From Nitrospira sp. (lineage in GTDB: Bacteria > Nitrospirota > Nitrospiria > Nitrospirales > Nitrospiraceae), in assembly GCA_030123605.1 (NCBI GenBank), contig CP126123.1, positions 4,059,237-4,123,236 of the forward strand: a stretch of DNA of 64,000 nt, written 5' to 3'. The notes below the pieces were generated by a model that was given only the letters and a program-made list of their open reading frames with translations, had not been told where the DNA came from and searched no databases. Position 1 is the stretch's first letter, and each line of letters begins with the position of its first letter. Positions 1 through 64,000 of this stretch are shown piece after piece. Made by a program: the position numbers and the translations under genes.

Positions 1-497
1 GTTGAGTCACGAAGCCGAAAACTAACATTCCCATTTCCTTCTTCGACCTGAGGCCACAGAGCACTCTCATGAAGTTGGCTGAAAGCATCCGTCCGATCAT
101 AAAAGCGAACAACAGCGTTAACTCCATTGTCTACCGAAGGATCAGGAAAGCTCTGCTTGATTCTTCGCCTGAAAGTTTCTAGCCGACTCTGGGAAGTCTC
201 CCTGTCCTCACCATCTTTCGGAACTCCAAAAACATAGCGAGGGTGGTCCCAAAGGAGGAATGCAGTTTTCCATGAGTCCTTGCCCGTTCTATCTTTGCTC
301 TGGGGTACGAACTGTGCCTTCCCGTGCTTGCGCTTGCCTTCACCCTCTCGCCAGTCCTCAAGATTAACAAGCCTTCCGTCTAGATCGAGCACAACGACAA
401 AGGAAATAGCATTCTCCTCGTACCCAGGTGGCGGTAGCTCATGTGGGTCGAGCTCGCGCTTGCGGTCGTAATAACTGGCTAGCGATTGCAGAATCAT
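1..497 (-). CDS. cas8c: Cas8c/Csd1, large subunit of type I-C Cascade (N-terminal part, runs off the window)
   Basis: The reverse strand encodes an open frame starting MILQSLASYYDRK and continuing to the window edge without a stop (about 165 residues visible). The opening resembles the N-terminus of Csd1/Cas8c proteins, and FLLWDHPRYVFG and the following region fit the family. Cas8c is the large Cascade subunit involved in PAM recognition and target binding. The ATG at 497-495 overlaps the cas5 stop in an ATGA junction, so the two genes are translationally coupled. The order cas3-cas5-cas8c is the standard type I-C order, so cas7, cas4, cas1 and cas2 would be expected beyond position 1. The last point is inference. 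Confidence 0.88.
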   Translation of the reverse strand, partial: MILQSLASYYDRKRELDPHELPPPGYEENAISFVVVLDLDGRLVNLEDWREGEGKRKHGKAQFVPQSKDRTGKDSWKTAFLLWDHPRYVFGVPKDGEDRETSQSRLETFRRRIKQSFPDPSVDNGVNAVVRFYDRTDAFSQLHESALWPQVEEGNGNVSFRLRDS

Positions 498-1243
498 CCC
501 CGCACCTCCTCGCTCTCCCAGGCTGGGATATTGACGACACCGCGATCCAAGCGGGCCTGGAAGAATCGCGGTTTTGGATCGGCAGCGTTACTGTAGTCCA
601 AGTCGTACAGCATCCAGCCAAGGTCTCGCGTTTCTCCGATAGGCGTCGGCTCGGTCTTCATGTCATCGACTAATCTGAATGCGCAGGCAAACTCGCGGCA
701 GCCCAGGTAGGGCTGGTTGACGCACTGACCGCGTGAGACGCGCCGTTCAAACATGCTCATGAACTTGGCAGGGTTATTGTCGGGCAATGTCAGTAAGTCA
801 TTCTCGCCGCTATTGATTGGGCTCTTGGATAGATGTGGGAAGTGCGGCTTGTGAAAGCTGGGATCACGGAGTTCAAAGTAGGCGTGCAGACGATAGGCTA
901 CATCGCGGAGGAATAGTCCCGCGCGTTGTTGACGCTCATCCTCGACGTAGAGCCCTAGGTCGCCGGAGCCAGCACTCATCGCAGCCTGAACATTCCTCGT
1001 CGAGGCCACAGCCCCGACTTCGTTGCGTCGGACGCTGATCCATTTGATGGGCTTCAGGACCTCGATCTTGGTCACTCGCCATCGGATAGCCGGTTTCCAC
1101 ACGATGGTCTCAAACACCGCTCGGGCGGCTGATGGTGTCATCACGTCGTATGAGACGCGTTCGACCTTCATCTCTGGCCTCGTAAAGCAGGCGAAGTCGC
1201 CGGAAACTTCAAGACAGTAGGATTTGGTCATAGAGTCCCTCAT
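494..1243 (-). CDS. cas5: Cas5c (Cas5d), type I-C Cascade subunit and probable pre-crRNA endonuclease
   Basis: This 249-residue protein has the N-terminal RAMP-type pattern SYCLEVSGDFACFTRPEMK followed by ERVSYDVMTPSAARAV, which is characteristic of the Cas5d subfamily. In type I-C systems, which lack Cas6, Cas5 cuts the pre-crRNA and stays on the 5' handle. The length is normal for the family. The gene is coupled at both ends by ATGA overlaps, with cas3 upstream (its stop at 1240-1242 overlaps this ATG) and cas8c downstream. Catalytic residues were not assigned because that needs an alignment. Family and subtype assignment are secure from sequence and context together. Confidence 0.93.
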   Translation of the reverse strand: MRDSMTKSYCLEVSGDFACFTRPEMKVERVSYDVMTPSAARAVFETIVWKPAIRWRVTKIEVLKPIKWISVRRNEVGAVASTRNVQAAMSAGSGDLGLYVEDERQQRAGLFLRDVAYRLHAYFELRDPSFHKPHFPHLSKSPINSGENDLLTLPDNNPAKFMSMFERRVSRGQCVNQPYLGCREFACAFRLVDDMKTEPTPIGETRDLGWMLYDLDYSNAADPKPRFFQARLDRGVVNIPAWESEEVRG

Positions 1244-3480
1244 CCAATTAGTTGTTCAGCAGTGAGTGCGCCCCCCACGGTTACACCGAGGCTGTCATCG
1301 TATAAGGTGCTTACCGCCTGTGCGAAGATACCCGGCCAGATCTCTTCGACTTCTCCAGTCTCGACCAGATGATCTACTACTCGGCGTGGTATATTGACGC
1401 TGTATCGTTGCAGCTTACGCATGAGCCACCGTTCCGGCCCATCCTTCCGGAGCTTTCCAATCAGGACTGGGCTTTCTCCGTACCACACAAGGATGGATTG
1501 GCTTTCAACATCGTCAATGAGCTTGAACTTTTCGGCAGCGGTGCGGAATTGAACTTTCAGCTCTCGGGCGTCCCTTGTCAGCAAGTCGTTGATGCCGAGC
1601 TTATCGAGCGAGTCGGCCTTCACATAGAATTGCTCAAAGTAACGGGTGAACAATTCTCTCGCCATTGGATCGTTCGTACTGCCGCTCAGAAGGCTGATGG
1701 TGGTTTGTTCGGCTCGGCGGAGCATGCCGGGCGGTGAAGCTTTGGGAGGAACAAACACGACAACCTTGCCGCGTTTCGCCTCTCCTTCTCGGTTGCAGCG
1801 ACCGGCCGCCTGTGCGATGGAATCTAGGCCAGACAGTGCCCGGTAGACGACTGGAAAATCGATGTCCACCCCTGCCTCAACGAGCTGGGTGCTGATGACG
1901 CGAGTAGGGAGCTTCTGTTTCAGCCTTTCCCGAATGCCTTCAATGACCTGCGATCGATGCTCTCCGCACATGGCGGCGGATAAGTGGATCGTCCCCTCCG
2001 GCATCAACCGGTGAAGCTCACGGCAGTCACGTCGGGTATTGACGACCGTGAGCACTGATTCATGAGTTCTCAACTCGGCTGCGAGATCGCTCCATTCTCG
2101 TCGTGCGTGATAATCGATCGGCATCTCTACTGTCACTCGCTCCAGATCACGATACAGTGCATCGGGGTCGGTCATGATTTCACGTACCCCGTCGAGGCCC
2201 TTGAAGCTCCATCCAAATCCTTCACGAGAATGTAGGGCGGGTTGAGTGGCAGTTGAGAGTACGAGTGTGACGCCATAGTGCTGAGTCAATAGATTCAGCA
2301 CGTCCATGATCGGCTGCAAGAACTCTGGGTTCAGCAGTTGTGCCTCGTCTAGGACCACGACGCTGTTGACGATGTTGTGGAGCTTTCGACAGCTTGAAGT
2401 TCTGGCTGCAAAGAGCGATTCCAAAAATTGCACATTTGTCGTGACGATGACCGGTGCATCCCAGTTCTCGGAAGCTAGGCGGCTTTTAGCGGTTTCTTTA
2501 TCCGGATCGAGATTGCTGTGGTGCTCGACCACACTCTCGCCAAAGATGCCTCTGAACATCCCTGCCGTCTGCTCGATAATGCTAGTGTACGGAATGACGT
2601 AAATAATTCGTCGCTTATTGTACTGAACTGCGTGCCTGAGAGCGAAAGCCATACCGGATAGTGTCTTTCCACCACCGGTCGGAACCGTAAGCGAAAAGAT
2701 GCCGGGCGGGTCTGGTGCGCGCACACAGCACTGACGATGAACTTCAGCGCGTACTCGGTTTACATGCGTTGGCATAGCATCGGCGATTAGCTTTGCCATG
2801 TGGTGGTCGAGTTTATCGAGAAGCGTGTCGAGGGAAGAGAACTGCCCGCGAGACAATGCATTCTCACAGGCCATGAACTGCTCCGTGTCGAGGAAGTCTC
2901 CGTCAACTAAACAAGAAAACAGCATCCGCAACCAGAGGGCGACGCCTCCCTTCCCGCCCAATGGTTTGGTGGCTAGAGTGATAGCAGGATGAAGCACATC
3001 AGTGGGAATAGACACGTTAGAGATAGCTTGCAAGTGTTTCGTTTCCTCCAATCGATGAGAGAGTGAGGCGAGGGCATGTTCATCCGAGTGCCAGTCCGGC
3101 AAGCCAGCGTGATGACCGGCGATGAGATAGGCCAAGAGACGACCTTTGCCCCCGAGTGTCTCGACGGCATGAAGTGCTCCGGCGGAGGAATGATTCACTC
3201 GACCTTTCCCGCCTTCGATGTGTGCTTCAGGATCGAACCCACTCCCGCGAGCGATGTAGCTCTGGAAAGCCGCCGAGTATTTGCCTAAATCGTGCCAGAG
3301 TCCTGCCAGCCGCCCCCAGTCGGAAGCCCCAAATGCTGAGGCATACTCACCTGCAAGGGCAGCCACGGCGTAAAGGTGTTCTTCAAGATCATGGATATGG
3401 AATGATCCATCGTCATTCTGACGCACATGAGCAAGATACCGTTTCCTCAATTGTTCAGAATGTGGAAGTAATGGATTCAT
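1240..3480 (-). CDS. cas3: Cas3 HD nuclease-helicase, type I-C
   Basis: The protein has 746 residues from the chosen ATG at 3480. An N-terminal HD nuclease domain carries LWHDLGKY (His63-Asp64) and HHAGLPDW. It is followed by a superfamily 2 helicase with Walker A PTGGGKT (about residue 263), the DEAQ box VVLDEAQLLNP (about 377) and the motif VI region QAAGRCNREG. Cas3 is recruited by Cascade to nick and degrade target DNA. An in-frame ATG at 3675 would add 65 residues rich in Gln, Leu and Arg that do not resemble Cas3. The start at 3480 is preferred because it precedes the HD domain and overlaps the stop of a small upstream ORF in an ATGA junction. All key motifs are intact. Confidence 0.95.
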   Translation of the reverse strand: MNPLLPHSEQLRKRYLAHVRQNDDGSFHIHDLEEHLYAVAALAGEYASAFGASDWGRLAGLWHDLGKYSAAFQSYIARGSGFDPEAHIEGGKGRVNHSSAGALHAVETLGGKGRLLAYLIAGHHAGLPDWHSDEHALASLSHRLEETKHLQAISNVSIPTDVLHPAITLATKPLGGKGGVALWLRMLFSCLVDGDFLDTEQFMACENALSRGQFSSLDTLLDKLDHHMAKLIADAMPTHVNRVRAEVHRQCCVRAPDPPGIFSLTVPTGGGKTLSGMAFALRHAVQYNKRRIIYVIPYTSIIEQTAGMFRGIFGESVVEHHSNLDPDKETAKSRLASENWDAPVIVTTNVQFLESLFAARTSSCRKLHNIVNSVVVLDEAQLLNPEFLQPIMDVLNLLTQHYGVTLVLSTATQPALHSREGFGWSFKGLDGVREIMTDPDALYRDLERVTVEMPIDYHARREWSDLAAELRTHESVLTVVNTRRDCRELHRLMPEGTIHLSAAMCGEHRSQVIEGIRERLKQKLPTRVISTQLVEAGVDIDFPVVYRALSGLDSIAQAAGRCNREGEAKRGKVVVFVPPKASPPGMLRRAEQTTISLLSGSTNDPMARELFTRYFEQFYVKADSLDKLGINDLLTRDARELKVQFRTAAEKFKLIDDVESQSILVWYGESPVLIGKLRKDGPERWLMRKLQRYSVNIPRRVVDHLVETGEVEEIWPGIFAQAVSTLYDDSLGVTVGGALTAEQLIG

Positions 3481-3647
3481 GCTTGGTCTGCCAGCGCAAA
3501 GGGACTCGTATGGCCGAAGGCATTGGCGCTGGCGCTGGAGTTGAAGGTGAAGGGATTGGTGCTGTAGGCGGTAGAGGTCTTCTGTCTGTGCCAAGAAGGG
3601 GGGGAGACGTAGTTGGAGAGACAGGACAGTCGTTGCGTTGTCGGCAT
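3477..3647 (-). CDS. Small ORF translationally coupled to cas3 (hypothetical, 56 aa)
   Basis: A 56-codon frame starts MPTTQRLSCLSNY and ends FALADQA, with a stop that overlaps the cas3 ATG as ATGA. A near-perfect Shine-Dalgarno AAGGGAGG (3660-3653) lies 5 nt upstream of its ATG, whereas cas3 itself has no recognisable ribosome binding site. The peptide is rich in Ser, Thr, Ala and Pro and shows no domain I recognise. It may be a leader cistron whose main role is to load ribosomes for cas3, or a genuine small protein. A competing ATG at 3652 in another frame sits directly against the Shine-Dalgarno and is less likely. Function is unknown. Confidence 0.5.
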   Translation of the reverse strand: MPTTQRLSCLSNYVSPPSWHRQKTSTAYSTNPFTFNSSASANAFGHTSPFALADQA

Positions 3648-3674
3648 GGCATCCTCCCTTCATTGGCCTGATCA

Positions 3675-3781
3675 CCGGGTTCGCTCCCGGCGAGCCTTCA
3701 TGAGTTGCGAGAGACTACCATGGCCGCGTGACATCCGAGGTCACGACCGGACCACATTTTTTTGAGTCTCAGACGGTAGTC
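3675..3781 (-). other. Structured leader upstream of the cas operon
   Basis: The sequence contains a 7-bp stem, GACTACC (3713-3719) with GGTAGTC (3775-3781), enclosing a 6-bp hairpin CGTGAC/GTCACG (3727-3745). A separate hairpin CCGGG/CCCGG (3675-3690) lies nearer the operon. It sits in the 217-nt gap between the end of the PKD-protein gene and the first cas cistron, both on the minus strand. It resembles no riboswitch class I know. It could be a cas-operon leader or a processing site. Confidence 0.3.
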
Positions 3782-3864
3782 CACCAAACGGTCGCGGCAG
3801 GGTGGGGTGGCAGGATTCTGCAGGCGGGGTTGTGATCAGGAGGGACATGGTCGAAGCTGGGCCG

Positions 3865-4986
3865 TCACGGTTCCACGGTCACGTCCACAAACGCCGGCAC
3901 ACTGTCCGCCCCCTTCTTATCAGTCACGCGCAGCTTGAAGCGGTAGGTGCGTTTCTCCGAGACGTAGGGCGCGGTAAAGGACGGTTCCGGCATGTTGACG
4001 TCGAGCATCGCCACCTTGCTGCCGCGCACCTGACTCCAGGCATAGAATAACGCCTCGCCTTCCGGGTCGCGACTCTGCAACCCGTTCAATCGTACCTTCG
4101 TCCCCGCCTTGACCGTCTTGGCTGTGCCGGCATTGGCAATCGGAATTTCATTGGGCTCGGGGTTCACCTCCACCCGTAGGTCGAGCGTGGCCTGTTTGCC
4201 GCGATTGGTGACGGTAAGCGTGGTCTTGCCGTTGCCCACGATTTGCAACAGGCCGTCGGGCAGGATCTTGATGATGTGCTCGTCACCGGAGGTGTAACTT
4301 GTGCCGGTGCTCGGCGACGACAGGGGACGGCTGACCCCGTCGGCGAATTCCCCGACCACCGGGAGTTCGAAGATCTTGCCGAGCGAATCGACATGACCGT
4401 AGGCGGAGGACTGACCCGACCGTCCGAGTTGCAGCGGCTTTTCGGTTTCGAAGTCGATGGAGAGGAGGTCGGCGGCCGGTTGGACCGTGACGAAGACTTC
4501 GTCGAAGACCGTCTTGCGGCCCAGGCGGCCCTGCGAAATATCGGCGACGGCCAACAGGCGCATGCGTCCGATGGCATCTGATGGAATCGGTAAGGTGCCG
4601 CCGTAGGGAGGCTGGCGGTCCACTGTGGAGGTCAAGGCCGGCAAGGCTACCACGGGAGCCCCGGTGATGCTGTCTTTCTGCCAGTATTTTTCGGTCGCCA
4701 TGGAGCTCTCCGAGGGCTTGCCCGTCCGCTCTTCTCCCTGTTCCACGAGGGCGTCGGTCTGCTCGGGATACCAGTAATACCGCACCTCGACGAGGCCCGC
4801 TTCCCGGTCCGCCTCCACTGCGGTAGGGACCGATTGGCCCGATGCCAGGGTCGCACCGTCGGCAGGAGACAGGATTCGAAAAGCCTGCGCTTGCCCGACA
4901 GGCAGGCACAGGAACAGGGCAATGGTCATCAGGTAAAAGCCGAGTCCGAGCGTGGCGCGTTTTCCTTTGAACTGGTTGGTCGGCAT
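3865..4986 (-). CDS. Secreted PKD/Ig-fold protein of unknown function
   Basis: The 373-residue product has a signal peptide (basic start, hydrophobic segment LGFYLMTIALFLCLPVG, then AQAF). Residues about 36-150 look like an Ig-type module opening FRILSPADGATLASG. The C-terminal 90 residues match a PKD/REJ-like fold (IPIANAGTAKTVKAG, LNGLQSRDPEGEALFYAW, YRFKLRVTDKKGADS). Such domains usually mediate adhesion or protein contacts outside the cytoplasm. The ATG lies 3 nt after the permease stop, and a GAGG Shine-Dalgarno lies within the permease end, so the two form an operon. The specific role is unknown. Confidence 0.7.
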   Translation of the reverse strand: MPTNQFKGKRATLGLGFYLMTIALFLCLPVGQAQAFRILSPADGATLASGQSVPTAVEADREAGLVEVRYYWYPEQTDALVEQGEERTGKPSESSMATEKYWQKDSITGAPVVALPALTSTVDRQPPYGGTLPIPSDAIGRMRLLAVADISQGRLGRKTVFDEVFVTVQPAADLLSIDFETEKPLQLGRSGQSSAYGHVDSLGKIFELPVVGEFADGVSRPLSSPSTGTSYTSGDEHIIKILPDGLLQIVGNGKTTLTVTNRGKQATLDLRVEVNPEPNEIPIANAGTAKTVKAGTKVRLNGLQSRDPEGEALFYAWSQVRGSKVAMLDVNMPEPSFTAPYVSEKRTYRFKLRVTDKKGADSVPAFVDVTVEP

Positions 4987-4988
4987 CG

Positions 4989-6803
4989 TTACCTCGTCAG
5001 GTGATAGGGCACATCGGTGAGGATGACACGGTCCTTGAACAGGAGGGCCCCCTTGAGCATGAGCGCCCGTTGGTTATGGAGGATGTTTTGCCACCAGCGA
5101 GCGGGGAGAATTTCAGGAATCACGACCGTAACCCAACATTCCTGATCTTTTTGCAGCAACTGTTCGATGTACTCCAACAGCGAACTTAAAATGGAGCGAT
5201 ACGGCGAAGGCAACACCGTCAAGGGAACGCCGCAGCCCCACTGAGCCCATTGAATTTCCACCCGGGCGGTTTCTTCCGAATCGACATCCACGAGGACGGC
5301 GCGAATATCTCCGGAGCGGCTCCGAGCATAGTCCACCGCGCGAATGACGGCCCGATTGACCCCGCTGATCGGGAGCACGACGATATTGCGCCGGGGCAGC
5401 GGAGGGCGATGGCCCCGCGCGAGCGCGACCTGTTCGGCCACGGCCTTGTAATGGGAACGGATGGCGCGAAAGAGCATGATCAACAGGGGGATGAGGACGA
5501 TGACGATCCAAGCACCGTGGGTAAATTTCGTGCTCGCGATGATCACGGTGGCGATGGCGGTCGTGACGGCGCCGATTCCGTTGACCAGCAGTTTCTTTTC
5601 CCAATGGGGTCCCTTCTTGACCAGCCAGCGTTTGACCATGCCCGCCTGCGAGATGGTGAAGGAGAGGAAGACGCCGACGGCATAGAGGGGAATGAGGGCA
5701 TGGGTGTCGCCGTGGAACAGGATGATCAGCAGGCAGGAAAAGACGCCCAGAATGATCACGCCGTTCGAGAAGACCAGCCGGTCCCCCATCATGGACATCT
5801 GGTGCGGCATGTACCGGTCGCGCGCCAAGATCGAGGCCAGCCGCGGGAAGCCGTTGAAACTGCTGTTGGCCGCCAGGATCAAAATGAGCATCGTGGAGCC
5901 CTGGACGAGAAAGTACAGCGGACCGGTTCCGAAGGTCGCGCGCGCGATCTGGGAGACGACGGTTTCATCCGCTTTGGGCACGATGCCGAAATAGTAAGCC
6001 ATGCCGCTGATGCCGATGAAGAGTGCGCCGAGAATCGCCGCCATGCCGATCATGGTCAATGCGGCGTTCTTCGGTTCAGGGGATTTGAATGCGGAGACGC
6101 CGTTGGAAATGACTTCGACCCCGGTGAGGGCGGTACAGCCGGACGAAAAGGCGCGGAGCAGCAGGAACAGGGTCAACGGTTCCGTGGCGGCGAGGCCGGT
6201 CGGCGGTTCGACGCGTGCTGCATGGCCGAGGAGAATCTGCACGGCGCCGACGGCGAGCATTGCCGCGATGGCGCCGATGAAAATGTAGGTCGGCACGGCG
6301 AAAAATTGCCCCGATTCCCGGACGCCGCGCAAGTTGACGACGAGGACCAACAGGATGGCGACGAGGCAAAGCGTCTCTCGATGGGGGAGGAGTGTCGGAA
6401 CGGCGGAGGTGATCGCGGCCATGCCTGCCGCAACGCTGACCGCGACCGTGAGCACGTAGTCGATCATGAGGGCGGCGGCGGCGATCAGCCCCGGCCATTC
6501 GCCGAGATTCGATTTGCCGACGATGTATGCGCCTCCACCCTCCGGATATTCAAAGATAATCTGCCGATAGGACATCGTCAGAATCACCAGCAAGCCGATA
6601 ATGGACAGGCTTAACGGGATGGAGTACCTCACCATGGCCGTACCGGCCAGGATCAGGACGAGCAGAATTTCCTCCGTGGCGTAGGCCACCGAGGACAGGG
6701 CATCGGAGGAAAAGACGGCCAGGGCGAGTCGCTTAGAGAGGCGTTCGTGAGCGGCTTGCTTCGTCTTGAGTGGCAGGCCAACCAGCCAGCGTTTCAAGAT
6801 CAT
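4989..6803 (-). CDS. APC-superfamily permease, KimA/YdaO-like (probable potassium or amino-acid transporter)
   Basis: This 604-residue membrane protein has about 12 transmembrane segments in the first 450 residues and a soluble C-terminal domain. The N-terminal stretch ALAVFSSDALSSVAYATEE and the segment FEYPEGGGAYIVGKSNLGE match the APC family, in particular the group containing Bacillus KimA (YdaO), a high-affinity potassium importer of very similar length and architecture. Substrate cannot be fixed from sequence alone, so amino-acid transport remains possible. It is the first gene of a two-gene operon with the downstream PKD protein. No riboswitch was recognised in its upstream gap. Confidence 0.75.
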   Translation of the reverse strand: MILKRWLVGLPLKTKQAAHERLSKRLALAVFSSDALSSVAYATEEILLVLILAGTAMVRYSIPLSLSIIGLLVILTMSYRQIIFEYPEGGGAYIVGKSNLGEWPGLIAAAALMIDYVLTVAVSVAAGMAAITSAVPTLLPHRETLCLVAILLVLVVNLRGVRESGQFFAVPTYIFIGAIAAMLAVGAVQILLGHAARVEPPTGLAATEPLTLFLLLRAFSSGCTALTGVEVISNGVSAFKSPEPKNAALTMIGMAAILGALFIGISGMAYYFGIVPKADETVVSQIARATFGTGPLYFLVQGSTMLILILAANSSFNGFPRLASILARDRYMPHQMSMMGDRLVFSNGVIILGVFSCLLIILFHGDTHALIPLYAVGVFLSFTISQAGMVKRWLVKKGPHWEKKLLVNGIGAVTTAIATVIIASTKFTHGAWIVIVLIPLLIMLFRAIRSHYKAVAEQVALARGHRPPLPRRNIVVLPISGVNRAVIRAVDYARSRSGDIRAVLVDVDSEETARVEIQWAQWGCGVPLTVLPSPYRSILSSLLEYIEQLLQKDQECWVTVVIPEILPARWWQNILHNQRALMLKGALLFKDRVILTDVPYHLTR

Positions 6804-6974
6804 GGGTCATTATGCCTCAAGTTGTGGAACGGAGACAATGGAGCGCGATCCGATTCATGGCTTGCGGCCGACTCATTCATGGTCGAATCGGTTCTTACTC
6901 CCCGATCCTTTCACCGCGTCTGTGTAAGATTGCGACAGTCTTGTCGTTTCGATCACGTGGACGCTGCAAGGGGG

Positions 6975-7003
6975 TTGACAGGAACTCAAGAGTTCAGTAC
7001 TCT
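6975..7003 (+). promoter_or_regulatory. Sigma70-type promoter with palindromic operator for the multicopper oxidase gene
   Basis: A perfect -35 TTGACA (6975-6980) and a -10-like TACTCT (6998-7003) are separated by exactly 17 nt. The spacer contains a perfect 14-bp palindrome GAACTCAAGAGTTC (6982-6995), a position where a bound repressor or MerR-like regulator would control the promoter. The 355-nt gap 6804-7159 separates the divergent permease and oxidase genes, and this is the only clear signal seen there. The leader to the ATG at 7160 would be about 150 nt. Confidence 0.6.
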
Positions 7004-7159
7004 TCCGCCCCTGTTTTCCTTTTGGAATGCCCTGCGTTGATTGTGACGCAGGATTACCGATAGAACGACTTCACCCAGAGGTCTTGCATGGTCTGATCGT
7101 TCACCTCATCAACGTTTTCATCAAACACTACTCTCAACTCTATCCAAGGAGGCCGGTCC

Positions 7160-10100
7160 ATGGATTATCGTTGGTTATCACGTGTCACATCGCGCACCCT
7201 CGGTGTCATCGCCGGCGGTGCGCTCGTGTGTTTGCCGCTGACCGCATCGGCTGAGAATCAGTCGCATGCTGGTCATGCGGCGGCGCAACAGACGGCGATG
7301 TCCCATCAACTTCCGTCGTGGGCGGAGCAGTTGAAGGGACAGACGATCGTCGAGGATGCGATGGCCGGAAAGCCGGAGCGTTCCGCGATGGTCGAGCAGC
7401 AGCATCAGCGCATCATGGAGCATCTGGCTCAGGATCCGCAGGTGCAGCAAGTCAATACGGGCATGTTCAATACCCAGACCATGATGCACCAGTACGGAGC
7501 AGGTGGCCAGGACATGTTGCTGATGTCCGATCCCCGGGTGGAGCCCGTGGCTCTGAACGGCGGCGGCAAGTGTCCGGCCGGTGCTCCGGTCAAGCAGTAC
7601 AATGTGTCCGCGATCAATGTCGAGATTACGCTCAATCAGTGGCTCGACTTCTATCCCGGTTACATGTACACGCTGGATGAAAATCTCGACAAGGTGCGGG
7701 CGGAAGAAACCAAGAACCGGGAATCGCGCGAGAAGGAAGGGTTCGATCCCGGCGCGGTCATTCCCGGCGTGCAGGCCCAGTGGATTCAGCCGCTGACGAT
7801 CCGCGGCAACCAGGGCGATTGCGTCAAGATCAAGCTGTCCAACAAGTTGGAGGGCGGTGAAGACGTCAGTCTGCACATCCACGGTTCCAGCATGGTCGTG
7901 AGCGCGACCGGCGCGTCGGCCGCCACGACGAATCCCGATTCGATCGTCGCGAAGGAGAAGAGCGGCGAGTTCGAATGGTATATCCACCCCACCACCCAGG
8001 AAGGGGTGCGGCAATTCCACACCTTCGCCAACGACCGCGAATTGACCGTGATGGGCCTCTTCGGGTCTTTCGTCGTCGAGCCGCGCGGCTCCGAATATCT
8101 CGAACCGTTGGGGAGCGGTGATCCGACGCCGGCCACCAGCGGCTGGCAGGTCATTATCAAGAACGGGACCGGTCCGGATTTTCGCGAGTTCGTGTTGGCG
8201 TATCACGAAGTCGGCGACGAAGCATTCCGCCCAGTCAATAAGAAGGGCGACTTCCTGCCGCAGCGTGATCCCTTGACGGATGCCTATCGTCCGGGCGGCC
8301 GCGCGATCAACTACCGCAGCGAGCCGTTCGGCATCAACAACATGCATGTGCAGCACGAATATTTCGGTTTCGAGGACGAGTCGATGGGGTACAGTTCCTA
8401 CACCTTCGGCGACCCGTCCCCGACGATTCCACGTTCTTATATGGGCGATCCGGCCAAGTTCCGCTTGGTCCATGGCGGATCGGAAGTGTTCCACAGCCAC
8501 CATCCCCATGGGGGGACCATCCGGTGGCCGCGCAGTCCGCGCGCCATCGATGACATGAACCTTTGGACGACCAGCGGCAACGGGCCGGTGAAGTATCCGG
8601 TCATTCGTGCGAAGACGGACCGTGTGGACGTGGAAGTGATCGGGCCGTCGGAAGCGTTGGACCTTGAGACGGAGTGCGGTTCAGGCCTCTGCCAACAGTT
8701 GGCCGGCGACTTCCTCTTCCATTGTCACGTCGCACACCATTATGTGGCGGGGATGTGGGGGTATTGGCGGGTCTACAACACCCTGCAACAGGGTGATATG
8801 CGGAACGACGTCATGCCGGATCTGCGTGAATTGCCTGACAGAAAGGGGCGCATCAAGGCTCCGATCACGTCGGACAAGCTGGTCGGACAGACCGTCGATT
8901 GGTTCGGAACGTCCTTCAAGATCGTTGACAAGGGCAAGAGCAACTGGAAAGGCAACCCGGCCACGATCAACATCAAGGACTGGGTTGAAATGCAGCTTCC
9001 CACGATGGGCAAGCCGGGACACAAGAACGACGAAAAGGGTCAGATTGTGTCGTACGATGCCACGGTGCTGGACTGGGCTTGGGAAGGCACCCGTGCATTG
9101 AGCGAACCGGAGAGCACCATCGACAATCCCAAGTATAAGTCGACCCATCCTGGTAAACGACACCCGATCACATTCGAACCGTTGACCGGTAAGGTCGCCT
9201 GGCCGCACCTCACTCCGCATTTCGGGAAGCGTGTGATGTTCTCCCCGAACCATGTGGGCGCGCCTTGGCTGGAGATGATCCGCCGGGATGCGAACGGGGA
9301 GGAGAGTGTCGATCAGTCCCTGCCCGGTGAAAACGGCAACTGGAGCCTCTGCCCGGTCAATGCCGGACGGAAGAGCTACAACGTTCACTTCATCAAGCTT
9401 CCGATCACCATTGCCAAGAAGACCGGCAAGGAACCGCCGGTGATCGATCCGAACGGCTTGATCTATGTGTTGCATGAGGAAGAAGCGGACATCCGGAAGA
9501 ACGACGATCTGAAGTATCCGTTGGTCGTTCGCGGCAACATCTACGATTGCGTGGATTGGATGTTGACGAGCGAGTGGGACGACGACGACTACACGAATTT
9601 CCAGTCGTCGAAGATCAACACCCACTGGCATTTCCTGCAGTTCGACAACCAGGCGTCGGACGGCGTCATCACCGGCTTCTCCTATGAACAGTCGGTGCGT
9701 CCGTTCACGATGCTGGAGAAGAAAAATCCGAAGGGACTGCCGGTCCCGATGAACACGGTGTTCACCGCCGCCGCCAAGAAGGGTGCGACGACGATCACGG
9801 TGAAGAATGCCAAGCAGTTCCATGTCGGAACGTTGCTCCTCGTCGGAGCCGACAATGTGAAGGGGAATGAAATTTCCCGCATCAAGGCGATCAACGGCAA
9901 TACGATCACCTTGGCCAAAGGCCTGAAGCACGATCACCCGGCCAACGACATCGTGACCGTCGAGTTCGTGCGGCAGCGGTTCTGGGTCGATGCGGATGTG
10001 GGCACCGTGTTCTGGCATGACCATGCATTCGGTGCGACCACCTGGCCGCACGGCGGATTCGGGACCTTCATCGCCGAGCCGGTCGGATCGACCTATCATG

Positions 10101-12025
10101 ATCCAAAGACCGGAAAGTTGGTTTGGAGCGGACCGATCGCGGACATTCACACCAATGAGCCGGTCGGCCATGGCGTGAACAACAGCTTCCGCGAACTGAT
10201 GGTGCAGGTGCATGATACTGTGCCGCACACCGTCAATATCGTGACGGCTGGAAATCCTCCAGGGCAGCCGATCGAAGTGGCGCTCGAGGCAGGTAAGACG
10301 GTGTCCTTCGCCATGCCGGAGAAGATTTACATGACGCCGATGCCGTTCTTGAACGGTGGAACCCATACCACCGGCAGCGGTTTGAACTTCAGGGCAGCTC
10401 CGGTCGCGCAGCGGTTGGCGACCAATCCTGATGCCTCGCAGATCTTCAGCAGCCAGGTCCATGGAGATCCCTATACGCCGACGCTTCGTGCCTATGTCGG
10501 CGACACGATGGTGTTCCGTCTGTTGCACACCCTCATGAACGAATCGATGGTCTGGACCCTGTCCGGCCATACGTTCTGGACGGAGCGGTATGCCTCGGAC
10601 GCGAACCGGAAGAACTCGATCCATATCGGTATTGCGGAACGGTATGACCTCGTGGTTCCCGAAGCGGGTGGGTCTCGGCATCTGGCCGGCGATTACATCC
10701 ATTTCAACGGCCGATCTTCGAAGTTCTCCGAGGGCGGTTGGGGAATCATCCGCGTGTTGGACAAGGAGCAGGCGGACCTGAAGAAGCTGCCCGCCGGCTT
10801 CTCGAACAAGGGCGAAATGCCGAAGGCGCTGCCGGTGTGTCCCGCCGATGCGCCGGTCAAACATTTCAACGTCGTTGCGATGGATTTCCCGGGAATGAAG
10901 TTCAACGCGAAGGCACCGGACGAAATCGAAGTGGACTTTGAGCGCAAGATCCTCACGAACAATCCCGAAGCCAAGATCTATGCTTTGGAGGAGGACACGG
11001 CGAAGGTGGCGAGCGGTGCCCAACCGATGCCGCTGACGCTTCGTGTGAACAGCGGTGACTGCGTCAAGGTGCATCTGAAGAACAAGATGAAGGACAGCAA
11101 GGCATCCTTCTCCGCGATCGGCCTGGCCTTCGATCCGAAGGATTCCATGGGCGCGAACGTGGGGAACAACCCTGGCGACCAGACGGTCGCTCCGGGCGGC
11201 GAACGCGAATATACCTACTACGCCGATCCCTTCAACGGCGAGACGACCTCGTTGGTGTGGGATTGGGGCAATGTCATGACCAATCCGCGGAACGGGCTGT
11301 TCGGCGCCGTCGTGGTCGGTCCGAAGGGATCAAAGTATCGCGATCCCAAGACCGGCGCGGATCTGTCCAATAAGAATTCCTGGATCGCCGACGTCATCAT
11401 CGACCGCTCGGTGCCGGGCAACGAAATGCGCGCGAACTATCGCGACGTGGCGTTGTTCTTCCAGGATGAAGACAACATCATTGGCACGAGTTTCATGCCG
11501 TATGTTCAGAACGTGGCGGGCTTGACCGGCGTCAACTACCGGTCGGAACCGTACAAGTTCCGCGAAGAACAGGGTTGCTCGCTCGGCAAGGTGTTCCAGC
11601 CTTGCAAGGCAGACAAGCCGGAAGATCCGGCGACCCCGCTCATCGAGGCGCATGCGGGTGATCCGGTGCGCATCCATGTGTTGGGTGTCAGCAACGAACA
11701 GAACGGTATGTTCAGTGTCGAGAAGCATGAATGGCCGATCGAGCCGTTCATGCGCGGCGCCGACCAGATCAGCGTCGTAGAGTATTCCGGTTCCGAGGTG
11801 CTCGATGCATACCTGCCGTCCGCAGGTGGGCTCTATCGGTTGCCCGGCGACTATGTGTACAGCAATCAACGGTTGCCGTACTCCCAGTCCGGTCAATGGG
11901 GGTATCTCCGTGTGTTACCGTCTGGTGATACTCGGTTGTTGCCCTTGAGCGGAGCCAATACGGGCACCAAGAGTGCCGCAGTTGAGCAGCCGGCTGTGCA
12001 CGCGATTCCTGTCGCGGCCAAGTAA
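7160..12025 (+). CDS. Giant secreted multicopper oxidase (1621 aa)
   Basis: The ATG follows a good Shine-Dalgarno (AAGGAGG, 7 nt spacing). A Sec signal peptide (VIAGGALVCLPLTASA) precedes many cupredoxin-like domains. Copper-ligand-like motifs are visible: LHIHGSS (about residue 240), FHSHHPHGG (about 444), FHCHVAHHYVAGMW (about 519, the classic HCH-x3-H-x4-Met type 1/type 3 signature), NTHWHFLQFD (about 820) and FWHDHAFG (about 950). Further cupredoxin-like blocks extend to the C-terminus. The length is several times that of a laccase and is comparable with the very large multicopper oxidases linked to Mn(II) oxidation (MnxG, McoA types). Substrate is unknown: Mn(II), Fe(II), Cu(I) or an organic reductant are all possible. 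The two next genes encode secreted cupredoxins, a strong hint of a shared electron path. No truncation or frameshift is seen. Confidence 0.88.
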   Translation: MDYRWLSRVTSRTLGVIAGGALVCLPLTASAENQSHAGHAAAQQTAMSHQLPSWAEQLKGQTIVEDAMAGKPERSAMVEQQHQRIMEHLAQDPQVQQVNTGMFNTQTMMHQYGAGGQDMLLMSDPRVEPVALNGGGKCPAGAPVKQYNVSAINVEITLNQWLDFYPGYMYTLDENLDKVRAEETKNRESREKEGFDPGAVIPGVQAQWIQPLTIRGNQGDCVKIKLSNKLEGGEDVSLHIHGSSMVVSATGASAATTNPDSIVAKEKSGEFEWYIHPTTQEGVRQFHTFANDRELTVMGLFGSFVVEPRGSEYLEPLGSGDPTPATSGWQVIIKNGTGPDFREFVLAYHEVGDEAFRPVNKKGDFLPQRDPLTDAYRPGGRAINYRSEPFGINNMHVQHEYFGFEDESMGYSSYTFGDPSPTIPRSYMGDPAKFRLVHGGSEVFHSHHPHGGTIRWPRSPRAIDDMNLWTTSGNGPVKYPVIRAKTDRVDVEVIGPSEALDLETECGSGLCQQLAGDFLFHCHVAHHYVAGMWGYWRVYNTLQQGDMRNDVMPDLRELPDRKGRIKAPITSDKLVGQTVDWFGTSFKIVDKGKSNWKGNPATINIKDWVEMQLPTMGKPGHKNDEKGQIVSYDATVLDWAWEGTRALSEPESTIDNPKYKSTHPGKRHPITFEPLTGKVAWPHLTPHFGKRVMFSPNHVGAPWLEMIRRDANGEESVDQSLPGENGNWSLCPVNAGRKSYNVHFIKLPITIAKKTGKEPPVIDPNGLIYVLHEEEADIRKNDDLKYPLVVRGNIYDCVDWMLTSEWDDDDYTNFQSSKINTHWHFLQFDNQASDGVITGFSYEQSVRPFTMLEKKNPKGLPVPMNTVFTAAAKKGATTITVKNAKQFHVGTLLLVGADNVKGNEISRIKAINGNTITLAKGLKHDHPANDIVTVEFVRQRFWVDADVGTVFWHDHAFGATTWPHGGFGTFIAEPVGSTYHDPKTGKLVWSGPIADIHTNEPVGHGVNNSFRELMVQVHDTVPHTVNIVTAGNPPGQPIEVALEAGKTVSFAMPEKIYMTPMPFLNGGTHTTGSGLNFRAAPVAQRLATNPDASQIFSSQVHGDPYTPTLRAYVGDTMVFRLLHTLMNESMVWTLSGHTFWTERYASDANRKNSIHIGIAERYDLVVPEAGGSRHLAGDYIHFNGRSSKFSEGGWGIIRVLDKEQADLKKLPAGFSNKGEMPKALPVCPADAPVKHFNVVAMDFPGMKFNAKAPDEIEVDFERKILTNNPEAKIYALEEDTAKVASGAQPMPLTLRVNSGDCVKVHLKNKMKDSKASFSAIGLAFDPKDSMGANVGNNPGDQTVAPGGEREYTYYADPFNGETTSLVWDWGNVMTNPRNGLFGAVVVGPKGSKYRDPKTGADLSNKNSWIADVIIDRSVPGNEMRANYRDVALFFQDEDNIIGTSFMPYVQNVAGLTGVNYRSEPYKFREEQGCSLGKVFQPCKADKPEDPATPLIEAHAGDPVRIHVLGVSNEQNGMFSVEKHEWPIEPFMRGADQISVVEYSGSEVLDAYLPSAGGLYRLPGDYVYSNQRLPYSQSGQWGYLRVLPSGDTRLLPLSGANTGTKSAAVEQPAVHAIPVAAK

Positions 12026-12054
12026 CCGGACGCAGCTCTCAATACGTGAGAGAA

Positions 12055-12086
12055 GGGGGGGAGCCTATCCGGGCTCCCCCCTTTTG
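12055..12086 (+). terminator. Rho-independent terminator after the multicopper oxidase
   Basis: A 10-bp stem GGGGGGAGCC/GGCTCCCCCC with a 5-6 nt loop is followed by TTTTG, 30 nt after the oxidase stop. Confidence 0.85.
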
Positions 12087-12182
12087 TTATGGGGCATTGA
12101 TTGTGTATGATGAAAAAACCGTATCGAGAAGTCGTCTCGACCGGCTCCTATCGATAACCAGTTCATTGTTGGAGGGATTGAC

Positions 12183-13091
12183 ATGCGAATGGTCGGCTTC
12201 GCCTTGTTGTGCGCCGTCGGCGTCTGCTGGTCTCCGTCGTGGGCGTACGACGAAATCACAGTCACGAATGGAGGGAGTATTACCGGCACCGTTACCATGA
12301 CGGGGGGAAAACCCACTCCCAAGGGATATAACTTGATCACGTTCCCGGACCCTGTCTATTGCGGCCGCATCTCGACCGGTACGGGCTGGCGAATTCTCGA
12401 CGAATTTTCCATGAGCGCGGGCAGGGGGCTGAAAGATGTCGTGGTGGTGTTGACGGACGTGACGAAGGGCAAGCCGTTCAAGTTCGAGCCGCTGACCATT
12501 GAGGCGCGCGATTGCCGGTTCCTTCCGTTTGTCACGGTCGTCAAGGACGGGTCCGAGGTGGTGGTCATGAATATGGATCCGGTGATGCACGATATCCAAG
12601 CCTATGAAACATCTCAATTGGGACCGCGTGTGCTGTTCAACACGCCGCTGCCGATGAATCCTCACCACAAGCGCCTGGTCAATGCGGATAGCCATGAACA
12701 TCTGGCCGGAGAGCCGGTCAGGGAAGTGATTCACATGACGAAGGGTCGGCGAATGTTCGTGATGCAATGTGGCTTCCATGCCTACATGGAAAGCTGGGGC
12801 TTCGCGGTCGATAATCCTTACTATGCGCTGACCGGTGACGGGGGAGCGTTCACGTTGACCGATGTGCCGCCGGGGGAATACACGCTGATGGCCTGGCATC
12901 CAGGTGTCGGGGTGATGCTGCAAAAGAAGGTGGTCGTCACGGAGAACGGTGTTTCCGCGGTCGATTTTGCCTTTGAAGCGCCGAAGGGGCGTCGGAGCGT
13001 ACATGAAATCGAGGAGAATCCGCATTACGGGCCTGAGTCACTCGGGAAAGTCGTCGACATCCGTCCTACGTTGGAACGCCAGGTTCCCTGA
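12183..13091 (+). CDS. Secreted cupredoxin-like protein with carboxypeptidase-regulatory-like domain (paralogue 1)
   Basis: The 302-residue product has a short signal peptide (LLCAVGVCWSPSWA). A central cupredoxin-like region carries a candidate type 1 copper site: His136 in MDPVMHDIQAY and Cys196, His199 and Met202 in MQCGFHAYMESW. The C-terminal part (GAFTLTDVPPGEYTLMAWHPG) is the beta-sandwich typical of carboxypeptidase-regulatory-like domains. It probably shuttles electrons or binds copper in the periplasm. A GGAGGG ribosome site precedes the ATG. The next gene is a close paralogue 29 nt downstream, so the two probably share a transcript. Copper binding is inferred from the motif; no biochemical role is established. 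Confidence 0.75.
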   Translation: MRMVGFALLCAVGVCWSPSWAYDEITVTNGGSITGTVTMTGGKPTPKGYNLITFPDPVYCGRISTGTGWRILDEFSMSAGRGLKDVVVVLTDVTKGKPFKFEPLTIEARDCRFLPFVTVVKDGSEVVVMNMDPVMHDIQAYETSQLGPRVLFNTPLPMNPHHKRLVNADSHEHLAGEPVREVIHMTKGRRMFVMQCGFHAYMESWGFAVDNPYYALTGDGGAFTLTDVPPGEYTLMAWHPGVGVMLQKKVVVTENGVSAVDFAFEAPKGRRSVHEIEENPHYGPESLGKVVDIRPTLERQVP

Positions 13092-13120
13092 AGACCTGTC
13101 ACAGAATGAGGGATGCCATA

Positions 13121-14056
13121 ATGCTGAATCAAGGCCGTATGGTTTGCGCTGTTGCCATTGCGGTGGTGATCTTGGTTCTGTTTTGTCCGGTCCTTCCTCC
13201 GGCCAGCGCCTACGAAGTCATCGAGGTGTCGCACGGCGGAACCCTCGATGGAAAAGTGACGCTGGCCGGAGCGGTCCCGGAGCCGAAGGGGTTCAACCTC
13301 ATTACCTTCCCTGACCCGGCCTATTGCGGCAGAATTTCGAACGGGAAAGGCTGGCGCCTCCTCAGGGACTTCGTCGTGAATTCAGACGGAGGACTCAAGA
13401 ACGCCATCGTGATTCTTGAAGGAGTCGACGCAGGCAAACCGTTCGACCTGTCGGTCCCTCTCATCGAAGCGCGCGATTGCCTGTTCCAACCTTGGGTGAC
13501 GATCGTGCGGAACGGACATGCGGTGGAAGTGGTGAATATGGATCCGGTCATGCACGATATTCAGGGCTATGAAACGTCGCCGGAGGCCGGGGCGCGAGTC
13601 CTGTTCAATACGCCGCTGATCCTGAACCATCAACATCAACGGGGCAATATCCACGCGGTTCACAATCATGCGCCGGGGAAGTCGCTGGTAGGGCCGATTT
13701 ATCTGAATAAGGGGCGACGCACGTTTTACATGCAGTGTGGCTTTCACGCCTACATGGAAAGCTGGGCCATGGCGGTGAACAATCCTTACTATGCGGTGAC
13801 CGACGAGAATGGTGCCTTTCGGATCGAAAACGTTCCGCCCGGAACCTATCAGATGGTGGTATGGCATCCGCAGTCCGGTCCGGGCGTGACGCGGACCATC
13901 ACCATCGGTCCTGACGGAACCACGACCGAGCAGGTCGCGCTTCCTGCTCCGAAGGGAAATCGTACGGCTTATAAGGTGATGGAAAATCCACGGTTCGGTC
14001 TCGAATCGCTCGGACATCCTGTGGAGATTCAGCCGTTGGTGGAGCATCAACAGTAA
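13121..14056 (+). CDS. Secreted cupredoxin-like protein with carboxypeptidase-regulatory-like domain (paralogue 2)
   Basis: This is a tandem paralogue of the preceding gene. Matching segments include KGFNLITFPDPAYCGRIS, VVNMDPVMHDIQGYETS and FYMQCGFHAYMESW, so the His plus Cys-x2-His-x2-Met ligand set is conserved. The C-terminal domain has GAFRIENVPPGTYQMVVWHP. The start at 13121 is preferred over the in-frame ATG at 13106 because GAGGG (13108-13112) is then a Shine-Dalgarno at 8 nt. The signal peptide is VCAVAIAVVILVLFCPVLPPASA. Duplication beside the giant multicopper oxidase suggests two partner electron carriers or copper chaperones, which is inference. Confidence 0.75.
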   Translation: MLNQGRMVCAVAIAVVILVLFCPVLPPASAYEVIEVSHGGTLDGKVTLAGAVPEPKGFNLITFPDPAYCGRISNGKGWRLLRDFVVNSDGGLKNAIVILEGVDAGKPFDLSVPLIEARDCLFQPWVTIVRNGHAVEVVNMDPVMHDIQGYETSPEAGARVLFNTPLILNHQHQRGNIHAVHNHAPGKSLVGPIYLNKGRRTFYMQCGFHAYMESWAMAVNNPYYAVTDENGAFRIENVPPGTYQMVVWHPQSGPGVTRTITIGPDGTTTEQVALPAPKGNRTAYKVMENPRFGLESLGHPVEIQPLVEHQQ

Positions 14057-14060
14057 TCGT

Positions 14061-14705
14061 GTGTCGGTTCGTTTCCCGCCGTGGGCCCTGGGAAGCTGTC
14101 TATCGCTGAGTGTCTGTCTGTCGGTTGTTGGTCACGCCGGATCCCACCAGGACGGCCCGTCCGTTTCACCGAGTCCTCTGCAGGCGGAGTTCTCTGCGTC
14201 GTTGGTGAAACGGGTGGAGGGTCGCCGCTTTGAAGCTCAGGTCTTTGCCAAGGGTGACCGCATTCGTCTGGAGTATAAGTATGCGGTCAGGACTGAGATC
14301 GGCTATTCCAGCATAGAAATCATTCGATTGGATAAACGAGAGTCATGGTTTCTGCTGGCTCAGCGCCGACACATTCTTGTGGTTCCTGTCAAACCCGAAG
14401 ACATCCTGCCGATTCAGCCGAGCCTCCCGGGAGAGCGGACGCGGACCCTGGTGGGTGATGCGATCACGATCGGCCGCAGGTCCAAGCTCTATGAGGTATT
14501 GGTGGACTACAATGGCCGCAACGAACGTTTTTATGAGTGGGTCGATGGCGAGACGGGGGTGGTGTTGAAATTGGTGAGCCAAGACCGCGATTGGTCCGTT
14601 GAATATCAACGGATTCGGTTTTCTCCCCAACCGGACTACTATTTTGAGGAACCGGCGGGATATCGGCGTTGGGCTCCGACTTCGGGAACGCAAGAAAGAG
14701 GATAG
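14061..14705 (+). CDS. Secreted hypothetical protein, possibly LolA-fold
   Basis: The 214-residue protein starts with GTG, 4 nt after the preceding stop, with only a distant weak ribosome site. An N-terminal hydrophobic segment (LGSCLSLSVCLSVVGHA) indicates export. The rest alternates beta-strands with charged turns (FEAQVFAKGDRIRLEYKY, RFYEWVDGETGVVLKLV), a pattern seen in LolA-like and outer-membrane lipoprotein-sorting folds. I do not recognise a specific family. Position in the cupredoxin operon suggests a periplasmic role connected to the copper proteins. Confidence 0.6.
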   Translation: MSVRFPPWALGSCLSLSVCLSVVGHAGSHQDGPSVSPSPLQAEFSASLVKRVEGRRFEAQVFAKGDRIRLEYKYAVRTEIGYSSIEIIRLDKRESWFLLAQRRHILVVPVKPEDILPIQPSLPGERTRTLVGDAITIGRRSKLYEVLVDYNGRNERFYEWVDGETGVVLKLVSQDRDWSVEYQRIRFSPQPDYYFEEPAGYRRWAPTSGTQERG

Positions 14706-14709
14706 TACT

Positions 14710-16131
14710 GTGGCAGGACAAGCGAAACATACGATACAGGTGAAGAGCGAGAGCCATCGGATGTGGAAGAGGGATTGGTGGGTCCTATCGGCCGTCCTGT
14801 TGGGAACAGTCGTGGGCTTCTGGCCTCCTGTCGCCTCGGCCTTGTCTGTCAAGGAGGCTCAATCGGCCTTTGACAAGAAGCAGTACCAGCAAGCGTTGGA
14901 TCTCGTCGAGCAGGTGGCCAAGGAGCAGGGCCTCCAGCCGGAGACTAGGCGGCTGAAGGTTCGTGCGTTGATCAATCTGGGCAAGCCGAAGGAAGCACTG
15001 GTCGAGTATGAGCAACTGGAGCAAGGGCTGAAACAGGACAACCCGACGCTCTTGAAAGAGGTGGCGTTGGGGTTCGTCTATGTCCTTGTGAAAGACATGC
15101 GGGAGCAAATGCGCGGCGCAGCCTACACTGCCCTCAAGGATGTCGATTCTCCCGAGACGATTCCCGCGCTGGAAGACGGGCTGAGCGATGGATCGGGCCT
15201 GGTGCGTGCCTTGGCCGCAGAAGCCTTGGGGAAACTCGATGCGGGACGGCGTTCGCCGCGCTTGCGCAATGCCCTTGAGGACCAGGCCGGTTTGGTGAAG
15301 GCGGCCGTGCTGAAAGTGCTCGGAAAGAGCGGCGACCGTTCCGTGATCCCGCTGCTTGAGAAAGCTTTCAAAGACGAACAGTCGGTCGTGCGGTTGGCTG
15401 CCGCCGGGGCCCTATACCATACGGGACAGACGGCGATGTGGGAGACCGTGCGTCAAGCCGCCTCGGCTCAAAATCCGGAAGAGCGTGCGACGGCCCTCCG
15501 CTTGATCGGAGATCTCAAGGATGCGCGCGGGCTGCCGATACTTCTCGAGGCCATCACCCATACGCAACCCTCCGTGCGTGGTGCCGCCGCCTCGGCCTTG
15601 GGGGATCTCGGGAAGGTGCAGGGAATTCCTGCATTGGAACAGGCGCTTGAGGACAAGATCCCGGCGGTTAAAACATCGGCGGCGATCAGCCTGGGCGAAT
15701 TGGGTGTGAAAGAGTCTCTGGCTGCGTTGAAGAACGCGCTCGCCGATTCGAATCCTGTGGTCAAGGCCGCCGTCGTGTCGGCGCTGCTGCGGGTCGGAGA
15801 ACCGTTCGATACGGTCGGAGCCGAGCTGTATGAGTTGGCGCAGAACAACGATCCTGGGACCCGCTCCGCGGTCGCCAAGGCGGTCGGGCGGGCCCACGGT
15901 CCCAACACGAAAGCCGGTGTCGAGTTCCTCGCCGGAATGTTGAAGGATCCCATCCCTCGTCCCCGTATTGCCGCCGCCCGAGCGCTTGGACAAATCGGCG
16001 GATGGGAAGTCTTGCCGATCCTGAAGGCGGCGCTGCATGATGAGGATGACGCGGTTCGGGCGACGGCCGGAGGAGCGATCGCCCGCATCATAGGCCACGC
16101 AAAACGGGCGCCTACTCCCGCAAAATCGTGA
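14710..16131 (+). CDS. HEAT-repeat protein, membrane-anchored or secreted
   Basis: After an N-terminal hydrophobic segment (WVLSAVLLGTVVGFWPP) comes a TPR-like region (KKQYQQALDLVEQVAKEQ), then about ten HEAT/PBS-type repeats with the pattern PALEDGL..ALAAEALGKL and VRGAAASALGDLG. Such scaffolds bind proteins; related repeats occur in phycobilin lyases. The start is taken as GTG at 14710, with AGAGGA overlapping the previous stop. ATG at 14761, directly before the hydrophobic segment, is an alternative. It lies in the same transcription unit as the two cupredoxins and may act as an assembly scaffold in the periplasm, which is inference. Confidence 0.75.
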   Translation: MAGQAKHTIQVKSESHRMWKRDWWVLSAVLLGTVVGFWPPVASALSVKEAQSAFDKKQYQQALDLVEQVAKEQGLQPETRRLKVRALINLGKPKEALVEYEQLEQGLKQDNPTLLKEVALGFVYVLVKDMREQMRGAAYTALKDVDSPETIPALEDGLSDGSGLVRALAAEALGKLDAGRRSPRLRNALEDQAGLVKAAVLKVLGKSGDRSVIPLLEKAFKDEQSVVRLAAAGALYHTGQTAMWETVRQAASAQNPEERATALRLIGDLKDARGLPILLEAITHTQPSVRGAAASALGDLGKVQGIPALEQALEDKIPAVKTSAAISLGELGVKESLAALKNALADSNPVVKAAVVSALLRVGEPFDTVGAELYELAQNNDPGTRSAVAKAVGRAHGPNTKAGVEFLAGMLKDPIPRPRIAAARALGQIGGWEVLPILKAALHDEDDAVRATAGGAIARIIGHAKRAPTPAKS

Positions 16132-16155
16132 GCACCATGCACAGCGGATTTCAAG

Positions 16156-16185
16156 TTGACAGTGCGAGGGAGATTCCAGTATACA
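16156..16185 (+). promoter_or_regulatory. Sigma70-type promoter for the third cupredoxin gene
   Basis: TTGACA (16156-16161) and TATACA (16180-16185) are separated by 18 nt. The strong match and the downstream terminator indicate a monocistronic unit for the gene at 16339. Confidence 0.65.
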
Positions 16186-16338
16186 CAAACGTTCAGAGGC
16201 GGGAGTGCCGATGTGCGTGTCGCTATGCCAAGTGTTACGACCATTTAGAAGAAGAGGGCAACAGTCACCGGCCCCTTCCTACTTGAGTGGGTGACGAAGT
16301 AGTCGTTGAGTCAATGTACATTACAAGGAGGCAGTGAC

Positions 16339-17136
16339 ATGAAGAAGGGTGCAAAGAAATTGGTATTTGGTGTTGCGGCCGCAGCGGTCTTGGCTGCGCC
16401 CCTCGCCTCGTTTGCCGGTGGCACGATCACGGGGAAAGTCACCTATGCCGGGAAGGCGGAGCAGAAGGAGTTTTTGTTCTCCAAGTTCCCGAATCCGAAG
16501 TTCTGTCCCAAGAATCCGAACAAGAGCCTGATGGACGGCGATAAGCGCTTTCTCAAGACCATCGAAGTCGGCAAGGATGGGGGCTTGAAGGGTGCCGTCG
16601 TGGCCGTGATCGATATCGAAGATCAGGCGTTCGTGGACGGCTTCAAGGGAGCGGATGTGGTAGCGGAGTTCTGTGAGTTCTTGCCCTATACCGGTGTGGT
16701 GGTCAACAACAAGCCGTTCCGGGCCGAGAACCATGATGCGGATCCTGATGATCCCAAGTCCACGCAAGGTGTGCTCCACAATCCGCACAGCTTCACGGTG
16801 AAGGGTTCCACCTCGGCCACGGGTTTCAACATCGGTCTTGCCAAGAAGGGCGACAAGTTGGAAAAGCCGGTGACGTTCCGCGGCGGCGCAGAGAAGCAGG
16901 GCTTCTATCGGTTGCAGTGTGACCAGCATGAGTTCATGCAGTCCTTCTTCCTCCCGGTGTGGAATCCGTACCACGCAGTAGTGAAGGACGATGGATCATT
17001 CGAGCTTCAGGGTGTCCCTGCCGGGAAGCACAAGGTTGTGGTCTGGCATCCGTTCGTCGGCAAGGGCAAGTTGAATGAATTTGAAGTCGAGGTGGCCGAA
17101 GGTGGATCTGCAACCTTGAAGGCTGACCTCAAGTAA
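16339..17136 (+). CDS. Secreted cupredoxin-like protein with carboxypeptidase-regulatory-like domain (paralogue 3)
   Basis: The 265-residue product is a divergent relative of the two cupredoxins upstream. The start at 16339 follows a strong AAGGAGG site, whereas the in-frame ATG at 16306 lacks one. The signal peptide is LVFGVAAAAVLAAPLASFA. The candidate copper ligands are in RLQCDQHEFMQSF (Cys194, His197, Met200). The C-terminal domain contains GSFELQGVPAGKHKVVVWHP. It has its own promoter and terminator and is therefore regulated separately. Lysine-rich composition (many GKK and KGDK turns) suggests a basic carrier. A metal role is inferred from motif conservation. Confidence 0.75.
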   Translation: MKKGAKKLVFGVAAAAVLAAPLASFAGGTITGKVTYAGKAEQKEFLFSKFPNPKFCPKNPNKSLMDGDKRFLKTIEVGKDGGLKGAVVAVIDIEDQAFVDGFKGADVVAEFCEFLPYTGVVVNNKPFRAENHDADPDDPKSTQGVLHNPHSFTVKGSTSATGFNIGLAKKGDKLEKPVTFRGGAEKQGFYRLQCDQHEFMQSFFLPVWNPYHAVVKDDGSFELQGVPAGKHKVVVWHPFVGKGKLNEFEVEVAEGGSATLKADLK

Positions 17137-17170
17137 CCTCGTTTCGATCTGACGGGTCGGCCTGTCGATG

Positions 17171-17207
17171 AAAGGGCAGTGGTTGAAGTGAACCACTGCC
17201 CTTTTTA
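17171..17207 (+). terminator. Rho-independent terminator after cupredoxin paralogue 3
   Basis: A perfect long stem (AAAGGGCAGTGGTT with AACCACTGCCCTTT) and loop GAAGTG are followed by a T-run, 35 nt after the stop. Confidence 0.92.
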
Positions 17208-17348
17208 TTTGTCGCCTTTCTGGTGTTTCCTTGTCACAAACATCCGATCTTGAGGCTTTGTCGATCGGCTGGTTTCCCTTCTGTCAGCGTGCAGGACGGT
17301 ACGCGCCTGCCGTTGGTGAATCGCTGGATTCCCGCGCGGTTGCTTGCC

Positions 17349-17378
17349 TTGCGTTTCTCTTTCTGAACTGGGTAAGAT
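17349..17378 (+). promoter_or_regulatory. Possible promoter before the methyltransferase gene
   Basis: TTGCGT (17349-17354) and TAAGAT (17373-17378) with an 18-nt spacer lie 39 nt before the GTG at 17417. The match is moderate. Confidence 0.35.
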
Positions 17379-17416
17379 GCCAAATTTCAACGCAGAATTA
17401 TCTGAATAGGTGATGT

Positions 17417-18406
17417 GTGTCGCGCGAATTGTCTCTCGCCGAAATTTTCCAGTTGGGATATTACTGGGAGACAAAAATTCTTTTGACTGCAGCGAAGTTA
17501 GACGTCTTTTCGGCCCTCGATGGGGATGGTCGTACCACTGCCGAGGCCGCCCAAAAAATCGGCGCCGACGTGCGGGCTTTGGACCTACTCCTCAACGCGT
17601 TGGCGGCGATCAGGCTCCTTACCAAAACAGGCGATGTCTTCGCCAATACCCCTGTGGCCTCGACCTATCTGGTCAAGCATGGGCCGCAGTATATCGGGCA
17701 CCTGCTTCTCTTACACGACGCGGAATGGGATAACTGGGGAAAGTTGGAAGAGTCCATCAAGACCGGCCGGTCTCCCGTTACGCAACATGTCTTTGAAACG
17801 GACCCTGCATTGGGCGCGAACGTGTTGTCCGTGCTGCACCGGATCGGGCAGCAGAGCGGGCCGGATTTGGCCAAGCGGTTGGCACTCGACCAAGCGAGGA
17901 CTCTGCTTGATCTCGGCGGCGGCGCCGGTACGAATGCCATCGCATTCTGTCGGGTCTATTCCCAACTCTCGGCGACGGTGTTCGACCTGGCGACGACCCT
18001 CCCGGTGACGGAACGGACGGTGAAGGAAGCGGGGCTGGAGGCCAGGATCGCCCTGAAGGCCGGGGACTTCAACCGTGACCCGTTGGGCGGGCCTTATGAT
18101 GCGGTGTTGATGTCGGACATCCTGCACTATCAAGATTTAGCGACGAATGCCGCGCTGGTCAAGAAGATCCATGGTCACCTGAATCCCGGTGGACGGTTGA
18201 TCATCAAAGATCGGTTCCTGGACCAGTCGGGTACGAGTCCTGCCTGGACGGCGGCGTTCGCCGTCCATATTTTCGTCAATACGGAACGGGGAGCCTGTTA
18301 CCGCACGGCGGAAGCCATGCAGTGGATGCGGGATGGAGGGTATGTTTCGATCGAAGAAATCGAACGAACGGCCGTAGTTCAAGGTGTCAGGCCGAGCGCC
18401 GGATAG
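17417..18406 (+). CDS. SAM-dependent O-methyltransferase family protein
   Basis: The 329-residue protein starts with GTG. It has an N-terminal winged-helix dimerisation domain (TKILLTAAKLDVFSAL, ALDLLLNALAAIRLL) and a C-terminal class I Rossmann domain with the SAM loop LLDLGGGAGTNAIAF (about residue 163), the acidic segment VFDLATTLP and the catalytic-type region VLMSDILHYQD. This arrangement matches O-methyltransferase family 2, which includes BchU and hydroxyneurosporene methyltransferases. The substrate is unknown. It leads a run of genes (DUF420, PCP_red, membrane protein, bd-like oxidase) with short gaps, so a link to oxidase cofactor or quinone chemistry is possible but unproven. Confidence 0.75.
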   Translation: MSRELSLAEIFQLGYYWETKILLTAAKLDVFSALDGDGRTTAEAAQKIGADVRALDLLLNALAAIRLLTKTGDVFANTPVASTYLVKHGPQYIGHLLLLHDAEWDNWGKLEESIKTGRSPVTQHVFETDPALGANVLSVLHRIGQQSGPDLAKRLALDQARTLLDLGGGAGTNAIAFCRVYSQLSATVFDLATTLPVTERTVKEAGLEARIALKAGDFNRDPLGGPYDAVLMSDILHYQDLATNAALVKKIHGHLNPGGRLIIKDRFLDQSGTSPAWTAAFAVHIFVNTERGACYRTAEAMQWMRDGGYVSIEEIERTAVVQGVRPSAG

Positions 18407-18414
18407 GATGGATC

Positions 18415-19131
18415 ATGTTTGAACTGTTGCGACAGCCGGGATTCTTCGGGACCCATGCGACGTTGGGCGCCGATCTCAGTCAGCTGATGGCCACATTGTT
18501 TACTGGGCTCTTCATCGTCGGCTGGTTTCAGGCGAAACAGCATCGTGGCCATGGCCACCATTGGCTGATGCTGGGTGGCATGATCGCGATGGTGGGGTTT
18601 TTTACCGCCTACTACCTGTTCCGGCAATTGGGGGTACTGGCGGTCGAAGGGAAGGAAGGATTCGGCGGTTCCCAGGCGCTGTACGATTACGTCTTTATCC
18701 CCGTGCTCACCATTCACATCATCCTCGTGATCATCGGGTTGGTGATGGCGGTCTACATGATTGTGTTGGGCTTTCGCTCGCAGCAGTTTGTCGGCGGGGC
18801 GCGGGTGCTCAACGACGCTCAGTTGCAGACGTCATGGAAAAAGGTCGGCTTGATCTTTACCGGTCTCACGGCGATCGTTCTCTTGTTGTTCGGAACGCGC
18901 GTGACGTCGGCCGGATTTTCCATGCGCAAGCTGGAAGTGTATCTCGGGTTTCTCGTTCTGGTGGCGATAGTCTTTGCGGTCGAAATGGGCATTCAGCGTA
19001 TCTGGCCGGACGGCGGCCGGCGCCATCGTGCTCTCGGTCGATTCACGATGGTCGTCTATTGCATCCTGTTTTTGACCGGGACCTTCACATACACGATGTT
19101 GTACGTCTTGTACCCCGGCAAGATCGGGTAG
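18415..19131 (+). CDS. DUF420 (CtaM-like) membrane protein
   Basis: The 238-residue membrane protein begins at the ATG at 18415, preceded by AGGATGG; the longer in-frame start lies inside the methyltransferase gene. Hydrophobic segments include LMATLFTGLFIVGWFQ, LMLGGMIAMVGFFTAYYLF, YVFIPVLTIHIILVIIGLV and LGFLVLVAIVFAVEMG. The pattern with conserved His (HHWLMLGG, TIHIILV) fits DUF420; one member, CtaM of Gram-positive bacteria, is needed for haem-copper oxidase activity. Its position upstream of the bd-like oxidase suggests an oxidase-assembly role, by inference. Confidence 0.7.
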   Translation: MFELLRQPGFFGTHATLGADLSQLMATLFTGLFIVGWFQAKQHRGHGHHWLMLGGMIAMVGFFTAYYLFRQLGVLAVEGKEGFGGSQALYDYVFIPVLTIHIILVIIGLVMAVYMIVLGFRSQQFVGGARVLNDAQLQTSWKKVGLIFTGLTAIVLLLFGTRVTSAGFSMRKLEVYLGFLVLVAIVFAVEMGIQRIWPDGGRRHRALGRFTMVVYCILFLTGTFTYTMLYVLYPGKIG

Positions 19132-19165
19132 GGACCGTCGGCGAGGAAAAGGACTGCGCGTAGAC

Positions 19166-19660
19166 ATGCTGGTCTGTGGGTGCGGACGATGGATGCATAC
19201 CGAAGGGGTGGAAGAGCGGGTGGTGCATGAGGGAGCACCGACCTGGTTCGTCCGGTCGGAATGTCGCGGGTGCAACTGGCTGGTGGGGGTGGAAGTCCCC
19301 GTCGGGGAGGCCGATGAGTTCGTCGATCGGCTCATGTGGAGCGACGATGCCAGGCATCGGTTGGACCGTGTGCCGCCCTATGCAGCCCCGTTTTTGCGCG
19401 ATCTGGCAGAAGGTTTCGCGAGGGCTCGACAGCAGCGGGTCATCACCTACGATCTGATCGATCAAGCCAAAACCGGTGACGTGGTGTCGTGGGAGCCTGA
19501 CGCCGAGCGTCGTCTGGCCAATGTTCCGGCACCGGTCCGTACCATGGCGCGTATCGAACTGGAACGGACGGCGGTGGACCGTGGATTGGGGCGCGTGACG
19601 GTCGCCTTGATGGAAGAGGTCAAGGCGCGATACTTCGGCATGGCGGCACAACGGCACTGA
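19166..19660 (+). CDS. PCP_red-domain protein with N-terminal zinc-ribbon-like cysteines
   Basis: In this 164-residue protein, an N-terminal CGCGRW...CRGC arrangement (four Cys) suggests a zinc ribbon. The last 50 residues (VRTMARIELERTAVDRGLG, VTVALMEEVKARYF) match the small helical PCP_red domain. That domain is known from the C-terminus of the light-independent protochlorophyllide reductase subunit B, and it also occurs on its own in non-phototrophs. No chlorophyll pathway is visible here, so the role is probably different. It lies in the operon leading to the bd-like oxidase. Confidence 0.7.
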   Translation: MLVCGCGRWMHTEGVEERVVHEGAPTWFVRSECRGCNWLVGVEVPVGEADEFVDRLMWSDDARHRLDRVPPYAAPFLRDLAEGFARARQQRVITYDLIDQAKTGDVVSWEPDAERRLANVPAPVRTMARIELERTAVDRGLGRVTVALMEEVKARYFGMAAQRH

Positions 19661-19687
19661 CTCCCTGTGCCCTGAACGGACGACGCG

Positions 19688-20773
19688 ATGTTGCATCGAC
19701 TGGCATTACGAGTGCTCCCGAGTTTGACGCTGGCCGTCACGGAAGATTCGGTGCGCAAGCGCAAGCGGCTGGTGATGTTTGTCCCCGGGTTGGTCGCGTT
19801 CGCCTGCTATCGGGCGGCCAAACAGGGGTTTTCGCTGGCGGAGCCGATGACCTTGCTTCTGCTGAGCGGACTGATTGCGATGGTTACGGCTGCCTCTGCC
19901 TATCGCGTGGGTCGTGCCGTACCGTTCGCGCGGCTGATGGGGGCGGACGGGGCTCGGCGCATCGGATGGGTGCTGGTCTGGATCGGCTTCGTCTATGGCA
20001 TTCAACTGTCGTTGCTGGTGCTGGCCCTGTTGTGGTTGGTGGGGTACGACTATGGCGAACATCCCGATGGGCCGGCGATGATGGCGATCATCATTCCCTG
20101 CACGGCGGTCGCGCGCGATGCCTTCGAGATCGGATACCTTCGTCGGCTCGAGCACGGGGGGCGGCCTCTGGTCACCTTTCCCGACGGCGTGGGGCTGCGT
20201 ACATTGTTGCGGCGATTTGATCTGACACTGTTGGGTTGGATCGTCGCAGGGGCGTTCGGTTGCGCGAGTCTGTCGGCGGTGATGGCCGTGGCCGTCACAG
20301 GAAACATGGCGGTGTTGGCGCAGGGTGCGGCAGTGACCATGGCGGCTGGAACGATCGCCCTGTTGGCCTTTTTCGCCGGGCAAGCCGGTGGAGGGGGCTG
20401 GAGGTCACGGATGGCCGAGGCTCGGTGGGGAGAGTTGGCGAAGTTTTGGTGGTGGCCGGGACTGGCCTTCGCCTCGACCTACTATCTGGTGTTGATCGGG
20501 GGCTGCCTCTATGTGTTGAAGCAGCCGTTGCAATCTACGGGGCTCTTCGCCGGCCTCGCCGGGCTGGTCGGAGGCATGATGGCGCTGTATTGCTATTACC
20601 TGGGTCATCGGCGCGATGTCGAGAGCCGAGAGCCGGGAGCAGTGCCGAGCGCCTTGCTGCGTTGCCCCTTCGTGATGGGCATCCTGAGCAAATCTCGCGA
20701 GACCATGTCGGGTGCGGCCTTGCGCGGATCGGTGGTTGGCTTTGAGAAGGACAGTCGGAGAGTGTCGTCATGA
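19688..20773 (+). CDS. Integral membrane protein of unknown function
   Basis: The 361-residue protein has about eight predicted transmembrane segments (for example LLLLSGLIAMVTAASAY, LLVLALLWLVGY, AAGTIALLAFFAG, FASTYYLVLIGGCLYVL). Its stop overlaps the ATG of the bd-like oxidase by 4 nt (ATGA), so it is translationally coupled and probably made in fixed proportion with it. No conserved family is recognised. It could be a subunit or assembly factor of the oxidase, which is inference from coupling only. Confidence 0.65.
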   Translation: MLHRLALRVLPSLTLAVTEDSVRKRKRLVMFVPGLVAFACYRAAKQGFSLAEPMTLLLLSGLIAMVTAASAYRVGRAVPFARLMGADGARRIGWVLVWIGFVYGIQLSLLVLALLWLVGYDYGEHPDGPAMMAIIIPCTAVARDAFEIGYLRRLEHGGRPLVTFPDGVGLRTLLRRFDLTLLGWIVAGAFGCASLSAVMAVAVTGNMAVLAQGAAVTMAAGTIALLAFFAGQAGGGGWRSRMAEARWGELAKFWWWPGLAFASTYYLVLIGGCLYVLKQPLQSTGLFAGLAGLVGGMMALYCYYLGHRRDVESREPGAVPSALLRCPFVMGILSKSRETMSGAALRGSVVGFEKDSRRVSS

Positions 20774-22638
20774 CCACACGCTTTACGTGTCGATTAGTGA
20801 TCACCCTGCTGCTCTGTTGCCTATTGCTGGGCGCCATCGATGCCTTGTTGAGTCCGGAGTTGCTTGAGGCTTCGGATTCTCCCACCGACGTGTATTTTCA
20901 TACGCCCGGAACTCCCACTGGTCCCTCGGCTCCGACGGGGAATGAGAGCCACTATCCGCAAATCGGTTCACTCGACAGTCGATTGCTGATGTGGTTTGTC
21001 ATCCAGCAGCATACCTATTTCGGCGGCTTCGTGCTGGCCTTGCCGATCTTTTGCGTTCTCTTGGAGTTCCTGGGGTTGGCCGCGCGAAACCCTGCGATGG
21101 CGCTGCGGTACGATGGGTTGGCCCAAGACCTGTTGAAGGTGGCGCTGCTGGCGATTTCCGTGACGGCGGCGGTCGGCAGCGTGATGTTGACGATGTTCAT
21201 CACGCTCTATCCCAGTTTTATGCAGTACATGGGAGGGACCTTCAAGGTCATGATGCCCGTTTACGCGCTGGTGTTCGTGGGGACGACGTTCCTCACGATC
21301 GCTTATTACTACAGCTGGGAGCGCATGGCGGCACCGAGCTTGAAATGGGGGCATCTTTCGATCGGCTTGCTCGCGATCCTGTTCGGAACGTCGTTGTTGC
21401 TGCTTGCCAATGCCTGGTCCGCCTTCATGATGGCCCCGTCCGGAGTCGACGGACAAGGGCGATATTTGGGCAATCCGTGGCATCTGTTGCGCTCTGCCCT
21501 CTGGAATCCGTTGAATCTGCATCGGTTCCTGGCAGACATCATGTCTGGCGGCGCGGTGGTGTTGGCCTACGCCTGCTATCGCTTTTTCACCGGCAAGAGC
21601 CAGGAAGAGCGGGCTTATTATGACTGGGTCGGGTATGTGTTCCTGTTCGTCACGGTGTGCGCATTGCTCCCGATGCCCTTTGCCGGCTATTGGTTGATGC
21701 GTTCGGTCTATGCGTACAGCCAAAGCATGGGAGTCACGATGATGGGCGGGTTGTTGACCTGGCTCTTCGTGGTGCAGGCACTCTTGATCGGGGCCTTGTT
21801 TCTCGGCGTGAACTACTACCTCTGGCAGAGCATGGGACGGGTCAGGGGCGGGGAGCGCTATCAGTCCTACTACCAGTATCTACTCTTGGCGCTTACGGGC
21901 TGTCTGTTCATCTGGCTGACCCCGCATACGATTCTCATGACCGGTACGGAAGTGAAGGCCATGGGCGGGGCGCAGCATCCGGTGATCGGCAATTACGGTG
22001 TCATGTCGTCGAAGAACGGGGCGGTGAACGTGATGATCTGCATCACCGCCTTGAGCTACATGTTTTACCGTCGCGCGAATCGTACGATGACGATCTCCTG
22101 GGTCAGGACCGGGAATATCGCGCTGGGGCTGTTGTTCGGCCTGGGGGTGGCCTCCATCATCGGGTTATCGGTGTATGGGTTCTATCTTCCGGCCAGCGAT
22201 CGAGTCGCCCTCTCCGGTCCGCAGGCGATGACGACACTGGTGGTGGTCACGTTGGGGTTGCTGTTGAATCGACGTATGCTGCAAGGCGCGACCATACAGG
22301 GTCCAGTGCAGTGGGGCAGAATTTCGAGCCGCGGCATGGTCGGACTGCTCGGTTTGGCGGCGGCGTTCACCTGGGTGATGGGACTGATGGGCTACATTCG
22401 TTCCTCAGGCCGGCTGGCCTGGCATGTCAACGAGTTGATGCCCGATACTTCTCCATGGGCGTTTACGCCCTCGCTCGGGTTTGCTGCGAAGATGGTGACG
22501 ATCAATATGGTGCTGTTTTGGGGGGCCGTGTTCTTCCTGTTTTGGGTCTGCCAACGTGGACAGCAACCAGTGATGCATGAGGATGTCAGTGCGGAGAAGG
22601 AGGCGGGCTTTTTACCGTCTCCGTCGCATGAGGGGTAG
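20770..22638 (+). CDS. Cytochrome bd-like oxidase, large membrane subunit (paralogue 1)
   Basis: The 622-residue protein has about 14 transmembrane segments after a signal-like N-terminus. The region WFVIQQHTYFGGFVLALP has the early His typical of CydA-like proteins. MGGLLTWLFVVQALLIGA, TPHTILMTGTEVKAMGG, GNYGVMSSKNGAVNV and WVMGLMGYIRSSGRLAWHVNE are shared with the second copy at 26181. Proteins of this type are annotated in Nitrospira as cytochrome bd-like oxidases and have been proposed as an alternative terminal oxidase. It is much longer than CydA and no CydB is adjacent. Electron donor (quinol or cytochrome c) and haem content are not known. Confidence 0.8.
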   Translation: MTTRFTCRLVITLLLCCLLLGAIDALLSPELLEASDSPTDVYFHTPGTPTGPSAPTGNESHYPQIGSLDSRLLMWFVIQQHTYFGGFVLALPIFCVLLEFLGLAARNPAMALRYDGLAQDLLKVALLAISVTAAVGSVMLTMFITLYPSFMQYMGGTFKVMMPVYALVFVGTTFLTIAYYYSWERMAAPSLKWGHLSIGLLAILFGTSLLLLANAWSAFMMAPSGVDGQGRYLGNPWHLLRSALWNPLNLHRFLADIMSGGAVVLAYACYRFFTGKSQEERAYYDWVGYVFLFVTVCALLPMPFAGYWLMRSVYAYSQSMGVTMMGGLLTWLFVVQALLIGALFLGVNYYLWQSMGRVRGGERYQSYYQYLLLALTGCLFIWLTPHTILMTGTEVKAMGGAQHPVIGNYGVMSSKNGAVNVMICITALSYMFYRRANRTMTISWVRTGNIALGLLFGLGVASIIGLSVYGFYLPASDRVALSGPQAMTTLVVVTLGLLLNRRMLQGATIQGPVQWGRISSRGMVGLLGLAAAFTWVMGLMGYIRSSGRLAWHVNELMPDTSPWAFTPSLGFAAKMVTINMVLFWGAVFFLFWVCQRGQQPVMHEDVSAEKEAGFLPSPSHEG

Positions 22639-22678
22639 GCAGGTTTATCAGGAATCATGAGGGAGTGCGGAGATCGCT

Positions 22679-23335
22679 ATGAGGATGATGGTCGGGGCTG
22701 TGTGGTTCATGGGGATGGTGGGACTGAGTACGGTGCCGGGGACGGGCACATCGGCATTTGCCGTAGATAACGGAGTCCTGGTGTTGGAAGACTTTCAGTC
22801 GGCCGATCAAGATGGATTTCCGGTCGATTGGCAACATGAGAATCAGCGCAGCCAGGCCAAAGGTCGGGAGGCTTACAAAATCCAGTCGGAGGACGGGCAG
22901 AAGTTTCTCGCCGCCAAAGATGCGGGGCAGCGTGTGAAAAAGCGTAAGATCGATTGGGATCCGAAGGCCTATCCGGTGTTGACGTGGCGATGGCGCCTGC
23001 ACAAAGCGCCGAACGGGTCGGAGCCAGTCGCCGCTGTGTACGCTTCCTTGGATACGGATTTGCTGTTCATTCCGGTGTTTACCAAATACATCTGGAGCGC
23101 GGGGAAGCCGGAGGGCACGATCGTCGAGGGTGGCATGTTTAGCGGGTCTGAGATCGTTGTGCAAAGCGGTGTGCGTCTCGTGGGGGAATGGGTCGAGGAG
23201 CGGATCAACGTGTACGAAGACTTCAAGCGCCTCCACCAGCATGAGCCGGCGGCAAAGGCCTGGGGGATTTCGTTGTTTGCCGGCCCCGGCGTAGAGATTG
23301 ATTTCGGCGCAATCACGGTGAGTCCGGTTAAATGA
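22679..23335 (+). CDS. DUF3047 family secreted protein
   Basis: The 218-residue protein has an N-terminal export signal (VGAVWFMGMVGLSTVPG...TSAFA). The body matches the DUF3047 pattern: LVLEDFQSADQDGFPVDW, LTWRWRLHKAP, VYASLDTDLLFIPVFTKYIWS, RINVYEDFKRLHQHEP, GISLFAGPGVEIDFGAI. The fold is probably a jelly-roll with unknown ligand. It lies 40 nt after the bd-like oxidase in the same direction. Confidence 0.75.
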   Translation: MRMMVGAVWFMGMVGLSTVPGTGTSAFAVDNGVLVLEDFQSADQDGFPVDWQHENQRSQAKGREAYKIQSEDGQKFLAAKDAGQRVKKRKIDWDPKAYPVLTWRWRLHKAPNGSEPVAAVYASLDTDLLFIPVFTKYIWSAGKPEGTIVEGGMFSGSEIVVQSGVRLVGEWVEERINVYEDFKRLHQHEPAAKAWGISLFAGPGVEIDFGAITVSPVK

Positions 23336-23378
23336 ACCTCTGCGGAGTCCTCACGGTGCGTAGGAGCCTCCGAGCCTC

Positions 23379-23771
23379 ATGAACCGACCATCGCCCAAAG
23401 CTCTGTTTGATGTGATGTTCGGTGTCGTGGTGATGGGCACGGTCGGAGCGCTGATCGGGACAATTCTGGGGGGCTCCTCCGTTCCCATCGCATCCGGATT
23501 GGGGGTGGTGCTGGGGGCGGTGGTCGGCTTTCTCGGCGGGCGTCGCTTCCTCATCAGTATCCTGGTCGGCACGGTCTTGGGCGGGGTATTGGCCTGGTTG
23601 ATTGCGGGAGTTGAAAAGGTTTCTTTCGGGGCGGGAGCCGGTGCGGCCATGGGCGGATTTCTTGGCGTGCAGATTTCGATGTTGTTGGACATTCGGGCGG
23701 CACGAAGAGCGGCAGCTGCGGAAGCCGGTCGCGAAGCCTCTGCGACGCCCTCGACGATTACTAAATCGTGA
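23379..23771 (+). CDS. Small glycine-rich membrane protein (hypothetical)
   Basis: The 130-residue protein has three hydrophobic, glycine-zipper-like segments (GTVGALIGTILGGSSVP, GLGVVLGAVVGFLGGRR, LVGTVLGGVLAWLIAG) followed by GAGAGAAMGGFLGVQ and a charged tail (AARRAAAAEAGREA). Such zippers pack as helical oligomers. No function is assigned. It sits between the DUF3047 gene and the two FGE-like genes. Confidence 0.6.
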   Translation: MNRPSPKALFDVMFGVVVMGTVGALIGTILGGSSVPIASGLGVVLGAVVGFLGGRRFLISILVGTVLGGVLAWLIAGVEKVSFGAGAGAAMGGFLGVQISMLLDIRAARRAAAAEAGREASATPSTITKS

Positions 23772-23786
23772 GATGCGAGTGATCTA

Positions 23787-24701
23787 ATGGAAAACAGAGG
23801 TGTGTTGATCGGGTCCATCATTTTCGTGTTCGCGTCGTTCATTTTGATGATTGCGGCGCTGGTCTATGAATCCTACAAGGCCAAGCAGATGCGTCAATTG
23901 GCGTTATCCATCAAGACCGAGACGAAGGTCGTGGAGGCGGCTGCCGCGCAGGACTTCTCGATGTACAAGACGCTCGTCGGCGACGACGGACGAGAGATGG
24001 TCCAAATATCCGAGGGACCGTTTGTGATGGGCAGTCGTGATAACGACAGCGATCCTGATGAAAAACCTGAACATCAAGTCTACTTGAAGGCATATTTCAT
24101 TGATAAGAATGAAGTCACGCAATACGCCTATGATCGATTCGCCAAGATGACGAAGCGGGGCAAGCGGAGGATCGAGGTCTTTGAGGACGATCCGGCCAAA
24201 TTGCTCAAGCCTGAGTATCCGATGATCGCCGCGACATGGGAAGATGCGGAGGCGTACTGCAAGTGGGCGGGGAAGCGATTGCCGACCGAAGCTGAATGGG
24301 AGAAGGCGGCGCGTGGAGAGGGGAAGCGCCGCTATCCCTGGGGGGACGAGTTCGTGGTGAGTTATGCGAACATCGACGGAAACGAAGATGCCTTTCGGTA
24401 TCTCGCGCCACCGGGGTCGTTCGAATCGGGCCGCAGCCCCTACGGCGTCTACGATATGACGGGCAACGTCGGTGAATGGGTTTCGGATTTCTACGACGAG
24501 AACTACTATCGAAAATCGCCCTATCGAGATCCGAAGGGCCCCGAACAGGGCGATCAACATGTCATTCGTGGCGGGTCATGGCGTGAAACCAAGCGGAATG
24601 TGCGTGCGTCGAAGCGATTTCAGGCGAAGCCATGGCGGCACGATGTGACGGTCGGGTTTCGTTGCGCGAAGGATGTCGATGCCGAAGGGTCGACCAAGTA
24701 G
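23787..24701 (+). CDS. Membrane-anchored formylglycine-generating-enzyme-like protein (1)
   Basis: An N-terminal anchor (LIGSIIFVFASFILMIAALVY) is followed by a SUMF1/FGE-sulfatase domain (MVQISEGPFVMGSRD, YFIDKNEVTQYAYDRF, WEDAEAYCKWAGKRLPTEA, WEKAARG, YGVYDMTGNVGEWVSDFY, HVIRGGSWR, VGFRCAKD). In true formylglycine-generating enzymes the copper-binding Cys pair lies between the RGGSW motif and the final GFRC; here that stretch reads NVRASKRFQAKPW and lacks both cysteines. Sulfatase activation is therefore unlikely. The domain may be structural or regulatory. A similar gene follows at once. Confidence 0.8.
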   Translation: MENRGVLIGSIIFVFASFILMIAALVYESYKAKQMRQLALSIKTETKVVEAAAAQDFSMYKTLVGDDGREMVQISEGPFVMGSRDNDSDPDEKPEHQVYLKAYFIDKNEVTQYAYDRFAKMTKRGKRRIEVFEDDPAKLLKPEYPMIAATWEDAEAYCKWAGKRLPTEAEWEKAARGEGKRRYPWGDEFVVSYANIDGNEDAFRYLAPPGSFESGRSPYGVYDMTGNVGEWVSDFYDENYYRKSPYRDPKGPEQGDQHVIRGGSWRETKRNVRASKRFQAKPWRHDVTVGFRCAKDVDAEGSTK

Positions 24702-24712
24702 TCGGTCGAGCC

Positions 24713-25666
24713 ATGCTCGAAACTAAATTCAAAATCATCTTCCTCGTGGTCGTGCTGCTTGCCGCCGGTATTCCCCTGATTGGGATTCTTCGCGGGACGA
24801 CGTCCACGCCTTTTGAGGTCGAGCCTCGGCATTCAGATGATGGCGCGTCAAGCGACTCGACGGAATCGCCGTCATCTGAAGCGCCGATGACAGAAGACGT
24901 GGTGGTGATTCCTGCAGGTCCTTTTGTGCGCGGGACCGATCGGGGCGGATTTGACGAACGCCCTGAGAGGACCGTGTATCTTGACGGCTTCCTCATCGAT
25001 CGGTACGAAGTCACAAATGCGCAGTATGCCGCATTTGTGAAAGAGACGGGGCACCGAAAAGCCGGTCCTCCTTCACGGTATGCGAAAAACACGTCCCGTA
25101 TGCGAGGGCCGAACCAGCCAGTGGTGTATGTGTCGTGGGAGGACGCGAGCGCATACTGTGCCTGGCGCGGAATGCGATTGCCCTCTGAAGCGGAGTGGGA
25201 GAAGGCCATGCGTGGGACAGACGGGCGTCTGTGGCCTTGGGGGAATGTCGAGATCCCAGACGGGGCGAATTGGGCCAGGGTGGATGATGGGTTCGACGTA
25301 GCTGCTCCAGTAGGCCGTGTGAAGAGCGATACCAGCCCCTATGGAGTGATGGACGGCGCAGGCAATGTCATGGAATGGGTCGATGATTGGTACCTTGAAG
25401 GCGCCTATGCGGAGGCGTCGGAGCGTAATCCTCGCAGTCCTGAGTATGGAACCTATAGAGTTCTGCGAGGAGCGGCATACACCGGCTCAGGGTCGGATTT
25501 GCGGATTACCGCGCGCAGCAAGATGCCATCGGATTTTCGCGACGAGACAATCGGTTTCCGTTGTGCGAAATCCGGTGTGGAAAATGAGGCGTCTCCTGAA
25601 GCGAGGGAGATGGGGAACATTACAAAAAATCGAAGTAGTAGAGGATCAGAAACACGGCCAGAATGA
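24713..25666 (+). CDS. Membrane-anchored formylglycine-generating-enzyme-like protein (2)
   Basis: The start at 24713, 11 nt after the preceding gene, gives an N-terminal anchor (FKIIFLVVVLLAAGIPLIG). An upstream in-frame ATG at 24632 lies inside the previous gene and is rejected. The FGE-like domain has VVVIPAGPFVRGTDRGG, FLIDRYEVTNAQYAAF, WEDASAYCAWRGMRLPSEA, YGVMDGAGNVMEWVDDWY, RVLRGAAYTGSGS and IGFRCAKSG. The catalytic Cys pair is again missing (the stretch reads SDLRITARSKM). The last 16 residues (after MGN) look non-conserved and overlap a small antisense ORF at 25620-25724. Confidence 0.78.
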   Translation: MLETKFKIIFLVVVLLAAGIPLIGILRGTTSTPFEVEPRHSDDGASSDSTESPSSEAPMTEDVVVIPAGPFVRGTDRGGFDERPERTVYLDGFLIDRYEVTNAQYAAFVKETGHRKAGPPSRYAKNTSRMRGPNQPVVYVSWEDASAYCAWRGMRLPSEAEWEKAMRGTDGRLWPWGNVEIPDGANWARVDDGFDVAAPVGRVKSDTSPYGVMDGAGNVMEWVDDWYLEGAYAEASERNPRSPEYGTYRVLRGAAYTGSGSDLRITARSKMPSDFRDETIGFRCAKSGVENEASPEAREMGNITKNRSSRGSETRPE

Positions 25667-25724
25667 TATTGACAACCATTCCAGCCAAAACTATAATGTC
25701 GAACACTTTTGAGTTTTTGGCCAT
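25620..25724 (-). CDS. Small single-pass membrane ORF (34 aa), antisense to the end of the FGE-like gene
   Basis: The frame begins MAKNSKVFDIIVLAG, continues through a strongly hydrophobic stretch and ends LILYYFDFL before TAA. The charged N-terminus and a single helix of about 22 residues fit a bitopic membrane peptide. It overlaps the 3' end of the convergent FGE-like gene by 47 nt. A weak GGGA precedes the ATG. It is divergent from two further small membrane ORFs at 25824 and 25993. Function is unknown; a small oxidase subunit is one possibility. Confidence 0.45.
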   Translation of the reverse strand: MAKNSKVFDIIVLAGMVVNIILAVFLILYYFDFL

Positions 25725-25823
25725 AAAAATCCCGTTTGAAAACATGCGCGTGAGGGATTTTGATTAACATAGAGCGCATGGTGTGTCAATTCAAAATACG
25801 TACTTAAACCGCAGGGGGGCACG

Positions 25824-25940
25824 ATGGAAGCAGCACAGGACGATGTCAAGATTAAAATCGGAAAGATGATTTTTTATATCACCTGTGCAGTGGGCCTGTG
25901 GTTCTTCTATTGGTTCGGTGGAATTCAATGTCCATGCTGA
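25824..25940 (+). CDS. Small single-pass membrane ORF (38 aa) upstream of the bd-like oxidase
   Basis: The frame starts MEAAQDDVKIKIGK and has one membrane helix (MIFYITCAVGLWFFYWF), ending GGIQCPC. A purine-rich AGGGGGG site lies 4 nt before the ATG. The C-terminal Cys-Pro-Cys is notable and could bind metal or form a disulfide. It resembles in size CydX-type small subunits of bd oxidases but is not recognisably homologous. The same-strand neighbours are another 40-aa membrane ORF and the oxidase gene. Confidence 0.6.
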   Translation: MEAAQDDVKIKIGKMIFYITCAVGLWFFYWFGGIQCPC

Positions 25941-25992
25941 TTTTGCGCCTCGACCTTAGGGGGCTGCATACCATGTTGAAGGGAGTTTGAAG

Positions 25993-26115
25993 ATGGGCCA
26001 AACAATCGTCTACCTCGTTGTCTCGATCTTGATCTGCGTTGTGTACTTTACGGCCGTCGATCATCTCTTGATGGACGCCCAGGGGTTGGATTATTGGTAT
26101 CTCTTCCGCAAGTAG
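25993..26115 (+). CDS. Small single-pass membrane ORF (40 aa) directly upstream of the bd-like oxidase
   Basis: The frame starts MGQTIVYLVVSILICVVYF and continues with a polar tail TAVDHLLMDAQGLDYWY ending LFRK. AAGGGAG lies about 8 nt before the ATG. It is 65 nt upstream of the oxidase ATG on the same strand, so co-transcription is likely. The aromatic, acidic tail suggests a peptide that docks on a larger membrane complex. A role as an accessory oxidase subunit is inference from position and topology. Confidence 0.65.
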   Translation: MGQTIVYLVVSILICVVYFTAVDHLLMDAQGLDYWYLFRK

Positions 26116-26180
26116 CAGGTGAAGAGAGGCATGGCTTTGGTTTGTCGGTTTTTGTCGTTTATGTATCAAGGAGGTAACCC

Positions 26181-28115
26181 ATGGGTCCGGTAACCCGTAA
26201 CAAGTTGATGCCGATCATGGCGCTTGGCGCAATGGTCGGACTTCTCCTCCTGCCTGTACTTGTTTCGATTCCTGCATTGGCGAGTGGCGGCGGCGAGGCT
26301 CCTGCAGCGTCGGCAGATGCAGGCAAAAAGGAAGGCGGCGGTGAGGCCAAGGTAGAGAAGGGGAAGGATGTGTATTACAAGACGGAGGGTATTGTGTCCG
26401 GCCCTCCTGCTCCGAAGACGACCGATGGAGAAAGGGATTATCCGCGGTACAACTTCGAGAGTCGTGTCCTGCTCTGGTTCGCAAACCAGCAGCACTTGTA
26501 CTACGGTAGTTTCGTTCTTGCCGTTCCGATCTTCTGCATGATTATCGAGTTTATGGGGGTAGTGTCGAAGGATAAGGCGCTGGCCAAGCGCTATGATCAG
26601 TTGGCCTACGACTTTATCAAGATCAGTTTGACGGCCTACTCATTGACCGCCATCTTGGGGGGTATCCTGATCTTCACCTTCCTTACGCTCTATCCCGCTT
26701 TCTTCCAGTACCTCTCCGGAATTTTCAGGCCCGTGATGCATATCTATGCGCTGATGTTTGTCGCGGAAAGTGGAACCCTCTATATCTATTACTACGGCTG
26801 GGACAAGATGAAAGAAGGGTTCCTGAAATGGATCCATCTCAGTATGTCCGTGGTCTTGAACGTCATTGGTACGATTTTGATGTTTTTGGCCAATTCGTGG
26901 ATCGGGTTCATGATGTCTCCTGCCGGAGTCGATGAGCAGGGTCGGTATCTCGGGAACATTTGGCATGTGATCCATACGGCCTTGTGGAATCCGCTGAACG
27001 TGCATCGCATTCTTGGTAACATGGCCTTCGGTGGCGGAGTGGTAGCGGCCTATGCGGCCTATCGTTTCCTGTCTGCGAAGACCGACGAGGAGCGTGCGCA
27101 TTATGACTGGATGGGTTACATCGCAATGGCTCTCGGTGTATCCTTCTTGATTCCGTTGCCGTTCGCCGGTTACTGGCTCATGCGTGAGGTCTACGCCTAT
27201 CGTCAGCAGATGGGCATTACGCTGATGGGCGGATTGCTTGCCTGGCTCTTCATCATCCAGGCAACCATGATCGGAATTCTCTTCCTCAGTACCAATTACT
27301 ATCTCTGGCAGGCGCTCGGGCGCATGCGTGGTGCGGAAAAATATCAACGATACATTAAGTACCTCGTGTTTTTGGTCACCTGCGGATTCTTGGTGTTTAT
27401 TACCCCCCACACGATGGTCATGACACCGGCCGAATTGAAGGCTATGGGTGGACAGCAACATCCCGTGCTTGGAAACTACGGGGTTATGTCAGCCAAAAAC
27501 GGCGGCATCAACGTGATCATAACGACGACGGTCTTGAGCTTCGTGTGGTACATGCGAGGCAATAAGGTGTCGACCGTATCGTGGTCGAAGTTCGGCAATA
27601 TTTTCATGGGCTGTTTCTTTTTCTTCGCCTATGTCAATATTATCTGGCTCGCTGTCTACGGATACTATATCCCTGCCAATGTCCGTGTAGGATTGTCGGT
27701 TCCTCAGGTGGCAACTACTCTCTCGTGTCTTTTCTTCATGTTTGCGCTGAACAGCATCATGATGAAGGGTGCTAAGCAGACTGGGCCGATCGAATGGGGA
27801 AAAATATCGGCGCGGTCGCAATATGCCTTGATCATGTTGGCTACCGCGTTTACGTGGATGATGGGATTGATGGGTTATATCCGCTCTTCGGTTCGTCTCT
27901 TCTGGCACGTCAATGAGATCATGCGGGACAATTCCCCCTGGGCCTACACTCACACGGTTGGATTTGCAGCGAACATGATCTCCTTCAACGTGTTATTTTT
28001 TTGGATCAGCATCATGTTTGTCTTCTGGCTTGGGGCACTTGCTGCCAAGAAGGTTCCTGTAGAAGCTAAGGCGGGGGCCCCTGGAAGAGCGCCGGAGCCA
28101 GCAGCCAGCCATTAA
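26181..28115 (+). CDS. Cytochrome bd-like oxidase, large membrane subunit (paralogue 2)
   Basis: The 644-residue paralogue of the 20770 gene starts after a strong AAGGAGG. An N-terminal signal-like segment (ALGAMVGLLLLPVLVSIPALA) precedes about 14 transmembrane helices. Shared segments include WFANQQHLYYGSFVLAVP, FMMSPAGVDEQGRYLGN, WNPLNVHRILG, PFAGYWLMREVYAYRQQMG, TPHTMVMTPAELKAMGGQQ and MMGLMGYIRSSVRLFWHVNE. Conserved His, Met and Arg positions in these blocks are candidate haem ligands. Downstream genes encode membrane c-type cytochromes and an NxrC-like protein, so electrons could arrive from cytochrome c rather than quinol. That is inference. Codon choice here is richer in A/T at third positions than in the flanking copper block, by eye. 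Confidence 0.8.
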   Translation: MGPVTRNKLMPIMALGAMVGLLLLPVLVSIPALASGGGEAPAASADAGKKEGGGEAKVEKGKDVYYKTEGIVSGPPAPKTTDGERDYPRYNFESRVLLWFANQQHLYYGSFVLAVPIFCMIIEFMGVVSKDKALAKRYDQLAYDFIKISLTAYSLTAILGGILIFTFLTLYPAFFQYLSGIFRPVMHIYALMFVAESGTLYIYYYGWDKMKEGFLKWIHLSMSVVLNVIGTILMFLANSWIGFMMSPAGVDEQGRYLGNIWHVIHTALWNPLNVHRILGNMAFGGGVVAAYAAYRFLSAKTDEERAHYDWMGYIAMALGVSFLIPLPFAGYWLMREVYAYRQQMGITLMGGLLAWLFIIQATMIGILFLSTNYYLWQALGRMRGAEKYQRYIKYLVFLVTCGFLVFITPHTMVMTPAELKAMGGQQHPVLGNYGVMSAKNGGINVIITTTVLSFVWYMRGNKVSTVSWSKFGNIFMGCFFFFAYVNIIWLAVYGYYIPANVRVGLSVPQVATTLSCLFFMFALNSIMMKGAKQTGPIEWGKISARSQYALIMLATAFTWMMGLMGYIRSSVRLFWHVNEIMRDNSPWAYTHTVGFAANMISFNVLFFWISIMFVFWLGALAAKKVPVEAKAGAPGRAPEPAASH

Positions 28116-28142
28116 CCAGGGTTACAAGAACCAAAATCGCGC

Positions 28143-28200
28143 GGGAAGGCCATTGGTTTTAAGTTAGATGGGTACCATGGTCTTCCCCTCCTGTAGGAGG
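28143..28200 (+). promoter_or_regulatory. Paired hairpins covering the ribosome binding site of the cytochrome c gene
   Basis: An 11-bp stem with one G-U pair (28143-28153 with 28177-28187) is followed at once by CCTCC-TGTA-GGAGG (28187-28200), in which the GGAGG Shine-Dalgarno of the GTG at 28209 is paired. There is no T-run, so this is not a typical terminator. It could protect the upstream oxidase mRNA 3' end and limit translation of the downstream cytochrome. Confidence 0.5.
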
Positions 28201-28208
28201 TTTGAGCT

Positions 28209-29525
28209 GTGATCGATCTTATTAAAGAGTCCTTATCTATGGGGTGGCCCGCGTTAGGGATCCTTGTGGCCCTTATGTTTTATTTTAAGGCGTCCATCCA
28301 GGATCCTGTTGCCAACAAGCGGGCAGTGTTCAAGACCTTCATCGGGATTCTCGGGGCAATCCTCTTGTTCATGGCTATTGCCAATTACAAGATGAACTTC
28401 TTTGCTGAATCGCGGTTGCTCCCGGTCTCATTGGTCTTGATCACGTCAATGGCCTTCATGATGGCGTTGTATTTTACCAATATCAGCGCCCTGCTGAAGA
28501 TCGGTGGATTCATGTTTTTCATTGCGGCGGCCCTTTCTGGATATGGGAACTGGTTGCCGCAGGTGGAGGGCGGATTTCCTCCTAAGGAGGAGAAAAAGGA
28601 TTTCAGTAACATGCCGGCCAGCGAGCTTGCCGACGAGGGTGAGAAAATCATTTTCGGTGGGGTAGGGCAAAATAAAGTTCAGGGTGCGATCGGGAAAGGA
28701 CAATGTCCTCTCTGTCATGCATTTCATAAGGGAATGTTGGGTGAGCGCGCACCGAACCTCGATGGTCTTCCTGAGCGTGCCGGTAAGGAACGTCTGGAAG
28801 ACCCTCGTTATCACAAGGGAAATCCTGTTGCCCGTGATTCCATTCAAAAGGAAGCCTTCCCTGGTTCTGGAACAGCTGAAAATGCTCAGGAATATATTGC
28901 CGAATCCCATGCCTGCCCGAGTTGCTTTGTCGTGGCGGGTTATGGGGTAAAGGGTACCAACGATAAAGAGAGTCCGATGCCTGCCATTCATAAGCCGCCA
29001 ATCTCTCTCAGCCTTCCTGAATTGGCTGCAGTGGATACCTGGTTCTATGTTCGCGAAGGAAGGGAATCGCCCTCGTTCGATGAAATCGTCAAGTCATACG
29101 AGAAATTCATTCCCGAGTCGGATCGTCCCAAGCCGCCGACAGAGGGAGACGCAAAGCCGGGAGCGAGTGCCTTGATGGCAGACGGAACTGAACCGGTCGA
29201 TCAAATTTTTGCTAAGGCGCAGTGTGTAGCCTGTCATACGATCCCAGGGATAGCTGGAGCGACAGGTACCATCGGTCCTAAGTTGGTGGAAGGAACCAAT
29301 GCTCCCCTTCGCATCAAGGACAAAGAGTACAAGGGCAAAGCCAAGAGTGTTCCCGACTACATCATGGAATCTATCATTGAGCCAAGCGCATACGTCGTAA
29401 AAGGATTCCCGGACAACACCATGCCAAAAGTGTTCGGCCAAAAATTGAGTGCTGGGGCCTTGAAAAAGATTGTCGACTACCTGTCTCAGGTGCAAGAGGG
29501 AAAAGAGCCGCCTAAGGCTTCGTAG
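28209..29525 (+). CDS. Membrane-bound cytochrome c with two CxxCH sites and one CPSCF site
   Basis: The 438-residue protein starts with GTG after GGAGG. The first 120 residues hold about four membrane helices (ALGILVALMFYFKAS, TFIGILGAILLFMAIANY, MAFMMALYFTNISALL, GFMFFIAAALSGYGNW). Three cytochrome-type sites follow: CPLCH (about residue 166), CPSCF (about 238) and CVACH (about 340). The middle site lacks the haem-ligating His. Met ligands are plausible in MPAIHKP and NTMPKVFG. It probably accepts electrons in the periplasm and passes them to the bd-like oxidase encoded upstream. Partner assignment is inferred from gene order. Confidence 0.8.
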   Translation: MIDLIKESLSMGWPALGILVALMFYFKASIQDPVANKRAVFKTFIGILGAILLFMAIANYKMNFFAESRLLPVSLVLITSMAFMMALYFTNISALLKIGGFMFFIAAALSGYGNWLPQVEGGFPPKEEKKDFSNMPASELADEGEKIIFGGVGQNKVQGAIGKGQCPLCHAFHKGMLGERAPNLDGLPERAGKERLEDPRYHKGNPVARDSIQKEAFPGSGTAENAQEYIAESHACPSCFVVAGYGVKGTNDKESPMPAIHKPPISLSLPELAAVDTWFYVREGRESPSFDEIVKSYEKFIPESDRPKPPTEGDAKPGASALMADGTEPVDQIFAKAQCVACHTIPGIAGATGTIGPKLVEGTNAPLRIKDKEYKGKAKSVPDYIMESIIEPSAYVVKGFPDNTMPKVFGQKLSAGALKKIVDYLSQVQEGKEPPKAS

Positions 29526-29585
29526 AGCGAGTGAGTTAACCCGGCACCTTGGTATTACGCAGGGAATAATAAGGGAGATCGAGAA

Positions 29586-30623
29586 ATGAAAGCACTAATG
29601 TCAGTCGGAGCACTGATTGGTGTGATCGGGCTACTCGTATTGATCGGTATGATCTTCGGAGTAGTTCCATCGAACACCGTCAAGCTCGTTGAAGGCTATA
29701 TGCCTATGCAGATGCTGAGCGAGCTGGCGATTTTTGTTGCCGGCTTCACCGGTATCAGCTACCTGATGAGCTCTATGGGAATGCCGTTACCACGGTTTTG
29801 GCAAGGAGTTTTATTCTGGGTATTCATATGGATGTATCTCAAGTACAGAGTGTATCCCCCGATTCCGTTCAGCGTTCGTGCGATGTACGGGACGGTGACG
29901 TTCGTTGCGGTGTTCATGTGGGTGTCGGCCAATGAGGAAGACTGGAAGAAATTCAAGCAGCCGATCATCAATGTGCTTGATGCGAATACCGGGTTTCAGA
30001 AGGCACTCCGCACGTTGTATCTGGTTCTTCTTCCGATCCTGATCGGAGGATTTTCCTTCCTCTCAATGAAGCCAAGTACGGAAGAACCGATCGAGTTGCG
30101 AACGGTGCATCCTGCTCCGCCGGCTAGCACAAAGGTGCATGGGAAAACCTACACCTTGCAAACGTCTCAAAACCCGTATCGTGTCAATCCTGAAGGCAAG
30201 TACGATCAAGAGTACAGCAACAAGTTGATCGTTGAGCAGGGGATGGGACGTTTGATGGCTCCCAATGCCAATCCTTGGGATGAAAAAGCTGAAGGTTACC
30301 TCAAGTATGTGCGTGAAGGTGGAGAAATATTTTTTCAAAATTGTCATTTCTGCCACGGTGACAACTTGAATGGTCGCGGTCTACACGCCTTCGCGTTCAA
30401 TCCTATTCCCGCAAATTTCACCGACCCTGGAACCATCGCTCAATTGCAGGAGACATTCATTTTTTGGCGCGTGTCCAAGGGTGGAATCGGTTTGCCGAAC
30501 GAAGGTTTTCCATGGGCCTCTGTTATGCCACCTTGGGAGCAGCACTTGACAACGGATGAAATCTGGAAGGTGATCCTGTTCGAGTACTGGCATACTGGAT
30601 ATTACCCTCGCACATGGGATTAA
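29586..30623 (+). CDS. Membrane-anchored monohaem cytochrome c
   Basis: The 345-residue protein has about five N-terminal transmembrane helices (VGALIGVIGLLVLIGMIFG, LSELAIFVAGFTGISYL, FWQGVLFWVFIWMYL, YGTVTFVAVFMWV, LYLVLLPILIGGFSFL). A C-terminal periplasmic cytochrome c domain carries CHFCHG (about residue 257) and a possible Met ligand in VMPPWEQHL. The ATG follows AAGGGAGAT. Together with the previous gene it forms a two-cytochrome module downstream of the oxidase. No close named family is recognised. Confidence 0.78.
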   Translation: MKALMSVGALIGVIGLLVLIGMIFGVVPSNTVKLVEGYMPMQMLSELAIFVAGFTGISYLMSSMGMPLPRFWQGVLFWVFIWMYLKYRVYPPIPFSVRAMYGTVTFVAVFMWVSANEEDWKKFKQPIINVLDANTGFQKALRTLYLVLLPILIGGFSFLSMKPSTEEPIELRTVHPAPPASTKVHGKTYTLQTSQNPYRVNPEGKYDQEYSNKLIVEQGMGRLMAPNANPWDEKAEGYLKYVREGGEIFFQNCHFCHGDNLNGRGLHAFAFNPIPANFTDPGTIAQLQETFIFWRVSKGGIGLPNEGFPWASVMPPWEQHLTTDEIWKVILFEYWHTGYYPRTWD

Positions 30624-30672
30624 TCTGGAATATCTTTCAAACAACCTGGGAGAACAGGTGGTGAGGTTAACA

Positions 30673-32457
30673 ATGAGCAAACTTCGTACGAACGTAAAGC
30701 CGACGCTGGCCATCGGTGCGGCGTTAGGCGCCATTCTCTTCTCTGGAAGCATGATCAGTATCGGACATGCTGCAGATCTTCCGGAAGGGTTTGTAAAGGG
30801 GGAATTGGCACCGGCTCCTCCTGCCGAGATGATCGAAGCTGGGAAGCGTGTGTATTTTACCAAGTGTGTGTGGTGTCATGGCGTTGACGGTGCCGGTGAT
30901 GGACCTGGTGCAGATCGTTTGTGGCCAAGGCCTAGGAACTTCAACCAAGGAACATTCAAAATTCGTCATACGGCGAGTGGTGAATTACCGCTTTTCAATT
31001 ACAATGAAAAGGTGCCGGATTCCAATAAGAATGACCTGTTGGATACAGTGACTCACGGTCTTCCCGGTTCAGCTATGCCTCCTTGGGAAGGTATTTTAAC
31101 TGAAGAGCAGCGGCTGCAAGTCTTGTCGTTCGTGACTACCCAACTGGTAAAGGATCGCAAGTTTACCGACAAGCAGTCTGAGACGCAGACCGTTCTTCAA
31201 GTTGGTACCATCAAGCCTCTCGAAGCAACCGAGGAAAGCCTGAAGAAGGGTGCTGAACTCATTGTCGAGAAGAAGTGCATTGAATGCCACGGTGTTGAGG
31301 GGCGTGGAGACGGTAACGCCTTCAATTTGAAGGATGACTGGGGGTTCTCCATTCAACCTGCAGATTGGCACAAGTGTTGGAATTTCCGTGGCAGCCGTCA
31401 AGATCCGTATAATGTGCGGAACATTTTCCGTACCTTTTCCACTGGGGTGAACGGGACACCGATGCCCTCGTTCGCCGACAATACGACAGTTGAGGAACGA
31501 TGGCACATTGCCAATTTCGTCAATTCTCTTTGTGAACGCGATACCGAGGGTAAGCCTCTCGGTATTGATCCTTTGACCGACAAGCCGAAAATCAACTTCG
31601 TTGTTCCTTCCTCTCCGGTCGAAGGAGAGATCTCAGATGATCCTGAAAACGAGATGTGGAAGAAGCAGGGGCGTCGTTATGTGGCGATGGGAGGACAAAT
31701 CACCCACAAGCCACGGAACTTTGTCAATCGGATCGACGACATTTGGGTGAAGTCGTTGTACAACGAGAAAAATGTTGTATACCTCATCCAATGGGACGAT
31801 CGAACCAAGAGTGTGGCGGAGGGCAAACTTCCCTGGGCTCCGACCCAAGTGAATGTCGAAAACTTCGGTGTGAAGGAACAGGCTCCGAAAACCGGTGAGG
31901 AAGGTTCGATCGCTGCCGCACAGAACAACTATGCCGTCTATAACGATGCGATCGGATTTCAATTCCCGATCAAGTGGCAGGAGATTCCTGCCCCTTTCAA
32001 GCCGCGTTATCTGTTCGGCGATGCAAAGTTCAACGCCGACATTCTGAAGTGGGAAGCGGATGGATCGCTACGGTCCTTTAAAGGGACTGGATGGGATCAG
32101 GACTTCGAAGAGCGCGATGATTTTGAAGAGAAAGTCAAGCTCATGAAGTCGGAATGGAAGAATGGTCGGTGGACCGTCATGATCTCACGTCCCCTCAAGG
32201 GTGACAAAGACGATTACGACGAATACACCAGGTTCGATGTCGGCAAGTACATTCCGATGGTGTTCTTCGCTTGGGATGGGCATAACGGGGATGCGGGTCG
32301 TAAGATGGCCGTTTCAGCTTTCTACTATACGATTCTTGAGCCCCCTACTCCTCAGGAAGTGTATATCTACCCGGCCATTATCGCGGTTGGCGTGGTGATC
32401 CTTGAAGGGTGGATGCTCACCCGCCGTGCCAACAAGAAAAAGGGGAAGTCTCTGTAA
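30673..32457 (+). CDS. Dihaem cytochrome c fused to an NxrC-like (ethylbenzene-dehydrogenase gamma-type) domain
   Basis: The 594-residue protein has a signal peptide (TLAIGAALGAILFSGS...GHA). Two cytochrome c domains carry CVWCHG (about residue 61) and CIECHG (about 203). A C-terminal haem-b-binding EB_dh-like domain (KPRNFVNRIDDIWVKSLY, VVYLIQWDDRTKS, PMVFFAWDGHNGDAGRK) follows, and a final transmembrane helix (IYPAIIAVGVVILEGWML) anchors it. EB_dh domains form the gamma subunit of DMSO-reductase-family complexes such as nitrite oxidoreductase. The fusion would pass electrons from a b-haem through two c-haems. The start at 30673 follows GTGAGG; an earlier GTG at 30658 is weaker. Confidence 0.82.
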   Translation: MSKLRTNVKPTLAIGAALGAILFSGSMISIGHAADLPEGFVKGELAPAPPAEMIEAGKRVYFTKCVWCHGVDGAGDGPGADRLWPRPRNFNQGTFKIRHTASGELPLFNYNEKVPDSNKNDLLDTVTHGLPGSAMPPWEGILTEEQRLQVLSFVTTQLVKDRKFTDKQSETQTVLQVGTIKPLEATEESLKKGAELIVEKKCIECHGVEGRGDGNAFNLKDDWGFSIQPADWHKCWNFRGSRQDPYNVRNIFRTFSTGVNGTPMPSFADNTTVEERWHIANFVNSLCERDTEGKPLGIDPLTDKPKINFVVPSSPVEGEISDDPENEMWKKQGRRYVAMGGQITHKPRNFVNRIDDIWVKSLYNEKNVVYLIQWDDRTKSVAEGKLPWAPTQVNVENFGVKEQAPKTGEEGSIAAAQNNYAVYNDAIGFQFPIKWQEIPAPFKPRYLFGDAKFNADILKWEADGSLRSFKGTGWDQDFEERDDFEEKVKLMKSEWKNGRWTVMISRPLKGDKDDYDEYTRFDVGKYIPMVFFAWDGHNGDAGRKMAVSAFYYTILEPPTPQEVYIYPAIIAVGVVILEGWMLTRRANKKKGKSL

Positions 32458-32488
32458 TCGATAGTCGGGTCAAGTGTTGAATTCTCGC

Positions 32489-32526
32489 GAGGGGGTGGGG
32501 AAACTCACCCCCTCGTTGTTTTTTCG
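32489..32526 (+). terminator. Rho-independent terminator after the cytochrome/NxrC-like fusion
   Basis: A 9-bp stem GAGGGGGTG/CACCCCCTC with an 8-nt loop is followed by GTTGTTTTTTC. It separates the respiratory block from mobA. Confidence 0.9.
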
Positions 32527-32551
32527 GCATGATCGAGTGGGAGGGAGATGC

Positions 32552-33175
32552 GTGAGCGTGAATCAGGCTCCGATTATCCAGAATGTTTCAAGTGTCTTGA
32601 TCGCCGGAGGGAAGAGCCGGCGCATGGGGCGAGACAAGCGTTTCCTGAAAGTAGCGGGGCAGAGCATCTTTGAGCGTACGCTCAAAGTATTACGAGCGAT
32701 ATTTGCGGAGACCATCGTCGTGCTGGCAGAGCCTATAGCCGCTCTCGATGTATGCGGATGCCGGGTGGTCTATGATGTGATTCCGAATGCCGGTAGCCTG
32801 GGTGGGCTGTATACGGGACTGATGGCTTCATCGCAGCCGCGGGTATTCGCAGTGGCTTGCGATATGCCGTTTCTCAGTTCGGACGTAATTCGTTTTATAC
32901 TGTCGTTTGATGTGCAAGCCGATGTGGTCGTGGCTGAACTATCCGGCAGGTTCCAGGCCCTGCATGCCTTGTATTCCCGGCGTTGTGTCCCAGTTCTCAA
33001 GGAGATGGCGGAGCGGAAGGATATGAGAATCCAAAATCTGTTTCTCAATGAAGATCTGCGGATTTCCATATTGCGGGAGCGGGAGATAGCCACGATAGAT
33101 TCAGGATTCTGCTCTTTTCAGAACATCAATACGCCGGAAGACTTGGCCTCGGCCGAAGGAGCAATGCCTGGATAG
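32552..33175 (+). CDS. mobA: MobA, molybdenum cofactor guanylyltransferase
   Basis: The 207-residue protein (GTG start after GGAGGGAG) has the nucleotidyltransferase signature VLIAGGKSRRMGRDKRFL near the N-terminus. It is followed by NAGSLGGLYTGL and ACDMPFLSSDVI, which are typical of MobA. The enzyme transfers GMP from GTP to molybdopterin to give the guanine dinucleotide cofactor of DMSO-reductase-family enzymes, which include nitrite oxidoreductase. An upstream in-frame start at 32474 overlaps the terminator and is rejected. The C-terminus ends 2 nt before the next GTG, so the two are co-transcribed. Confidence 0.88.
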   Translation: MSVNQAPIIQNVSSVLIAGGKSRRMGRDKRFLKVAGQSIFERTLKVLRAIFAETIVVLAEPIAALDVCGCRVVYDVIPNAGSLGGLYTGLMASSQPRVFAVACDMPFLSSDVIRFILSFDVQADVVVAELSGRFQALHALYSRRCVPVLKEMAERKDMRIQNLFLNEDLRISILREREIATIDSGFCSFQNINTPEDLASAEGAMPG

Positions 33176-33177
33176 CC

Positions 33178-34212
33178 GTGACAAACAACGATGATCAGTC
33201 GATCGGCAGGCGCGGGGTACTTGTCATACATCCCGGAGCGGTGGGCGATGTGCTGTTGGCCCGTCCTGTTTTGCACCTGCTTCGCCGTCGATTCCCCTCT
33301 CATGAAATTGCACTTTTAGCCGGCCAGGCTGTGGGAATGTTATTGCGTGACGGCCGAGAGATCGATCGTATCTTTCCACTCGAATCTACTCATTTAACTG
33401 AGTTGTTTGCCGGGAGCCGAAACGTTCACCTGCAATTCAGCGCTTGGCTGGCTACCTGTGATTTCGCGGTTGGATGGCTGCAGGATACGGAGGGAGTCGT
33501 CGCAGATACGCTTCGTATTCTGGGTGTGGAGCATGTGTATGTGAAGTCACCTGCATCTCCTGATCTGTTGTCGGAACATCAGGCAGCTCGCTATCTTGAA
33601 GTGATTGAAGGACGGGTTGTCGGGATAACAGCCTGCAAGCCCCTCGCGCTCTCATCGACACTACTCGAGCGAGGAAGGCAGGTTCTTCAGCAGTTCGACC
33701 GTGGCCGTCAGGAACGACTTGTGGTCATTCATCCGGGGAGCGGCAGCGCCTATAAGTGCATGGAGGCTCTGCGCATTATACCGGTGATCGAATGGTTGCG
33801 CCAAGAAGGAACGACGCCCATGCTACTTGAAGGGCCGGCGGATCGCGAGCCGGTCGCTCAGGTAGTGGCGGCCATGACTGTCGGCCTGCCGGTCATTCGT
33901 GAGCGCGATCTTTCCGCTGTAGCTGCGTTGCTGTCCCATGCGGATCTCTATATCGGGAACGATTCAGGCATGACGCATCTTGCCGCCGCCTTGTCGGTTT
34001 CAACCATCGCTTGCTTCGGCCCCACCAGTCCTCGACGCTGGGCTCCGCTTGGACTCCGGTTGTCGATCCTGACCGGAGTGCCCTGCGGCTGCCCCACTCG
34101 GAACGATGTAGAGCGTTGTCAGGTGAGAGTCTGCCTTCACATTGCCGCTGAATGCATCATCGAGGCTTGCCGAACGCAATTGATGAAACAATCGACGACA
34201 CCTATCGCCTAG
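33178..34212 (+). CDS. Glycosyltransferase family 9 (heptosyltransferase-like)
   Basis: The 344-residue protein begins with GTG 2 nt after mobA. It has the GT-B architecture of ADP-heptose:LPS heptosyltransferases: VLVIHPGAVGDVLLARPVL at the N-terminus, LVVIHPGSGSAYK in the middle, and the nucleotide-sugar site YIGNDSGMTHLAAAL with CFGPTSPRRWAPLG. It probably adds a sugar to lipopolysaccharide or a related surface glycan. The acceptor is unknown. Co-occurrence with mobA seems to be chance linkage. Confidence 0.85.
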   Translation: MTNNDDQSIGRRGVLVIHPGAVGDVLLARPVLHLLRRRFPSHEIALLAGQAVGMLLRDGREIDRIFPLESTHLTELFAGSRNVHLQFSAWLATCDFAVGWLQDTEGVVADTLRILGVEHVYVKSPASPDLLSEHQAARYLEVIEGRVVGITACKPLALSSTLLERGRQVLQQFDRGRQERLVVIHPGSGSAYKCMEALRIIPVIEWLRQEGTTPMLLEGPADREPVAQVVAAMTVGLPVIRERDLSAVAALLSHADLYIGNDSGMTHLAAALSVSTIACFGPTSPRRWAPLGLRLSILTGVPCGCPTRNDVERCQVRVCLHIAAECIIEACRTQLMKQSTTPIA

Positions 34213-34296
34213 CTTGCGAGCTTGTCTCTCGCACTATGGTGTGTTAGATTGCCGGATTGATTTTCGCTGTTTCCACGCAGACTTAGAGAGATTTCT

Positions 34297-36051
34297 GTGA
34301 CTCAAGGTGTGGTGCAAGACAGAGTCAGTGCAGCGTTGGTCGGTGCGCTTCGTATGGCGCAACAGCGGGGGCTTCTCACGATCGAGCAGATGCCTGTCGT
34401 GAACCTCGATACCCCGAAGCGGCCGGAGTGGGGCGATGTTGCTTCTACCGTCGCCATGTCGCTATCTGCCTCGGAGCGGCGGCCGCCCTTTGAAATTGCC
34501 CAGATCATCGTCGACCACATCGAACAGCGCGAGTCGCTTTTCGAGCGTGTCGAAATCGCACGGCCGGGGTTCCTTAACCTTACGGTCAAGCGGCAGCTGT
34601 GGTTGGAAGTCCTGTGTGAAATCCAGGCCCAGGGCGCACGTTACGGGCACAGTCAGGTAGGGAGGGGGCGTCGAGCCTTGGTGGAATATGTCAGTGCGAA
34701 TCCGACCGGCCCGTTACACGTCGGGCATGGACGTGGAGCAGCCGTGGGGCAAGCGCTCGTTCGTCTCTTGAGGGCGAGCGGTCATGAGGTGGTCAGCGAA
34801 TATTACATCAATGATGCCGGCAGACAAATGAAGCTGCTCGGTGTGTCCGTCCTGGCACGGTATCTGGAGTCTTGCGGGAAGACCGTATCCTTTCCGGAAG
34901 ACGGCTATCAAGGCGAGTACATTCGCGCGGTCGCGGCGCACGTGAAGGCGGAACAGGGAGAGGCCCTGCTTTCGCTTCCCCCCGATGAGGCAGAGCAGCG
35001 TAGCAAGGAGTTCGCCTACCGGGAATTGCTGACACTGATCAAGCGGGACTTGGAAACCTTCGGCATTGTCTTCGAGTCCTGGTTCAGCGAAGTTTCGCTG
35101 CTGTCGTCCGGCACCGTGGAGCAGGTGTTGGGCGAGCTCAAGGTCCGGGATCTCTTGTTCGAACAGGATGGAGCGCAATGGTTCCGTTCGTCGGCATTCG
35201 GTGATGAAAAAGACCGCGTCGTCCGCAAACAGGAGGGAGACTATACCTATCTTGCCTCCGACATCGCCTACCACCGCGACAAGTTACGGCGCGGCTACGA
35301 CCTGTTGGTCGATGTGTGGGGCGCCGATCACCATGGCTACATTCCAAGGATGGAGGCGGTCGTCCAAGCCTACGGTTATCCCAAGGAGCGGTTGAAAGTC
35401 GTCCTCGTGCAAATGGTCAACCTCCTGCGCGGAGGTAAGAAGGTCGAGATGTCCAAGCGAGCCGGAGAGTTCATCACCCTCCGGGAGGTCATGGACGAGG
35501 TCGGTGCGGATGCCGCGAAGTTTTTCTTTCTCGTGCGTGACTCCAGCACGCATCTGGATTTCGACCTGGAGTTGGCCAAGCAGCAATCGCAGGAAAACCC
35601 CGTTTACTACGTGCAATATGCGCATGCGCGGATCGCGAGTCTGCGGCGCGTGGCGGCAACGCGCGGCATCGACTGTCCTCTCCCTAGTCAGGCCGACCTC
35701 GGCCTGTTGCAGGACCCCGACGAACTCGCGCTCATTCGAAAACTGTCGGCCTTTCCGGTGGTGTTACAGTCGAGTGCCATGGAACTTGAGCCGCATCGCA
35801 TGGCCTATTACCTCCGTGAACTGGCCGGCATGCTACATCCCTTTTATAACAAGCATCGCATTCTCCCTGTGGCGTCGGACAACGACGCGAATGTCTCGCC
35901 GTCGAGCGATTCGTCGGTCTCCGCCGGCCGACCGCAAGAGGTGTTGCCGCCGGGGACGACGGGCGCACGGTTGGCATTGATGTGGAGCGTGCAGCAGGTG
36001 GTTCGCAACGGGTTGAACCTGTTGGGCGTCACGGCCCCGGAGCAGATGTAG
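34297..36051 (+). CDS. argS: Arginyl-tRNA synthetase
   Basis: The 584-residue class Ia synthetase starts with GTG. It has the N-terminal Add1-like region (RPPFEIAQIIVDHIEQRE), the HIGH motif as PTGPLHVGHGRGA, the conserved YINDAGRQM, and the KMSKS-equivalent KVEMSKRAGEFITL. The C-terminal anticodon-binding DALR domain includes YVQYAHARIASLRR and AYYLRELAGMLHPFYNKHRI. It charges tRNA-Arg with arginine. Length is normal and nothing is missing. Confidence 0.97.
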   Translation: MTQGVVQDRVSAALVGALRMAQQRGLLTIEQMPVVNLDTPKRPEWGDVASTVAMSLSASERRPPFEIAQIIVDHIEQRESLFERVEIARPGFLNLTVKRQLWLEVLCEIQAQGARYGHSQVGRGRRALVEYVSANPTGPLHVGHGRGAAVGQALVRLLRASGHEVVSEYYINDAGRQMKLLGVSVLARYLESCGKTVSFPEDGYQGEYIRAVAAHVKAEQGEALLSLPPDEAEQRSKEFAYRELLTLIKRDLETFGIVFESWFSEVSLLSSGTVEQVLGELKVRDLLFEQDGAQWFRSSAFGDEKDRVVRKQEGDYTYLASDIAYHRDKLRRGYDLLVDVWGADHHGYIPRMEAVVQAYGYPKERLKVVLVQMVNLLRGGKKVEMSKRAGEFITLREVMDEVGADAAKFFFLVRDSSTHLDFDLELAKQQSQENPVYYVQYAHARIASLRRVAATRGIDCPLPSQADLGLLQDPDELALIRKLSAFPVVLQSSAMELEPHRMAYYLRELAGMLHPFYNKHRILPVASDNDANVSPSSDSSVSAGRPQEVLPPGTTGARLALMWSVQQVVRNGLNLLGVTAPEQM

Positions 36052-36064
36052 GACTGCCGATCGA

Positions 36065-37222
36065 ATGTTGTCGTTCCGCATCACCCATGAAGAACCAGCC
36101 GGGCGCGCGCGCGTAGGAGTCCTCACCACGGGACGCGGTGAGATTGCCACGCCGGCCTTCATGCCGGTCGGATCGTTGGGCAATGTTCGAAGTGTCGACG
36201 GCGAGGAACTGCTCAAGATGGGCTACGGCCTGATCTTGAATAATGCCTATCACTTGTATCTGCGTCCCGGCCATAAAGTGGTGGAGGAACTGGGCGGTGT
36301 GCACGGGTTCACGGCTTGGCCCGGCGCCATTCTCACGGACAGCGGAGGATTTCAGGTTTTCAGCCTCGCCAAATTTTGCAAGGTCACGGACGAAGGGGTG
36401 ACCTTTCAATCGCATATCGACGGCTCGTCGCGGTTTATCAGCCCGGAGACGGCCATTGAAATTCAGGAGGCCCTGGGGGCGGACATCATCATGGCATTCG
36501 ACCATGTCGTCGCGCTGCCCTCTTCGCCGGAGCAGGTGCGTGAGGCCGCCGAACGGACGTCTCTGTGGGCACGTCGTTGTGCCGACAGCAAGCGACGGAC
36601 CGACCAATCGTTGTTCGGCATCGTCCAAGGCGGCCTGAATCCGGCATTGCGGGTGGAGTCGGCGCGCGACCTCCGATCGGTCGGGTTCGATGGGTATGCC
36701 GTCGGCGGGTTATCGGTGGGCGAGGACAAGGCCGACATGTATGCCATGTTGGACGTGACGGTGCCGGAGTTGCCGTCGGGCAAGCCGCGCTACCTGATGG
36801 GTGTGGGCATGCCGGAGGATCTTGTCGAAGGCGTGGCGCGCGGGATCGACCTGTTCGACTGTGTCGTGCCGTCACGCCATGGTCGCACGGGGTGGTTGTT
36901 CACCTCGTTCGGACGTGTCGTGATCAAACAAGCCCGCTATGCGCGGGATGAACAGCCCATTGATCCGGTCTGCCGCTGCCCCGTCTGCACGCGCTACACC
37001 AGGGCCTATCTGCACCATTTGTTCGACGTCAAGGAAATGTTGGGTGCGCGGCTCAACACGATTCACAATTTATGGTTTTTTATGCGGCTGATGGAAGAGA
37101 TCCGGAGCGCCGTTCAGGCCGGGACGTTTCAGGAGTTTCGCCGGGAGTTTCACCGGACCTACGTGCTTGATCGACCGGCCTCCGCCGGCCGGTCGGAGAT
37201 CGAGAACACCAATCTTTCCTAA
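36065..37222 (+). CDS. tgt: Queuine tRNA-ribosyltransferase (tRNA-guanine transglycosylase)
   Basis: The 385-residue protein has TILTDSGGFQVFSLAKF-type substrate residues (AILTDSGGFQVFS), GIVQGGLNPALRVESA and YAVGGLSVGE. The zinc site is CRCPVCTRYTRAYLHHLF, where three Cys and one His bind zinc. The enzyme replaces guanine-34 with preQ1 in tRNAs carrying GUN anticodons. It lies between argS and yajC; the tgt-yajC-secD-secF order is common in bacteria. Confidence 0.97.
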   Translation: MLSFRITHEEPAGRARVGVLTTGRGEIATPAFMPVGSLGNVRSVDGEELLKMGYGLILNNAYHLYLRPGHKVVEELGGVHGFTAWPGAILTDSGGFQVFSLAKFCKVTDEGVTFQSHIDGSSRFISPETAIEIQEALGADIIMAFDHVVALPSSPEQVREAAERTSLWARRCADSKRRTDQSLFGIVQGGLNPALRVESARDLRSVGFDGYAVGGLSVGEDKADMYAMLDVTVPELPSGKPRYLMGVGMPEDLVEGVARGIDLFDCVVPSRHGRTGWLFTSFGRVVIKQARYARDEQPIDPVCRCPVCTRYTRAYLHHLFDVKEMLGARLNTIHNLWFFMRLMEEIRSAVQAGTFQEFRREFHRTYVLDRPASAGRSEIENTNLS

Positions 37223-37245
37223 CGACGGAGCAGACGGGAGACATT

Positions 37246-37566
37246 ATGTGGGAATCGGTGGCATGGGCGCAGGGAACATCCGGGAGTGCGGGGGCAGGAG
37301 GCGGCCTCCTGTCGCTGGTGCCGTTCGTGCTGATCTTCGTCATTTTTTACTTCATGTTGATTCTGCCGCAGCAGAAGCGCCAGAAGCAGTTGAAAGCGAT
37401 GACGGAAGCCTTGAAGAAGGGGGATAAGGTGATCACGGCCTCCGGGATTTGGGGCACCATCACGAATATGGGGAAAGACACGGTGACGCTTCAAATTGCG
37501 GACAACACCAAAATCAAAATTCAGAAAGAGCATATCGCTCGACTGCGCGGTGATGAAGAAGATTGA
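37246..37566 (+). CDS. yajC: YajC, Sec translocase accessory protein
   Basis: The 106-residue protein has one transmembrane helix (LVPFVLIFVIFYFMLILP) followed by the typical QQKRQKQLKAMTEALKKGD and VITASGIWGTITNM. It binds SecDF-YidC at the inner membrane. Position directly before secD is the standard arrangement. Confidence 0.95.
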   Translation: MWESVAWAQGTSGSAGAGGGLLSLVPFVLIFVIFYFMLILPQQKRQKQLKAMTEALKKGDKVITASGIWGTITNMGKDTVTLQIADNTKIKIQKEHIARLRGDEED

Positions 37567-37599
37567 CGCACGCGACGCGCGGGAAGGATTGGCGCACGT

Positions 37600-39249
37600 A
37601 TGAAAAAAGTCGGTGGACGGTTGTTGGCCTTGGTGGTGATGGTGGTCGCCTCGCTCACCTTTTTCTTGCCCTCCTATCAACCTCTCTACAAGGAACTGCC
37701 GCGATGGGTTCGGAGCCTGTTGCCGGATAAGGGGATTACCTTGGGGTTGGACCTGCAGGGCGGGATCCATTTGGTGTTGGAGGTCGAAGAAGAACGGGCG
37801 GTGGAGATTGCGGTGGAACGGACGGCGACGGGGCTTCAGGACCTGCTTGTCGAAAAGAAAATTCCCGCCGAGTCGGTCAAGCGTACCGGACCGTCGCAGA
37901 TCACGATCGGGTTTCAAAACGCCGAACTCAAGGCGCAGGTGCAGAAGCTGCTGGATGATTTCCCGACCTACCTGGCGGTGGAATCGGCCGGATCCGCCAA
38001 CAGCGTCGTGTGGGAGTTGCGGGAAGCGGAGATCAAGCGCATCAAGGATTCCGCCATCAACCAGGCGTTGGAGACCATCCGGAACCGGATCGATCAGTTC
38101 GGTGTGGCGGAGCCGCTGATTCAACGGCAGGGCTTGAAGCAGGTCGTGGTGCAGTTGCCCGGCATCAAGGACGCCAAGCTGGCGAAGGATCTCATCAAGC
38201 AGACCGCACTGCTCGAGTTCAAGCTGTTGGACGATGAGAACCAGCTCAAGCTGGATTTGCCGGGGAGGATCCAGAAGGGAAAAGAGCGGGAAGAAGCGTT
38301 GCTGAAACAGGTGGAAGGGAAAGTGCCGGAGGGCGACCAGATTCTCTTCGAGCGGATCGTGGACAAGGAAGGCGGCCAGGAATGGCTCGTGCCCTACCTG
38401 GTCAAGAAGCGGGTCATGCTGGCGGGCGATGTGTTGAGCGACGCGCGTGTCTCCATCGGCCAATTCAACGAACCCTATGTGTCGGTCACCTTCGATGCGA
38501 AGGGAGCGCGGGAGTTCGACCGGATCACGGGAGAGAACGTCAAGAAGCGCATGGCAATCGTGCTCGACAACAACATCTATTCGGCGCCGGTCATCCAGGA
38601 GCGCATCAGCGGGGGGCGGGCTCAGATCACCGGAACCTTCTCGATGGAGGAGGCGAATAACCTGGCGATCGTGCTCCGGGCCGGTGCCTTGCCGGCGCCG
38701 CTCAAGATCATTCAGGACCTCACGGTCGGGCCGTCGCTCGGACGAGATTCGATCGAAAAAGGCGTGAAGGCGACACTCTTCGCGGGGCTCCTGGTGATCA
38801 TCTTCATGGCGACCTATTACCGGTTGTCAGGTGTGATCGCGAATTTCGCGTTGATGCTGAACCTCATCTGTTTGATCGGTTCCCTGGCGGCCTTGAACGC
38901 CACACTCACCCTGCCCGGCATTGCCGGCATCATTTTGACGATCGGCATGGGCGTGGACTCGAACGTCCTGATTTTCGAACGCATTCGCGAAGAGTTGCGG
39001 CAGGGCAAGCCGGTTCGGCCGGCGATCGATGCGGGATACGACAAGGCCTTGCTGACCATCGTGGACTCGCATGTCACGACGTTGATCACCGGGTTTGCGT
39101 TGTTTCTGTTCGGCACAGGCCCGATCAAGGGATTTGCCGTCACGCTGTGCCTGGGCATTGCGATCAACCTCTTTACGGCGCTGGTCGGAACCAAGGTCGT
39201 GTTCGATGTGTTGAATCAGCGCAGGAAAATTGAGCAGCTCAGTATTTAG
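37600..39249 (+). CDS. secD: SecD, protein-export membrane subunit
   Basis: The 549-residue protein has an N-terminal helix, then LGLDLQGGIHLVLEV, a large periplasmic P1 domain, and a C-terminal block of helices with the conserved motifs LPAPLKIIQDLTVGPSLG and TIGMGVDSNVLIFERIREE. With SecF it uses the proton gradient to pull preproteins out of the Sec channel. Spacing to secF is 12 nt. Confidence 0.97.
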   Translation: MKKVGGRLLALVVMVVASLTFFLPSYQPLYKELPRWVRSLLPDKGITLGLDLQGGIHLVLEVEEERAVEIAVERTATGLQDLLVEKKIPAESVKRTGPSQITIGFQNAELKAQVQKLLDDFPTYLAVESAGSANSVVWELREAEIKRIKDSAINQALETIRNRIDQFGVAEPLIQRQGLKQVVVQLPGIKDAKLAKDLIKQTALLEFKLLDDENQLKLDLPGRIQKGKEREEALLKQVEGKVPEGDQILFERIVDKEGGQEWLVPYLVKKRVMLAGDVLSDARVSIGQFNEPYVSVTFDAKGAREFDRITGENVKKRMAIVLDNNIYSAPVIQERISGGRAQITGTFSMEEANNLAIVLRAGALPAPLKIIQDLTVGPSLGRDSIEKGVKATLFAGLLVIIFMATYYRLSGVIANFALMLNLICLIGSLAALNATLTLPGIAGIILTIGMGVDSNVLIFERIREELRQGKPVRPAIDAGYDKALLTIVDSHVTTLITGFALFLFGTGPIKGFAVTLCLGIAINLFTALVGTKVVFDVLNQRRKIEQLSI

Positions 39250-39261
39250 GGAGGAGCCGGC

Positions 39262-40179
39262 ATGTTCGAGATTTTGGGGAAGACGAATATCGATTTCATG
39301 GGGAAACGATCCATCACGTTTGCGGTCTCCGGCTTCCTCGCCTTTCTGGGGATCATCGCGGTGCTTCAAATCGCCCGCGGCGCGGCGAATTTAGGAATCG
39401 ATTTTGCTGGCGGCACGGCGGTGCAGTTAAAGTTCGAGCAGGCGATCCGGATCGATGAAGCCAGGCGGGCTTTGGAAACCAACGGCCTGGGGTCGGCTGA
39501 GTTGCAGGAATTTACGCAGGACAACAAATTGCTGATCCGAGTGAAAGCCTCGACGACGATCGAAGAGAAGGTCGCGGAACGGGTGATGGCGGTGTTCAGC
39601 AAGGAGTTTCCCGGCAATAAGTTCGTGGTCGATTCCAGCATGGAAATCGGACCGACCATCGGAAAGAAGCTCCAGGAAGACGCGATGATCGCGGTTCTGA
39701 TTTCATTCGTGGGAATCGTGACCTATATCGCCGTACGATTCGAGCTGCGTTTCGGCGTGGCGGCGGCTCTGGCCACGTTCCATGACGTGTTGGCGGTGCT
39801 GGGGGTATTCTATATCTTGGACAAGGAGATTACCCTGTTGGTGGTGACGGCCTTGCTGACCCTGGCGGGGTATTCATTGACGGATACGGTGGTGGTGTTC
39901 GATCGTATCCGCGAGAATCTGCGGACGCGTCGGCGGGAAGATGAGGAAATGATCATCAACCAGGCCATCAACCAGGTGTTGAGCCGCACCATCGTCACCA
40001 GCTTGACCGTCGTCATCGTGCTCATCCCGTTGGTGCTCGCGGGCGCCGAAGTGTTGCATGATTTCTCGTTGGCCTTGCTCGGTGGCGTCATGTTCGGGAC
40101 CTATTCATCCGTGTTTGTGGCGAGCCCGCTGTTGCTGCTGTGGCCCGGCAGCGCCGGGAGTCTCATGAAGCGCCGCTAG
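39262..40179 (+). CDS. secF: SecF, protein-export membrane subunit
   Basis: The 305-residue protein has six transmembrane helices, the N-terminal NLGIDFAGGTAVQLKF and the C-terminal AGYSLTDTVVVFDRIREN, both hallmarks of SecF. It forms a complex with SecD. GGGAGGAG precedes the ATG. The next ORF (histidine kinase) begins about 35 nt downstream. Confidence 0.97.
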   Translation: MFEILGKTNIDFMGKRSITFAVSGFLAFLGIIAVLQIARGAANLGIDFAGGTAVQLKFEQAIRIDEARRALETNGLGSAELQEFTQDNKLLIRVKASTTIEEKVAERVMAVFSKEFPGNKFVVDSSMEIGPTIGKKLQEDAMIAVLISFVGIVTYIAVRFELRFGVAAALATFHDVLAVLGVFYILDKEITLLVVTALLTLAGYSLTDTVVVFDRIRENLRTRRREDEEMIINQAINQVLSRTIVTSLTVVIVLIPLVLAGAEVLHDFSLALLGGVMFGTYSSVFVASPLLLLWPGSAGSLMKRR

Positions 40180-40214
40180 GCGCCGGCTCATCGGAGCCGG
40201 TGGCGGGGCTCTGC

Positions 40215-43200
40215 ATGATGTCGTGCGAGGGCCGTTTGTCGGGACAAGCCGCACCCATGCTGTTCTGGAGCCGGTCCCACAGTCTCCAGCGGAAGATCAT
40301 CACGGCCATCGTGATGGTCGGTCTCCTGCCGTTGTGTCTGTCGCTCGTCCTGACCTACATCGAAGAACGTCGGGCTCTGCGCGAGACGATCGGCGCCAAT
40401 TTCAAAGAAGTGGCCGTGGAAGCCGCCCGCCGGATCGAGATGCAGGTCACGCGCGGCATGAACGAGGCGCAACAGCTGGCCTCCACACCCTTCCTCCGCA
40501 CGTCCGTGACGGAGTCCAACCGCTCCTACCTGGATAAGGACGAGAAGACCATCCAGTCCATGATCAAGGCCTGGCAGCAGCGATGGCGGCAGCGGGACAA
40601 GCAAAACGAATTTCCGCTGTTCATCAACCGGATCGTGACCAATTATCTGATCCGATGGCACGACATCCGGAAAGCCGATTATGTCGGGATTTTCGTGACG
40701 GACAACCGCGGCGCGCTCGTGGTGAGTTCCATTCCGCAAGTCGAGTATTACTACGGGAAAACGACCTGGTGGCAGGCGATGGTGACGCGCGGAGCAGGCA
40801 AGGTCTTCGTCAGCGACATTTTTTTCGATCCCGCCTTCGGTACCCATGTCGTCACCATGTCGGCGCCGATCATCGACGATGAACAGCACACGACGATCGG
40901 CGCAGTGACGGTCCTTTTGCGCCGGGACACGCTGTTCCATTCCATTTCGGAAGTCACCGTGGGGCAGACGGGACATGCGATGTTATTCAATTCGGACGGT
41001 GTTCCGTTGGTCTGTCCCATCCTGTCGCCGGAAGAACATACGGTGAAGCCGGAGCTGGTGAGCGCCATCAGCGCCAGCCTTGCCGGCTGGATCACGGCCG
41101 CGAACGATTCGCATGGCGGACAGAACTCGATCGTGGGATTCGCCCCGGTGCGTCTCGGCGACAATCTGACCCCGGACAGTCTTGGCGGCAAGCGATGGGT
41201 TACCTTTGTGCGGCAGGATCCGGAAGAGTCCTATGCGCCCTTGTCGCGCTTGGTGTGGCAGGTGACCGTGTATGGGTTGGGAGTATTCGGTGTGCTGCTA
41301 CTCACGGGTCTGACCGTCGCGCGGCGGATCGCCCGCCCGATCGGATTGCTGCACGAGGGGGTCCAGAGAATCGGCAGCGGGCGGTTGGATCAGCAACTCG
41401 ATCTCAAGACCGGCGATGAAATCGAGCAACTGGCCGAGGCCTTCAACAAGATGGCCTCCAACCTGCGCGTCTCATTCGAACAGATCGAGCACCGGATGGA
41501 GGATGTTCGCCGATTGGAGGCTCGGTATCGCGATCTCATCGAACATTCACCGGAAATGATCTATCAACTGAACAAGGCCGGCCAGTTCGTTCATGTGAAC
41601 AAGACCGGCCTGGATAAGCTCGGGTACCAGCTGGAGGAAATGCTGCAGATGCGTCTCTGGGACCTGGTGCCCAAAGGGCGCGAAACGGAGGTGTTGGCCT
41701 ATCTGGAGCGGTTGGTATCACAGGGGCGCAGCACGATCGAAACGGTGTTCGTGGCGGCGGACGGCCATCCGATCGACGTGGAGATCCACGCGACGGCGCT
41801 TTTCGAGAGCGGCGGAGGGCTGGTCCATTCCCGCGCATTTGTCCGCGACGTGACGGAACGACGCCTGCTGGAGGAACAAATCCATCGCTACACGACCCAA
41901 CTCGAACAGGCGGTCAACGACCGCACGCAGCAACTGGTCGCCTCGCAGGAGCGCTATAAGGCACTGTTCGATCTGGTCGCGGATTCCGTCTTCATGGTAG
42001 GAGAAGATGGGGTGATCGTGGCGGTCAATAAACGGGAAGAACAGGCGTTGGGTTACTCGGAACAGCAGGTGGTGGGAAGCAGTGTCCTCGATGTAGTCCA
42101 GCCGATCCACCACGTCGAGATGAAAACGTTGTTGGCGAAGATTCGTGCCGGTGAGCGCCAGGTGCCGACCCAGGAGATCACCGTGCTCGATGCCGCCGGT
42201 AAGGAGACGCCGGTGGAGATGGATCTGATCCTGGTGCGTGGCAGCGACCATACCTGGGTGATGGTCCAGCTCCGCGACATCACTGATCGAAAACGCCTTG
42301 AACGGCAGATGCATACGTACCAACAGGAATTGGAGGCACAGGTCACCGAGCGGACCCGCGAGATCGAGGAAACCAAGCAGTACCTCCAAAACCTGCTGGA
42401 AAATGCCAATGATGTCATCTATACCCTCGACAGCGACCAGTGTTTTACCTATGTCAACAGCAAGATCACGGCCTGGGGTTACGAAAAGGAAGATTTGCTG
42501 GGACGGCCCTATTTGGCCCTGCTGTCGAAACGGCATCGGGGCCGCCGCTTGAAATCGACCCTGGATATCGGCGTCAAACAGGTCTATGAGGTCGAAGTGT
42601 TGACCAAATCGGGCGAGGCCCGTCTCGCTATGGTGAGCGTCTCGCCCCTCCACGGCGTGGAGGGGGAGATCTTGGGTGTGCTCGGTATCGCGCGCGACAT
42701 GACCGACACCAAGAAACTGGAGCAGCAAATCAGAAATTCGGAAAAGCTGGCGTCGGTGGGAAAACTGGCCGCAGGGGTGGCGCATGAGATCAACAATCCC
42801 CTGGGCGGCATTCTGAACTGTCTGTACAACCTGCGGAAAGGGACCCTCTCGCCCTCAAGACAAGAGGAGTATCTGGCCTCGATGGAAGACGGATTGCGGC
42901 GGGTGCAGAAGATCGTGAGGCAACTCCTCGACTTTTCCCAGCAACACAATCCGGAATTGGCGCTGGCCGACATCAATCAGGTCATCAACCGGGTCTTACT
43001 GTTGACGGAGCACCTGTTCGTGGCTCATGGAGTACGGCTGGAAACGGCGTTGGCCGGTGATCTGCCCGACATCATGATCGACCGCCACATGATGGAGCAG
43101 GTATTGATGAACCTCATCTTGAATGCGGTTCAGGCGATGCGGACCGGAGGAGTGCTGACTATTCGTACCGCGGTGGACGGATCCAATTGTCTGGTTCACA

Positions 43201-43433
43201 TTCAGGATTCAGGTTGCGGAATCTCCGCTTCGGTGTTGCCTCGGATCTTCGATCCGTTTTTTACGACGAAGAACGAAGGGGAGGGCACCGGGCTCGGCCT
43301 GTCGGTCAGCCTGGGCATCGTGGAGCGGCATGGGGGCAAGATTTTTGTCGAGAGCGAAGCCGGGAAGGGCACGACATTCACCGTATCGATTCCGCTCTCG
43401 ACCGAACGGTATACCATCGGGAGGTTTTCGTGA
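40215..43433 (+). CDS. Membrane sensor histidine kinase with Cache, HAMP and three PAS domains
   Basis: The start is taken at ATG 40215, after secF; ATG 40257 is also possible. Domain order: N-terminal helix (KIITAIVMVGLLPLCLSLVL), a large extracytoplasmic Cache-like sensor, second helix (VTVYGLGVFGVLLLTGLTVA), HAMP (about residues 364-420), PAS domains near 438 (RYRDLIEHSPEMIYQL), 578 (RYKALFDLVADSVFMV) and 726 (YLQNLLENANDVIYTLD), then HisKA with AAGVAHEINNPLGGIL and HATPase motifs QVLMNLILNAVQAM, DSGCGIS and GTGLGLSVS. Its stop overlaps the regulator start (GTGA), so kinase and regulator form a two-component pair. The signal is unknown. Confidence 0.88.
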   Translation: MMSCEGRLSGQAAPMLFWSRSHSLQRKIITAIVMVGLLPLCLSLVLTYIEERRALRETIGANFKEVAVEAARRIEMQVTRGMNEAQQLASTPFLRTSVTESNRSYLDKDEKTIQSMIKAWQQRWRQRDKQNEFPLFINRIVTNYLIRWHDIRKADYVGIFVTDNRGALVVSSIPQVEYYYGKTTWWQAMVTRGAGKVFVSDIFFDPAFGTHVVTMSAPIIDDEQHTTIGAVTVLLRRDTLFHSISEVTVGQTGHAMLFNSDGVPLVCPILSPEEHTVKPELVSAISASLAGWITAANDSHGGQNSIVGFAPVRLGDNLTPDSLGGKRWVTFVRQDPEESYAPLSRLVWQVTVYGLGVFGVLLLTGLTVARRIARPIGLLHEGVQRIGSGRLDQQLDLKTGDEIEQLAEAFNKMASNLRVSFEQIEHRMEDVRRLEARYRDLIEHSPEMIYQLNKAGQFVHVNKTGLDKLGYQLEEMLQMRLWDLVPKGRETEVLAYLERLVSQGRSTIETVFVAADGHPIDVEIHATALFESGGGLVHSRAFVRDVTERRLLEEQIHRYTTQLEQAVNDRTQQLVASQERYKALFDLVADSVFMVGEDGVIVAVNKREEQALGYSEQQVVGSSVLDVVQPIHHVEMKTLLAKIRAGERQVPTQEITVLDAAGKETPVEMDLILVRGSDHTWVMVQLRDITDRKRLERQMHTYQQELEAQVTERTREIEETKQYLQNLLENANDVIYTLDSDQCFTYVNSKITAWGYEKEDLLGRPYLALLSKRHRGRRLKSTLDIGVKQVYEVEVLTKSGEARLAMVSVSPLHGVEGEILGVLGIARDMTDTKKLEQQIRNSEKLASVGKLAAGVAHEINNPLGGILNCLYNLRKGTLSPSRQEEYLASMEDGLRRVQKIVRQLLDFSQQHNPELALADINQVINRVLLLTEHLFVAHGVRLETALAGDLPDIMIDRHMMEQVLMNLILNAVQAMRTGGVLTIRTAVDGSNCLVHIQDSGCGISASVLPRIFDPFFTTKNEGEGTGLGLSVSLGIVERHGGKIFVESEAGKGTTFTVSIPLSTERYTIGRFS

Positions 43434-44881
43434 AGGGGCTCGACATACTCATCGTCGACGATGAACCGTTGATGCGGTTGTCCATGGTGGATGCCTTGGA
43501 AGGAATCGGGTGCGAGGTGACGGCGGCGGCGACCGGAACGGAAGGGGTAGCGATCCTCGGGGCGCGCCGGTTCGACATCGTGATTACCGATTTGCGCCTT
43601 CCTGGCGCCGACGGGCTTACGATTCTGAAGGCCTGTAAAGAGCGGAGCCCTGCGACGGAAGTGATCTTGATTACCGCCCATGGATCGGTCGATACGGCCG
43701 TCGGTGCGATCAAACTGGGGGCCTACGACTACATCACCAAGCCGTTTCAAATGGACGAGTTGCTGCTGATCGTGGAGCGTGTCGGAAAAGTGCTGAGATT
43801 GCGGCGTGAAAATCTTGAGCTCAAAGAGGTGTTGGAAGATCGGTTCAGCTTCGGCGGCATTCTTGGATGCAACCACCACATGCGGGCGTTGCTGGAGAAG
43901 ATCAAGCTGGTCGCGGCCACCGACTCGACGGTCTCGATCGTCGGTGAGCGTGGCACCGGCAAAGAGTTGGTCGCCCATGCCATCCATTTGAATAGCCCGC
44001 GGCGGGATCAGCCTTTGATTAAGGTCTGTTGTGTGGACCTTCCTGAGCCCCTGTTGGAATCGGAACTCTTCGGTCAGGAAAAGGGCGCGTTTCCGGAAGC
44101 GCTTCGTCAGAGGCGCGGCCGGTTCGAACTGGCCCACAAGGGGACGTTGTTCCTCGACGAGATCGGCATGCTGCCCTCCGCCATCCAGGAGAAGCTGCTG
44201 CGTGTGCTCCGGGAGGGGCGGTTCGAACGTGTCGGTGGACGAGAATCGATCGAGGTCGATGTCCGGATCGTCTGCGCGTCACAGCAGGATCTGAGAGAGT
44301 GGGTGGATCAAGGCCGGTTTGACCGCGATCTCTACGACCGTCTCGCCGCCGTTCAGATCGATGTCCCGTCTTTGCGTGAACGGCGGGAGGATGTGTTGGT
44401 CATTGCCGAGCATGTTCTCGAGACGCGATCGGCAACGTTCGGCAAGGCCCTTGACGGGTTTGCACAATCCAGCAGGGAACTGTTGATGGGCTATTCGTTT
44501 CCCGGCAATGTCGGTGAACTGGAACAGATGGTTGAGCGTGCCATCGCCTTGGGGCGAGAGGGGGAATCCCTGCAGCCGTGGGATCTCTGCGGGTTTCAAA
44601 CATGCCCCTATCTCGGTGGGACGCTTCAAGCGACTTGCGGGTTTTGTGCGGAAGGATTGGCGGTGGAAGCGAAGAAGCCGATCGAGGTCGCGTCGGCGAC
44701 CCTTGCCGCGGCCAGGGAGGAATTCGAGCGGAACTATATTCTCGGTGTGTTGAAACAGGTGGAGGGCAATCGCACCAGCGCCGCGACGATGCTGGGGCTC
44801 TCTCGAAAGGCCTTGTGGGATAAGTGTAAACGGTACGGCATCTCCTCCGCCAAGGGCGAGGCGGAGGAGGATGACGATTAA
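43430..44881 (+). CDS. NtrC-family response regulator with altered GAFTGA loop and cysteine-rich linker
   Basis: The GTG start at 43430 overlaps the kinase stop and follows GGGAGG. The receiver domain has ILIVDDEP, the phospho-acceptor Asp in VITDLRLPGADG, and KPF. The AAA+ domain has Walker A VGERGTGKELV and Walker B LFLDEIGML. The sigma54-contact loop, normally GAFTGA, reads GAFPEA. Between AAA+ and the C-terminal Fis-type helix-turn-helix (NRTSAATMLGLSRKALW) lies a segment with four cysteines (CGFQTC, TCGFC). Loss of the Thr and Gly makes sigma54 activation doubtful, and the cysteines could bind a metal or Fe-S cluster. It converges with the WD40 gene, 1 nt apart. Confidence 0.85.
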   Translation: MKGLDILIVDDEPLMRLSMVDALEGIGCEVTAAATGTEGVAILGARRFDIVITDLRLPGADGLTILKACKERSPATEVILITAHGSVDTAVGAIKLGAYDYITKPFQMDELLLIVERVGKVLRLRRENLELKEVLEDRFSFGGILGCNHHMRALLEKIKLVAATDSTVSIVGERGTGKELVAHAIHLNSPRRDQPLIKVCCVDLPEPLLESELFGQEKGAFPEALRQRRGRFELAHKGTLFLDEIGMLPSAIQEKLLRVLREGRFERVGGRESIEVDVRIVCASQQDLREWVDQGRFDRDLYDRLAAVQIDVPSLRERREDVLVIAEHVLETRSATFGKALDGFAQSSRELLMGYSFPGNVGELEQMVERAIALGREGESLQPWDLCGFQTCPYLGGTLQATCGFCAEGLAVEAKKPIEVASATLAAAREEFERNYILGVLKQVEGNRTSAATMLGLSRKALWDKCKRYGISSAKGEAEEDDD

Positions 44882-44882
44882 A

Positions 44883-45998
44883 CTACTCCGATGGCTCAGG
44901 GCCGCCTTCCCAGAGTTTCACGGTACGGTCCCAGGAGGCGCTGGCCAAGCGCAGTCCGTCCGATGAGAAGGCGATGCCGCGCACCGGTCCGGTATGGCTC
45001 TTGTCGGTTCTGAAATTGCGACCCGTGGCGATGTCCCAGAAGCGGATCGTGTGGTCGTCGCCGGAACTGATGAGGACTTTTCCATCCGGCGAAACGGCCA
45101 GGGCTCGAACCCATCCGTTGTGCCCGCGTAAGACGCGCAGTTCGTTCATGGTCGGCATCTCGAAAAACCGGATCGTGTTATCCCGGCTGCCGGTGATGAG
45201 AATTTTTCCGTCCGGTGTGAAGACCATCGCGCCGATCCAATATTCCATCGGTTTCTGGAATCCCCCGTCGTCCTCGATGAAAAAGCCGCGGGTTTCCGTC
45301 GAGTCCTCTTCCGTTTCCTCCCAATGGCCGTTGTGGAGGATTTTTTCCTCTCCGCTCGGCAGCACTTCCCAAATTCTAATTTTGCCAATGTCGGACCCGC
45401 TGGCGAGGTGGATGCCGTCGGGCGAAAAGGCCACACAGACCGACCAGTGGTGGTCATACTGGTCTTTGCCCAAAAGGGTCATGAGGTCGGTTCCGGTCGT
45501 GACTTCCCAGATCTTGATATCCTTGTTGTGGCTGCCGCGGGCCAACATGAGACCGTCCGGTGAGAGGGACAGGCTGCACACATTGTGATCGTAGCGTGTA
45601 AAGAGGAGCTTGGTCGGTTCCCCGGTTTTGGGGTTCCAGAGGCGGATCGTGCGGTCTTCGCTGCCTGATGCGAGTGTGCGGCCGTCCGGGGTAAAGACCA
45701 AGGCGCGAATATCGGCGGTGTGGCCACGCAGTGAACGGAGCAGCCGTCCGGTTTCGATATCCCAGACACGGACATATCGGTCCACACCCCCGCTGACGAG
45801 AGTTTGTCCGTCCGGAGCGTAGGCCACGGTCCAGATGCCGTGCGAATGTCCTCGAAAGGTCTTGAGTTCCCGCAGACCTGCTTTCCAGTATTCCAGGTAA
45901 TCGACGGCGGGTGTTGTTGCCGGGGAAGCGGATTCTCCCGGGCCGTTTAATTGTCCGGCATTGTGAGGCGTCGAGGGCGCAGTGATGTGATTGCTCAT
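44883..45998 (-). CDS. WD40-repeat protein, seven-bladed propeller
   Basis: The 371-residue protein holds seven recognisable WD40 repeats, for example FRGHSHGIWTVAYAPDG, LRGHTADIRALVFTPDG, VCVAFSPDGIHLASGSD, LRGHNGWVRALAVSPDG and VRGIAFSSDGLRLASASW, enough for one closed propeller. No signal peptide is visible, so it is probably cytoplasmic. It probably acts as a protein-interaction platform. It is divergent from the HELMH protein gene and convergent with the response regulator. Confidence 0.9.
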   Translation of the reverse strand: MSNHITAPSTPHNAGQLNGPGESASPATTPAVDYLEYWKAGLRELKTFRGHSHGIWTVAYAPDGQTLVSGGVDRYVRVWDIETGRLLRSLRGHTADIRALVFTPDGRTLASGSEDRTIRLWNPKTGEPTKLLFTRYDHNVCSLSLSPDGLMLARGSHNKDIKIWEVTTGTDLMTLLGKDQYDHHWSVCVAFSPDGIHLASGSDIGKIRIWEVLPSGEEKILHNGHWEETEEDSTETRGFFIEDDGGFQKPMEYWIGAMVFTPDGKILITGSRDNTIRFFEMPTMNELRVLRGHNGWVRALAVSPDGKVLISSGDDHTIRFWDIATGRNFRTDKSHTGPVRGIAFSSDGLRLASASWDRTVKLWEGGPEPSE

Positions 45999-46060
45999 AA
46001 CAGTCTATGCCTCGTCCCTGTGCTGAGCGGAGGCGGCAACCTCCACTCGTCCTCGACGGT

Positions 46061-46090
46061 TTGCAAACCTCGCCGAGGGGTTTGTATAAT
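46061..46090 (+). promoter_or_regulatory. Promoter upstream of the HELMH-protein gene
   Basis: TTGCAA (46061-46066) and a perfect TATAAT (46085-46090) are separated by 18 nt, 103 nt before the ATG at 46194. Confidence 0.55.
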
Positions 46091-46193
46091 CGCCAGTCGT
46101 TCGACCGATCGTAAGAGAAGGACCAGGAACAAGTCAAGGTCAGCATTCGCGCGGGTTTCAGCTCGTCATTAGAAGCAGAAGAGGTGAGGTCTT

Positions 46194-47225
46194 ATGGCAA
46201 CCGGAGTAGAAGCGTCCAAGTCGTCGATGGAGATCCGTTTTCAGCCGGCCCTCCTGCAGGAAGTGATCGATTCCTTCATTGAAAAGACGGAGCGAGAAGG
46301 AGATCCGACGTACTATAAAGAGTTTCATGAACTGGCCGATCCGATCTATGAAAAATTTACGCTCGATGATCGCGAGGCGGAGTTCAAAAAACTGTATCAG
46401 TATTTGTTTGGAACCTGGGGTTTCTCCGACATCATCCGCGATGCATTCAACGAGTTTCCAGAACTCAAGCAGCGTGTCGGAATCGTGCTGGTCAAGGGGG
46501 TACTGAAGGAAGATCAGGAAGGCGTCGATGTGTTGCGCAAATGGGGCTCCGTCGAACACGACTTGGCCAAGCAGTTTGAGGAAAAGGGCTTGAAGGGGGT
46601 CGGCATCAAGTTGATTCCGCGACGGTTCTACGATCCGGCCTTGACGCGCTACTGCCGCCATGAATTGATGCACATCCACGACATGCTCGATCCGGCATTC
46701 GGCTACGATCCCGATACGAGAGTCGGACAAAACCCCGGCGAAGAAACGCTCATTCTACATCGCTACCGTATTCTCTGGAACATCAGCGTCGACAGCCGGT
46801 TGATCGTCGCAGGCAAGGAACCAATGTTGCCGAAGGAGGACCGGTTCAAGGAGTTTCGGTCGTGGTATCGGAAGATTCCACCGACTCAATTGAAATCGGT
46901 GTTTGAAGGTCTGTGGCAGACGAGTTATTTCACCCATTCCGAATTGGTGGAGATGGCGACCGACACGTTGCGCATTCTGGATCGCGCCGTGGATGTCGAG
47001 GGCGGAGAAGTTCCGGAGACCAGCACCAAGGTCATGCTCATGCCGGGGTTCCCTTGTCCCTTGTGCCGGTTCCCGACCTATTCATGGGTGGAAGATCTGG
47101 GTACCAAGGTGGAAGGGTACATTCTGGATTTTATTCGCGAGAACCATCCGGGGTGGGATGTAGAGTATGGGGCTTGTGATCGTTGTGTGGAAGTGTATAA
47201 GTTGCGCGCCGACGGTGTGATGTAG
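46194..47225 (+). CDS. Conserved hypothetical protein with HExxH-type motif and C-terminal zinc ribbon
   Basis: The 343-residue soluble protein carries RYCRHELMHIHDMLDPAFGY (residues about 154-175), in which HELMH matches the HExxH zinc-metallopeptidase signature, and a C-terminal FPCPLCRF...CDRC pair typical of a zinc ribbon. The rest is mainly helical (EVIDSFIEKTEREGD, FKKLYQYLFGTWGF). It is followed 12 nt later by a polyferredoxin and then by a NarJ-like chaperone and an NxrC-like gene, so it may act in maturation of the nitrite oxidoreductase. I do not recognise a named family; peptidase activity is inferred from the motif only. Confidence 0.65.
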   Translation: MATGVEASKSSMEIRFQPALLQEVIDSFIEKTEREGDPTYYKEFHELADPIYEKFTLDDREAEFKKLYQYLFGTWGFSDIIRDAFNEFPELKQRVGIVLVKGVLKEDQEGVDVLRKWGSVEHDLAKQFEEKGLKGVGIKLIPRRFYDPALTRYCRHELMHIHDMLDPAFGYDPDTRVGQNPGEETLILHRYRILWNISVDSRLIVAGKEPMLPKEDRFKEFRSWYRKIPPTQLKSVFEGLWQTSYFTHSELVEMATDTLRILDRAVDVEGGEVPETSTKVMLMPGFPCPLCRFPTYSWVEDLGTKVEGYILDFIRENHPGWDVEYGACDRCVEVYKLRADGVM

Positions 47226-47237
47226 CGGAGGATTGTT

Positions 47238-47843
47238 GTGGCCGGTGATCCAGCATACGGGCGTCGTGATTTTTTGAAAGACTCCGTCGTCTCGGTGGCC
47301 AAGGCGGCGCGTGAGTTTACGGTCCACAAAGACGCACCGCGCGAGCAGCCTGCTCCGCCGGTGCGAAGCGATTGGCTGCGTCCTCCGGGAGCCGTCGATG
47401 AATCCCTGTTTCTGGAACAATGCACGCGCTGCAGCGATTGTATCAAGGCTTGTCCGCCAGGGGCGATCGTGAGCGACGTATCGAACGGCACCCCGGTGAT
47501 TTTTGCGAATCAAGTCGCCTGCGAGTTGTGCGAAGATTTTCCCTGTATTGCAGCCTGCGCGACGGATGCGCTCCTGCCGGTCGTGGATTGTTTCGAGGTG
47601 CGGATGGGAGTGGCGACGGTGTCACACCGTGTCTGTACTGCGGGACAGGGTTGTCATGCCTGCGTATCGAAATGTCCGGTCGAGGCACTCTCGATGGATT
47701 TCGATGCACTCCGTCTGGTGGTGGCTCAAGAGCGTTGTGTCGGGTGTGGGATATGCGAGCAGATTTGTAAAACCGTCAATGATCGCATTGCGATCAAGGT
47801 AACACCGGCACGCAACCTGGCTGCCGGTGCGATGGGCCGTTGA
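47238..47843 (+). CDS. Polyferredoxin (NapF/NapG-like) with four 4Fe-4S motifs
   Basis: The 201-residue protein (GTG start, 12 nt after the previous stop) opens with GRRDFLKDSVVSVAKAA, a twin-arginine-like motif without a strong hydrophobic core. Four cysteine clusters follow: CTRCSDCIKACP, CELCEDFPCIAACA, CTAGQGCHACVSKCP and CVGCGICEQICK. Proteins of the NapF/NapG type pass electrons to, or help load, molybdenum oxidoreductases. Here it is likely to serve in nitrite-oxidoreductase maturation or electron transfer. Whether it is exported by Tat cannot be settled from sequence. Confidence 0.8.
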   Translation: MAGDPAYGRRDFLKDSVVSVAKAAREFTVHKDAPREQPAPPVRSDWLRPPGAVDESLFLEQCTRCSDCIKACPPGAIVSDVSNGTPVIFANQVACELCEDFPCIAACATDALLPVVDCFEVRMGVATVSHRVCTAGQGCHACVSKCPVEALSMDFDALRLVVAQERCVGCGICEQICKTVNDRIAIKVTPARNLAAGAMGR

Positions 47844-47941
47844 ATCCACAGTGCATCAAGCCGGTTCGAAGGATGAAAAAGTCAGGCAAATTATTGAAAC
47901 GTCGGCACTTGTGGCGAAGGCAAGGAAGAAAGAGTTCGTGC

Positions 47942-47970
47942 TTGACATCCCTTTCTCCTTTACCTATCAT
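47942..47970 (+). promoter_or_regulatory. Promoter for the NarJ-like chaperone gene
   Basis: TTGACA (47942-47947) and TATCAT (47965-47970) are separated by 17 nt, about 85 nt before the ATG at 48054. This near-consensus promoter lies in the 210-nt gap after the polyferredoxin. Confidence 0.65.
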
Positions 47971-47996
47971 ACGCCTCCTGTGCCGCAGGACTCAGG

Positions 47997-48028
47997 TGTT
48001 GCGTGGTGTGTGAGTAAAATACGCAACA
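47997..48028. promoter_or_regulatory. Inverted repeat in the leader of the chaperone gene
   Basis: TGTTGCGT (47997-48004) and ACGCAACA (48021-48028) are perfect 8-bp complements separated by 16 nt, between the promoter and the ribosome site. It could be an operator or an mRNA hairpin. Confidence 0.4.
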
Positions 48029-48053
48029 TGTTGAGGTGAGGAGTAAGATCCGT

Positions 48054-49031
48054 ATGACATCGAAACAAGTCGTGCAGCCTACCTCCCCGTCCTCCACCGC
48101 AGTCGCTTCCCCGCAGGCGGTCCCTATTAAAGATTCGCCGGCCGTTGAACGTGCGCTCAATCGCAGTAAAATTTACCTTCTCTTCTCCTGGAGTTTGCTG
48201 TATCCGGAGGATGAGGAGTTTTTGGATTATCTCCAGTGCGGTGAATTCGTCGAAGACGGACGTGCGGCATTGGAAGGTCTTCGTGTGGCGCTTGACGGGA
48301 TCGGAGGCGAACGGGCGAACCAGAAAATCGCTCTGATGAAGAGACAGTTCGACCAGATCGAGAAGCTGGTATCATCCGAGTGCGTCAATTGGCAAATCGG
48401 CGACCTTCAGACGGAACATCGTCGGGTGTTCACCAATGTGATTACGCTCGATTGTCCCCCGTATGAAACCCTCTTCGGCAACGACCACGTCTTCGCACAG
48501 TCTCATGTGATGGGTGACATTGCAGGGTTTTATAAGGCCTTTGGAGTCGAACTCTCGAAAGATGTCCATGAGCGTCTGGATCACCTCAGTGTCGAACTCG
48601 AATTCATGCATTTCTTGACCTATAAGGAATCCTATTCGCGTTGTCACGATGGGATCGAGAAGACGGACATCGTGGTCGATGCGCAAAAGAAGTTCATCAA
48701 GAATCATATCGGCCGGTGGGTGCCGTTGTTCTGCAGGATGTTGGCGAAGAAATCGGATACCGGGTTGTTCAAGCTGATTGCCGACTGTATGTCGGAATGG
48801 ATGGATTTTGAAGTCGCCTTCCTCGGGGTAACGGTGCAGCCTTACTCCGAGGCGGACTATAGACCAGCTACCTTCAATGCTCCGGAAGGTCAAACCTACG
48901 AGTGTGGGGCGCAGGACAAGGGAAATGAATTGAGTATGTTGCTGAGTGAGGTCGGGGCCCAGTCCTTCATGGACCAGAAAACGAAAGAGAAGGATGACGA
49001 GAAGGGTGAAGGCCCAGTCGGAACTGCGTAG
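48054..49031 (+). CDS. NarJ/TorD-family chaperone, probably for nitrite oxidoreductase
   Basis: The 325-residue all-helical protein has the TorD/NarJ-family core DCPPYETLFGNDHVFAQSH, followed by MGDIAGFYKAFGVELSKD and VELEFMHFLTYKE. These chaperones bind the catalytic subunit of DMSO-reductase-family enzymes and help cofactor insertion and Tat export. The start at 48054 follows GAGGAG; a GTG at 48036 adds 6 residues and is less likely. The next gene encodes an NxrC-like subunit, which makes nitrite oxidoreductase the likely client. The N-terminal 30 residues are low-complexity and Ser/Pro-rich. Confidence 0.82.
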   Translation: MTSKQVVQPTSPSSTAVASPQAVPIKDSPAVERALNRSKIYLLFSWSLLYPEDEEFLDYLQCGEFVEDGRAALEGLRVALDGIGGERANQKIALMKRQFDQIEKLVSSECVNWQIGDLQTEHRRVFTNVITLDCPPYETLFGNDHVFAQSHVMGDIAGFYKAFGVELSKDVHERLDHLSVELEFMHFLTYKESYSRCHDGIEKTDIVVDAQKKFIKNHIGRWVPLFCRMLAKKSDTGLFKLIADCMSEWMDFEVAFLGVTVQPYSEADYRPATFNAPEGQTYECGAQDKGNELSMLLSEVGAQSFMDQKTKEKDDEKGEGPVGTA

Positions 49032-49131
49032 GGGTTCTTGGTTTGTGGGCAGTGCGGGATTCGGTTTCCGTGAGACGTTATAAGTTTTCAGTTCTTTTTT
49101 CTTATTAATCTTACAGAGGAGGGCATACGCA

Positions 49132-50085
49132 ATGAGACTGATGCAGACACGCAACAAGCGTTTGGTGTTTGGCATTCTGCTCTCTGCGCTGATCGTCGGC
49201 GTCATGTTGACGATCGGGCAGGTGCCCCTCGCGGTCAGCCAACCGGTGACCATTCCCGTGAAGGCGATCAAGGGGGCAATCCCGATGGACGGTGCGAATC
49301 CCATTTGGGAAGGAGTGCCGGGTGTCATCATTCCATTGAGCGGTCAGACCATCACCACGCCGATGCACCCAAATATTTCGGTGAAGTCGGTGTTCGTGAA
49401 GGCGGTCAGCAATGGGAAGGAGTTGGGGCTGCGCCTGGATTGGGCCGATCAGACCAAGAACGATACGGCGATCGGACCGCAGGATTTTCGTGATCAGGCA
49501 GCGGTCATGTTCCCGGTCAACACGGCGGGAGCTCCCCCGTTCCAGTGTATGGGGCAGTCCGGTGGAACCGTCAACATTTGGCGGTGGAATGCCGAGTGGC
49601 AGAAGGATATCGGGAAGGATAGTGCCGGAATGTGGGACGTGGACGATCAATATCCCGGCATCTTCTGGGACTACTACTTTGAAGAGCCTGCCGGTGGTGT
49701 GACCTATCCGGATCGTATTGGTCGCAGCCTGGGTCCATTCAATTCCGGTATTTGGTCCGGTAACATCATGTCTGATCCGACCTTGCGTGTCAGTTCCGTT
49801 GAGGATCTGAACGCCAACGGATTCAGCACGTTGACCACCCAAGCCCACCAAGATGTGATCGGCAATGGTGTGTGGGAACCGGCCGGTTCCGTCAAGGGTG
49901 GTTGCTGCGTTGGTCCGACCTGGCGTATCGTCGTGAAGCGTTCGTTGGAAACCAGCGATGCGAACGACACCCAGTTCAAGGCGGGCGCTTCGGTGCCCAT
50001 CGCCTTCGCGGTGTGGGATGGGTCAAACATTGAACGAAACGGCATGAAGGCTCTCTCCACGTGGTTCACGCTGAAGATGCCGTGA
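49132..50085 (+). CDS. NxrC-like haem-binding gamma subunit (ethylbenzene-dehydrogenase gamma type)
   Basis: The 317-residue protein has an N-terminal anchor/signal (LVFGILLSALIVGVMLTIG). The periplasmic domain shows the EB_dh pattern PMDGANPIWEGVPGVIIPLSG, LGLRLDWADQTKND, DFRDQAAVMFPV, WRIVVKRSLETSDAND and PIAFAVWDGSNIERNG. Such subunits hold a b-type haem and take electrons from the Fe-S subunit of nitrite oxidoreductase. GAGGAGGG precedes the ATG. A homologue lies at 55889. It is followed by a terminator, so chaperone and subunit form a two-gene unit. Confidence 0.82.
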   Translation: MRLMQTRNKRLVFGILLSALIVGVMLTIGQVPLAVSQPVTIPVKAIKGAIPMDGANPIWEGVPGVIIPLSGQTITTPMHPNISVKSVFVKAVSNGKELGLRLDWADQTKNDTAIGPQDFRDQAAVMFPVNTAGAPPFQCMGQSGGTVNIWRWNAEWQKDIGKDSAGMWDVDDQYPGIFWDYYFEEPAGGVTYPDRIGRSLGPFNSGIWSGNIMSDPTLRVSSVEDLNANGFSTLTTQAHQDVIGNGVWEPAGSVKGGCCVGPTWRIVVKRSLETSDANDTQFKAGASVPIAFAVWDGSNIERNGMKALSTWFTLKMP

Positions 50086-50156
50086 ATCTAGTGACCTGAG
50101 GAGGCTGCTCTTGCTCCGATTACGGAGAGGAGTGTCGTGCCTAGTTGTAGTAAGAT

Positions 50157-50204
50157 GGCCCCGAGTCGTTGCCTCCAACGGCAAAATGATTCGGGGCCTT
50201 CTTG
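50157..50204 (+). terminator. Terminator-like hairpin after the NxrC-like gene
   Basis: GGCCCCGA (50157-50164) pairs with TCGGGGCC (50191-50198), with a smaller GTTG/CAAC stem inside, followed by TTCTTG. The T-run is interrupted, so termination may be partial. Confidence 0.7.
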
Positions 50205-50362
50205 TATTCGCTGCCGGAGGTATTTTTTCAGAGATCCTAGAGTGAAGTGATCGAATATGGAGGCGGAGAAGGGTTGCATTTGAGTCGGAGCGGAGTGTAT
50301 AAAATCACGTGGGGTGTTTCGCTCAATACGGTGATTTTCCTCGCTAATCTAGGTCTCCTTTC

Positions 50363-52144
50363 ATGAAAGTTTCACTGCTGTTTCCCCCGACGTGGCACCC
50401 TTCTCAACCCTATCTGAGTCTTCCTTCATTGACAGGATTTCTCTCGCAAGCAGGTGTCAAGAACGTCTCGCAACGCGATCTCGGCATCGAATTGCTGGAT
50501 AAGGTGTTGACGCAGTCGTTTGCTCAAGATGTCTATCAGCAGTTGACGGTGAAACAACGTAGCCTTGAGCATGAACGTATGGGTGAAACCGGGGCTGGGA
50601 GTGCCGAACAACTCTCGCGCGTGATCGAATCACTCGATCGCTTTCCCTATCTGTTCGAGAGAATCGAATTGGCGAAAGAAACGCTGCGGGGAGACGGATT
50701 CTACGATATCGAAGCCTATCGCAATAGCCTCTTTCTGATCGATAAATGGCTCGAGGTGATCTCCTCGCTGTATTTCCCGACGAGAATGACGGTGGTGGAC
50801 AATCAATTCGGAGACTACTCGATTTATTCGTCAAAAGATCTGATCAAGGCCATTCGAGATGAAGGCCAGAACCCCTACGTCAGTTTATTCCGTGAACACT
50901 TTTTACCGTCCCTCCTGGCGGATCGTCCGGATTTGGTCGGCGTTTCCATTACCGCCACCTCGCAGGTTATTCCAGGGCTCACGCTCTGCCGGCTGATCAA
51001 AGAACAGGCGCCGGAGGTACATGTCACGGTCGGCGGCAGCATTTTTACCCGGCTGGTGGACAACCTGCGTCGTTGTCCATGGCTCTTCGACATCACCGAC
51101 GATTTCGTGGTGTTCGAAGGCGAGACCGCGCTCCTAGAGTTGGTCAATCAGATGGACGGCAAACGAGATTTCAGTAAAGTGCCTAATCTGATTTATCGCC
51201 AGAACGGCAAGATCACGGTCAATCAACCGTTCTATTCGGAGAATATCAACCAACTCACCGCCCCGAATTACGACGGCTTTCCGCTGGACCTCTACCTGTC
51301 CCCGGAACCGGTTCTGCCCGTACAATTTTCACGTGGCTGCTATTACAAAGACTGTGCGTTTTGTGCCCTCACACTGGATCACCAAAATTTCCGTCAACGC
51401 GACCCTGGCAAAACGGTGGACGATCTGGCCTGGTTGAAGGAGCGGTATGGGGCGCAATTCTTTTTCTTCACCGACGAATGTTTTGCATTATCGCCGACCA
51501 AACGCCTCTGCCAGCAGATGATCGACCGGCAACTGAATGTGAAATGGACCTGTGAGCTTCGGTTCGAAAAAAATCTCACGCGCGAGTTGCTCGGGCAGAT
51601 GCGGGATGCCGGTTGTTTGAAAATCGTGTTCGGACTGGAGTCGTTCAATCAGCGGGTCATGGACTTCATGAAGAAGGGGATCAAACAGGAATCCGTCCGT
51701 CGAATTGCCGATGATTGCGTCGACCTCGGTATCGCCGTTCACTGTTATGTGATCGTCGGCTTCCCGACCGAGAAAGAAGAAGAGGCTCTCGAAACGGTGA
51801 ACTTCATCGTGGGGAATAAGAAGCTCCATGAATCGTACGGTTTTTCCTGCCAGCCCTGTCTGTTCGATTTGGAGAAGGAGGCGCCGATCATGAATGATCC
51901 CGGCAGTTACGGCATTCGACGGATCATGCGGCCGGCGACCGAAGATTTGAGTCTCGGCTTTTTTTATGAAGTGCAGGAAGGCATGACTCCTGCTCAGGCT
52001 GAGCAACTGTATCAACAGGTCTATGAAAAAATCAGTGAAGTCGTGTGCGAGTTGCCTTTCAATTATTCGATGGCCGACGGGTTGCTGTATATTGCGCAGG
52101 CCAAGTCACAGGCGTTGCAGGTCCCGCAGCCGACCGGTTCCTAA
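50363..52144 (+). CDS. B12-binding-domain radical SAM protein
   Basis: The 593-residue protein opens with MKVSLLFPPTWHPSQPYLSL. A cobalamin-binding-like Rossmann region (ADRPDLVGVSITATSQ, VHVTVGGSIFTRLV) precedes the radical SAM core at about residue 320. The cluster motif is SRGCYYKDCAFCAL, a C-x4-C-x2-C spacing seen in a subset of B12/radical SAM enzymes. The segment IVFGLESFNQRVMDFMKKGI is typical of the barrel. The canonical DxHxxG B12 motif is not obvious. The substrate is unknown; many relatives methylate or rearrange cofactors, lipids or peptides. Confidence 0.85.
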   Translation: MKVSLLFPPTWHPSQPYLSLPSLTGFLSQAGVKNVSQRDLGIELLDKVLTQSFAQDVYQQLTVKQRSLEHERMGETGAGSAEQLSRVIESLDRFPYLFERIELAKETLRGDGFYDIEAYRNSLFLIDKWLEVISSLYFPTRMTVVDNQFGDYSIYSSKDLIKAIRDEGQNPYVSLFREHFLPSLLADRPDLVGVSITATSQVIPGLTLCRLIKEQAPEVHVTVGGSIFTRLVDNLRRCPWLFDITDDFVVFEGETALLELVNQMDGKRDFSKVPNLIYRQNGKITVNQPFYSENINQLTAPNYDGFPLDLYLSPEPVLPVQFSRGCYYKDCAFCALTLDHQNFRQRDPGKTVDDLAWLKERYGAQFFFFTDECFALSPTKRLCQQMIDRQLNVKWTCELRFEKNLTRELLGQMRDAGCLKIVFGLESFNQRVMDFMKKGIKQESVRRIADDCVDLGIAVHCYVIVGFPTEKEEEALETVNFIVGNKKLHESYGFSCQPCLFDLEKEAPIMNDPGSYGIRRIMRPATEDLSLGFFYEVQEGMTPAQAEQLYQQVYEKISEVVCELPFNYSMADGLLYIAQAKSQALQVPQPTGS

Positions 52145-52233
52145 TCTCCGGCCGCCTCAGGATACGCACCTTGCAGCGTTGACCGGATTTTTCGTGCGAG
52201 GCTATAATCAACGTTTCTCACAGGGGGCAGGAG

Positions 52234-53355
52234 ATGTCTGCCGTAGCCGCCGCAGTCGAGCGTTCCACCGGACGAGTGGAAGATCAGGGGTTGTTGTTCG
52301 AATACACCATCAAGTTGGTGCTGTTCGTCGGCTTCTTCGAACTGGTCCTCTATCGCCTCGTATCCCGCCTCGGCATGCATATCAGCAAGATTGCAGCTCA
52401 ACACGAATGGGTCGGGACCCTTTTTCAATTCCTGACGTCCGTCGGCTTCGCCCTGCTGAACGTCGTCGCTATTTTTGTCTTTCTCGCCCTCGTCGTCCTG
52501 GTGTTGAATAGGATTCGGACCAGAGGACTCGCCGGTATCAATGCCGTCACGATTCCCTGCGTCGGGCTGCTTCTGCTGTTGACGGTCGCGTTTCTGATCG
52601 TTCCCCCGGCCATGTTGGGCTCCATTGTCTACAACGTCGTCACCCTCATCGCACTCACCGCGCTGATGATCGAATATGTGTCGCAGCATCATGAGTGGTC
52701 CCAGCGGATCATGGGGGCGACCTACTATCTGGGCATTTCCGGTTGGCTCTACTACCAGATTTTTTCCACCACGTACGGATGGATGGGCGTGGTGGCGCCG
52801 CCGCCGTTTGTCTATGAAGCCAATCGCCTCGGCGAAGCCCTGATGGTGCTCGCCAGCATTTTGGTATTCTGGGCGTACGGGCGTGGAGTATCGTTTCGGA
52901 CCAAGAATCGTCGACAACGGCGACGCGCCATCTGGTTCTGGTCTGTGTCCGGGCTGGTATTTTTCGCCTTGCTGTTCATGGATTACTTCCTGGGCCTGTA
53001 TAACCCAGCCTTGGCCAATTCGATCCGAAAAGCCGGTGAAGGGATCAGCTGGATCTTTCAGATGGGCATGGGGTATACCTTTTACTTACCCTTCGCGTTT
53101 TATGTCGCTGGGCTCTTGTGCTGGTCCTATACCGTGATCAGGCTGGTGTCGATGGGGCGTTTGGCGGGTTATGGTCTCGCGCTGATGTTCATTGCCGGGT
53201 ATGCGTTGCTGTTCTCGAACCTGACCTTGATGGTTATTCTCGGCGTGATGTTGTTGACGCTCGATCGACCCAGAGGACCTGTAACGGAACAGGCAACGGT
53301 GCCCAGGCCGCCGCTTGTGGGCACGCAGGAGTCTCTCGTGGGCGGGCAAATTTAA
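52234..53355 (+). CDS. Integral membrane protein of unknown function
   Basis: The 373-residue protein has about ten transmembrane segments (for example LVLFVGFFELVLYRLV, LLLLLTVAFLIVPPAML, VSGLVFFALLFMDYFLGLY, MVILGVMLLTLDRP) and a GGGGGCAGGAG-like ribosome site before the ATG. No family is recognised. It stands between the radical SAM enzyme and a TPR protein, with 33 nt to the latter. Confidence 0.7.
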   Translation: MSAVAAAVERSTGRVEDQGLLFEYTIKLVLFVGFFELVLYRLVSRLGMHISKIAAQHEWVGTLFQFLTSVGFALLNVVAIFVFLALVVLVLNRIRTRGLAGINAVTIPCVGLLLLLTVAFLIVPPAMLGSIVYNVVTLIALTALMIEYVSQHHEWSQRIMGATYYLGISGWLYYQIFSTTYGWMGVVAPPPFVYEANRLGEALMVLASILVFWAYGRGVSFRTKNRRQRRRAIWFWSVSGLVFFALLFMDYFLGLYNPALANSIRKAGEGISWIFQMGMGYTFYLPFAFYVAGLLCWSYTVIRLVSMGRLAGYGLALMFIAGYALLFSNLTLMVILGVMLLTLDRPRGPVTEQATVPRPPLVGTQESLVGGQI

Positions 53356-53387
53356 CCTCTTCGTCATCAAGAGTAGGATAGGTTACT

Positions 53388-54200
53388 ATGGATGAACAGA
53401 CACAGGCGGTCGGAGCAGAGCAGGGCGGTGCGGCGGTGGATCCGGGCGATCGGGCCTTGAGCCCTGACGAGGAAATCGCCGAGATCGAAAAATTGCTCGG
53501 CACCGAGCCGGACGATTTTCAAGCGCGTTGTCGGTTGGGCGAATTGTATTTCAGCAAAGGCCGGCTTGACGACGCGCTCACCGAAGTGAAAAAGTCGATC
53601 GAGATGGCTGAGGGGCTCAGGGCGGAAATGAACCGGTCGCTCGCGATGTATTATTCGAATCTTGGAACCATTTATGCCACCAAGGGCATGATCGACGAGG
53701 CGGAAGCGGAATTCAAACGCGCGCTCGACGTGCATGCCTATGATGTCTTGGCTCTGTTCAATCTTGGTCGCGTGCAGGCCGACAAGAGGAAATACATGGA
53801 GTCCAAGAGCTATTATGAGCGATTGGTGGAGATTACGCCGGACGATCCGATGGCGTGGTACAATCTCGCGGGCGTTTACGTGGAACTCGATAATCCGCAG
53901 GTCTCCGACTACAACACGATGGATATGGCGATCCAGTGCTACCTGCGGGTCCTCGAATTGGACCCGAAGCATTTGGAAGCGAGCTTCAAGTTGATGGAAA
54001 TCGCCCTCAATCACAAAAAGACGGACTTGGCGATCAAGGTGATGGAGAGCGCGGTGGAGCACAGTCCGGACGAACCGCTCGCCTACTACAATTTGATCAG
54101 CGTCTACGACAAGTGCAAGATGTTCGAGCAGGCCGAACAGGCTCGACAGCGTCTGAAGGAGCGATTTGCGAAGAAGGCCAAAGAGGGAGCCACGTCCTGA
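53388..54200 (+). CDS. TPR-repeat protein
   Basis: The 270-residue protein has about five or six tetratricopeptide repeats (RCRLGELYFSKGRLDDAL, YYSNLGTIYATKGMIDEAE, LFNLGRVQADKRKYMESK, WYNLAGVYVELDNPQ, YYNLISVYDKCKMFEQAE). It has no signal peptide. It probably scaffolds protein complexes in the cytoplasm. It is closely followed by tatA. Confidence 0.88.
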   Translation: MDEQTQAVGAEQGGAAVDPGDRALSPDEEIAEIEKLLGTEPDDFQARCRLGELYFSKGRLDDALTEVKKSIEMAEGLRAEMNRSLAMYYSNLGTIYATKGMIDEAEAEFKRALDVHAYDVLALFNLGRVQADKRKYMESKSYYERLVEITPDDPMAWYNLAGVYVELDNPQVSDYNTMDMAIQCYLRVLELDPKHLEASFKLMEIALNHKKTDLAIKVMESAVEHSPDEPLAYYNLISVYDKCKMFEQAEQARQRLKERFAKKAKEGATS

Positions 54201-54224
54201 ACGTGTGAGCAAAGGAGAGACACC

Positions 54225-54512
54225 ATGTTTGGCAGTCTTGGTTTTACAGAATTGATCCTGATCCTGTTTATCGTACTGATTATTTTTGGAGCAGGAAAGT
54301 TGCCGCAGCTCGGTGAAGGGATCGGCAAGGCGATCAAGGGATTCAAGAAATCCGTTCACGAAGCGGATGCGATCGAGGCGGAGGCTCAGGCGCAGGCCCA
54401 GCAGGCAGAACCGGCGCCGACACAGGCCATTCCGGCCCAGCCTGCCGTGTCGATGCCGGCCCCGGTTGTGGAACAGCCGGTCGGCGCCGCACCGCCTGCC
54501 GCGCGTGCGTAA
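54225..54512 (+). CDS. tatA: TatA-family twin-arginine translocase subunit
   Basis: The 95-residue protein has the TatA architecture: one N-terminal helix ([20 protein letters not shown]), the amphipathic helix [15 protein letters not shown] and an acidic-to-Pro/Ala-rich tail. TatA forms the channel for folded cofactor proteins. Its proximity to the NarJ-like chaperone and NxrC genes fits export of nitrite oxidoreductase, although the Tat system serves other proteins too. Confidence 0.93.
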
Positions 54513-54557
54513 ACTGTTCGACTCAACGGGCTCAGCGTAGAACGGATCCACATCGTT

Positions 54558-55811
54558 ATGGAAACAGATGTTCAGTTAGCCAGCGGGTACATCGAAACTT
54601 TCGCCGGAAACGGGAAAGCACGGAGCACAGGGGACGGCAAGCGTGCCGTCAAGGCAGGGATTCCGCTCCCGCACCATGTCTCCTTGGACCGCGAGGAACA
54701 GTGGCTGTATTTTGCCGAATCGGGGTCCGACCGGGTGCGTCGTGTCAACCTTGTGGAGGGCACCGTCCACAACTTTGCGGGGATCGGGGAAACCTGTTAC
54801 AGCGGCGACGAAGGACCTTGCGGAGAGGCCGGGCTGTATCTGCCGTTAGATGTGGCATTCGACTCCCGCAACGATCTCTACATTTGCGATTCCGGCAGCA
54901 ACCGAATCCGCAAAGTCGATCGTGAGACCGGAATCATCACGACAGTGGTAGGGACCGGCGAACATGGGTTCAACGGCGACGGTGTGGCGTTGGAGGTCAA
55001 CCTGACGTGGCCTGCGGCGATCGCCTTCGATGCGGACGACGTGATGTATATCGCCGACACGCAGGCGCACCGAGTTCGTCGCTACGACCCGCGTACCGGT
55101 CGTGTGGAGACCGTGGCGGGATGCTGGACGGCTGAGGATGAGGCCCGCGAGCAGCCGCTGGTCGCGCGCAATCTGGTTGTGTTGTCGGGTGATGCGATCG
55201 GGATCGATTTCAGCGACGATAATGGGTGGCTGATGCCTGTGTGTTCGGACGGTCTCAGTTTGTCGATGTATCTGGACGACGGGCATCCGGGCGTGGAGGC
55301 TCGACTCTACGATATCGTCGGGATTGCGGTGGACAACGCCGGCGATGTGTACGTTGTGGACAAGGGCAGCAATCGCGTACGCAAGATCGATCGCAACACG
55401 GGACTGATTTCGACCTTGGCCGGCGTGTGTCGGTATGGGTTCGACGGGGACGGCAAGCAGGCGGCGAAGTCGATGTTGCATGCACCGGAAGCCATCGTGT
55501 TCGATCGGGACAATCACGCATACATTTCCGATACGGGCAACCATCGAGTCCGCAAGGTCGATGCGCATACGGGTCTGCTGACGACGGTGGCCGGTAACGG
55601 GGACAGTGGATACGAAGACAAAAATATGGGCGGCTGCGGCGCGGCCCGGTTTGTCGCCAAAGATGCCGCCGGGGCGCTGAAACATGGCGACGGCCTTCTC
55701 GCCGTGGAGGCAGTGGTAAATTCTCCGGTCGGACTGGCGCTCGATCAGCACGGGTATCTGTATATCTGCGAGCGGGGGGAAAACAAGATCCGCCGCGCCA
55801 AGTTGTGGTAA
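54558..55811 (+). CDS. NHL-repeat beta-propeller protein
   Basis: The 417-residue protein has repeated blocks of the form AGNGKARSTGDGKRAVKAG, LYICDSGSNRIRKVDRETG, MYIADTQAHRVRRYDPRTG, VYVVDKGSNRVRKIDRNTG and AYISDTGNHRVRKVDAHTG, about six NHL blades. No clear signal peptide is seen. Propellers of this type bind proteins or ligands, but the role is not known. It precedes the second NxrC-like gene. Confidence 0.88.
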   Translation: METDVQLASGYIETFAGNGKARSTGDGKRAVKAGIPLPHHVSLDREEQWLYFAESGSDRVRRVNLVEGTVHNFAGIGETCYSGDEGPCGEAGLYLPLDVAFDSRNDLYICDSGSNRIRKVDRETGIITTVVGTGEHGFNGDGVALEVNLTWPAAIAFDADDVMYIADTQAHRVRRYDPRTGRVETVAGCWTAEDEAREQPLVARNLVVLSGDAIGIDFSDDNGWLMPVCSDGLSLSMYLDDGHPGVEARLYDIVGIAVDNAGDVYVVDKGSNRVRKIDRNTGLISTLAGVCRYGFDGDGKQAAKSMLHAPEAIVFDRDNHAYISDTGNHRVRKVDAHTGLLTTVAGNGDSGYEDKNMGGCGAARFVAKDAAGALKHGDGLLAVEAVVNSPVGLALDQHGYLYICERGENKIRRAKLW

Positions 55812-55888
55812 CGGCTGGCAACGGGCTCATCGTTCCCATCGGTGGAACGTGCGCATGAGTACTCACGGCTAGGGCACTGTGCCGGAGC

Positions 55889-56731
55889 ATGAGGCGAATG
55901 ACATCGGTCCACACATCCCGCACCAGGTTGCTTTTGTTCCTCTCCGGTCTCCTCGTTCTTGCCCTCATTCTGGGCGGCCTCGGCATTCCTATCGTCAGTT
56001 CCGAAGGCATGATCATCCGCGCGCAGGTTATTACGGGTGACATTCCCGTCACTCCTGACGATCCTCTCTGGCAAAAAATTCCCCCCATGACCTTGCCGTT
56101 GAGCGGGCAAATCATCACCCGTCCGGTGTGGCCGGAGCCGACGGCCCGCGCGCTGACTGTGCGTACCGTGCATAACGGCACCGACATCGCGTTTTTGCTC
56201 GAATGGCAAGACAACACGAAAAACGATCGGCTGACCCCAGGTACTTTTCGTGACGGAGTGGCGCTGGGGCTTCCGCTGGGTGATGCGCCGGCCTTTTTCT
56301 GCATGGGGCAGCTGGATCACTACATCAACATTTGGCATTGGAAAGCCGATTGGCAGAGCGACATCGATCGGCGCGCCGCCAGAACCACTGAAAAGGATAA
56401 GGCTGCCAGCGGCGAACCTCGACGGTTCGAGGTCATTCCCCGGCGGGCCTCTTCAGTGGAAGATTTGATCGGTGGGGGGTTCAGCACCTTGACGACCAAG
56501 GAGAAGCAGGGACGCATCCAGGGAAAAGCCATCTGGAAAGACGGCACGTGGCATGTGGTGATGCGCCGACCGTTGTCCAGTGAAGAGCAGGAAAATGAAG
56601 CCAAGTTGATTCCCGGACGTATCCAAGCGGTGTCCTTTGCGGTGTGGAACGGTGAGAACAAAGAACGCAACGGCCAAAAAGCCATTGCCCCCTGGTTTCA
56701 ACTCGCGTTGGATCCAGTCACAAAGACGTAA
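55889..56731 (+). CDS. NxrC-like haem-binding gamma subunit, second copy
   Basis: The 280-residue protein has an N-terminal anchor (LLLFLSGLLVLALILGGLG). It shares the EB_dh pattern with the copy at 49132: TPDDPLWQKIPPMTLPLSGQ, IAFLLEWQDNTKND, TFRDGVALGLPLG, WHVVMRRPLSSEEQENE and AVSFAVWNGENKERNG. It lacks the longer insert present in the first copy. An alternative start is ATG 55898. Multiple nxrC-like genes are common in Nitrospira and may give alternative gamma subunits; this is from family knowledge. Confidence 0.8.
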   Translation: MRRMTSVHTSRTRLLLFLSGLLVLALILGGLGIPIVSSEGMIIRAQVITGDIPVTPDDPLWQKIPPMTLPLSGQIITRPVWPEPTARALTVRTVHNGTDIAFLLEWQDNTKNDRLTPGTFRDGVALGLPLGDAPAFFCMGQLDHYINIWHWKADWQSDIDRRAARTTEKDKAASGEPRRFEVIPRRASSVEDLIGGGFSTLTTKEKQGRIQGKAIWKDGTWHVVMRRPLSSEEQENEAKLIPGRIQAVSFAVWNGENKERNGQKAIAPWFQLALDPVTKT

Positions 56732-56803
56732 TTGTTCTTGATAGGATGACGGAGGTGCCGACCGCGTCGGAGTCGGCGTTTCTCAAGTCATGAGGCGGAC
56801 AGG

Positions 56804-57286
56804 TTGGAGGGTGTGTCTACGAAGACTCGATCGTTCTTGAAAAAAGCCCTTTCTCTCGGAAGGGCTTTTTTTATGTGTGGGGTTCTGTTCACGGCGACCG
56901 GATGGGGCAGCCAGGCCTGGGCAGGCACGGGTACCAACGGTGAGATGACGGCGGAAGAAGCCATTCAGTTGGGAGAGGAATTCGGGATTGCGGTCGGCGA
57001 AGTCGATGAGGAGATTCAAAAAGAACTGAAGTTGCAGCGAGCAGAAGGGGTCGCCGTCTTCGAAGTGATCGGCAATTCCAGGGCGGACTATGCCGGGATC
57101 AAGGTGCGGTCGGTGATCAAAGAAATCGATAAGAAAGAGGTCCGTACGCTGATCGATTTCGGAAAGGCCGTCAAGGCTGCGATGAAAGAATGTAACTTCA
57201 CGGTCGGAACCTACGAGCCAGCCGATCCCGGCGATCCGGTCGGGTGGGGCGTGAACTTTCACTTCGTCGGCTGTCGGCGAGACTAA
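56804..57286 (+). CDS. Secreted PDZ-domain protein
   Basis: From a TTG at 56804 the frame encodes 160 residues with a plausible signal peptide (FLKKALSLGRAFFMCGVLF, then SQAWA) and a PDZ-like domain (GVAVFEVIGNSRADYAGIK, SVIKEIDKKEVRTLIDFG). A short AGG site precedes TTG; GTG 56813 and ATG 56873 are other in-frame starts. The signal-peptide codons coincide with a strong terminator-like hairpin at 56838-56872, so either the real start is ATG 56873, giving a shorter signal, or expression is attenuated. Confidence 0.7.
   Translation: MEGVSTKTRSFLKKALSLGRAFFMCGVLFTATGWGSQAWAGTGTNGEMTAEEAIQLGEEFGIAVGEVDEEIQKELKLQRAEGVAVFEVIGNSRADYAGIKVRSVIKEIDKKEVRTLIDFGKAVKAAMKECNFTVGTYEPADPGDPVGWGVNFHFVGCRRD
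56838..56872 (+). terminator. Terminator-like hairpin inside the start of the PDZ-protein gene
   Basis: AGCCCTT (56845-56851) pairs with AAGGGCT (56860-56866) across loop TCTCTCGG. The stem is extended by an A-run before it and followed by seven T. It could end the NxrC-like transcript. Confidence 0.75.
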
Positions 57287-57306
57287 ACGACACTGGTGGC
57301 GAGAGC

Positions 57307-58617
57307 GTGGTGAACGACAAGGCACGATCGATTCAGAAACTGGCGATGGGCGGACTGCTGCTGGTCATGGCGGTACTGAATGTGACCTTCCATGAGCGGG
57401 CGATCGCGCAGAAGACCGACGGCCAAGCTCCCGCTGACTGGGTCGCCGAGATCGAAAAGATCTTCATTCGCTCGGAAGACTGCAAACAGTGCCACGACCG
57501 GCATTACGAAGAATGGAAAGGCATGCGGGAACAGACACCGGATCTGAAGACGTTCGGCCGGGTCGATGCCGCCTTGCTGCACGGTACCTCGTTCGAGTCT
57601 CCGGTGTTCCGGACGGTGTTGGGACTCTGGATGCAGACGAATCCCACAGTATCGGAACGGCAGCGCTGTCTCACCTGCCATGCCCCGGCCGTGACGGTGT
57701 TTCCGCAATATGTCGAGAAGATCACGGCGCAAGTGCTGTCCGGCAAGCCGCAGGTCGAGGGAATCGGCTGTGCCTCCTGTCACCTCGTCAATGCGGTGGA
57801 AACCACACCTCAGTCGCCGCCGACCTACAAGGTGCAGCCGGGTGAGATGCTCTACGGACCCTATGCCGATCCGGAGGAAAACCTCGTGCATCCGGCTACT
57901 CAATCTCCGTTGTACCGCGGAGCTAATTTCTGCGCCTCCTGCCATTTCGACAAGGTGAAGGACGTGCTGCAGAAGGATCTCCCGGGAGAAATCCTACAGG
58001 GCACCATTTGCCAAGATTGCCATATGGAACCGTCCACCGGCAGTTCCACCTCCAAACGAGGCGCCATGACCCGCGCGATCGGCCGGCATTGGTTTCGCGG
58101 GGTCGTCATTCCCGGGACATTGTTGAAGAACCGTAATCTCCAGGCAGAATGGATGCCGCGCATCGAGGTGGAGGCGACAAAATCCGGGACAGGCGTGGAG
58201 GGCACTGTGCTCGTGAAGGTCGGCAGTCTTCCGCATAGTTTCCCGGACGGCGATCCGGTGTTGAAACAGTTCTTCCTCTCGATCACGATCAAGGACGCAC
58301 AGGGACAAGTGCTGGGCGAGGAGACGAAGCGGTTCGGCCTGCCGTACGACCAGATCTTACGGGGACAGATTCCGGACCCCTTCATCAAGGGCGGCCACAC
58401 GCGTCGTGTGCCGTTCTCTCAGGCCTTGAAGGCAGGGGGAGAGCCGGCGACGATCGAGGTCGTGCTCACCTATGCGTTGATTCCTGAGCCTGGGACGGAC
58501 TTGAAAGACAAGTATCTGGCGACCCTGGCAAACGACCAGGAGCGTGCCACCGTGAAAAAGGTGATCGAAGAATATACTCGGCCACGCTTGCTCACCTACC
58601 GAGTCAAGTCACTCTGA
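57307..58617 (+). CDS. Pentahaem cytochrome c (first of a tandem pair)
   Basis: The protein has five CxxCH haem sites: CKQCH, CLTCH, CASCH, CASCH and CQDCH, all in the first 260 residues after a signal peptide (KLAMGGLLLVMAVLNVTF...ERAIA). The C-terminal 170 residues form a beta-rich domain without haems (EVEATKSGTGVEGTVLVKVG). The start is one of two GTG codons (57307 or 57310). The pattern resembles cytochrome c554-like and other multihaem periplasmic carriers. It may move electrons between the nitrite-oxidation system and oxidases or other partners, which is inference from context. Confidence 0.85.
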   Translation: MVNDKARSIQKLAMGGLLLVMAVLNVTFHERAIAQKTDGQAPADWVAEIEKIFIRSEDCKQCHDRHYEEWKGMREQTPDLKTFGRVDAALLHGTSFESPVFRTVLGLWMQTNPTVSERQRCLTCHAPAVTVFPQYVEKITAQVLSGKPQVEGIGCASCHLVNAVETTPQSPPTYKVQPGEMLYGPYADPEENLVHPATQSPLYRGANFCASCHFDKVKDVLQKDLPGEILQGTICQDCHMEPSTGSSTSKRGAMTRAIGRHWFRGVVIPGTLLKNRNLQAEWMPRIEVEATKSGTGVEGTVLVKVGSLPHSFPDGDPVLKQFFLSITIKDAQGQVLGEETKRFGLPYDQILRGQIPDPFIKGGHTRRVPFSQALKAGGEPATIEVVLTYALIPEPGTDLKDKYLATLANDQERATVKKVIEEYTRPRLLTYRVKSL

Positions 58618-58677
58618 GTTGAGGCACAGAAAGGTTGTAGGGCACAGGTATCGAGGAATGCCCGATGTGCGGAGGAT

Positions 58678-59925
58678 ATGCAGACGGTGAAAAATCGACG
58701 AGTGGTACTCCAAGGGATCGCGGTCGGTGCGTTGCTACTGGCGGTGGTCATGACCGGCTACGGGGTGCAGCAGGGGTTGGCACAGGACGCCAAGGCGCAA
58801 GCGACGATCGAAAAGGCCTTTCCCAGTTCCAGCAAATGTAAGCGTTGCCATGAGCGGGTGTTCGAAGAGTGGGAAACCTCCCCGTTATCACGCTCGATCC
58901 ATACGCCGACCTTCCGTGCCGCGCTCGATGCCTATCTGACCTCTCAGTCGGGTAAAGACAAGGCGATGTGTTTTCGTTGCCATGCTCCGCATGTGCGTGA
59001 ATTTGCCGACCACGCTCAATTGTTCGTCACCCAGGCTCAATCGGGCGAACCGTCGTTGGACGGCGTGGCTTGCGTACAATGTCACCTCATCAAACAGGTG
59101 GATCGGACGAAACAGCCGCCTGAACCAAAATATGACCTCGGCAGCAAGACCATGTACGGGCCGTACAAGGATTTTGCACAGAACCTGGCGCACCAGTCGA
59201 TGGAGTTGGGTCTGTTCCACAAATCGGATCTTTGCTTGAATTGCCACCAGGTGGTGCCGGCTGCGGCGGAGCTCGGTAAGAGCAACGACCTCTTGGGCAA
59301 TTGGGATCAGAGCAAGGCCGTGAAGTCGGGGAAGGAATGTCAGACGTGCCACATGCCGGAACAGGTCGGTGAATCGGCCAACGGTGAAAACAAACGTAAA
59401 GTGGCCAACCATACCTTTCCGGGCCGGATCGGACAACTTCGGCAGGAAGCCGCCAAACTCAATGTGACGACCAAGGTCGAAGGGGAGAAGACCACCGTGA
59501 CGGTGGCCGTGCAGAGCCTGGTTCCCCACAACCTTCCGACGACCCATCCCGGATGGGTCGCTGTGGTGCTGGAGGTGGATATCAAAGGCAAGAACCTCAA
59601 GACCGTCTTCAGCGACAAGCGCGTCTACGGCCGGACCTATGCCGACGCCAAGGGCCAGAAGACCATCTTCGACTTCGAGGCTGTCAAGGTCCTCGAAGAA
59701 ACGGTCCTGAAGCCGGAAGAACAGCGGGTTGAAACCTTCACCTTCCCCACGCCAAAGGACACCAAGACCTTCGACGTCGAAGCCGTTCTGAGTTACGCTC
59801 CAGTGACCGGACCGGCTGCATTCCTGCAGCGTATCGAGGCGGAATCCTCCAAGGGGGCTCAAGACCCCGTGTTCCAATCCATCCCGATCGTCAAGTTCAG
59901 CGAGAATATTCCGGTCGTCAAATAA
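58678..59925 (+). CDS. Pentahaem cytochrome c (second of a tandem pair)
   Basis: The 415-residue protein has a signal peptide (IAVGALLLAVVMTGYGVQQGLA) and five haem sites (CKRCH, CFRCH, CVQCH, CLNCH, CQTCH) in the same arrangement as the preceding gene, including the segment KTMYGPYKDFAQNLAHQS, which matches MLYGPYADPEENLVHPA of its neighbour. The C-terminal domain is also beta-rich. The two are paralogues from a local duplication and probably share a transcript, with a 60-nt gap. ATG 58678 follows GCGGAGGAT. Confidence 0.87.
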   Translation: MQTVKNRRVVLQGIAVGALLLAVVMTGYGVQQGLAQDAKAQATIEKAFPSSSKCKRCHERVFEEWETSPLSRSIHTPTFRAALDAYLTSQSGKDKAMCFRCHAPHVREFADHAQLFVTQAQSGEPSLDGVACVQCHLIKQVDRTKQPPEPKYDLGSKTMYGPYKDFAQNLAHQSMELGLFHKSDLCLNCHQVVPAAAELGKSNDLLGNWDQSKAVKSGKECQTCHMPEQVGESANGENKRKVANHTFPGRIGQLRQEAAKLNVTTKVEGEKTTVTVAVQSLVPHNLPTTHPGWVAVVLEVDIKGKNLKTVFSDKRVYGRTYADAKGQKTIFDFEAVKVLEETVLKPEEQRVETFTFPTPKDTKTFDVEAVLSYAPVTGPAAFLQRIEAESSKGAQDPVFQSIPIVKFSENIPVVK

Positions 59926-60000
59926 CGGCGTTCGTCTCTCGTGAACCGTCGTTCGTTATGGACTGAGGGTCGTTCAAGCACGCGGGATACGGGCGACCCG

Positions 60001-60255
60001 TCATTCCGAGACGATCCGGGAGCCGGGAGACTTCATCTTGAAGATCTGAATCGCGCTGTAGATGCCTTTGGCGGGGTGGTTGAGGATGAGGCGTGAGTTC
60101 GTGATGTGGGTGTCGATCAACTCGTACTGCCCGCCGCTGTAGTAGATGTCGCAGTCGTCCATTTCGCAGTTCTTATAGACGTGATTGTCCAGTGCCAGCT
60201 TGGCCTTGCTGAACTTCTGTTGATCCACCAGGATATATTCCGGCGCCAGTCCCAT
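60001..60255 (-). CDS. Small conserved-looking hypothetical protein
   Basis: The 84-residue protein starts MGLAPEYILVDQQKFSK with a good GAGGAG site. The middle (LALDNHVYKNCEMDDCDIYY, YELIDTHITNSRLILNHP) resembles a short right-handed beta-helix or pentapeptide-like strand repeat. It has no signal peptide or membrane helix. No function is assigned. It is on the strand opposite to its neighbours. Confidence 0.65.
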   Translation of the reverse strand: MGLAPEYILVDQQKFSKAKLALDNHVYKNCEMDDCDIYYSGGQYELIDTHITNSRLILNHPAKGIYSAIQIFKMKSPGSRIVSE

Positions 60256-60751
60256 CGACTTCTCCTCGGGAATTCGCGCGCACTATAACAAAGTCGCTCC
60301 TTCACCGCAAACCTTGGACAGCGCGGCGCTGTTCCTTCCACCGATTATCCGGAATGTTTCTCCGTCAACCCGCATCATGCTCCACCCATTTTCCTCATCG
60401 ATAAAGCGAGGCCGGCCTGGTCATCCTTCTATCTATTGCCGCGTCCAACAAGTATTCTTTTCCACCATCGCCTCAAGGAGGGAGGGTGATTCAGTCTGCC
60501 TCCAGGTTTTTTCTTGATCCGCCTCGACCTCCCCTATAGAATGGCGCCACTTTTCAGATAGTTAGCATCTCCGTCTGTTGTCGAGCCCCATTGTGGTTTC
60601 TCGCTGGTTCATCTGCTCATGAGGAAACGAGGCGAGGGTCATTCTGTGACAACAGTCGATCAAGGTGAGGGTTTGTGTCAACTCAGGGCCGTATTCTGGC
60701 AGTTCAACTGGGTGCTCAGTTTCATCATTCTGCCGACAGGAGGAGAACACT
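60256..60751 (+). other. 496-nt intergenic region with the leader of the pyrophosphatase gene
   Basis: Apart from the promoter at 60514-60542, no convincing gene is seen. The transcript leader would be about 200 nt, unusually long, and ends in an AGGAGG site. No known riboswitch was recognised. Confidence 0.4.
60514..60542 (+). promoter_or_regulatory. Promoter for the pyrophosphatase gene
   Basis: TTGATC (60514-60519) and TAGAAT (60537-60542) are spaced by 17 nt. Confidence 0.5.
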
Positions 60752-62809
60752 GTGAGTGACTCAGCGATCATTACGTTTGCATTGATTGCAGCGGTGGCCG
60801 GGATTGCTTACGGCCTGTATCTCGCCATGTGGGTGTTCAAGCTCAACGCCGGTAATGCCAAAATGCAGGAGATTGCCAAGGCGATTCAAGAAGGCGCCGC
60901 AGCCTATATGAATCGCCAGTACCGCACGGTCGGCATGGTGGCGGCAGTTCTGTTCGTGTTGTTGTGGGGGGGCGGGGCCGTCTCGGACAAGTTTGGGTTG
61001 TTGACGGCGGTGGGTTTTTTGGTCGGGGCAGGGGCATCGGCCATCGCCGGCTATGTCGGCATGATCATCGCGGTCCGGGCCAACGTTCGTACGGCACAGG
61101 CGGCTCATGATGGGATGAATGCGGCCTTGACCGTGGCTTTCCGCGGGGGCGCTGTGACGGGGCTGTTGCTGATCGGGTTGGGTCTGTTGGCCATTACGAG
61201 TTTTTATACGCTGGCCTCTCAATTGGCTGGGCAAGAGAAGGCGATCCATGCCTTGCTGAGCCTGGGTTTCGGCGGCAGTTTGATTTCGGTGTTTGCGCGG
61301 GTCGGCGGCGGGATCTACACGAAGGCGGCGGATGTCGGTGCGGACCTCGTCGGGAAGGTTGAGGCAGGCATTCCGGAAGACGATCCGCGCAACCCGGCGG
61401 TCATCGCGGACAATGTGGGTGACAATGTCGGTGACTGCGCTGGGATGGCGGCAGATCTGTTTGAAACCTACGCGGTGACGACGGTGGCGGCCATGGTGTT
61501 GGCCTTTACGATGTTCAAGGGCGCCAGCGCGCCGATTCTCTATCCACTGGTTCTCGGCGGAGTGACGATCTTTGCGACTATCATCGGGATCCTGTTCGTG
61601 AAGGTCAGTCCGGGGGGGGAAATCATGCCGGCCCTATATAAGGGATTGTTCGTGGCCGGCGGCATTGCGGGAGTGGCGTTTTTCCCCATCACGACCACGA
61701 TCATGGAGGGGGTGGGCGGCGTGAGCGGCGTCAGCTATTACATCGCAGCCTTGATGGGGCTCGTCGTCACGTTGGCGATGGTCTTCATTACCGACTACTA
61801 TACGTCCAAGAGTTTCGTGCCGGTGAAGGCCATTGCCAAGGCCAGTGAAACCGGTCACGCCACGAACATCATCGCCGGATTGGCGGTCGGCATGCAGTCC
61901 ACTGCGTGGCCGGTAGTGGTGATCGGCGGGGCGATTCTCACGAGTTATTGGATCTGCGGCGGCGCGGCTTCCGGCGGTTTGTATGGCGTGGCGGTGGCGG
62001 CGGTATCCATGCTGTCGATGGCCGGGATTGTCGTGGCGATCGATGCCTTCGGGCCGATCACCGACAATGCGGGAGGCATCGCGGAAATGTCGCACCTCGG
62101 CAGCGAAGTGCGGAACATCACCGACCCGCTCGACGCGGTCGGCAACACGACGAAGGCGGTGACCAAGGGTTATGCCATCGGGTCTGCAGCCTTAGCGGCC
62201 GTCGTGCTGTTCGCCGAGTTCTCACGCGAAGTGGCGGCATACAATCCCGCTCTGGCTGCGTTCGACCTTTCCGATCCCAAGGTCCTGGTGGGGCTGTTCC
62301 TGGGCGGGATGTTGCCGTTCATTTTCGGTGCGCTCTGCATGAAAGCGGTGGGAGAAGCGGCTGGTCTGGTCGTCGAAGAGGTCCGACGGCAGTTTCGGAC
62401 GATCAAGGGCATCATGGAAGGGACCGGCAAACCTGAATATGGCACCTGTGTGGATATCGTGACACAGGCGGCGATTCAGAAGATGATGATCCCAGGGTTG
62501 ATTCCCGTGGCCTCGCCGATTCTGGTCGGGGCGATCCTCGGTCCTCAGGCGCTCGGCGGCGTGCTTGTCGGCAGCATCGTGACGGGGCTGTTCGTCGCGA
62601 TTTCGATGACCAGCGGTGGCGGCGCCTGGGATAACGCCAAGAAATACATTGAGGAGCAGGGCTTGAAGGGTACCGAGACCCACAAGGCGGCGGTGACCGG
62701 CGATACGGTCGGCGACCCCTATAAAGATACGGCTGGTCCGGCAATCAACCCGATGATCAAGGTCATCAACATCGTCGCGCTGCTGATCGTCTCGCTGATT
62801 GTCAAATAG
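60752..62809 (+). CDS. hppA: Membrane-bound proton-pumping pyrophosphatase, potassium-independent type
   Basis: The 685-residue protein (GTG start after AGGAGG) has about 16 helices and the catalytic motifs [53 protein letters not shown] and [17 protein letters not shown]. It couples pyrophosphate hydrolysis to proton export. In [15 protein letters not shown] the Lys and Thr match the potassium-independent subfamily rather than the Ala/Gly of potassium-dependent enzymes, as known from the family. Sodium versus proton transport cannot be fully excluded from this alone. It would save energy in an organism living on the small yield of nitrite oxidation. Confidence 0.95.
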
Positions 62810-62896
62810 TGGAAGACGTAACGCGTGACGCGTATTGCCCGGAGCGCTCCGAGCGAATAACCACCTACGAACGACGGTCTGCGTTTGCCTGTCGGC

Positions 62897-62926
62897 TTGA
62901 CGCGTTCGGCGACCCTAGAGTAATGT
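62897..62926 (+). promoter_or_regulatory. Promoter for pup
   Basis: TTGACG (62897-62902) and TAATGT (62921-62926) are separated by 18 nt, 50 nt before the ATG of pup. Confidence 0.5.
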
Positions 62927-62975
62927 GACGAGAAGGGTTAGTCGTAACAGTTCCTGATTGACGGGAGGTGCTCCG

Positions 62976-63173
62976 ATGGAGAAACAGGAGAGGAGACCGG
63001 AATCCAGGAAAGAATCCCATAGTAAGGAAGAGGTCAAGCCGAACCCTAAAGTCGTCGAGTCCGGGAAGAAAATGAAAGAGGACATCGACAAGCTGGTCGA
63101 TGAAATCGACGACGTCCTCGAAAAAAATGCCGAAGAATTTGTGAAGAACTACGTGCAAAAGGGGGGGGAATAG
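62976..63173 (+). CDS. pup: Pup, prokaryotic ubiquitin-like protein
   Basis: The 65-residue protein is highly charged, with the Pup-like central coiled-coil segment SGKKMKEDIDKLVDEIDDVL and C-terminus FVKNYVQKGGE. The terminal Gly-Gly-Glu is the form ready for ligation to lysines by PafA without deamidation by Dop. Pup tags proteins for the bacterial proteasome; the system is known outside Actinobacteria in Nitrospirota. The start at 62976 follows GGGAGG, and a longer in-frame start at 62958 is less likely. No proteasome, pafA or dop gene lies in the window. The gene stands alone between hppA and recJ. Confidence 0.87.
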   Translation: MEKQERRPESRKESHSKEEVKPNPKVVESGKKMKEDIDKLVDEIDDVLEKNAEEFVKNYVQKGGE

Positions 63174-63187
63174 TCCCCTCCCTTTTT
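63157..63187 (+). terminator. Rho-independent terminator overlapping the end of pup
   Basis: GGGGGGGG (63161-63168) pairs with CCCCTCCC (63175-63182, one G-U), flanked by AAAA and TTTTT; the pup stop codon TAG lies in the loop. Confidence 0.8.
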
Positions 63188-63292
63188 AATTGTGTGCTCC
63201 GTTCCGATCTCCCTCCCTTCACCTGAGGTTCATCCGTCAACCACAGGGCTCATCGCTCCGTTCACCTCATTCTTGTCAGGTCGGTGCCTCGT

Positions 63293-63321
63293 TTGACAAA
63301 GATGGGGTGAGTCGATACCAT
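63293..63321 (+). promoter_or_regulatory. Promoter for recJ
   Basis: TTGACA (63293-63298) and TACCAT (63316-63321) are spaced by 17 nt, 65 nt before the recJ ATG. Confidence 0.6.
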
Positions 63322-63385
63322 TCCCTTTACTTCTCAGTCACTTCTGAATGTTTTGCAGAGAGTCAGGGAGAGAGATAGAGGATCC

Positions 63386-64000
63386 ATGCGGGAAAAACTG
63401 TGGGTATTTCGACCGTCGGATGTTGCATTGCAGAACAACCTGTCGCGGATGTTGTCGATCTCGCCTGTGACGGCATCGGTGTTACTTGCGCGCGGTGTGA
63501 CCACCGCCGATGAGGCGAGTCGATGGATGTCCGGGGCCCCGGACGGTCCGCATGATCCGTTCTTGATTCCCGATATGGAGCTGGCCGTCGAGCGGTTGCA
63601 TCTGGCCCTCTCTCGGCAGGAGCAAGTCTGTTTCTATGGCGACTATGATGTCGATGGGGTGTCGGCCACGAGTCTCTACCTGTCGTTCTATCAAGGCCTC
63701 GGGGGGAATGGCTGCGGGTATATTCCGCATCGAGTCCGAGAGGGATACGGTTTGAACGAAGGGGCGATCCGACATCTGGCACAGGAGGGCGTCACGTTGT
63801 TGGTGACTTCCGACTGCGGTACGACTTCCCATCGCGAGATTGCACTCGCCCGGCAGCTGGGCATGGATGTCGTCGTGACGGATCACCACCAGACGGATGC
63901 CACGATGCCTCCGGCCCTCGCCGTGCTCAATCCCCATCGGCGAGGCGCGATGTATCCGTTCAAGGGACTTTGCTCAGCCGGACTGGCCTATAAGGTGGTG
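63386..64000 (+). CDS. recJ: RecJ single-stranded-DNA-specific exonuclease (N-terminal part, runs off the window)
   Basis: The open frame of 205 codons to the window edge starts MREKLWVFRPSDV. It contains the DHH-family motifs CFYGDYDVDGVSATSLYL, VTSDCGTTSHREIA and VVVTDHHQTDATMPPALAV, all diagnostic of RecJ. The protein degrades single-stranded DNA 5' to 3' in recombination and repair. The C-terminal DHHA1 and OB domains would lie beyond the window. Confidence 0.93.
   Translation, partial: MREKLWVFRPSDVALQNNLSRMLSISPVTASVLLARGVTTADEASRWMSGAPDGPHDPFLIPDMELAVERLHLALSRQEQVCFYGDYDVDGVSATSLYLSFYQGLGGNGCGYIPHRVREGYGLNEGAIRHLAQEGVTLLVTSDCGTTSHREIALARQLGMDVVVTDHHQTDATMPPALAVLNPHRRGAMYPFKGLCSAGLAYKVV

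What the first reader, a model, noticed from the sequence alone, without database searches (positions are those of the whole stretch)
25824..26115. Two tiny single-pass membrane ORFs ahead of the second bd-like oxidase
Frames of 38 and 40 codons each have a ribosome site and one helix, in the position where accessory subunits such as CydX occur in other oxidases. The first ends in Cys-Pro-Cys. They may be undescribed subunits of the bd-like oxidase.
Basis: partly seen in the sequence, partly recalled or inferred. Interest (0 to 1): 0.65.

Follow-up and report, generated by a model that had tools for sequence, protein, structure and literature searches.

The report
Conserved tiny membrane proteins beside bd-like oxidase
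Next to an enigmatic oxygen-reductase-like enzyme in a Nitrospira-type nitrifying bacterium lie not two but three real, highly conserved genes for 34-40-residue membrane proteins that match no family in the libraries searched and are probably overlooked small subunits or assembly helpers of that enzyme complex.

Summary
Both frames (25824-25940, 38 aa, ending Cys-Pro-Cys; 25993-26115, 40 aa) are real genes: codon-level pN/pS is 0.09 and 0.24, against about 1-2 in shifted or antisense frames. ORF1 and ORF2 sit directly upstream of the bd-like oxidase in 86 of 90 distinct close orthologue sequences, 21 of 22 at 75-85% identity and 13 of 15 at 60-75%. Each exception is a contig edge, a paralogue or a Nitrospinota genome. 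They are absent upstream of the sister paralogue in the same genomes. In another class of the phylum all three precede the oxidase on one strand. In Nitrospinota the trio exists intact but elsewhere, beside a DUF420 (CtaM-type) gene. Anammox bacteria have the oxidase module but no detectable trio. Pfam, NCBIfam and PDB give no family or solved structure. Best reading: small single-helix subunits, or less likely assembly factors, of the oxidase/cytochrome c/alternative-NxrC membrane complex, CydX-like in kind but not in sequence. No physical association has been shown. The Cys-Pro-Cys end is lineage-restricted, so a metal-binding role is speculative.

The parts
25824..25940 (+). ORF1: 38-aa single-pass membrane protein; basic N-terminus, C-terminal Cys-Pro-Cys
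   Evidence: conserved upstream of bdB orthologues, pN/pS 0.089; CPC invariant in Nitrospirales families f1-f3
25993..26115 (+). ORF2: 40-aa single-pass membrane protein (two-helix 67-70 aa forms in some genera); C-terminal motif M..QGLD[YF][WF]Y
   Evidence: pN/pS 0.239; Tyr18, Met27, Gln30, Leu32 invariant across two phyla in the aligned set
25620..25724 (-).
   Evidence: most conserved of the three, pN/pS 0.050; on the same strand as ORF1/ORF2 in locus L282
25725..25823 (.). Intergenic region between the divergent ORF3 and ORF1 with strongly conserved blocks (GTGAGGGATTTTGATTAAC, GTGTCAATT.AAAATACG.A.TTAAA); probable promoter/regulatory region (inference)
   Evidence: alignment of 14 loci of the family
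25814..25819 (+). Ribosome-binding site of ORF1 (GGGGGG)
   Evidence: purine-rich sites precede nearly all homologues
25980..25985 (+). Ribosome-binding site of ORF2 (AGGGAG)
26181..28115 (+). bdB: bd-like oxidase, CydA-related, 644 aa; the enzyme the trio is linked to
   Evidence: Pfam Cyt_bd_oxida_I 1.6e-19; orthologues across Nitrospirota, Nitrospinota, anammox
28209..29525 (+). cytc1: membrane c-type cytochrome of the same module
   Evidence: Cytochrom_C; synteny
29586..30623 (+). cytc2: membrane c-type cytochrome of the same module
   Evidence: Cytochrome_CBB3; synteny
30658..32457 (+). Alternative NxrC-like protein (two cytochrome c domains plus EB_dh heme-b domain); matches description of alt_NxrC_2
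   Evidence: synteny; literature PMC6606698
18322..19131 (+). DUF420 (CtaM/YozB family) membrane protein; its Nitrospinota orthologue lies directly beside the trio
   Evidence: PF04238; 47-49% identity to three of the four Nitrospinota proteins, 41% to the fourth
20770..22638 (+). bdA: sister bd-like paralogue in the same locus; no trio upstream of it (negative control)

Best explanation
The three tiny proteins are undescribed single-helix components of the membrane complex formed by the bd-like oxidase bdB, two membrane c-type cytochromes and an alternative NxrC-like heme protein. Shown: they are real proteins under strong purifying selection, and they are gene-linked specifically to bdB orthologues, not to its paralogue. 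Inferred: each inserts N-terminus-in/C-terminus-out and packs its helix against bdB or the cytochrome anchors, stabilising assembly and heme sites as CydX does for E. coli cytochrome bd. The conserved extramembrane tails (ORF1 Cys-Pro-Cys; ORF2 QGLDYWYLFR) would face the periplasm, where electrons arrive from cytochrome c or nitrite oxidoreductase.
For: Purifying selection on all three. ORF1 and ORF2 upstream of bdB in 86/90, 21/22 and 13/15 distinct orthologue sequences at 85-100, 75-85 and 60-75% identity, and in none of the bdA-type paralogue loci of the same genomes. The misses are contig edges (L286/L241, L287/L242), one paralogue (L075) and Nitrospinota. Order FGE, ORF3, ORF1, ORF2, bdB, cytc1, cytc2, altNxrC largely kept across class Nitrospiria. 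In another class (L282) all three lie on one strand directly before bdB. In 395 Nitrospirota genomes 150 of the 153 with ORF1 also have a bdB-family hit at E<=1e-150; of the other three, G427's bdB is masked and G446 ends at a contig edge. Precedent: CydX/CydS and CydH/CydY are 3-4 kDa single-helix subunits of cytochrome bd, CydX needed for assembly and activity (PMC8951039).
Against: In four Nitrospinota genomes the trio lies away from bdB, beside a DUF420 gene. Anammox bdB modules have no detectable trio. Unlinked second copies of ORF1 alone exist in five genomes. No structure, proteomic or interaction data. Gene linkage does not prove a physical subunit.
Confidence: 0.66

Rival explanations
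1. The trio, with the DUF420 protein, is an assembly/maturation module (cofactor, possibly copper or heme, insertion) for this or another terminal oxidase and not a set of permanent subunits.
For: In Nitrospinota the trio is adjacent to DUF420, and an orthologue (41-49% identity) lies 7 kb upstream of the trio in the window. DUF420/CtaM is needed late in aa3/caa3 oxidase assembly, possibly for CuB (PMC9145763). Both the trio and DUF420 were undetected in the two anammox genomes searched for both. The C-terminal CXC of ORF1 recalls the CXC copper motif of Cox11_CtaG (PMC9145763).
Against: DUF420 is not adjacent to the trio in the Nitrospirota loci mapped, whereas bdB is. The ORF1 metal-ligand end is not universal: Cys in f1-f3, His in most other Nitrospirota lineages, neither in f6 and Nitrospinota. 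None has a soluble chaperone domain.
Confidence: 0.22
2. The trio belongs to a different membrane complex (for example the aerobic OR-N2-type terminal oxidase or a complex III) and is only co-located with bdB.
For: Separate locus in Nitrospinota; orphan ORF1 copies; absence from anaerobic anammox bacteria that do have bdB.
Against: Adjacency to bdB from class Nitrospiria to two genomes of other classes (bdB about 50% identical; L282, L284) with no trio before paralogues.
Confidence: 0.1
3. The frames are non-coding or chance ORFs in a conserved regulatory leader.
For: Very short; the region between ORF3 and ORF1 is itself conserved DNA.
Against: Third-codon-position variation and pN/pS far below 1 only in the proposed frames; protein-level conservation across two phyla.
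Confidence: 0.02

Closest known systems
CydX / CydS / AppX (small subunit of cytochrome bd oxidases)
   Same: About 4 kDa, one helix, encoded beside a CydA-type gene; C-terminus predicted periplasmic; needed for assembly in E. coli (PMC8951039, PMC5322542)
   Different: No sequence match to any Pfam/NCBIfam model; upstream rather than downstream of the oxidase; three proteins; no CydB in this module; ORF1 ends CPC
CydH / CydY
   Same: Second roughly 3 kDa single-helix subunit of E. coli bd-I; its gene is not in the oxidase operon (compare Nitrospinota)
   Different: No detectable sequence relation; orthologues of the trio are mostly linked to the oxidase gene
bd-like_3 cluster of Nitrospira moscoviensis (bd-like oxidase, two cyt c, alt_NxrC_2)
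   Same: Same gene module as in this window by content (PMC6606698)
   Different: The passages of the main text read here mention no small proteins; its supplements were not readable here
Cox11_CtaG and CtaM (DUF420) oxidase assembly factors
   Same: Single-helix protein with outward CXC (Cox11); DUF420 neighbour in Nitrospinota and within the window locus
   Different: ORF1 has no soluble domain and its CXC is lineage-restricted

Membership tests
CydX-type small subunit of cytochrome bd | Sequence match to a CydX/DUF2474-type family model | tested here: not met
   no such family at E<=0.1 for any of 21 members each of ORF1 and ORF2
CydX-type small subunit of cytochrome bd | Under about 60 aa with a single hydrophobic helix | tested here: met
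   (38 and 40 aa, one hydrophobic segment; ORF2 has two helices in some genera)
CydX-type small subunit of cytochrome bd | Gene linked to a CydA-type oxidase gene | tested here: met
   not met in Nitrospinota
CydX-type small subunit of cytochrome bd | Physically bound to CydA and required for assembly or heme sites | not testable with these tools
   no interaction or mutant data
Cytochrome bd subunit I superfamily (bdB) | Cyt_bd_oxida_I domain | tested here: met
   PF01654, 1.6e-19, 70.2 bits against cut-off 26.2
OR-N type CydA (bdB) | Placement in the OR-N clade of the published CydA tree | tested here: inconclusive
   groups bdB with the Nitrospinota orthologue; the reference tree paper (PMC8630170) is not held
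CXC copper chaperones (Cox11_CtaG) | Conserved CXC plus periplasmic copper-binding domain | tested here: not met
   no domain; CXC absent outside Nitrospirales families f1-f3

The most novel reading that the evidence does not exclude
ORF1 carries a periplasmic metal site (Cys-Pro-Cys in Nitrospirales families f1-f3, His in most other lineages) that supplies or relays copper or electrons to the bd-like enzyme, and the trio plus DUF420 defines a previously unknown small-subunit/maturation module of the OR-N class of oxygen reductases.
Probability: 0.12. Interest if true: 0.82.

Novelty: new variant of a known kind. Interest (0 to 1): 0.6.

Why it matters
The bd-like oxidase/cytochrome/alternative-NxrC cluster is among the 40 most transcribed genes of N. 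moscoviensis and is thought central to nitrite oxidation, yet its composition and function are unknown (PMC6606698). Three conserved tiny proteins are concrete candidates for missing parts. Leaving them out of annotations, proteomic databases or heterologous expression constructs could explain a failure to reconstitute such enzymes, as CydX is needed for stable cytochrome bd. They also give sequence tags (ORF1 CPC, ORF2 QGLD, ORF3) for finding this complex in metagenomes.

Tried and rejected
(1) That the two-helix insertion of anammox bdB (about 65 aa) is a fused ORF2: a by-eye pattern (Tyr/Asn/Gln spacing) was not supported; the ORF2 profile scores negative on anammox bdB and the Gln is not conserved there. 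(2) Mini-ORFs in anammox intergenic gaps: nothing conserved. (3) A universal metal-ligand C-terminus of ORF1: fails in f6 and Nitrospinota. (4) A 1,926-aa open frame in L121: an artefact of masked bases. (5) Pfam hints FixP_N (ORF1, 0.0056) and COX4_pro_2 (ORF3, 0.099): not significant. (6) PDB: no relative of any of the three; only a weak cytochrome bd match for bdB. (8) The genome-contig scan used a Kuenenia-type cytochrome (PDB 6h5l) only to reach anammox and Nitrospinota genomes; its own loci do not contain the module.

Full report
WHAT IS THERE. The window lies in a 4.3-Mb single-contig genome. ORF1 (25824-25940, 38 aa, ending CPC) and ORF2 (25993-26115, 40 aa) are present as described, each with a purine-rich ribosome site and one hydrophobic helix. 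They precede bdB (26181-28115), a CydA-related bd-like oxidase (Pfam Cyt_bd_oxida_I 1.6e-19). Two membrane c-type cytochromes and a diheme/heme-b protein follow it. That content matches the bd-like_3/alt_NxrC_2 cluster described for N. moscoviensis (PMC6606698).

THEY ARE REAL GENES. From loci across the family and beyond I compared distinct DNA versions of the core of each frame (94, 94 and 83). pN/pS is 0.089 for ORF1, 0.239 for ORF2 and 0.050 for ORF3. Read in shifted or antisense frames, the same DNA gives 0.97-3.07. Start codons are preceded by purine-rich sites in most homologues of ORF1 and ORF2.

THEY ARE LINKED TO THIS OXIDASE. bdB-type genes were found in 174 of 175 genomes of the family. 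Among distinct loci with enough upstream sequence, ORF1 and ORF2 lie upstream on the same strand in 86/90 (bdB 85-100% identical), 21/22 (75-85%) and 13/15 (60-75%). The misses are two genomes whose contigs end inside bdB (each counted twice as L286/L241 and L287/L242), one diverged bdB paralogue (L075) and two Nitrospinota. None of the bdA-type paralogue loci in the same genomes has them, which is a useful internal negative control. Across 395 Nitrospirota genomes, ORF1 is detected in 153 and a bdB-family hit (E<=1e-150, which includes some paralogue-only genomes) in 169, with 150 in common. Of the three ORF1-only genomes, G427 has its bdB masked, G446 ends at the contig edge, and G206 has no bdB. 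Several genomes that scored negative for ORF1 were inspected and carry diverged forms in the same position (L271-L280; ORF1 itself was not recognised in L277 and L278, where ORF2 and ORF3 were). The order FGE, ORF3, ORF1, ORF2, bdB, cytc1, cytc2, altNxrC is largely kept, although in some orders ORF3 lies between the two FGE genes. In a genome of another class (L282) ORF3, ORF1 and ORF2 lie on one strand directly before bdB, and L284 has ORF1 and ORF2 there.

OUTSIDE THE PHYLUM. Nitrospinota and anammox Planctomycetota have the bdB-cytc1-cytc2-altNxrC module (bdB about 60% and 41-47% identical) but no trio next to it. Profiles extended with outgroup sequences found the trio in all four Nitrospinota genomes tested with a bdB orthologue, with the same ORF3/ORF1/ORF2 layout at a separate locus. 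Its neighbour there is a DUF420 membrane protein. The window has a DUF420 orthologue at 18322-19131, 7 kb upstream of the trio (47-49% identity to three of the four, 41% to L211). DUF420/CtaM is required late in heme-copper oxidase assembly in Bacillus and Staphylococcus (PMC9145763). The four anammox genomes tested gave no credible trio hit, and the two tested for DUF420 had none. So the trio is a cassette of its own: tightly linked to bdB in Nitrospirota, unlinked in Nitrospinota, and so far only in lineages I take to be aerobic.

SEQUENCE FEATURES. ORF1 keeps WFFYWF in most lineages. Its end is CPC in Nitrospirales families f1-f3, His-bearing in most other Nitrospirota lineages (VVHH, ALYH, APHHGG, PGFTH), and without Cys or His in family f6 (FWFGTL, FWLGNI) and Nitrospinota (ASVWR). 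ORF2 keeps Tyr18, Met27, Gln30 and Leu32, and in some genera has an extra N-terminal helix (67-70 aa). Basic residues at the N-termini of ORF1 and ORF3, and the basic loop between the two helices of long ORF2, suggest N-in/C-out for all three (positive-inside rule; inference). No Pfam or NCBIfam family and no PDB sequence matches any of them. The 99 bp between ORF3 and ORF1 contains blocks nearly invariant among 14 loci, probably a promoter region (inference).

INTERPRETATION. The closest functional precedent is CydX/CydS and CydH/CydY, single-helix 3-4 kDa subunits of cytochrome bd; CydX is needed for assembly and activity (PMC8951039). The trio works best as an analogue of these, but is not a member: the sequence test fails and physical binding is untested. 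The main rival is an assembly module with DUF420, for which the Nitrospinota arrangement is the best evidence. I put subunits at about two in three and assembly factors at about one in five. The metal-site idea for ORF1 is attractive because a CXC at the outer face recalls Cox11_CtaG, but it is not universal and stays speculative.

LIMITS. The phylum survey is one draw of 395 genomes with no names. Assemblies are often fragmented. Very diverged short proteins can escape profiles, so absence in anammox is provisional. OR-N subtype of bdB was not settled because the reference tree paper was not available. No structure prediction was run.

Noticed in passing
L106:3957-4148, L107:5677-5922, L108:5641-5838, L109:6054-6311, L110:5957-6256: Second, unlinked copies of ORF1 with longer N-termini but the same ...WFFYWxNGIQCPC end, in unrelated contexts (for example beside sensor-kinase/response-regulator or FKBP-like genes) in five genomes.
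   Followed up: partly
L202, L203, L205, L207, L208 (anammox bdB, about 700-725 aa): Anammox homologues of bdB carry a roughly 65-residue insertion with two extra hydrophobic helices that Nitrospirota and Nitrospinota forms lack; not detectably related to ORF2.
   Followed up: partly
window 23787-25666: Two FGE-sulfatase-domain proteins with N-terminal hydrophobic segments are part of the conserved locus upstream of the trio; why formylglycine-enzyme-like proteins travel with an oxidase cluster is unexplained.
   Followed up: no
window 22679-23335 and 23379-23771: A DUF3047 protein and an unassigned 130-aa protein are conserved in the same order between bdA and the FGE genes in Nitrospirales.
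   Followed up: no
L056-L061, L065-L069: ORF2 is a two-helix protein (67-74 aa; 97 aa in L066) in several genera, so the 40-aa form in the window is probably a shortened version or the long one an extension.
   Followed up: partly
L210:7176-9776: Nitrospinota trio loci also carry a HmuY-like protein and two uncharacterised conserved proteins (194 and 316 aa in L210) upstream of DUF420.
   Followed up: no
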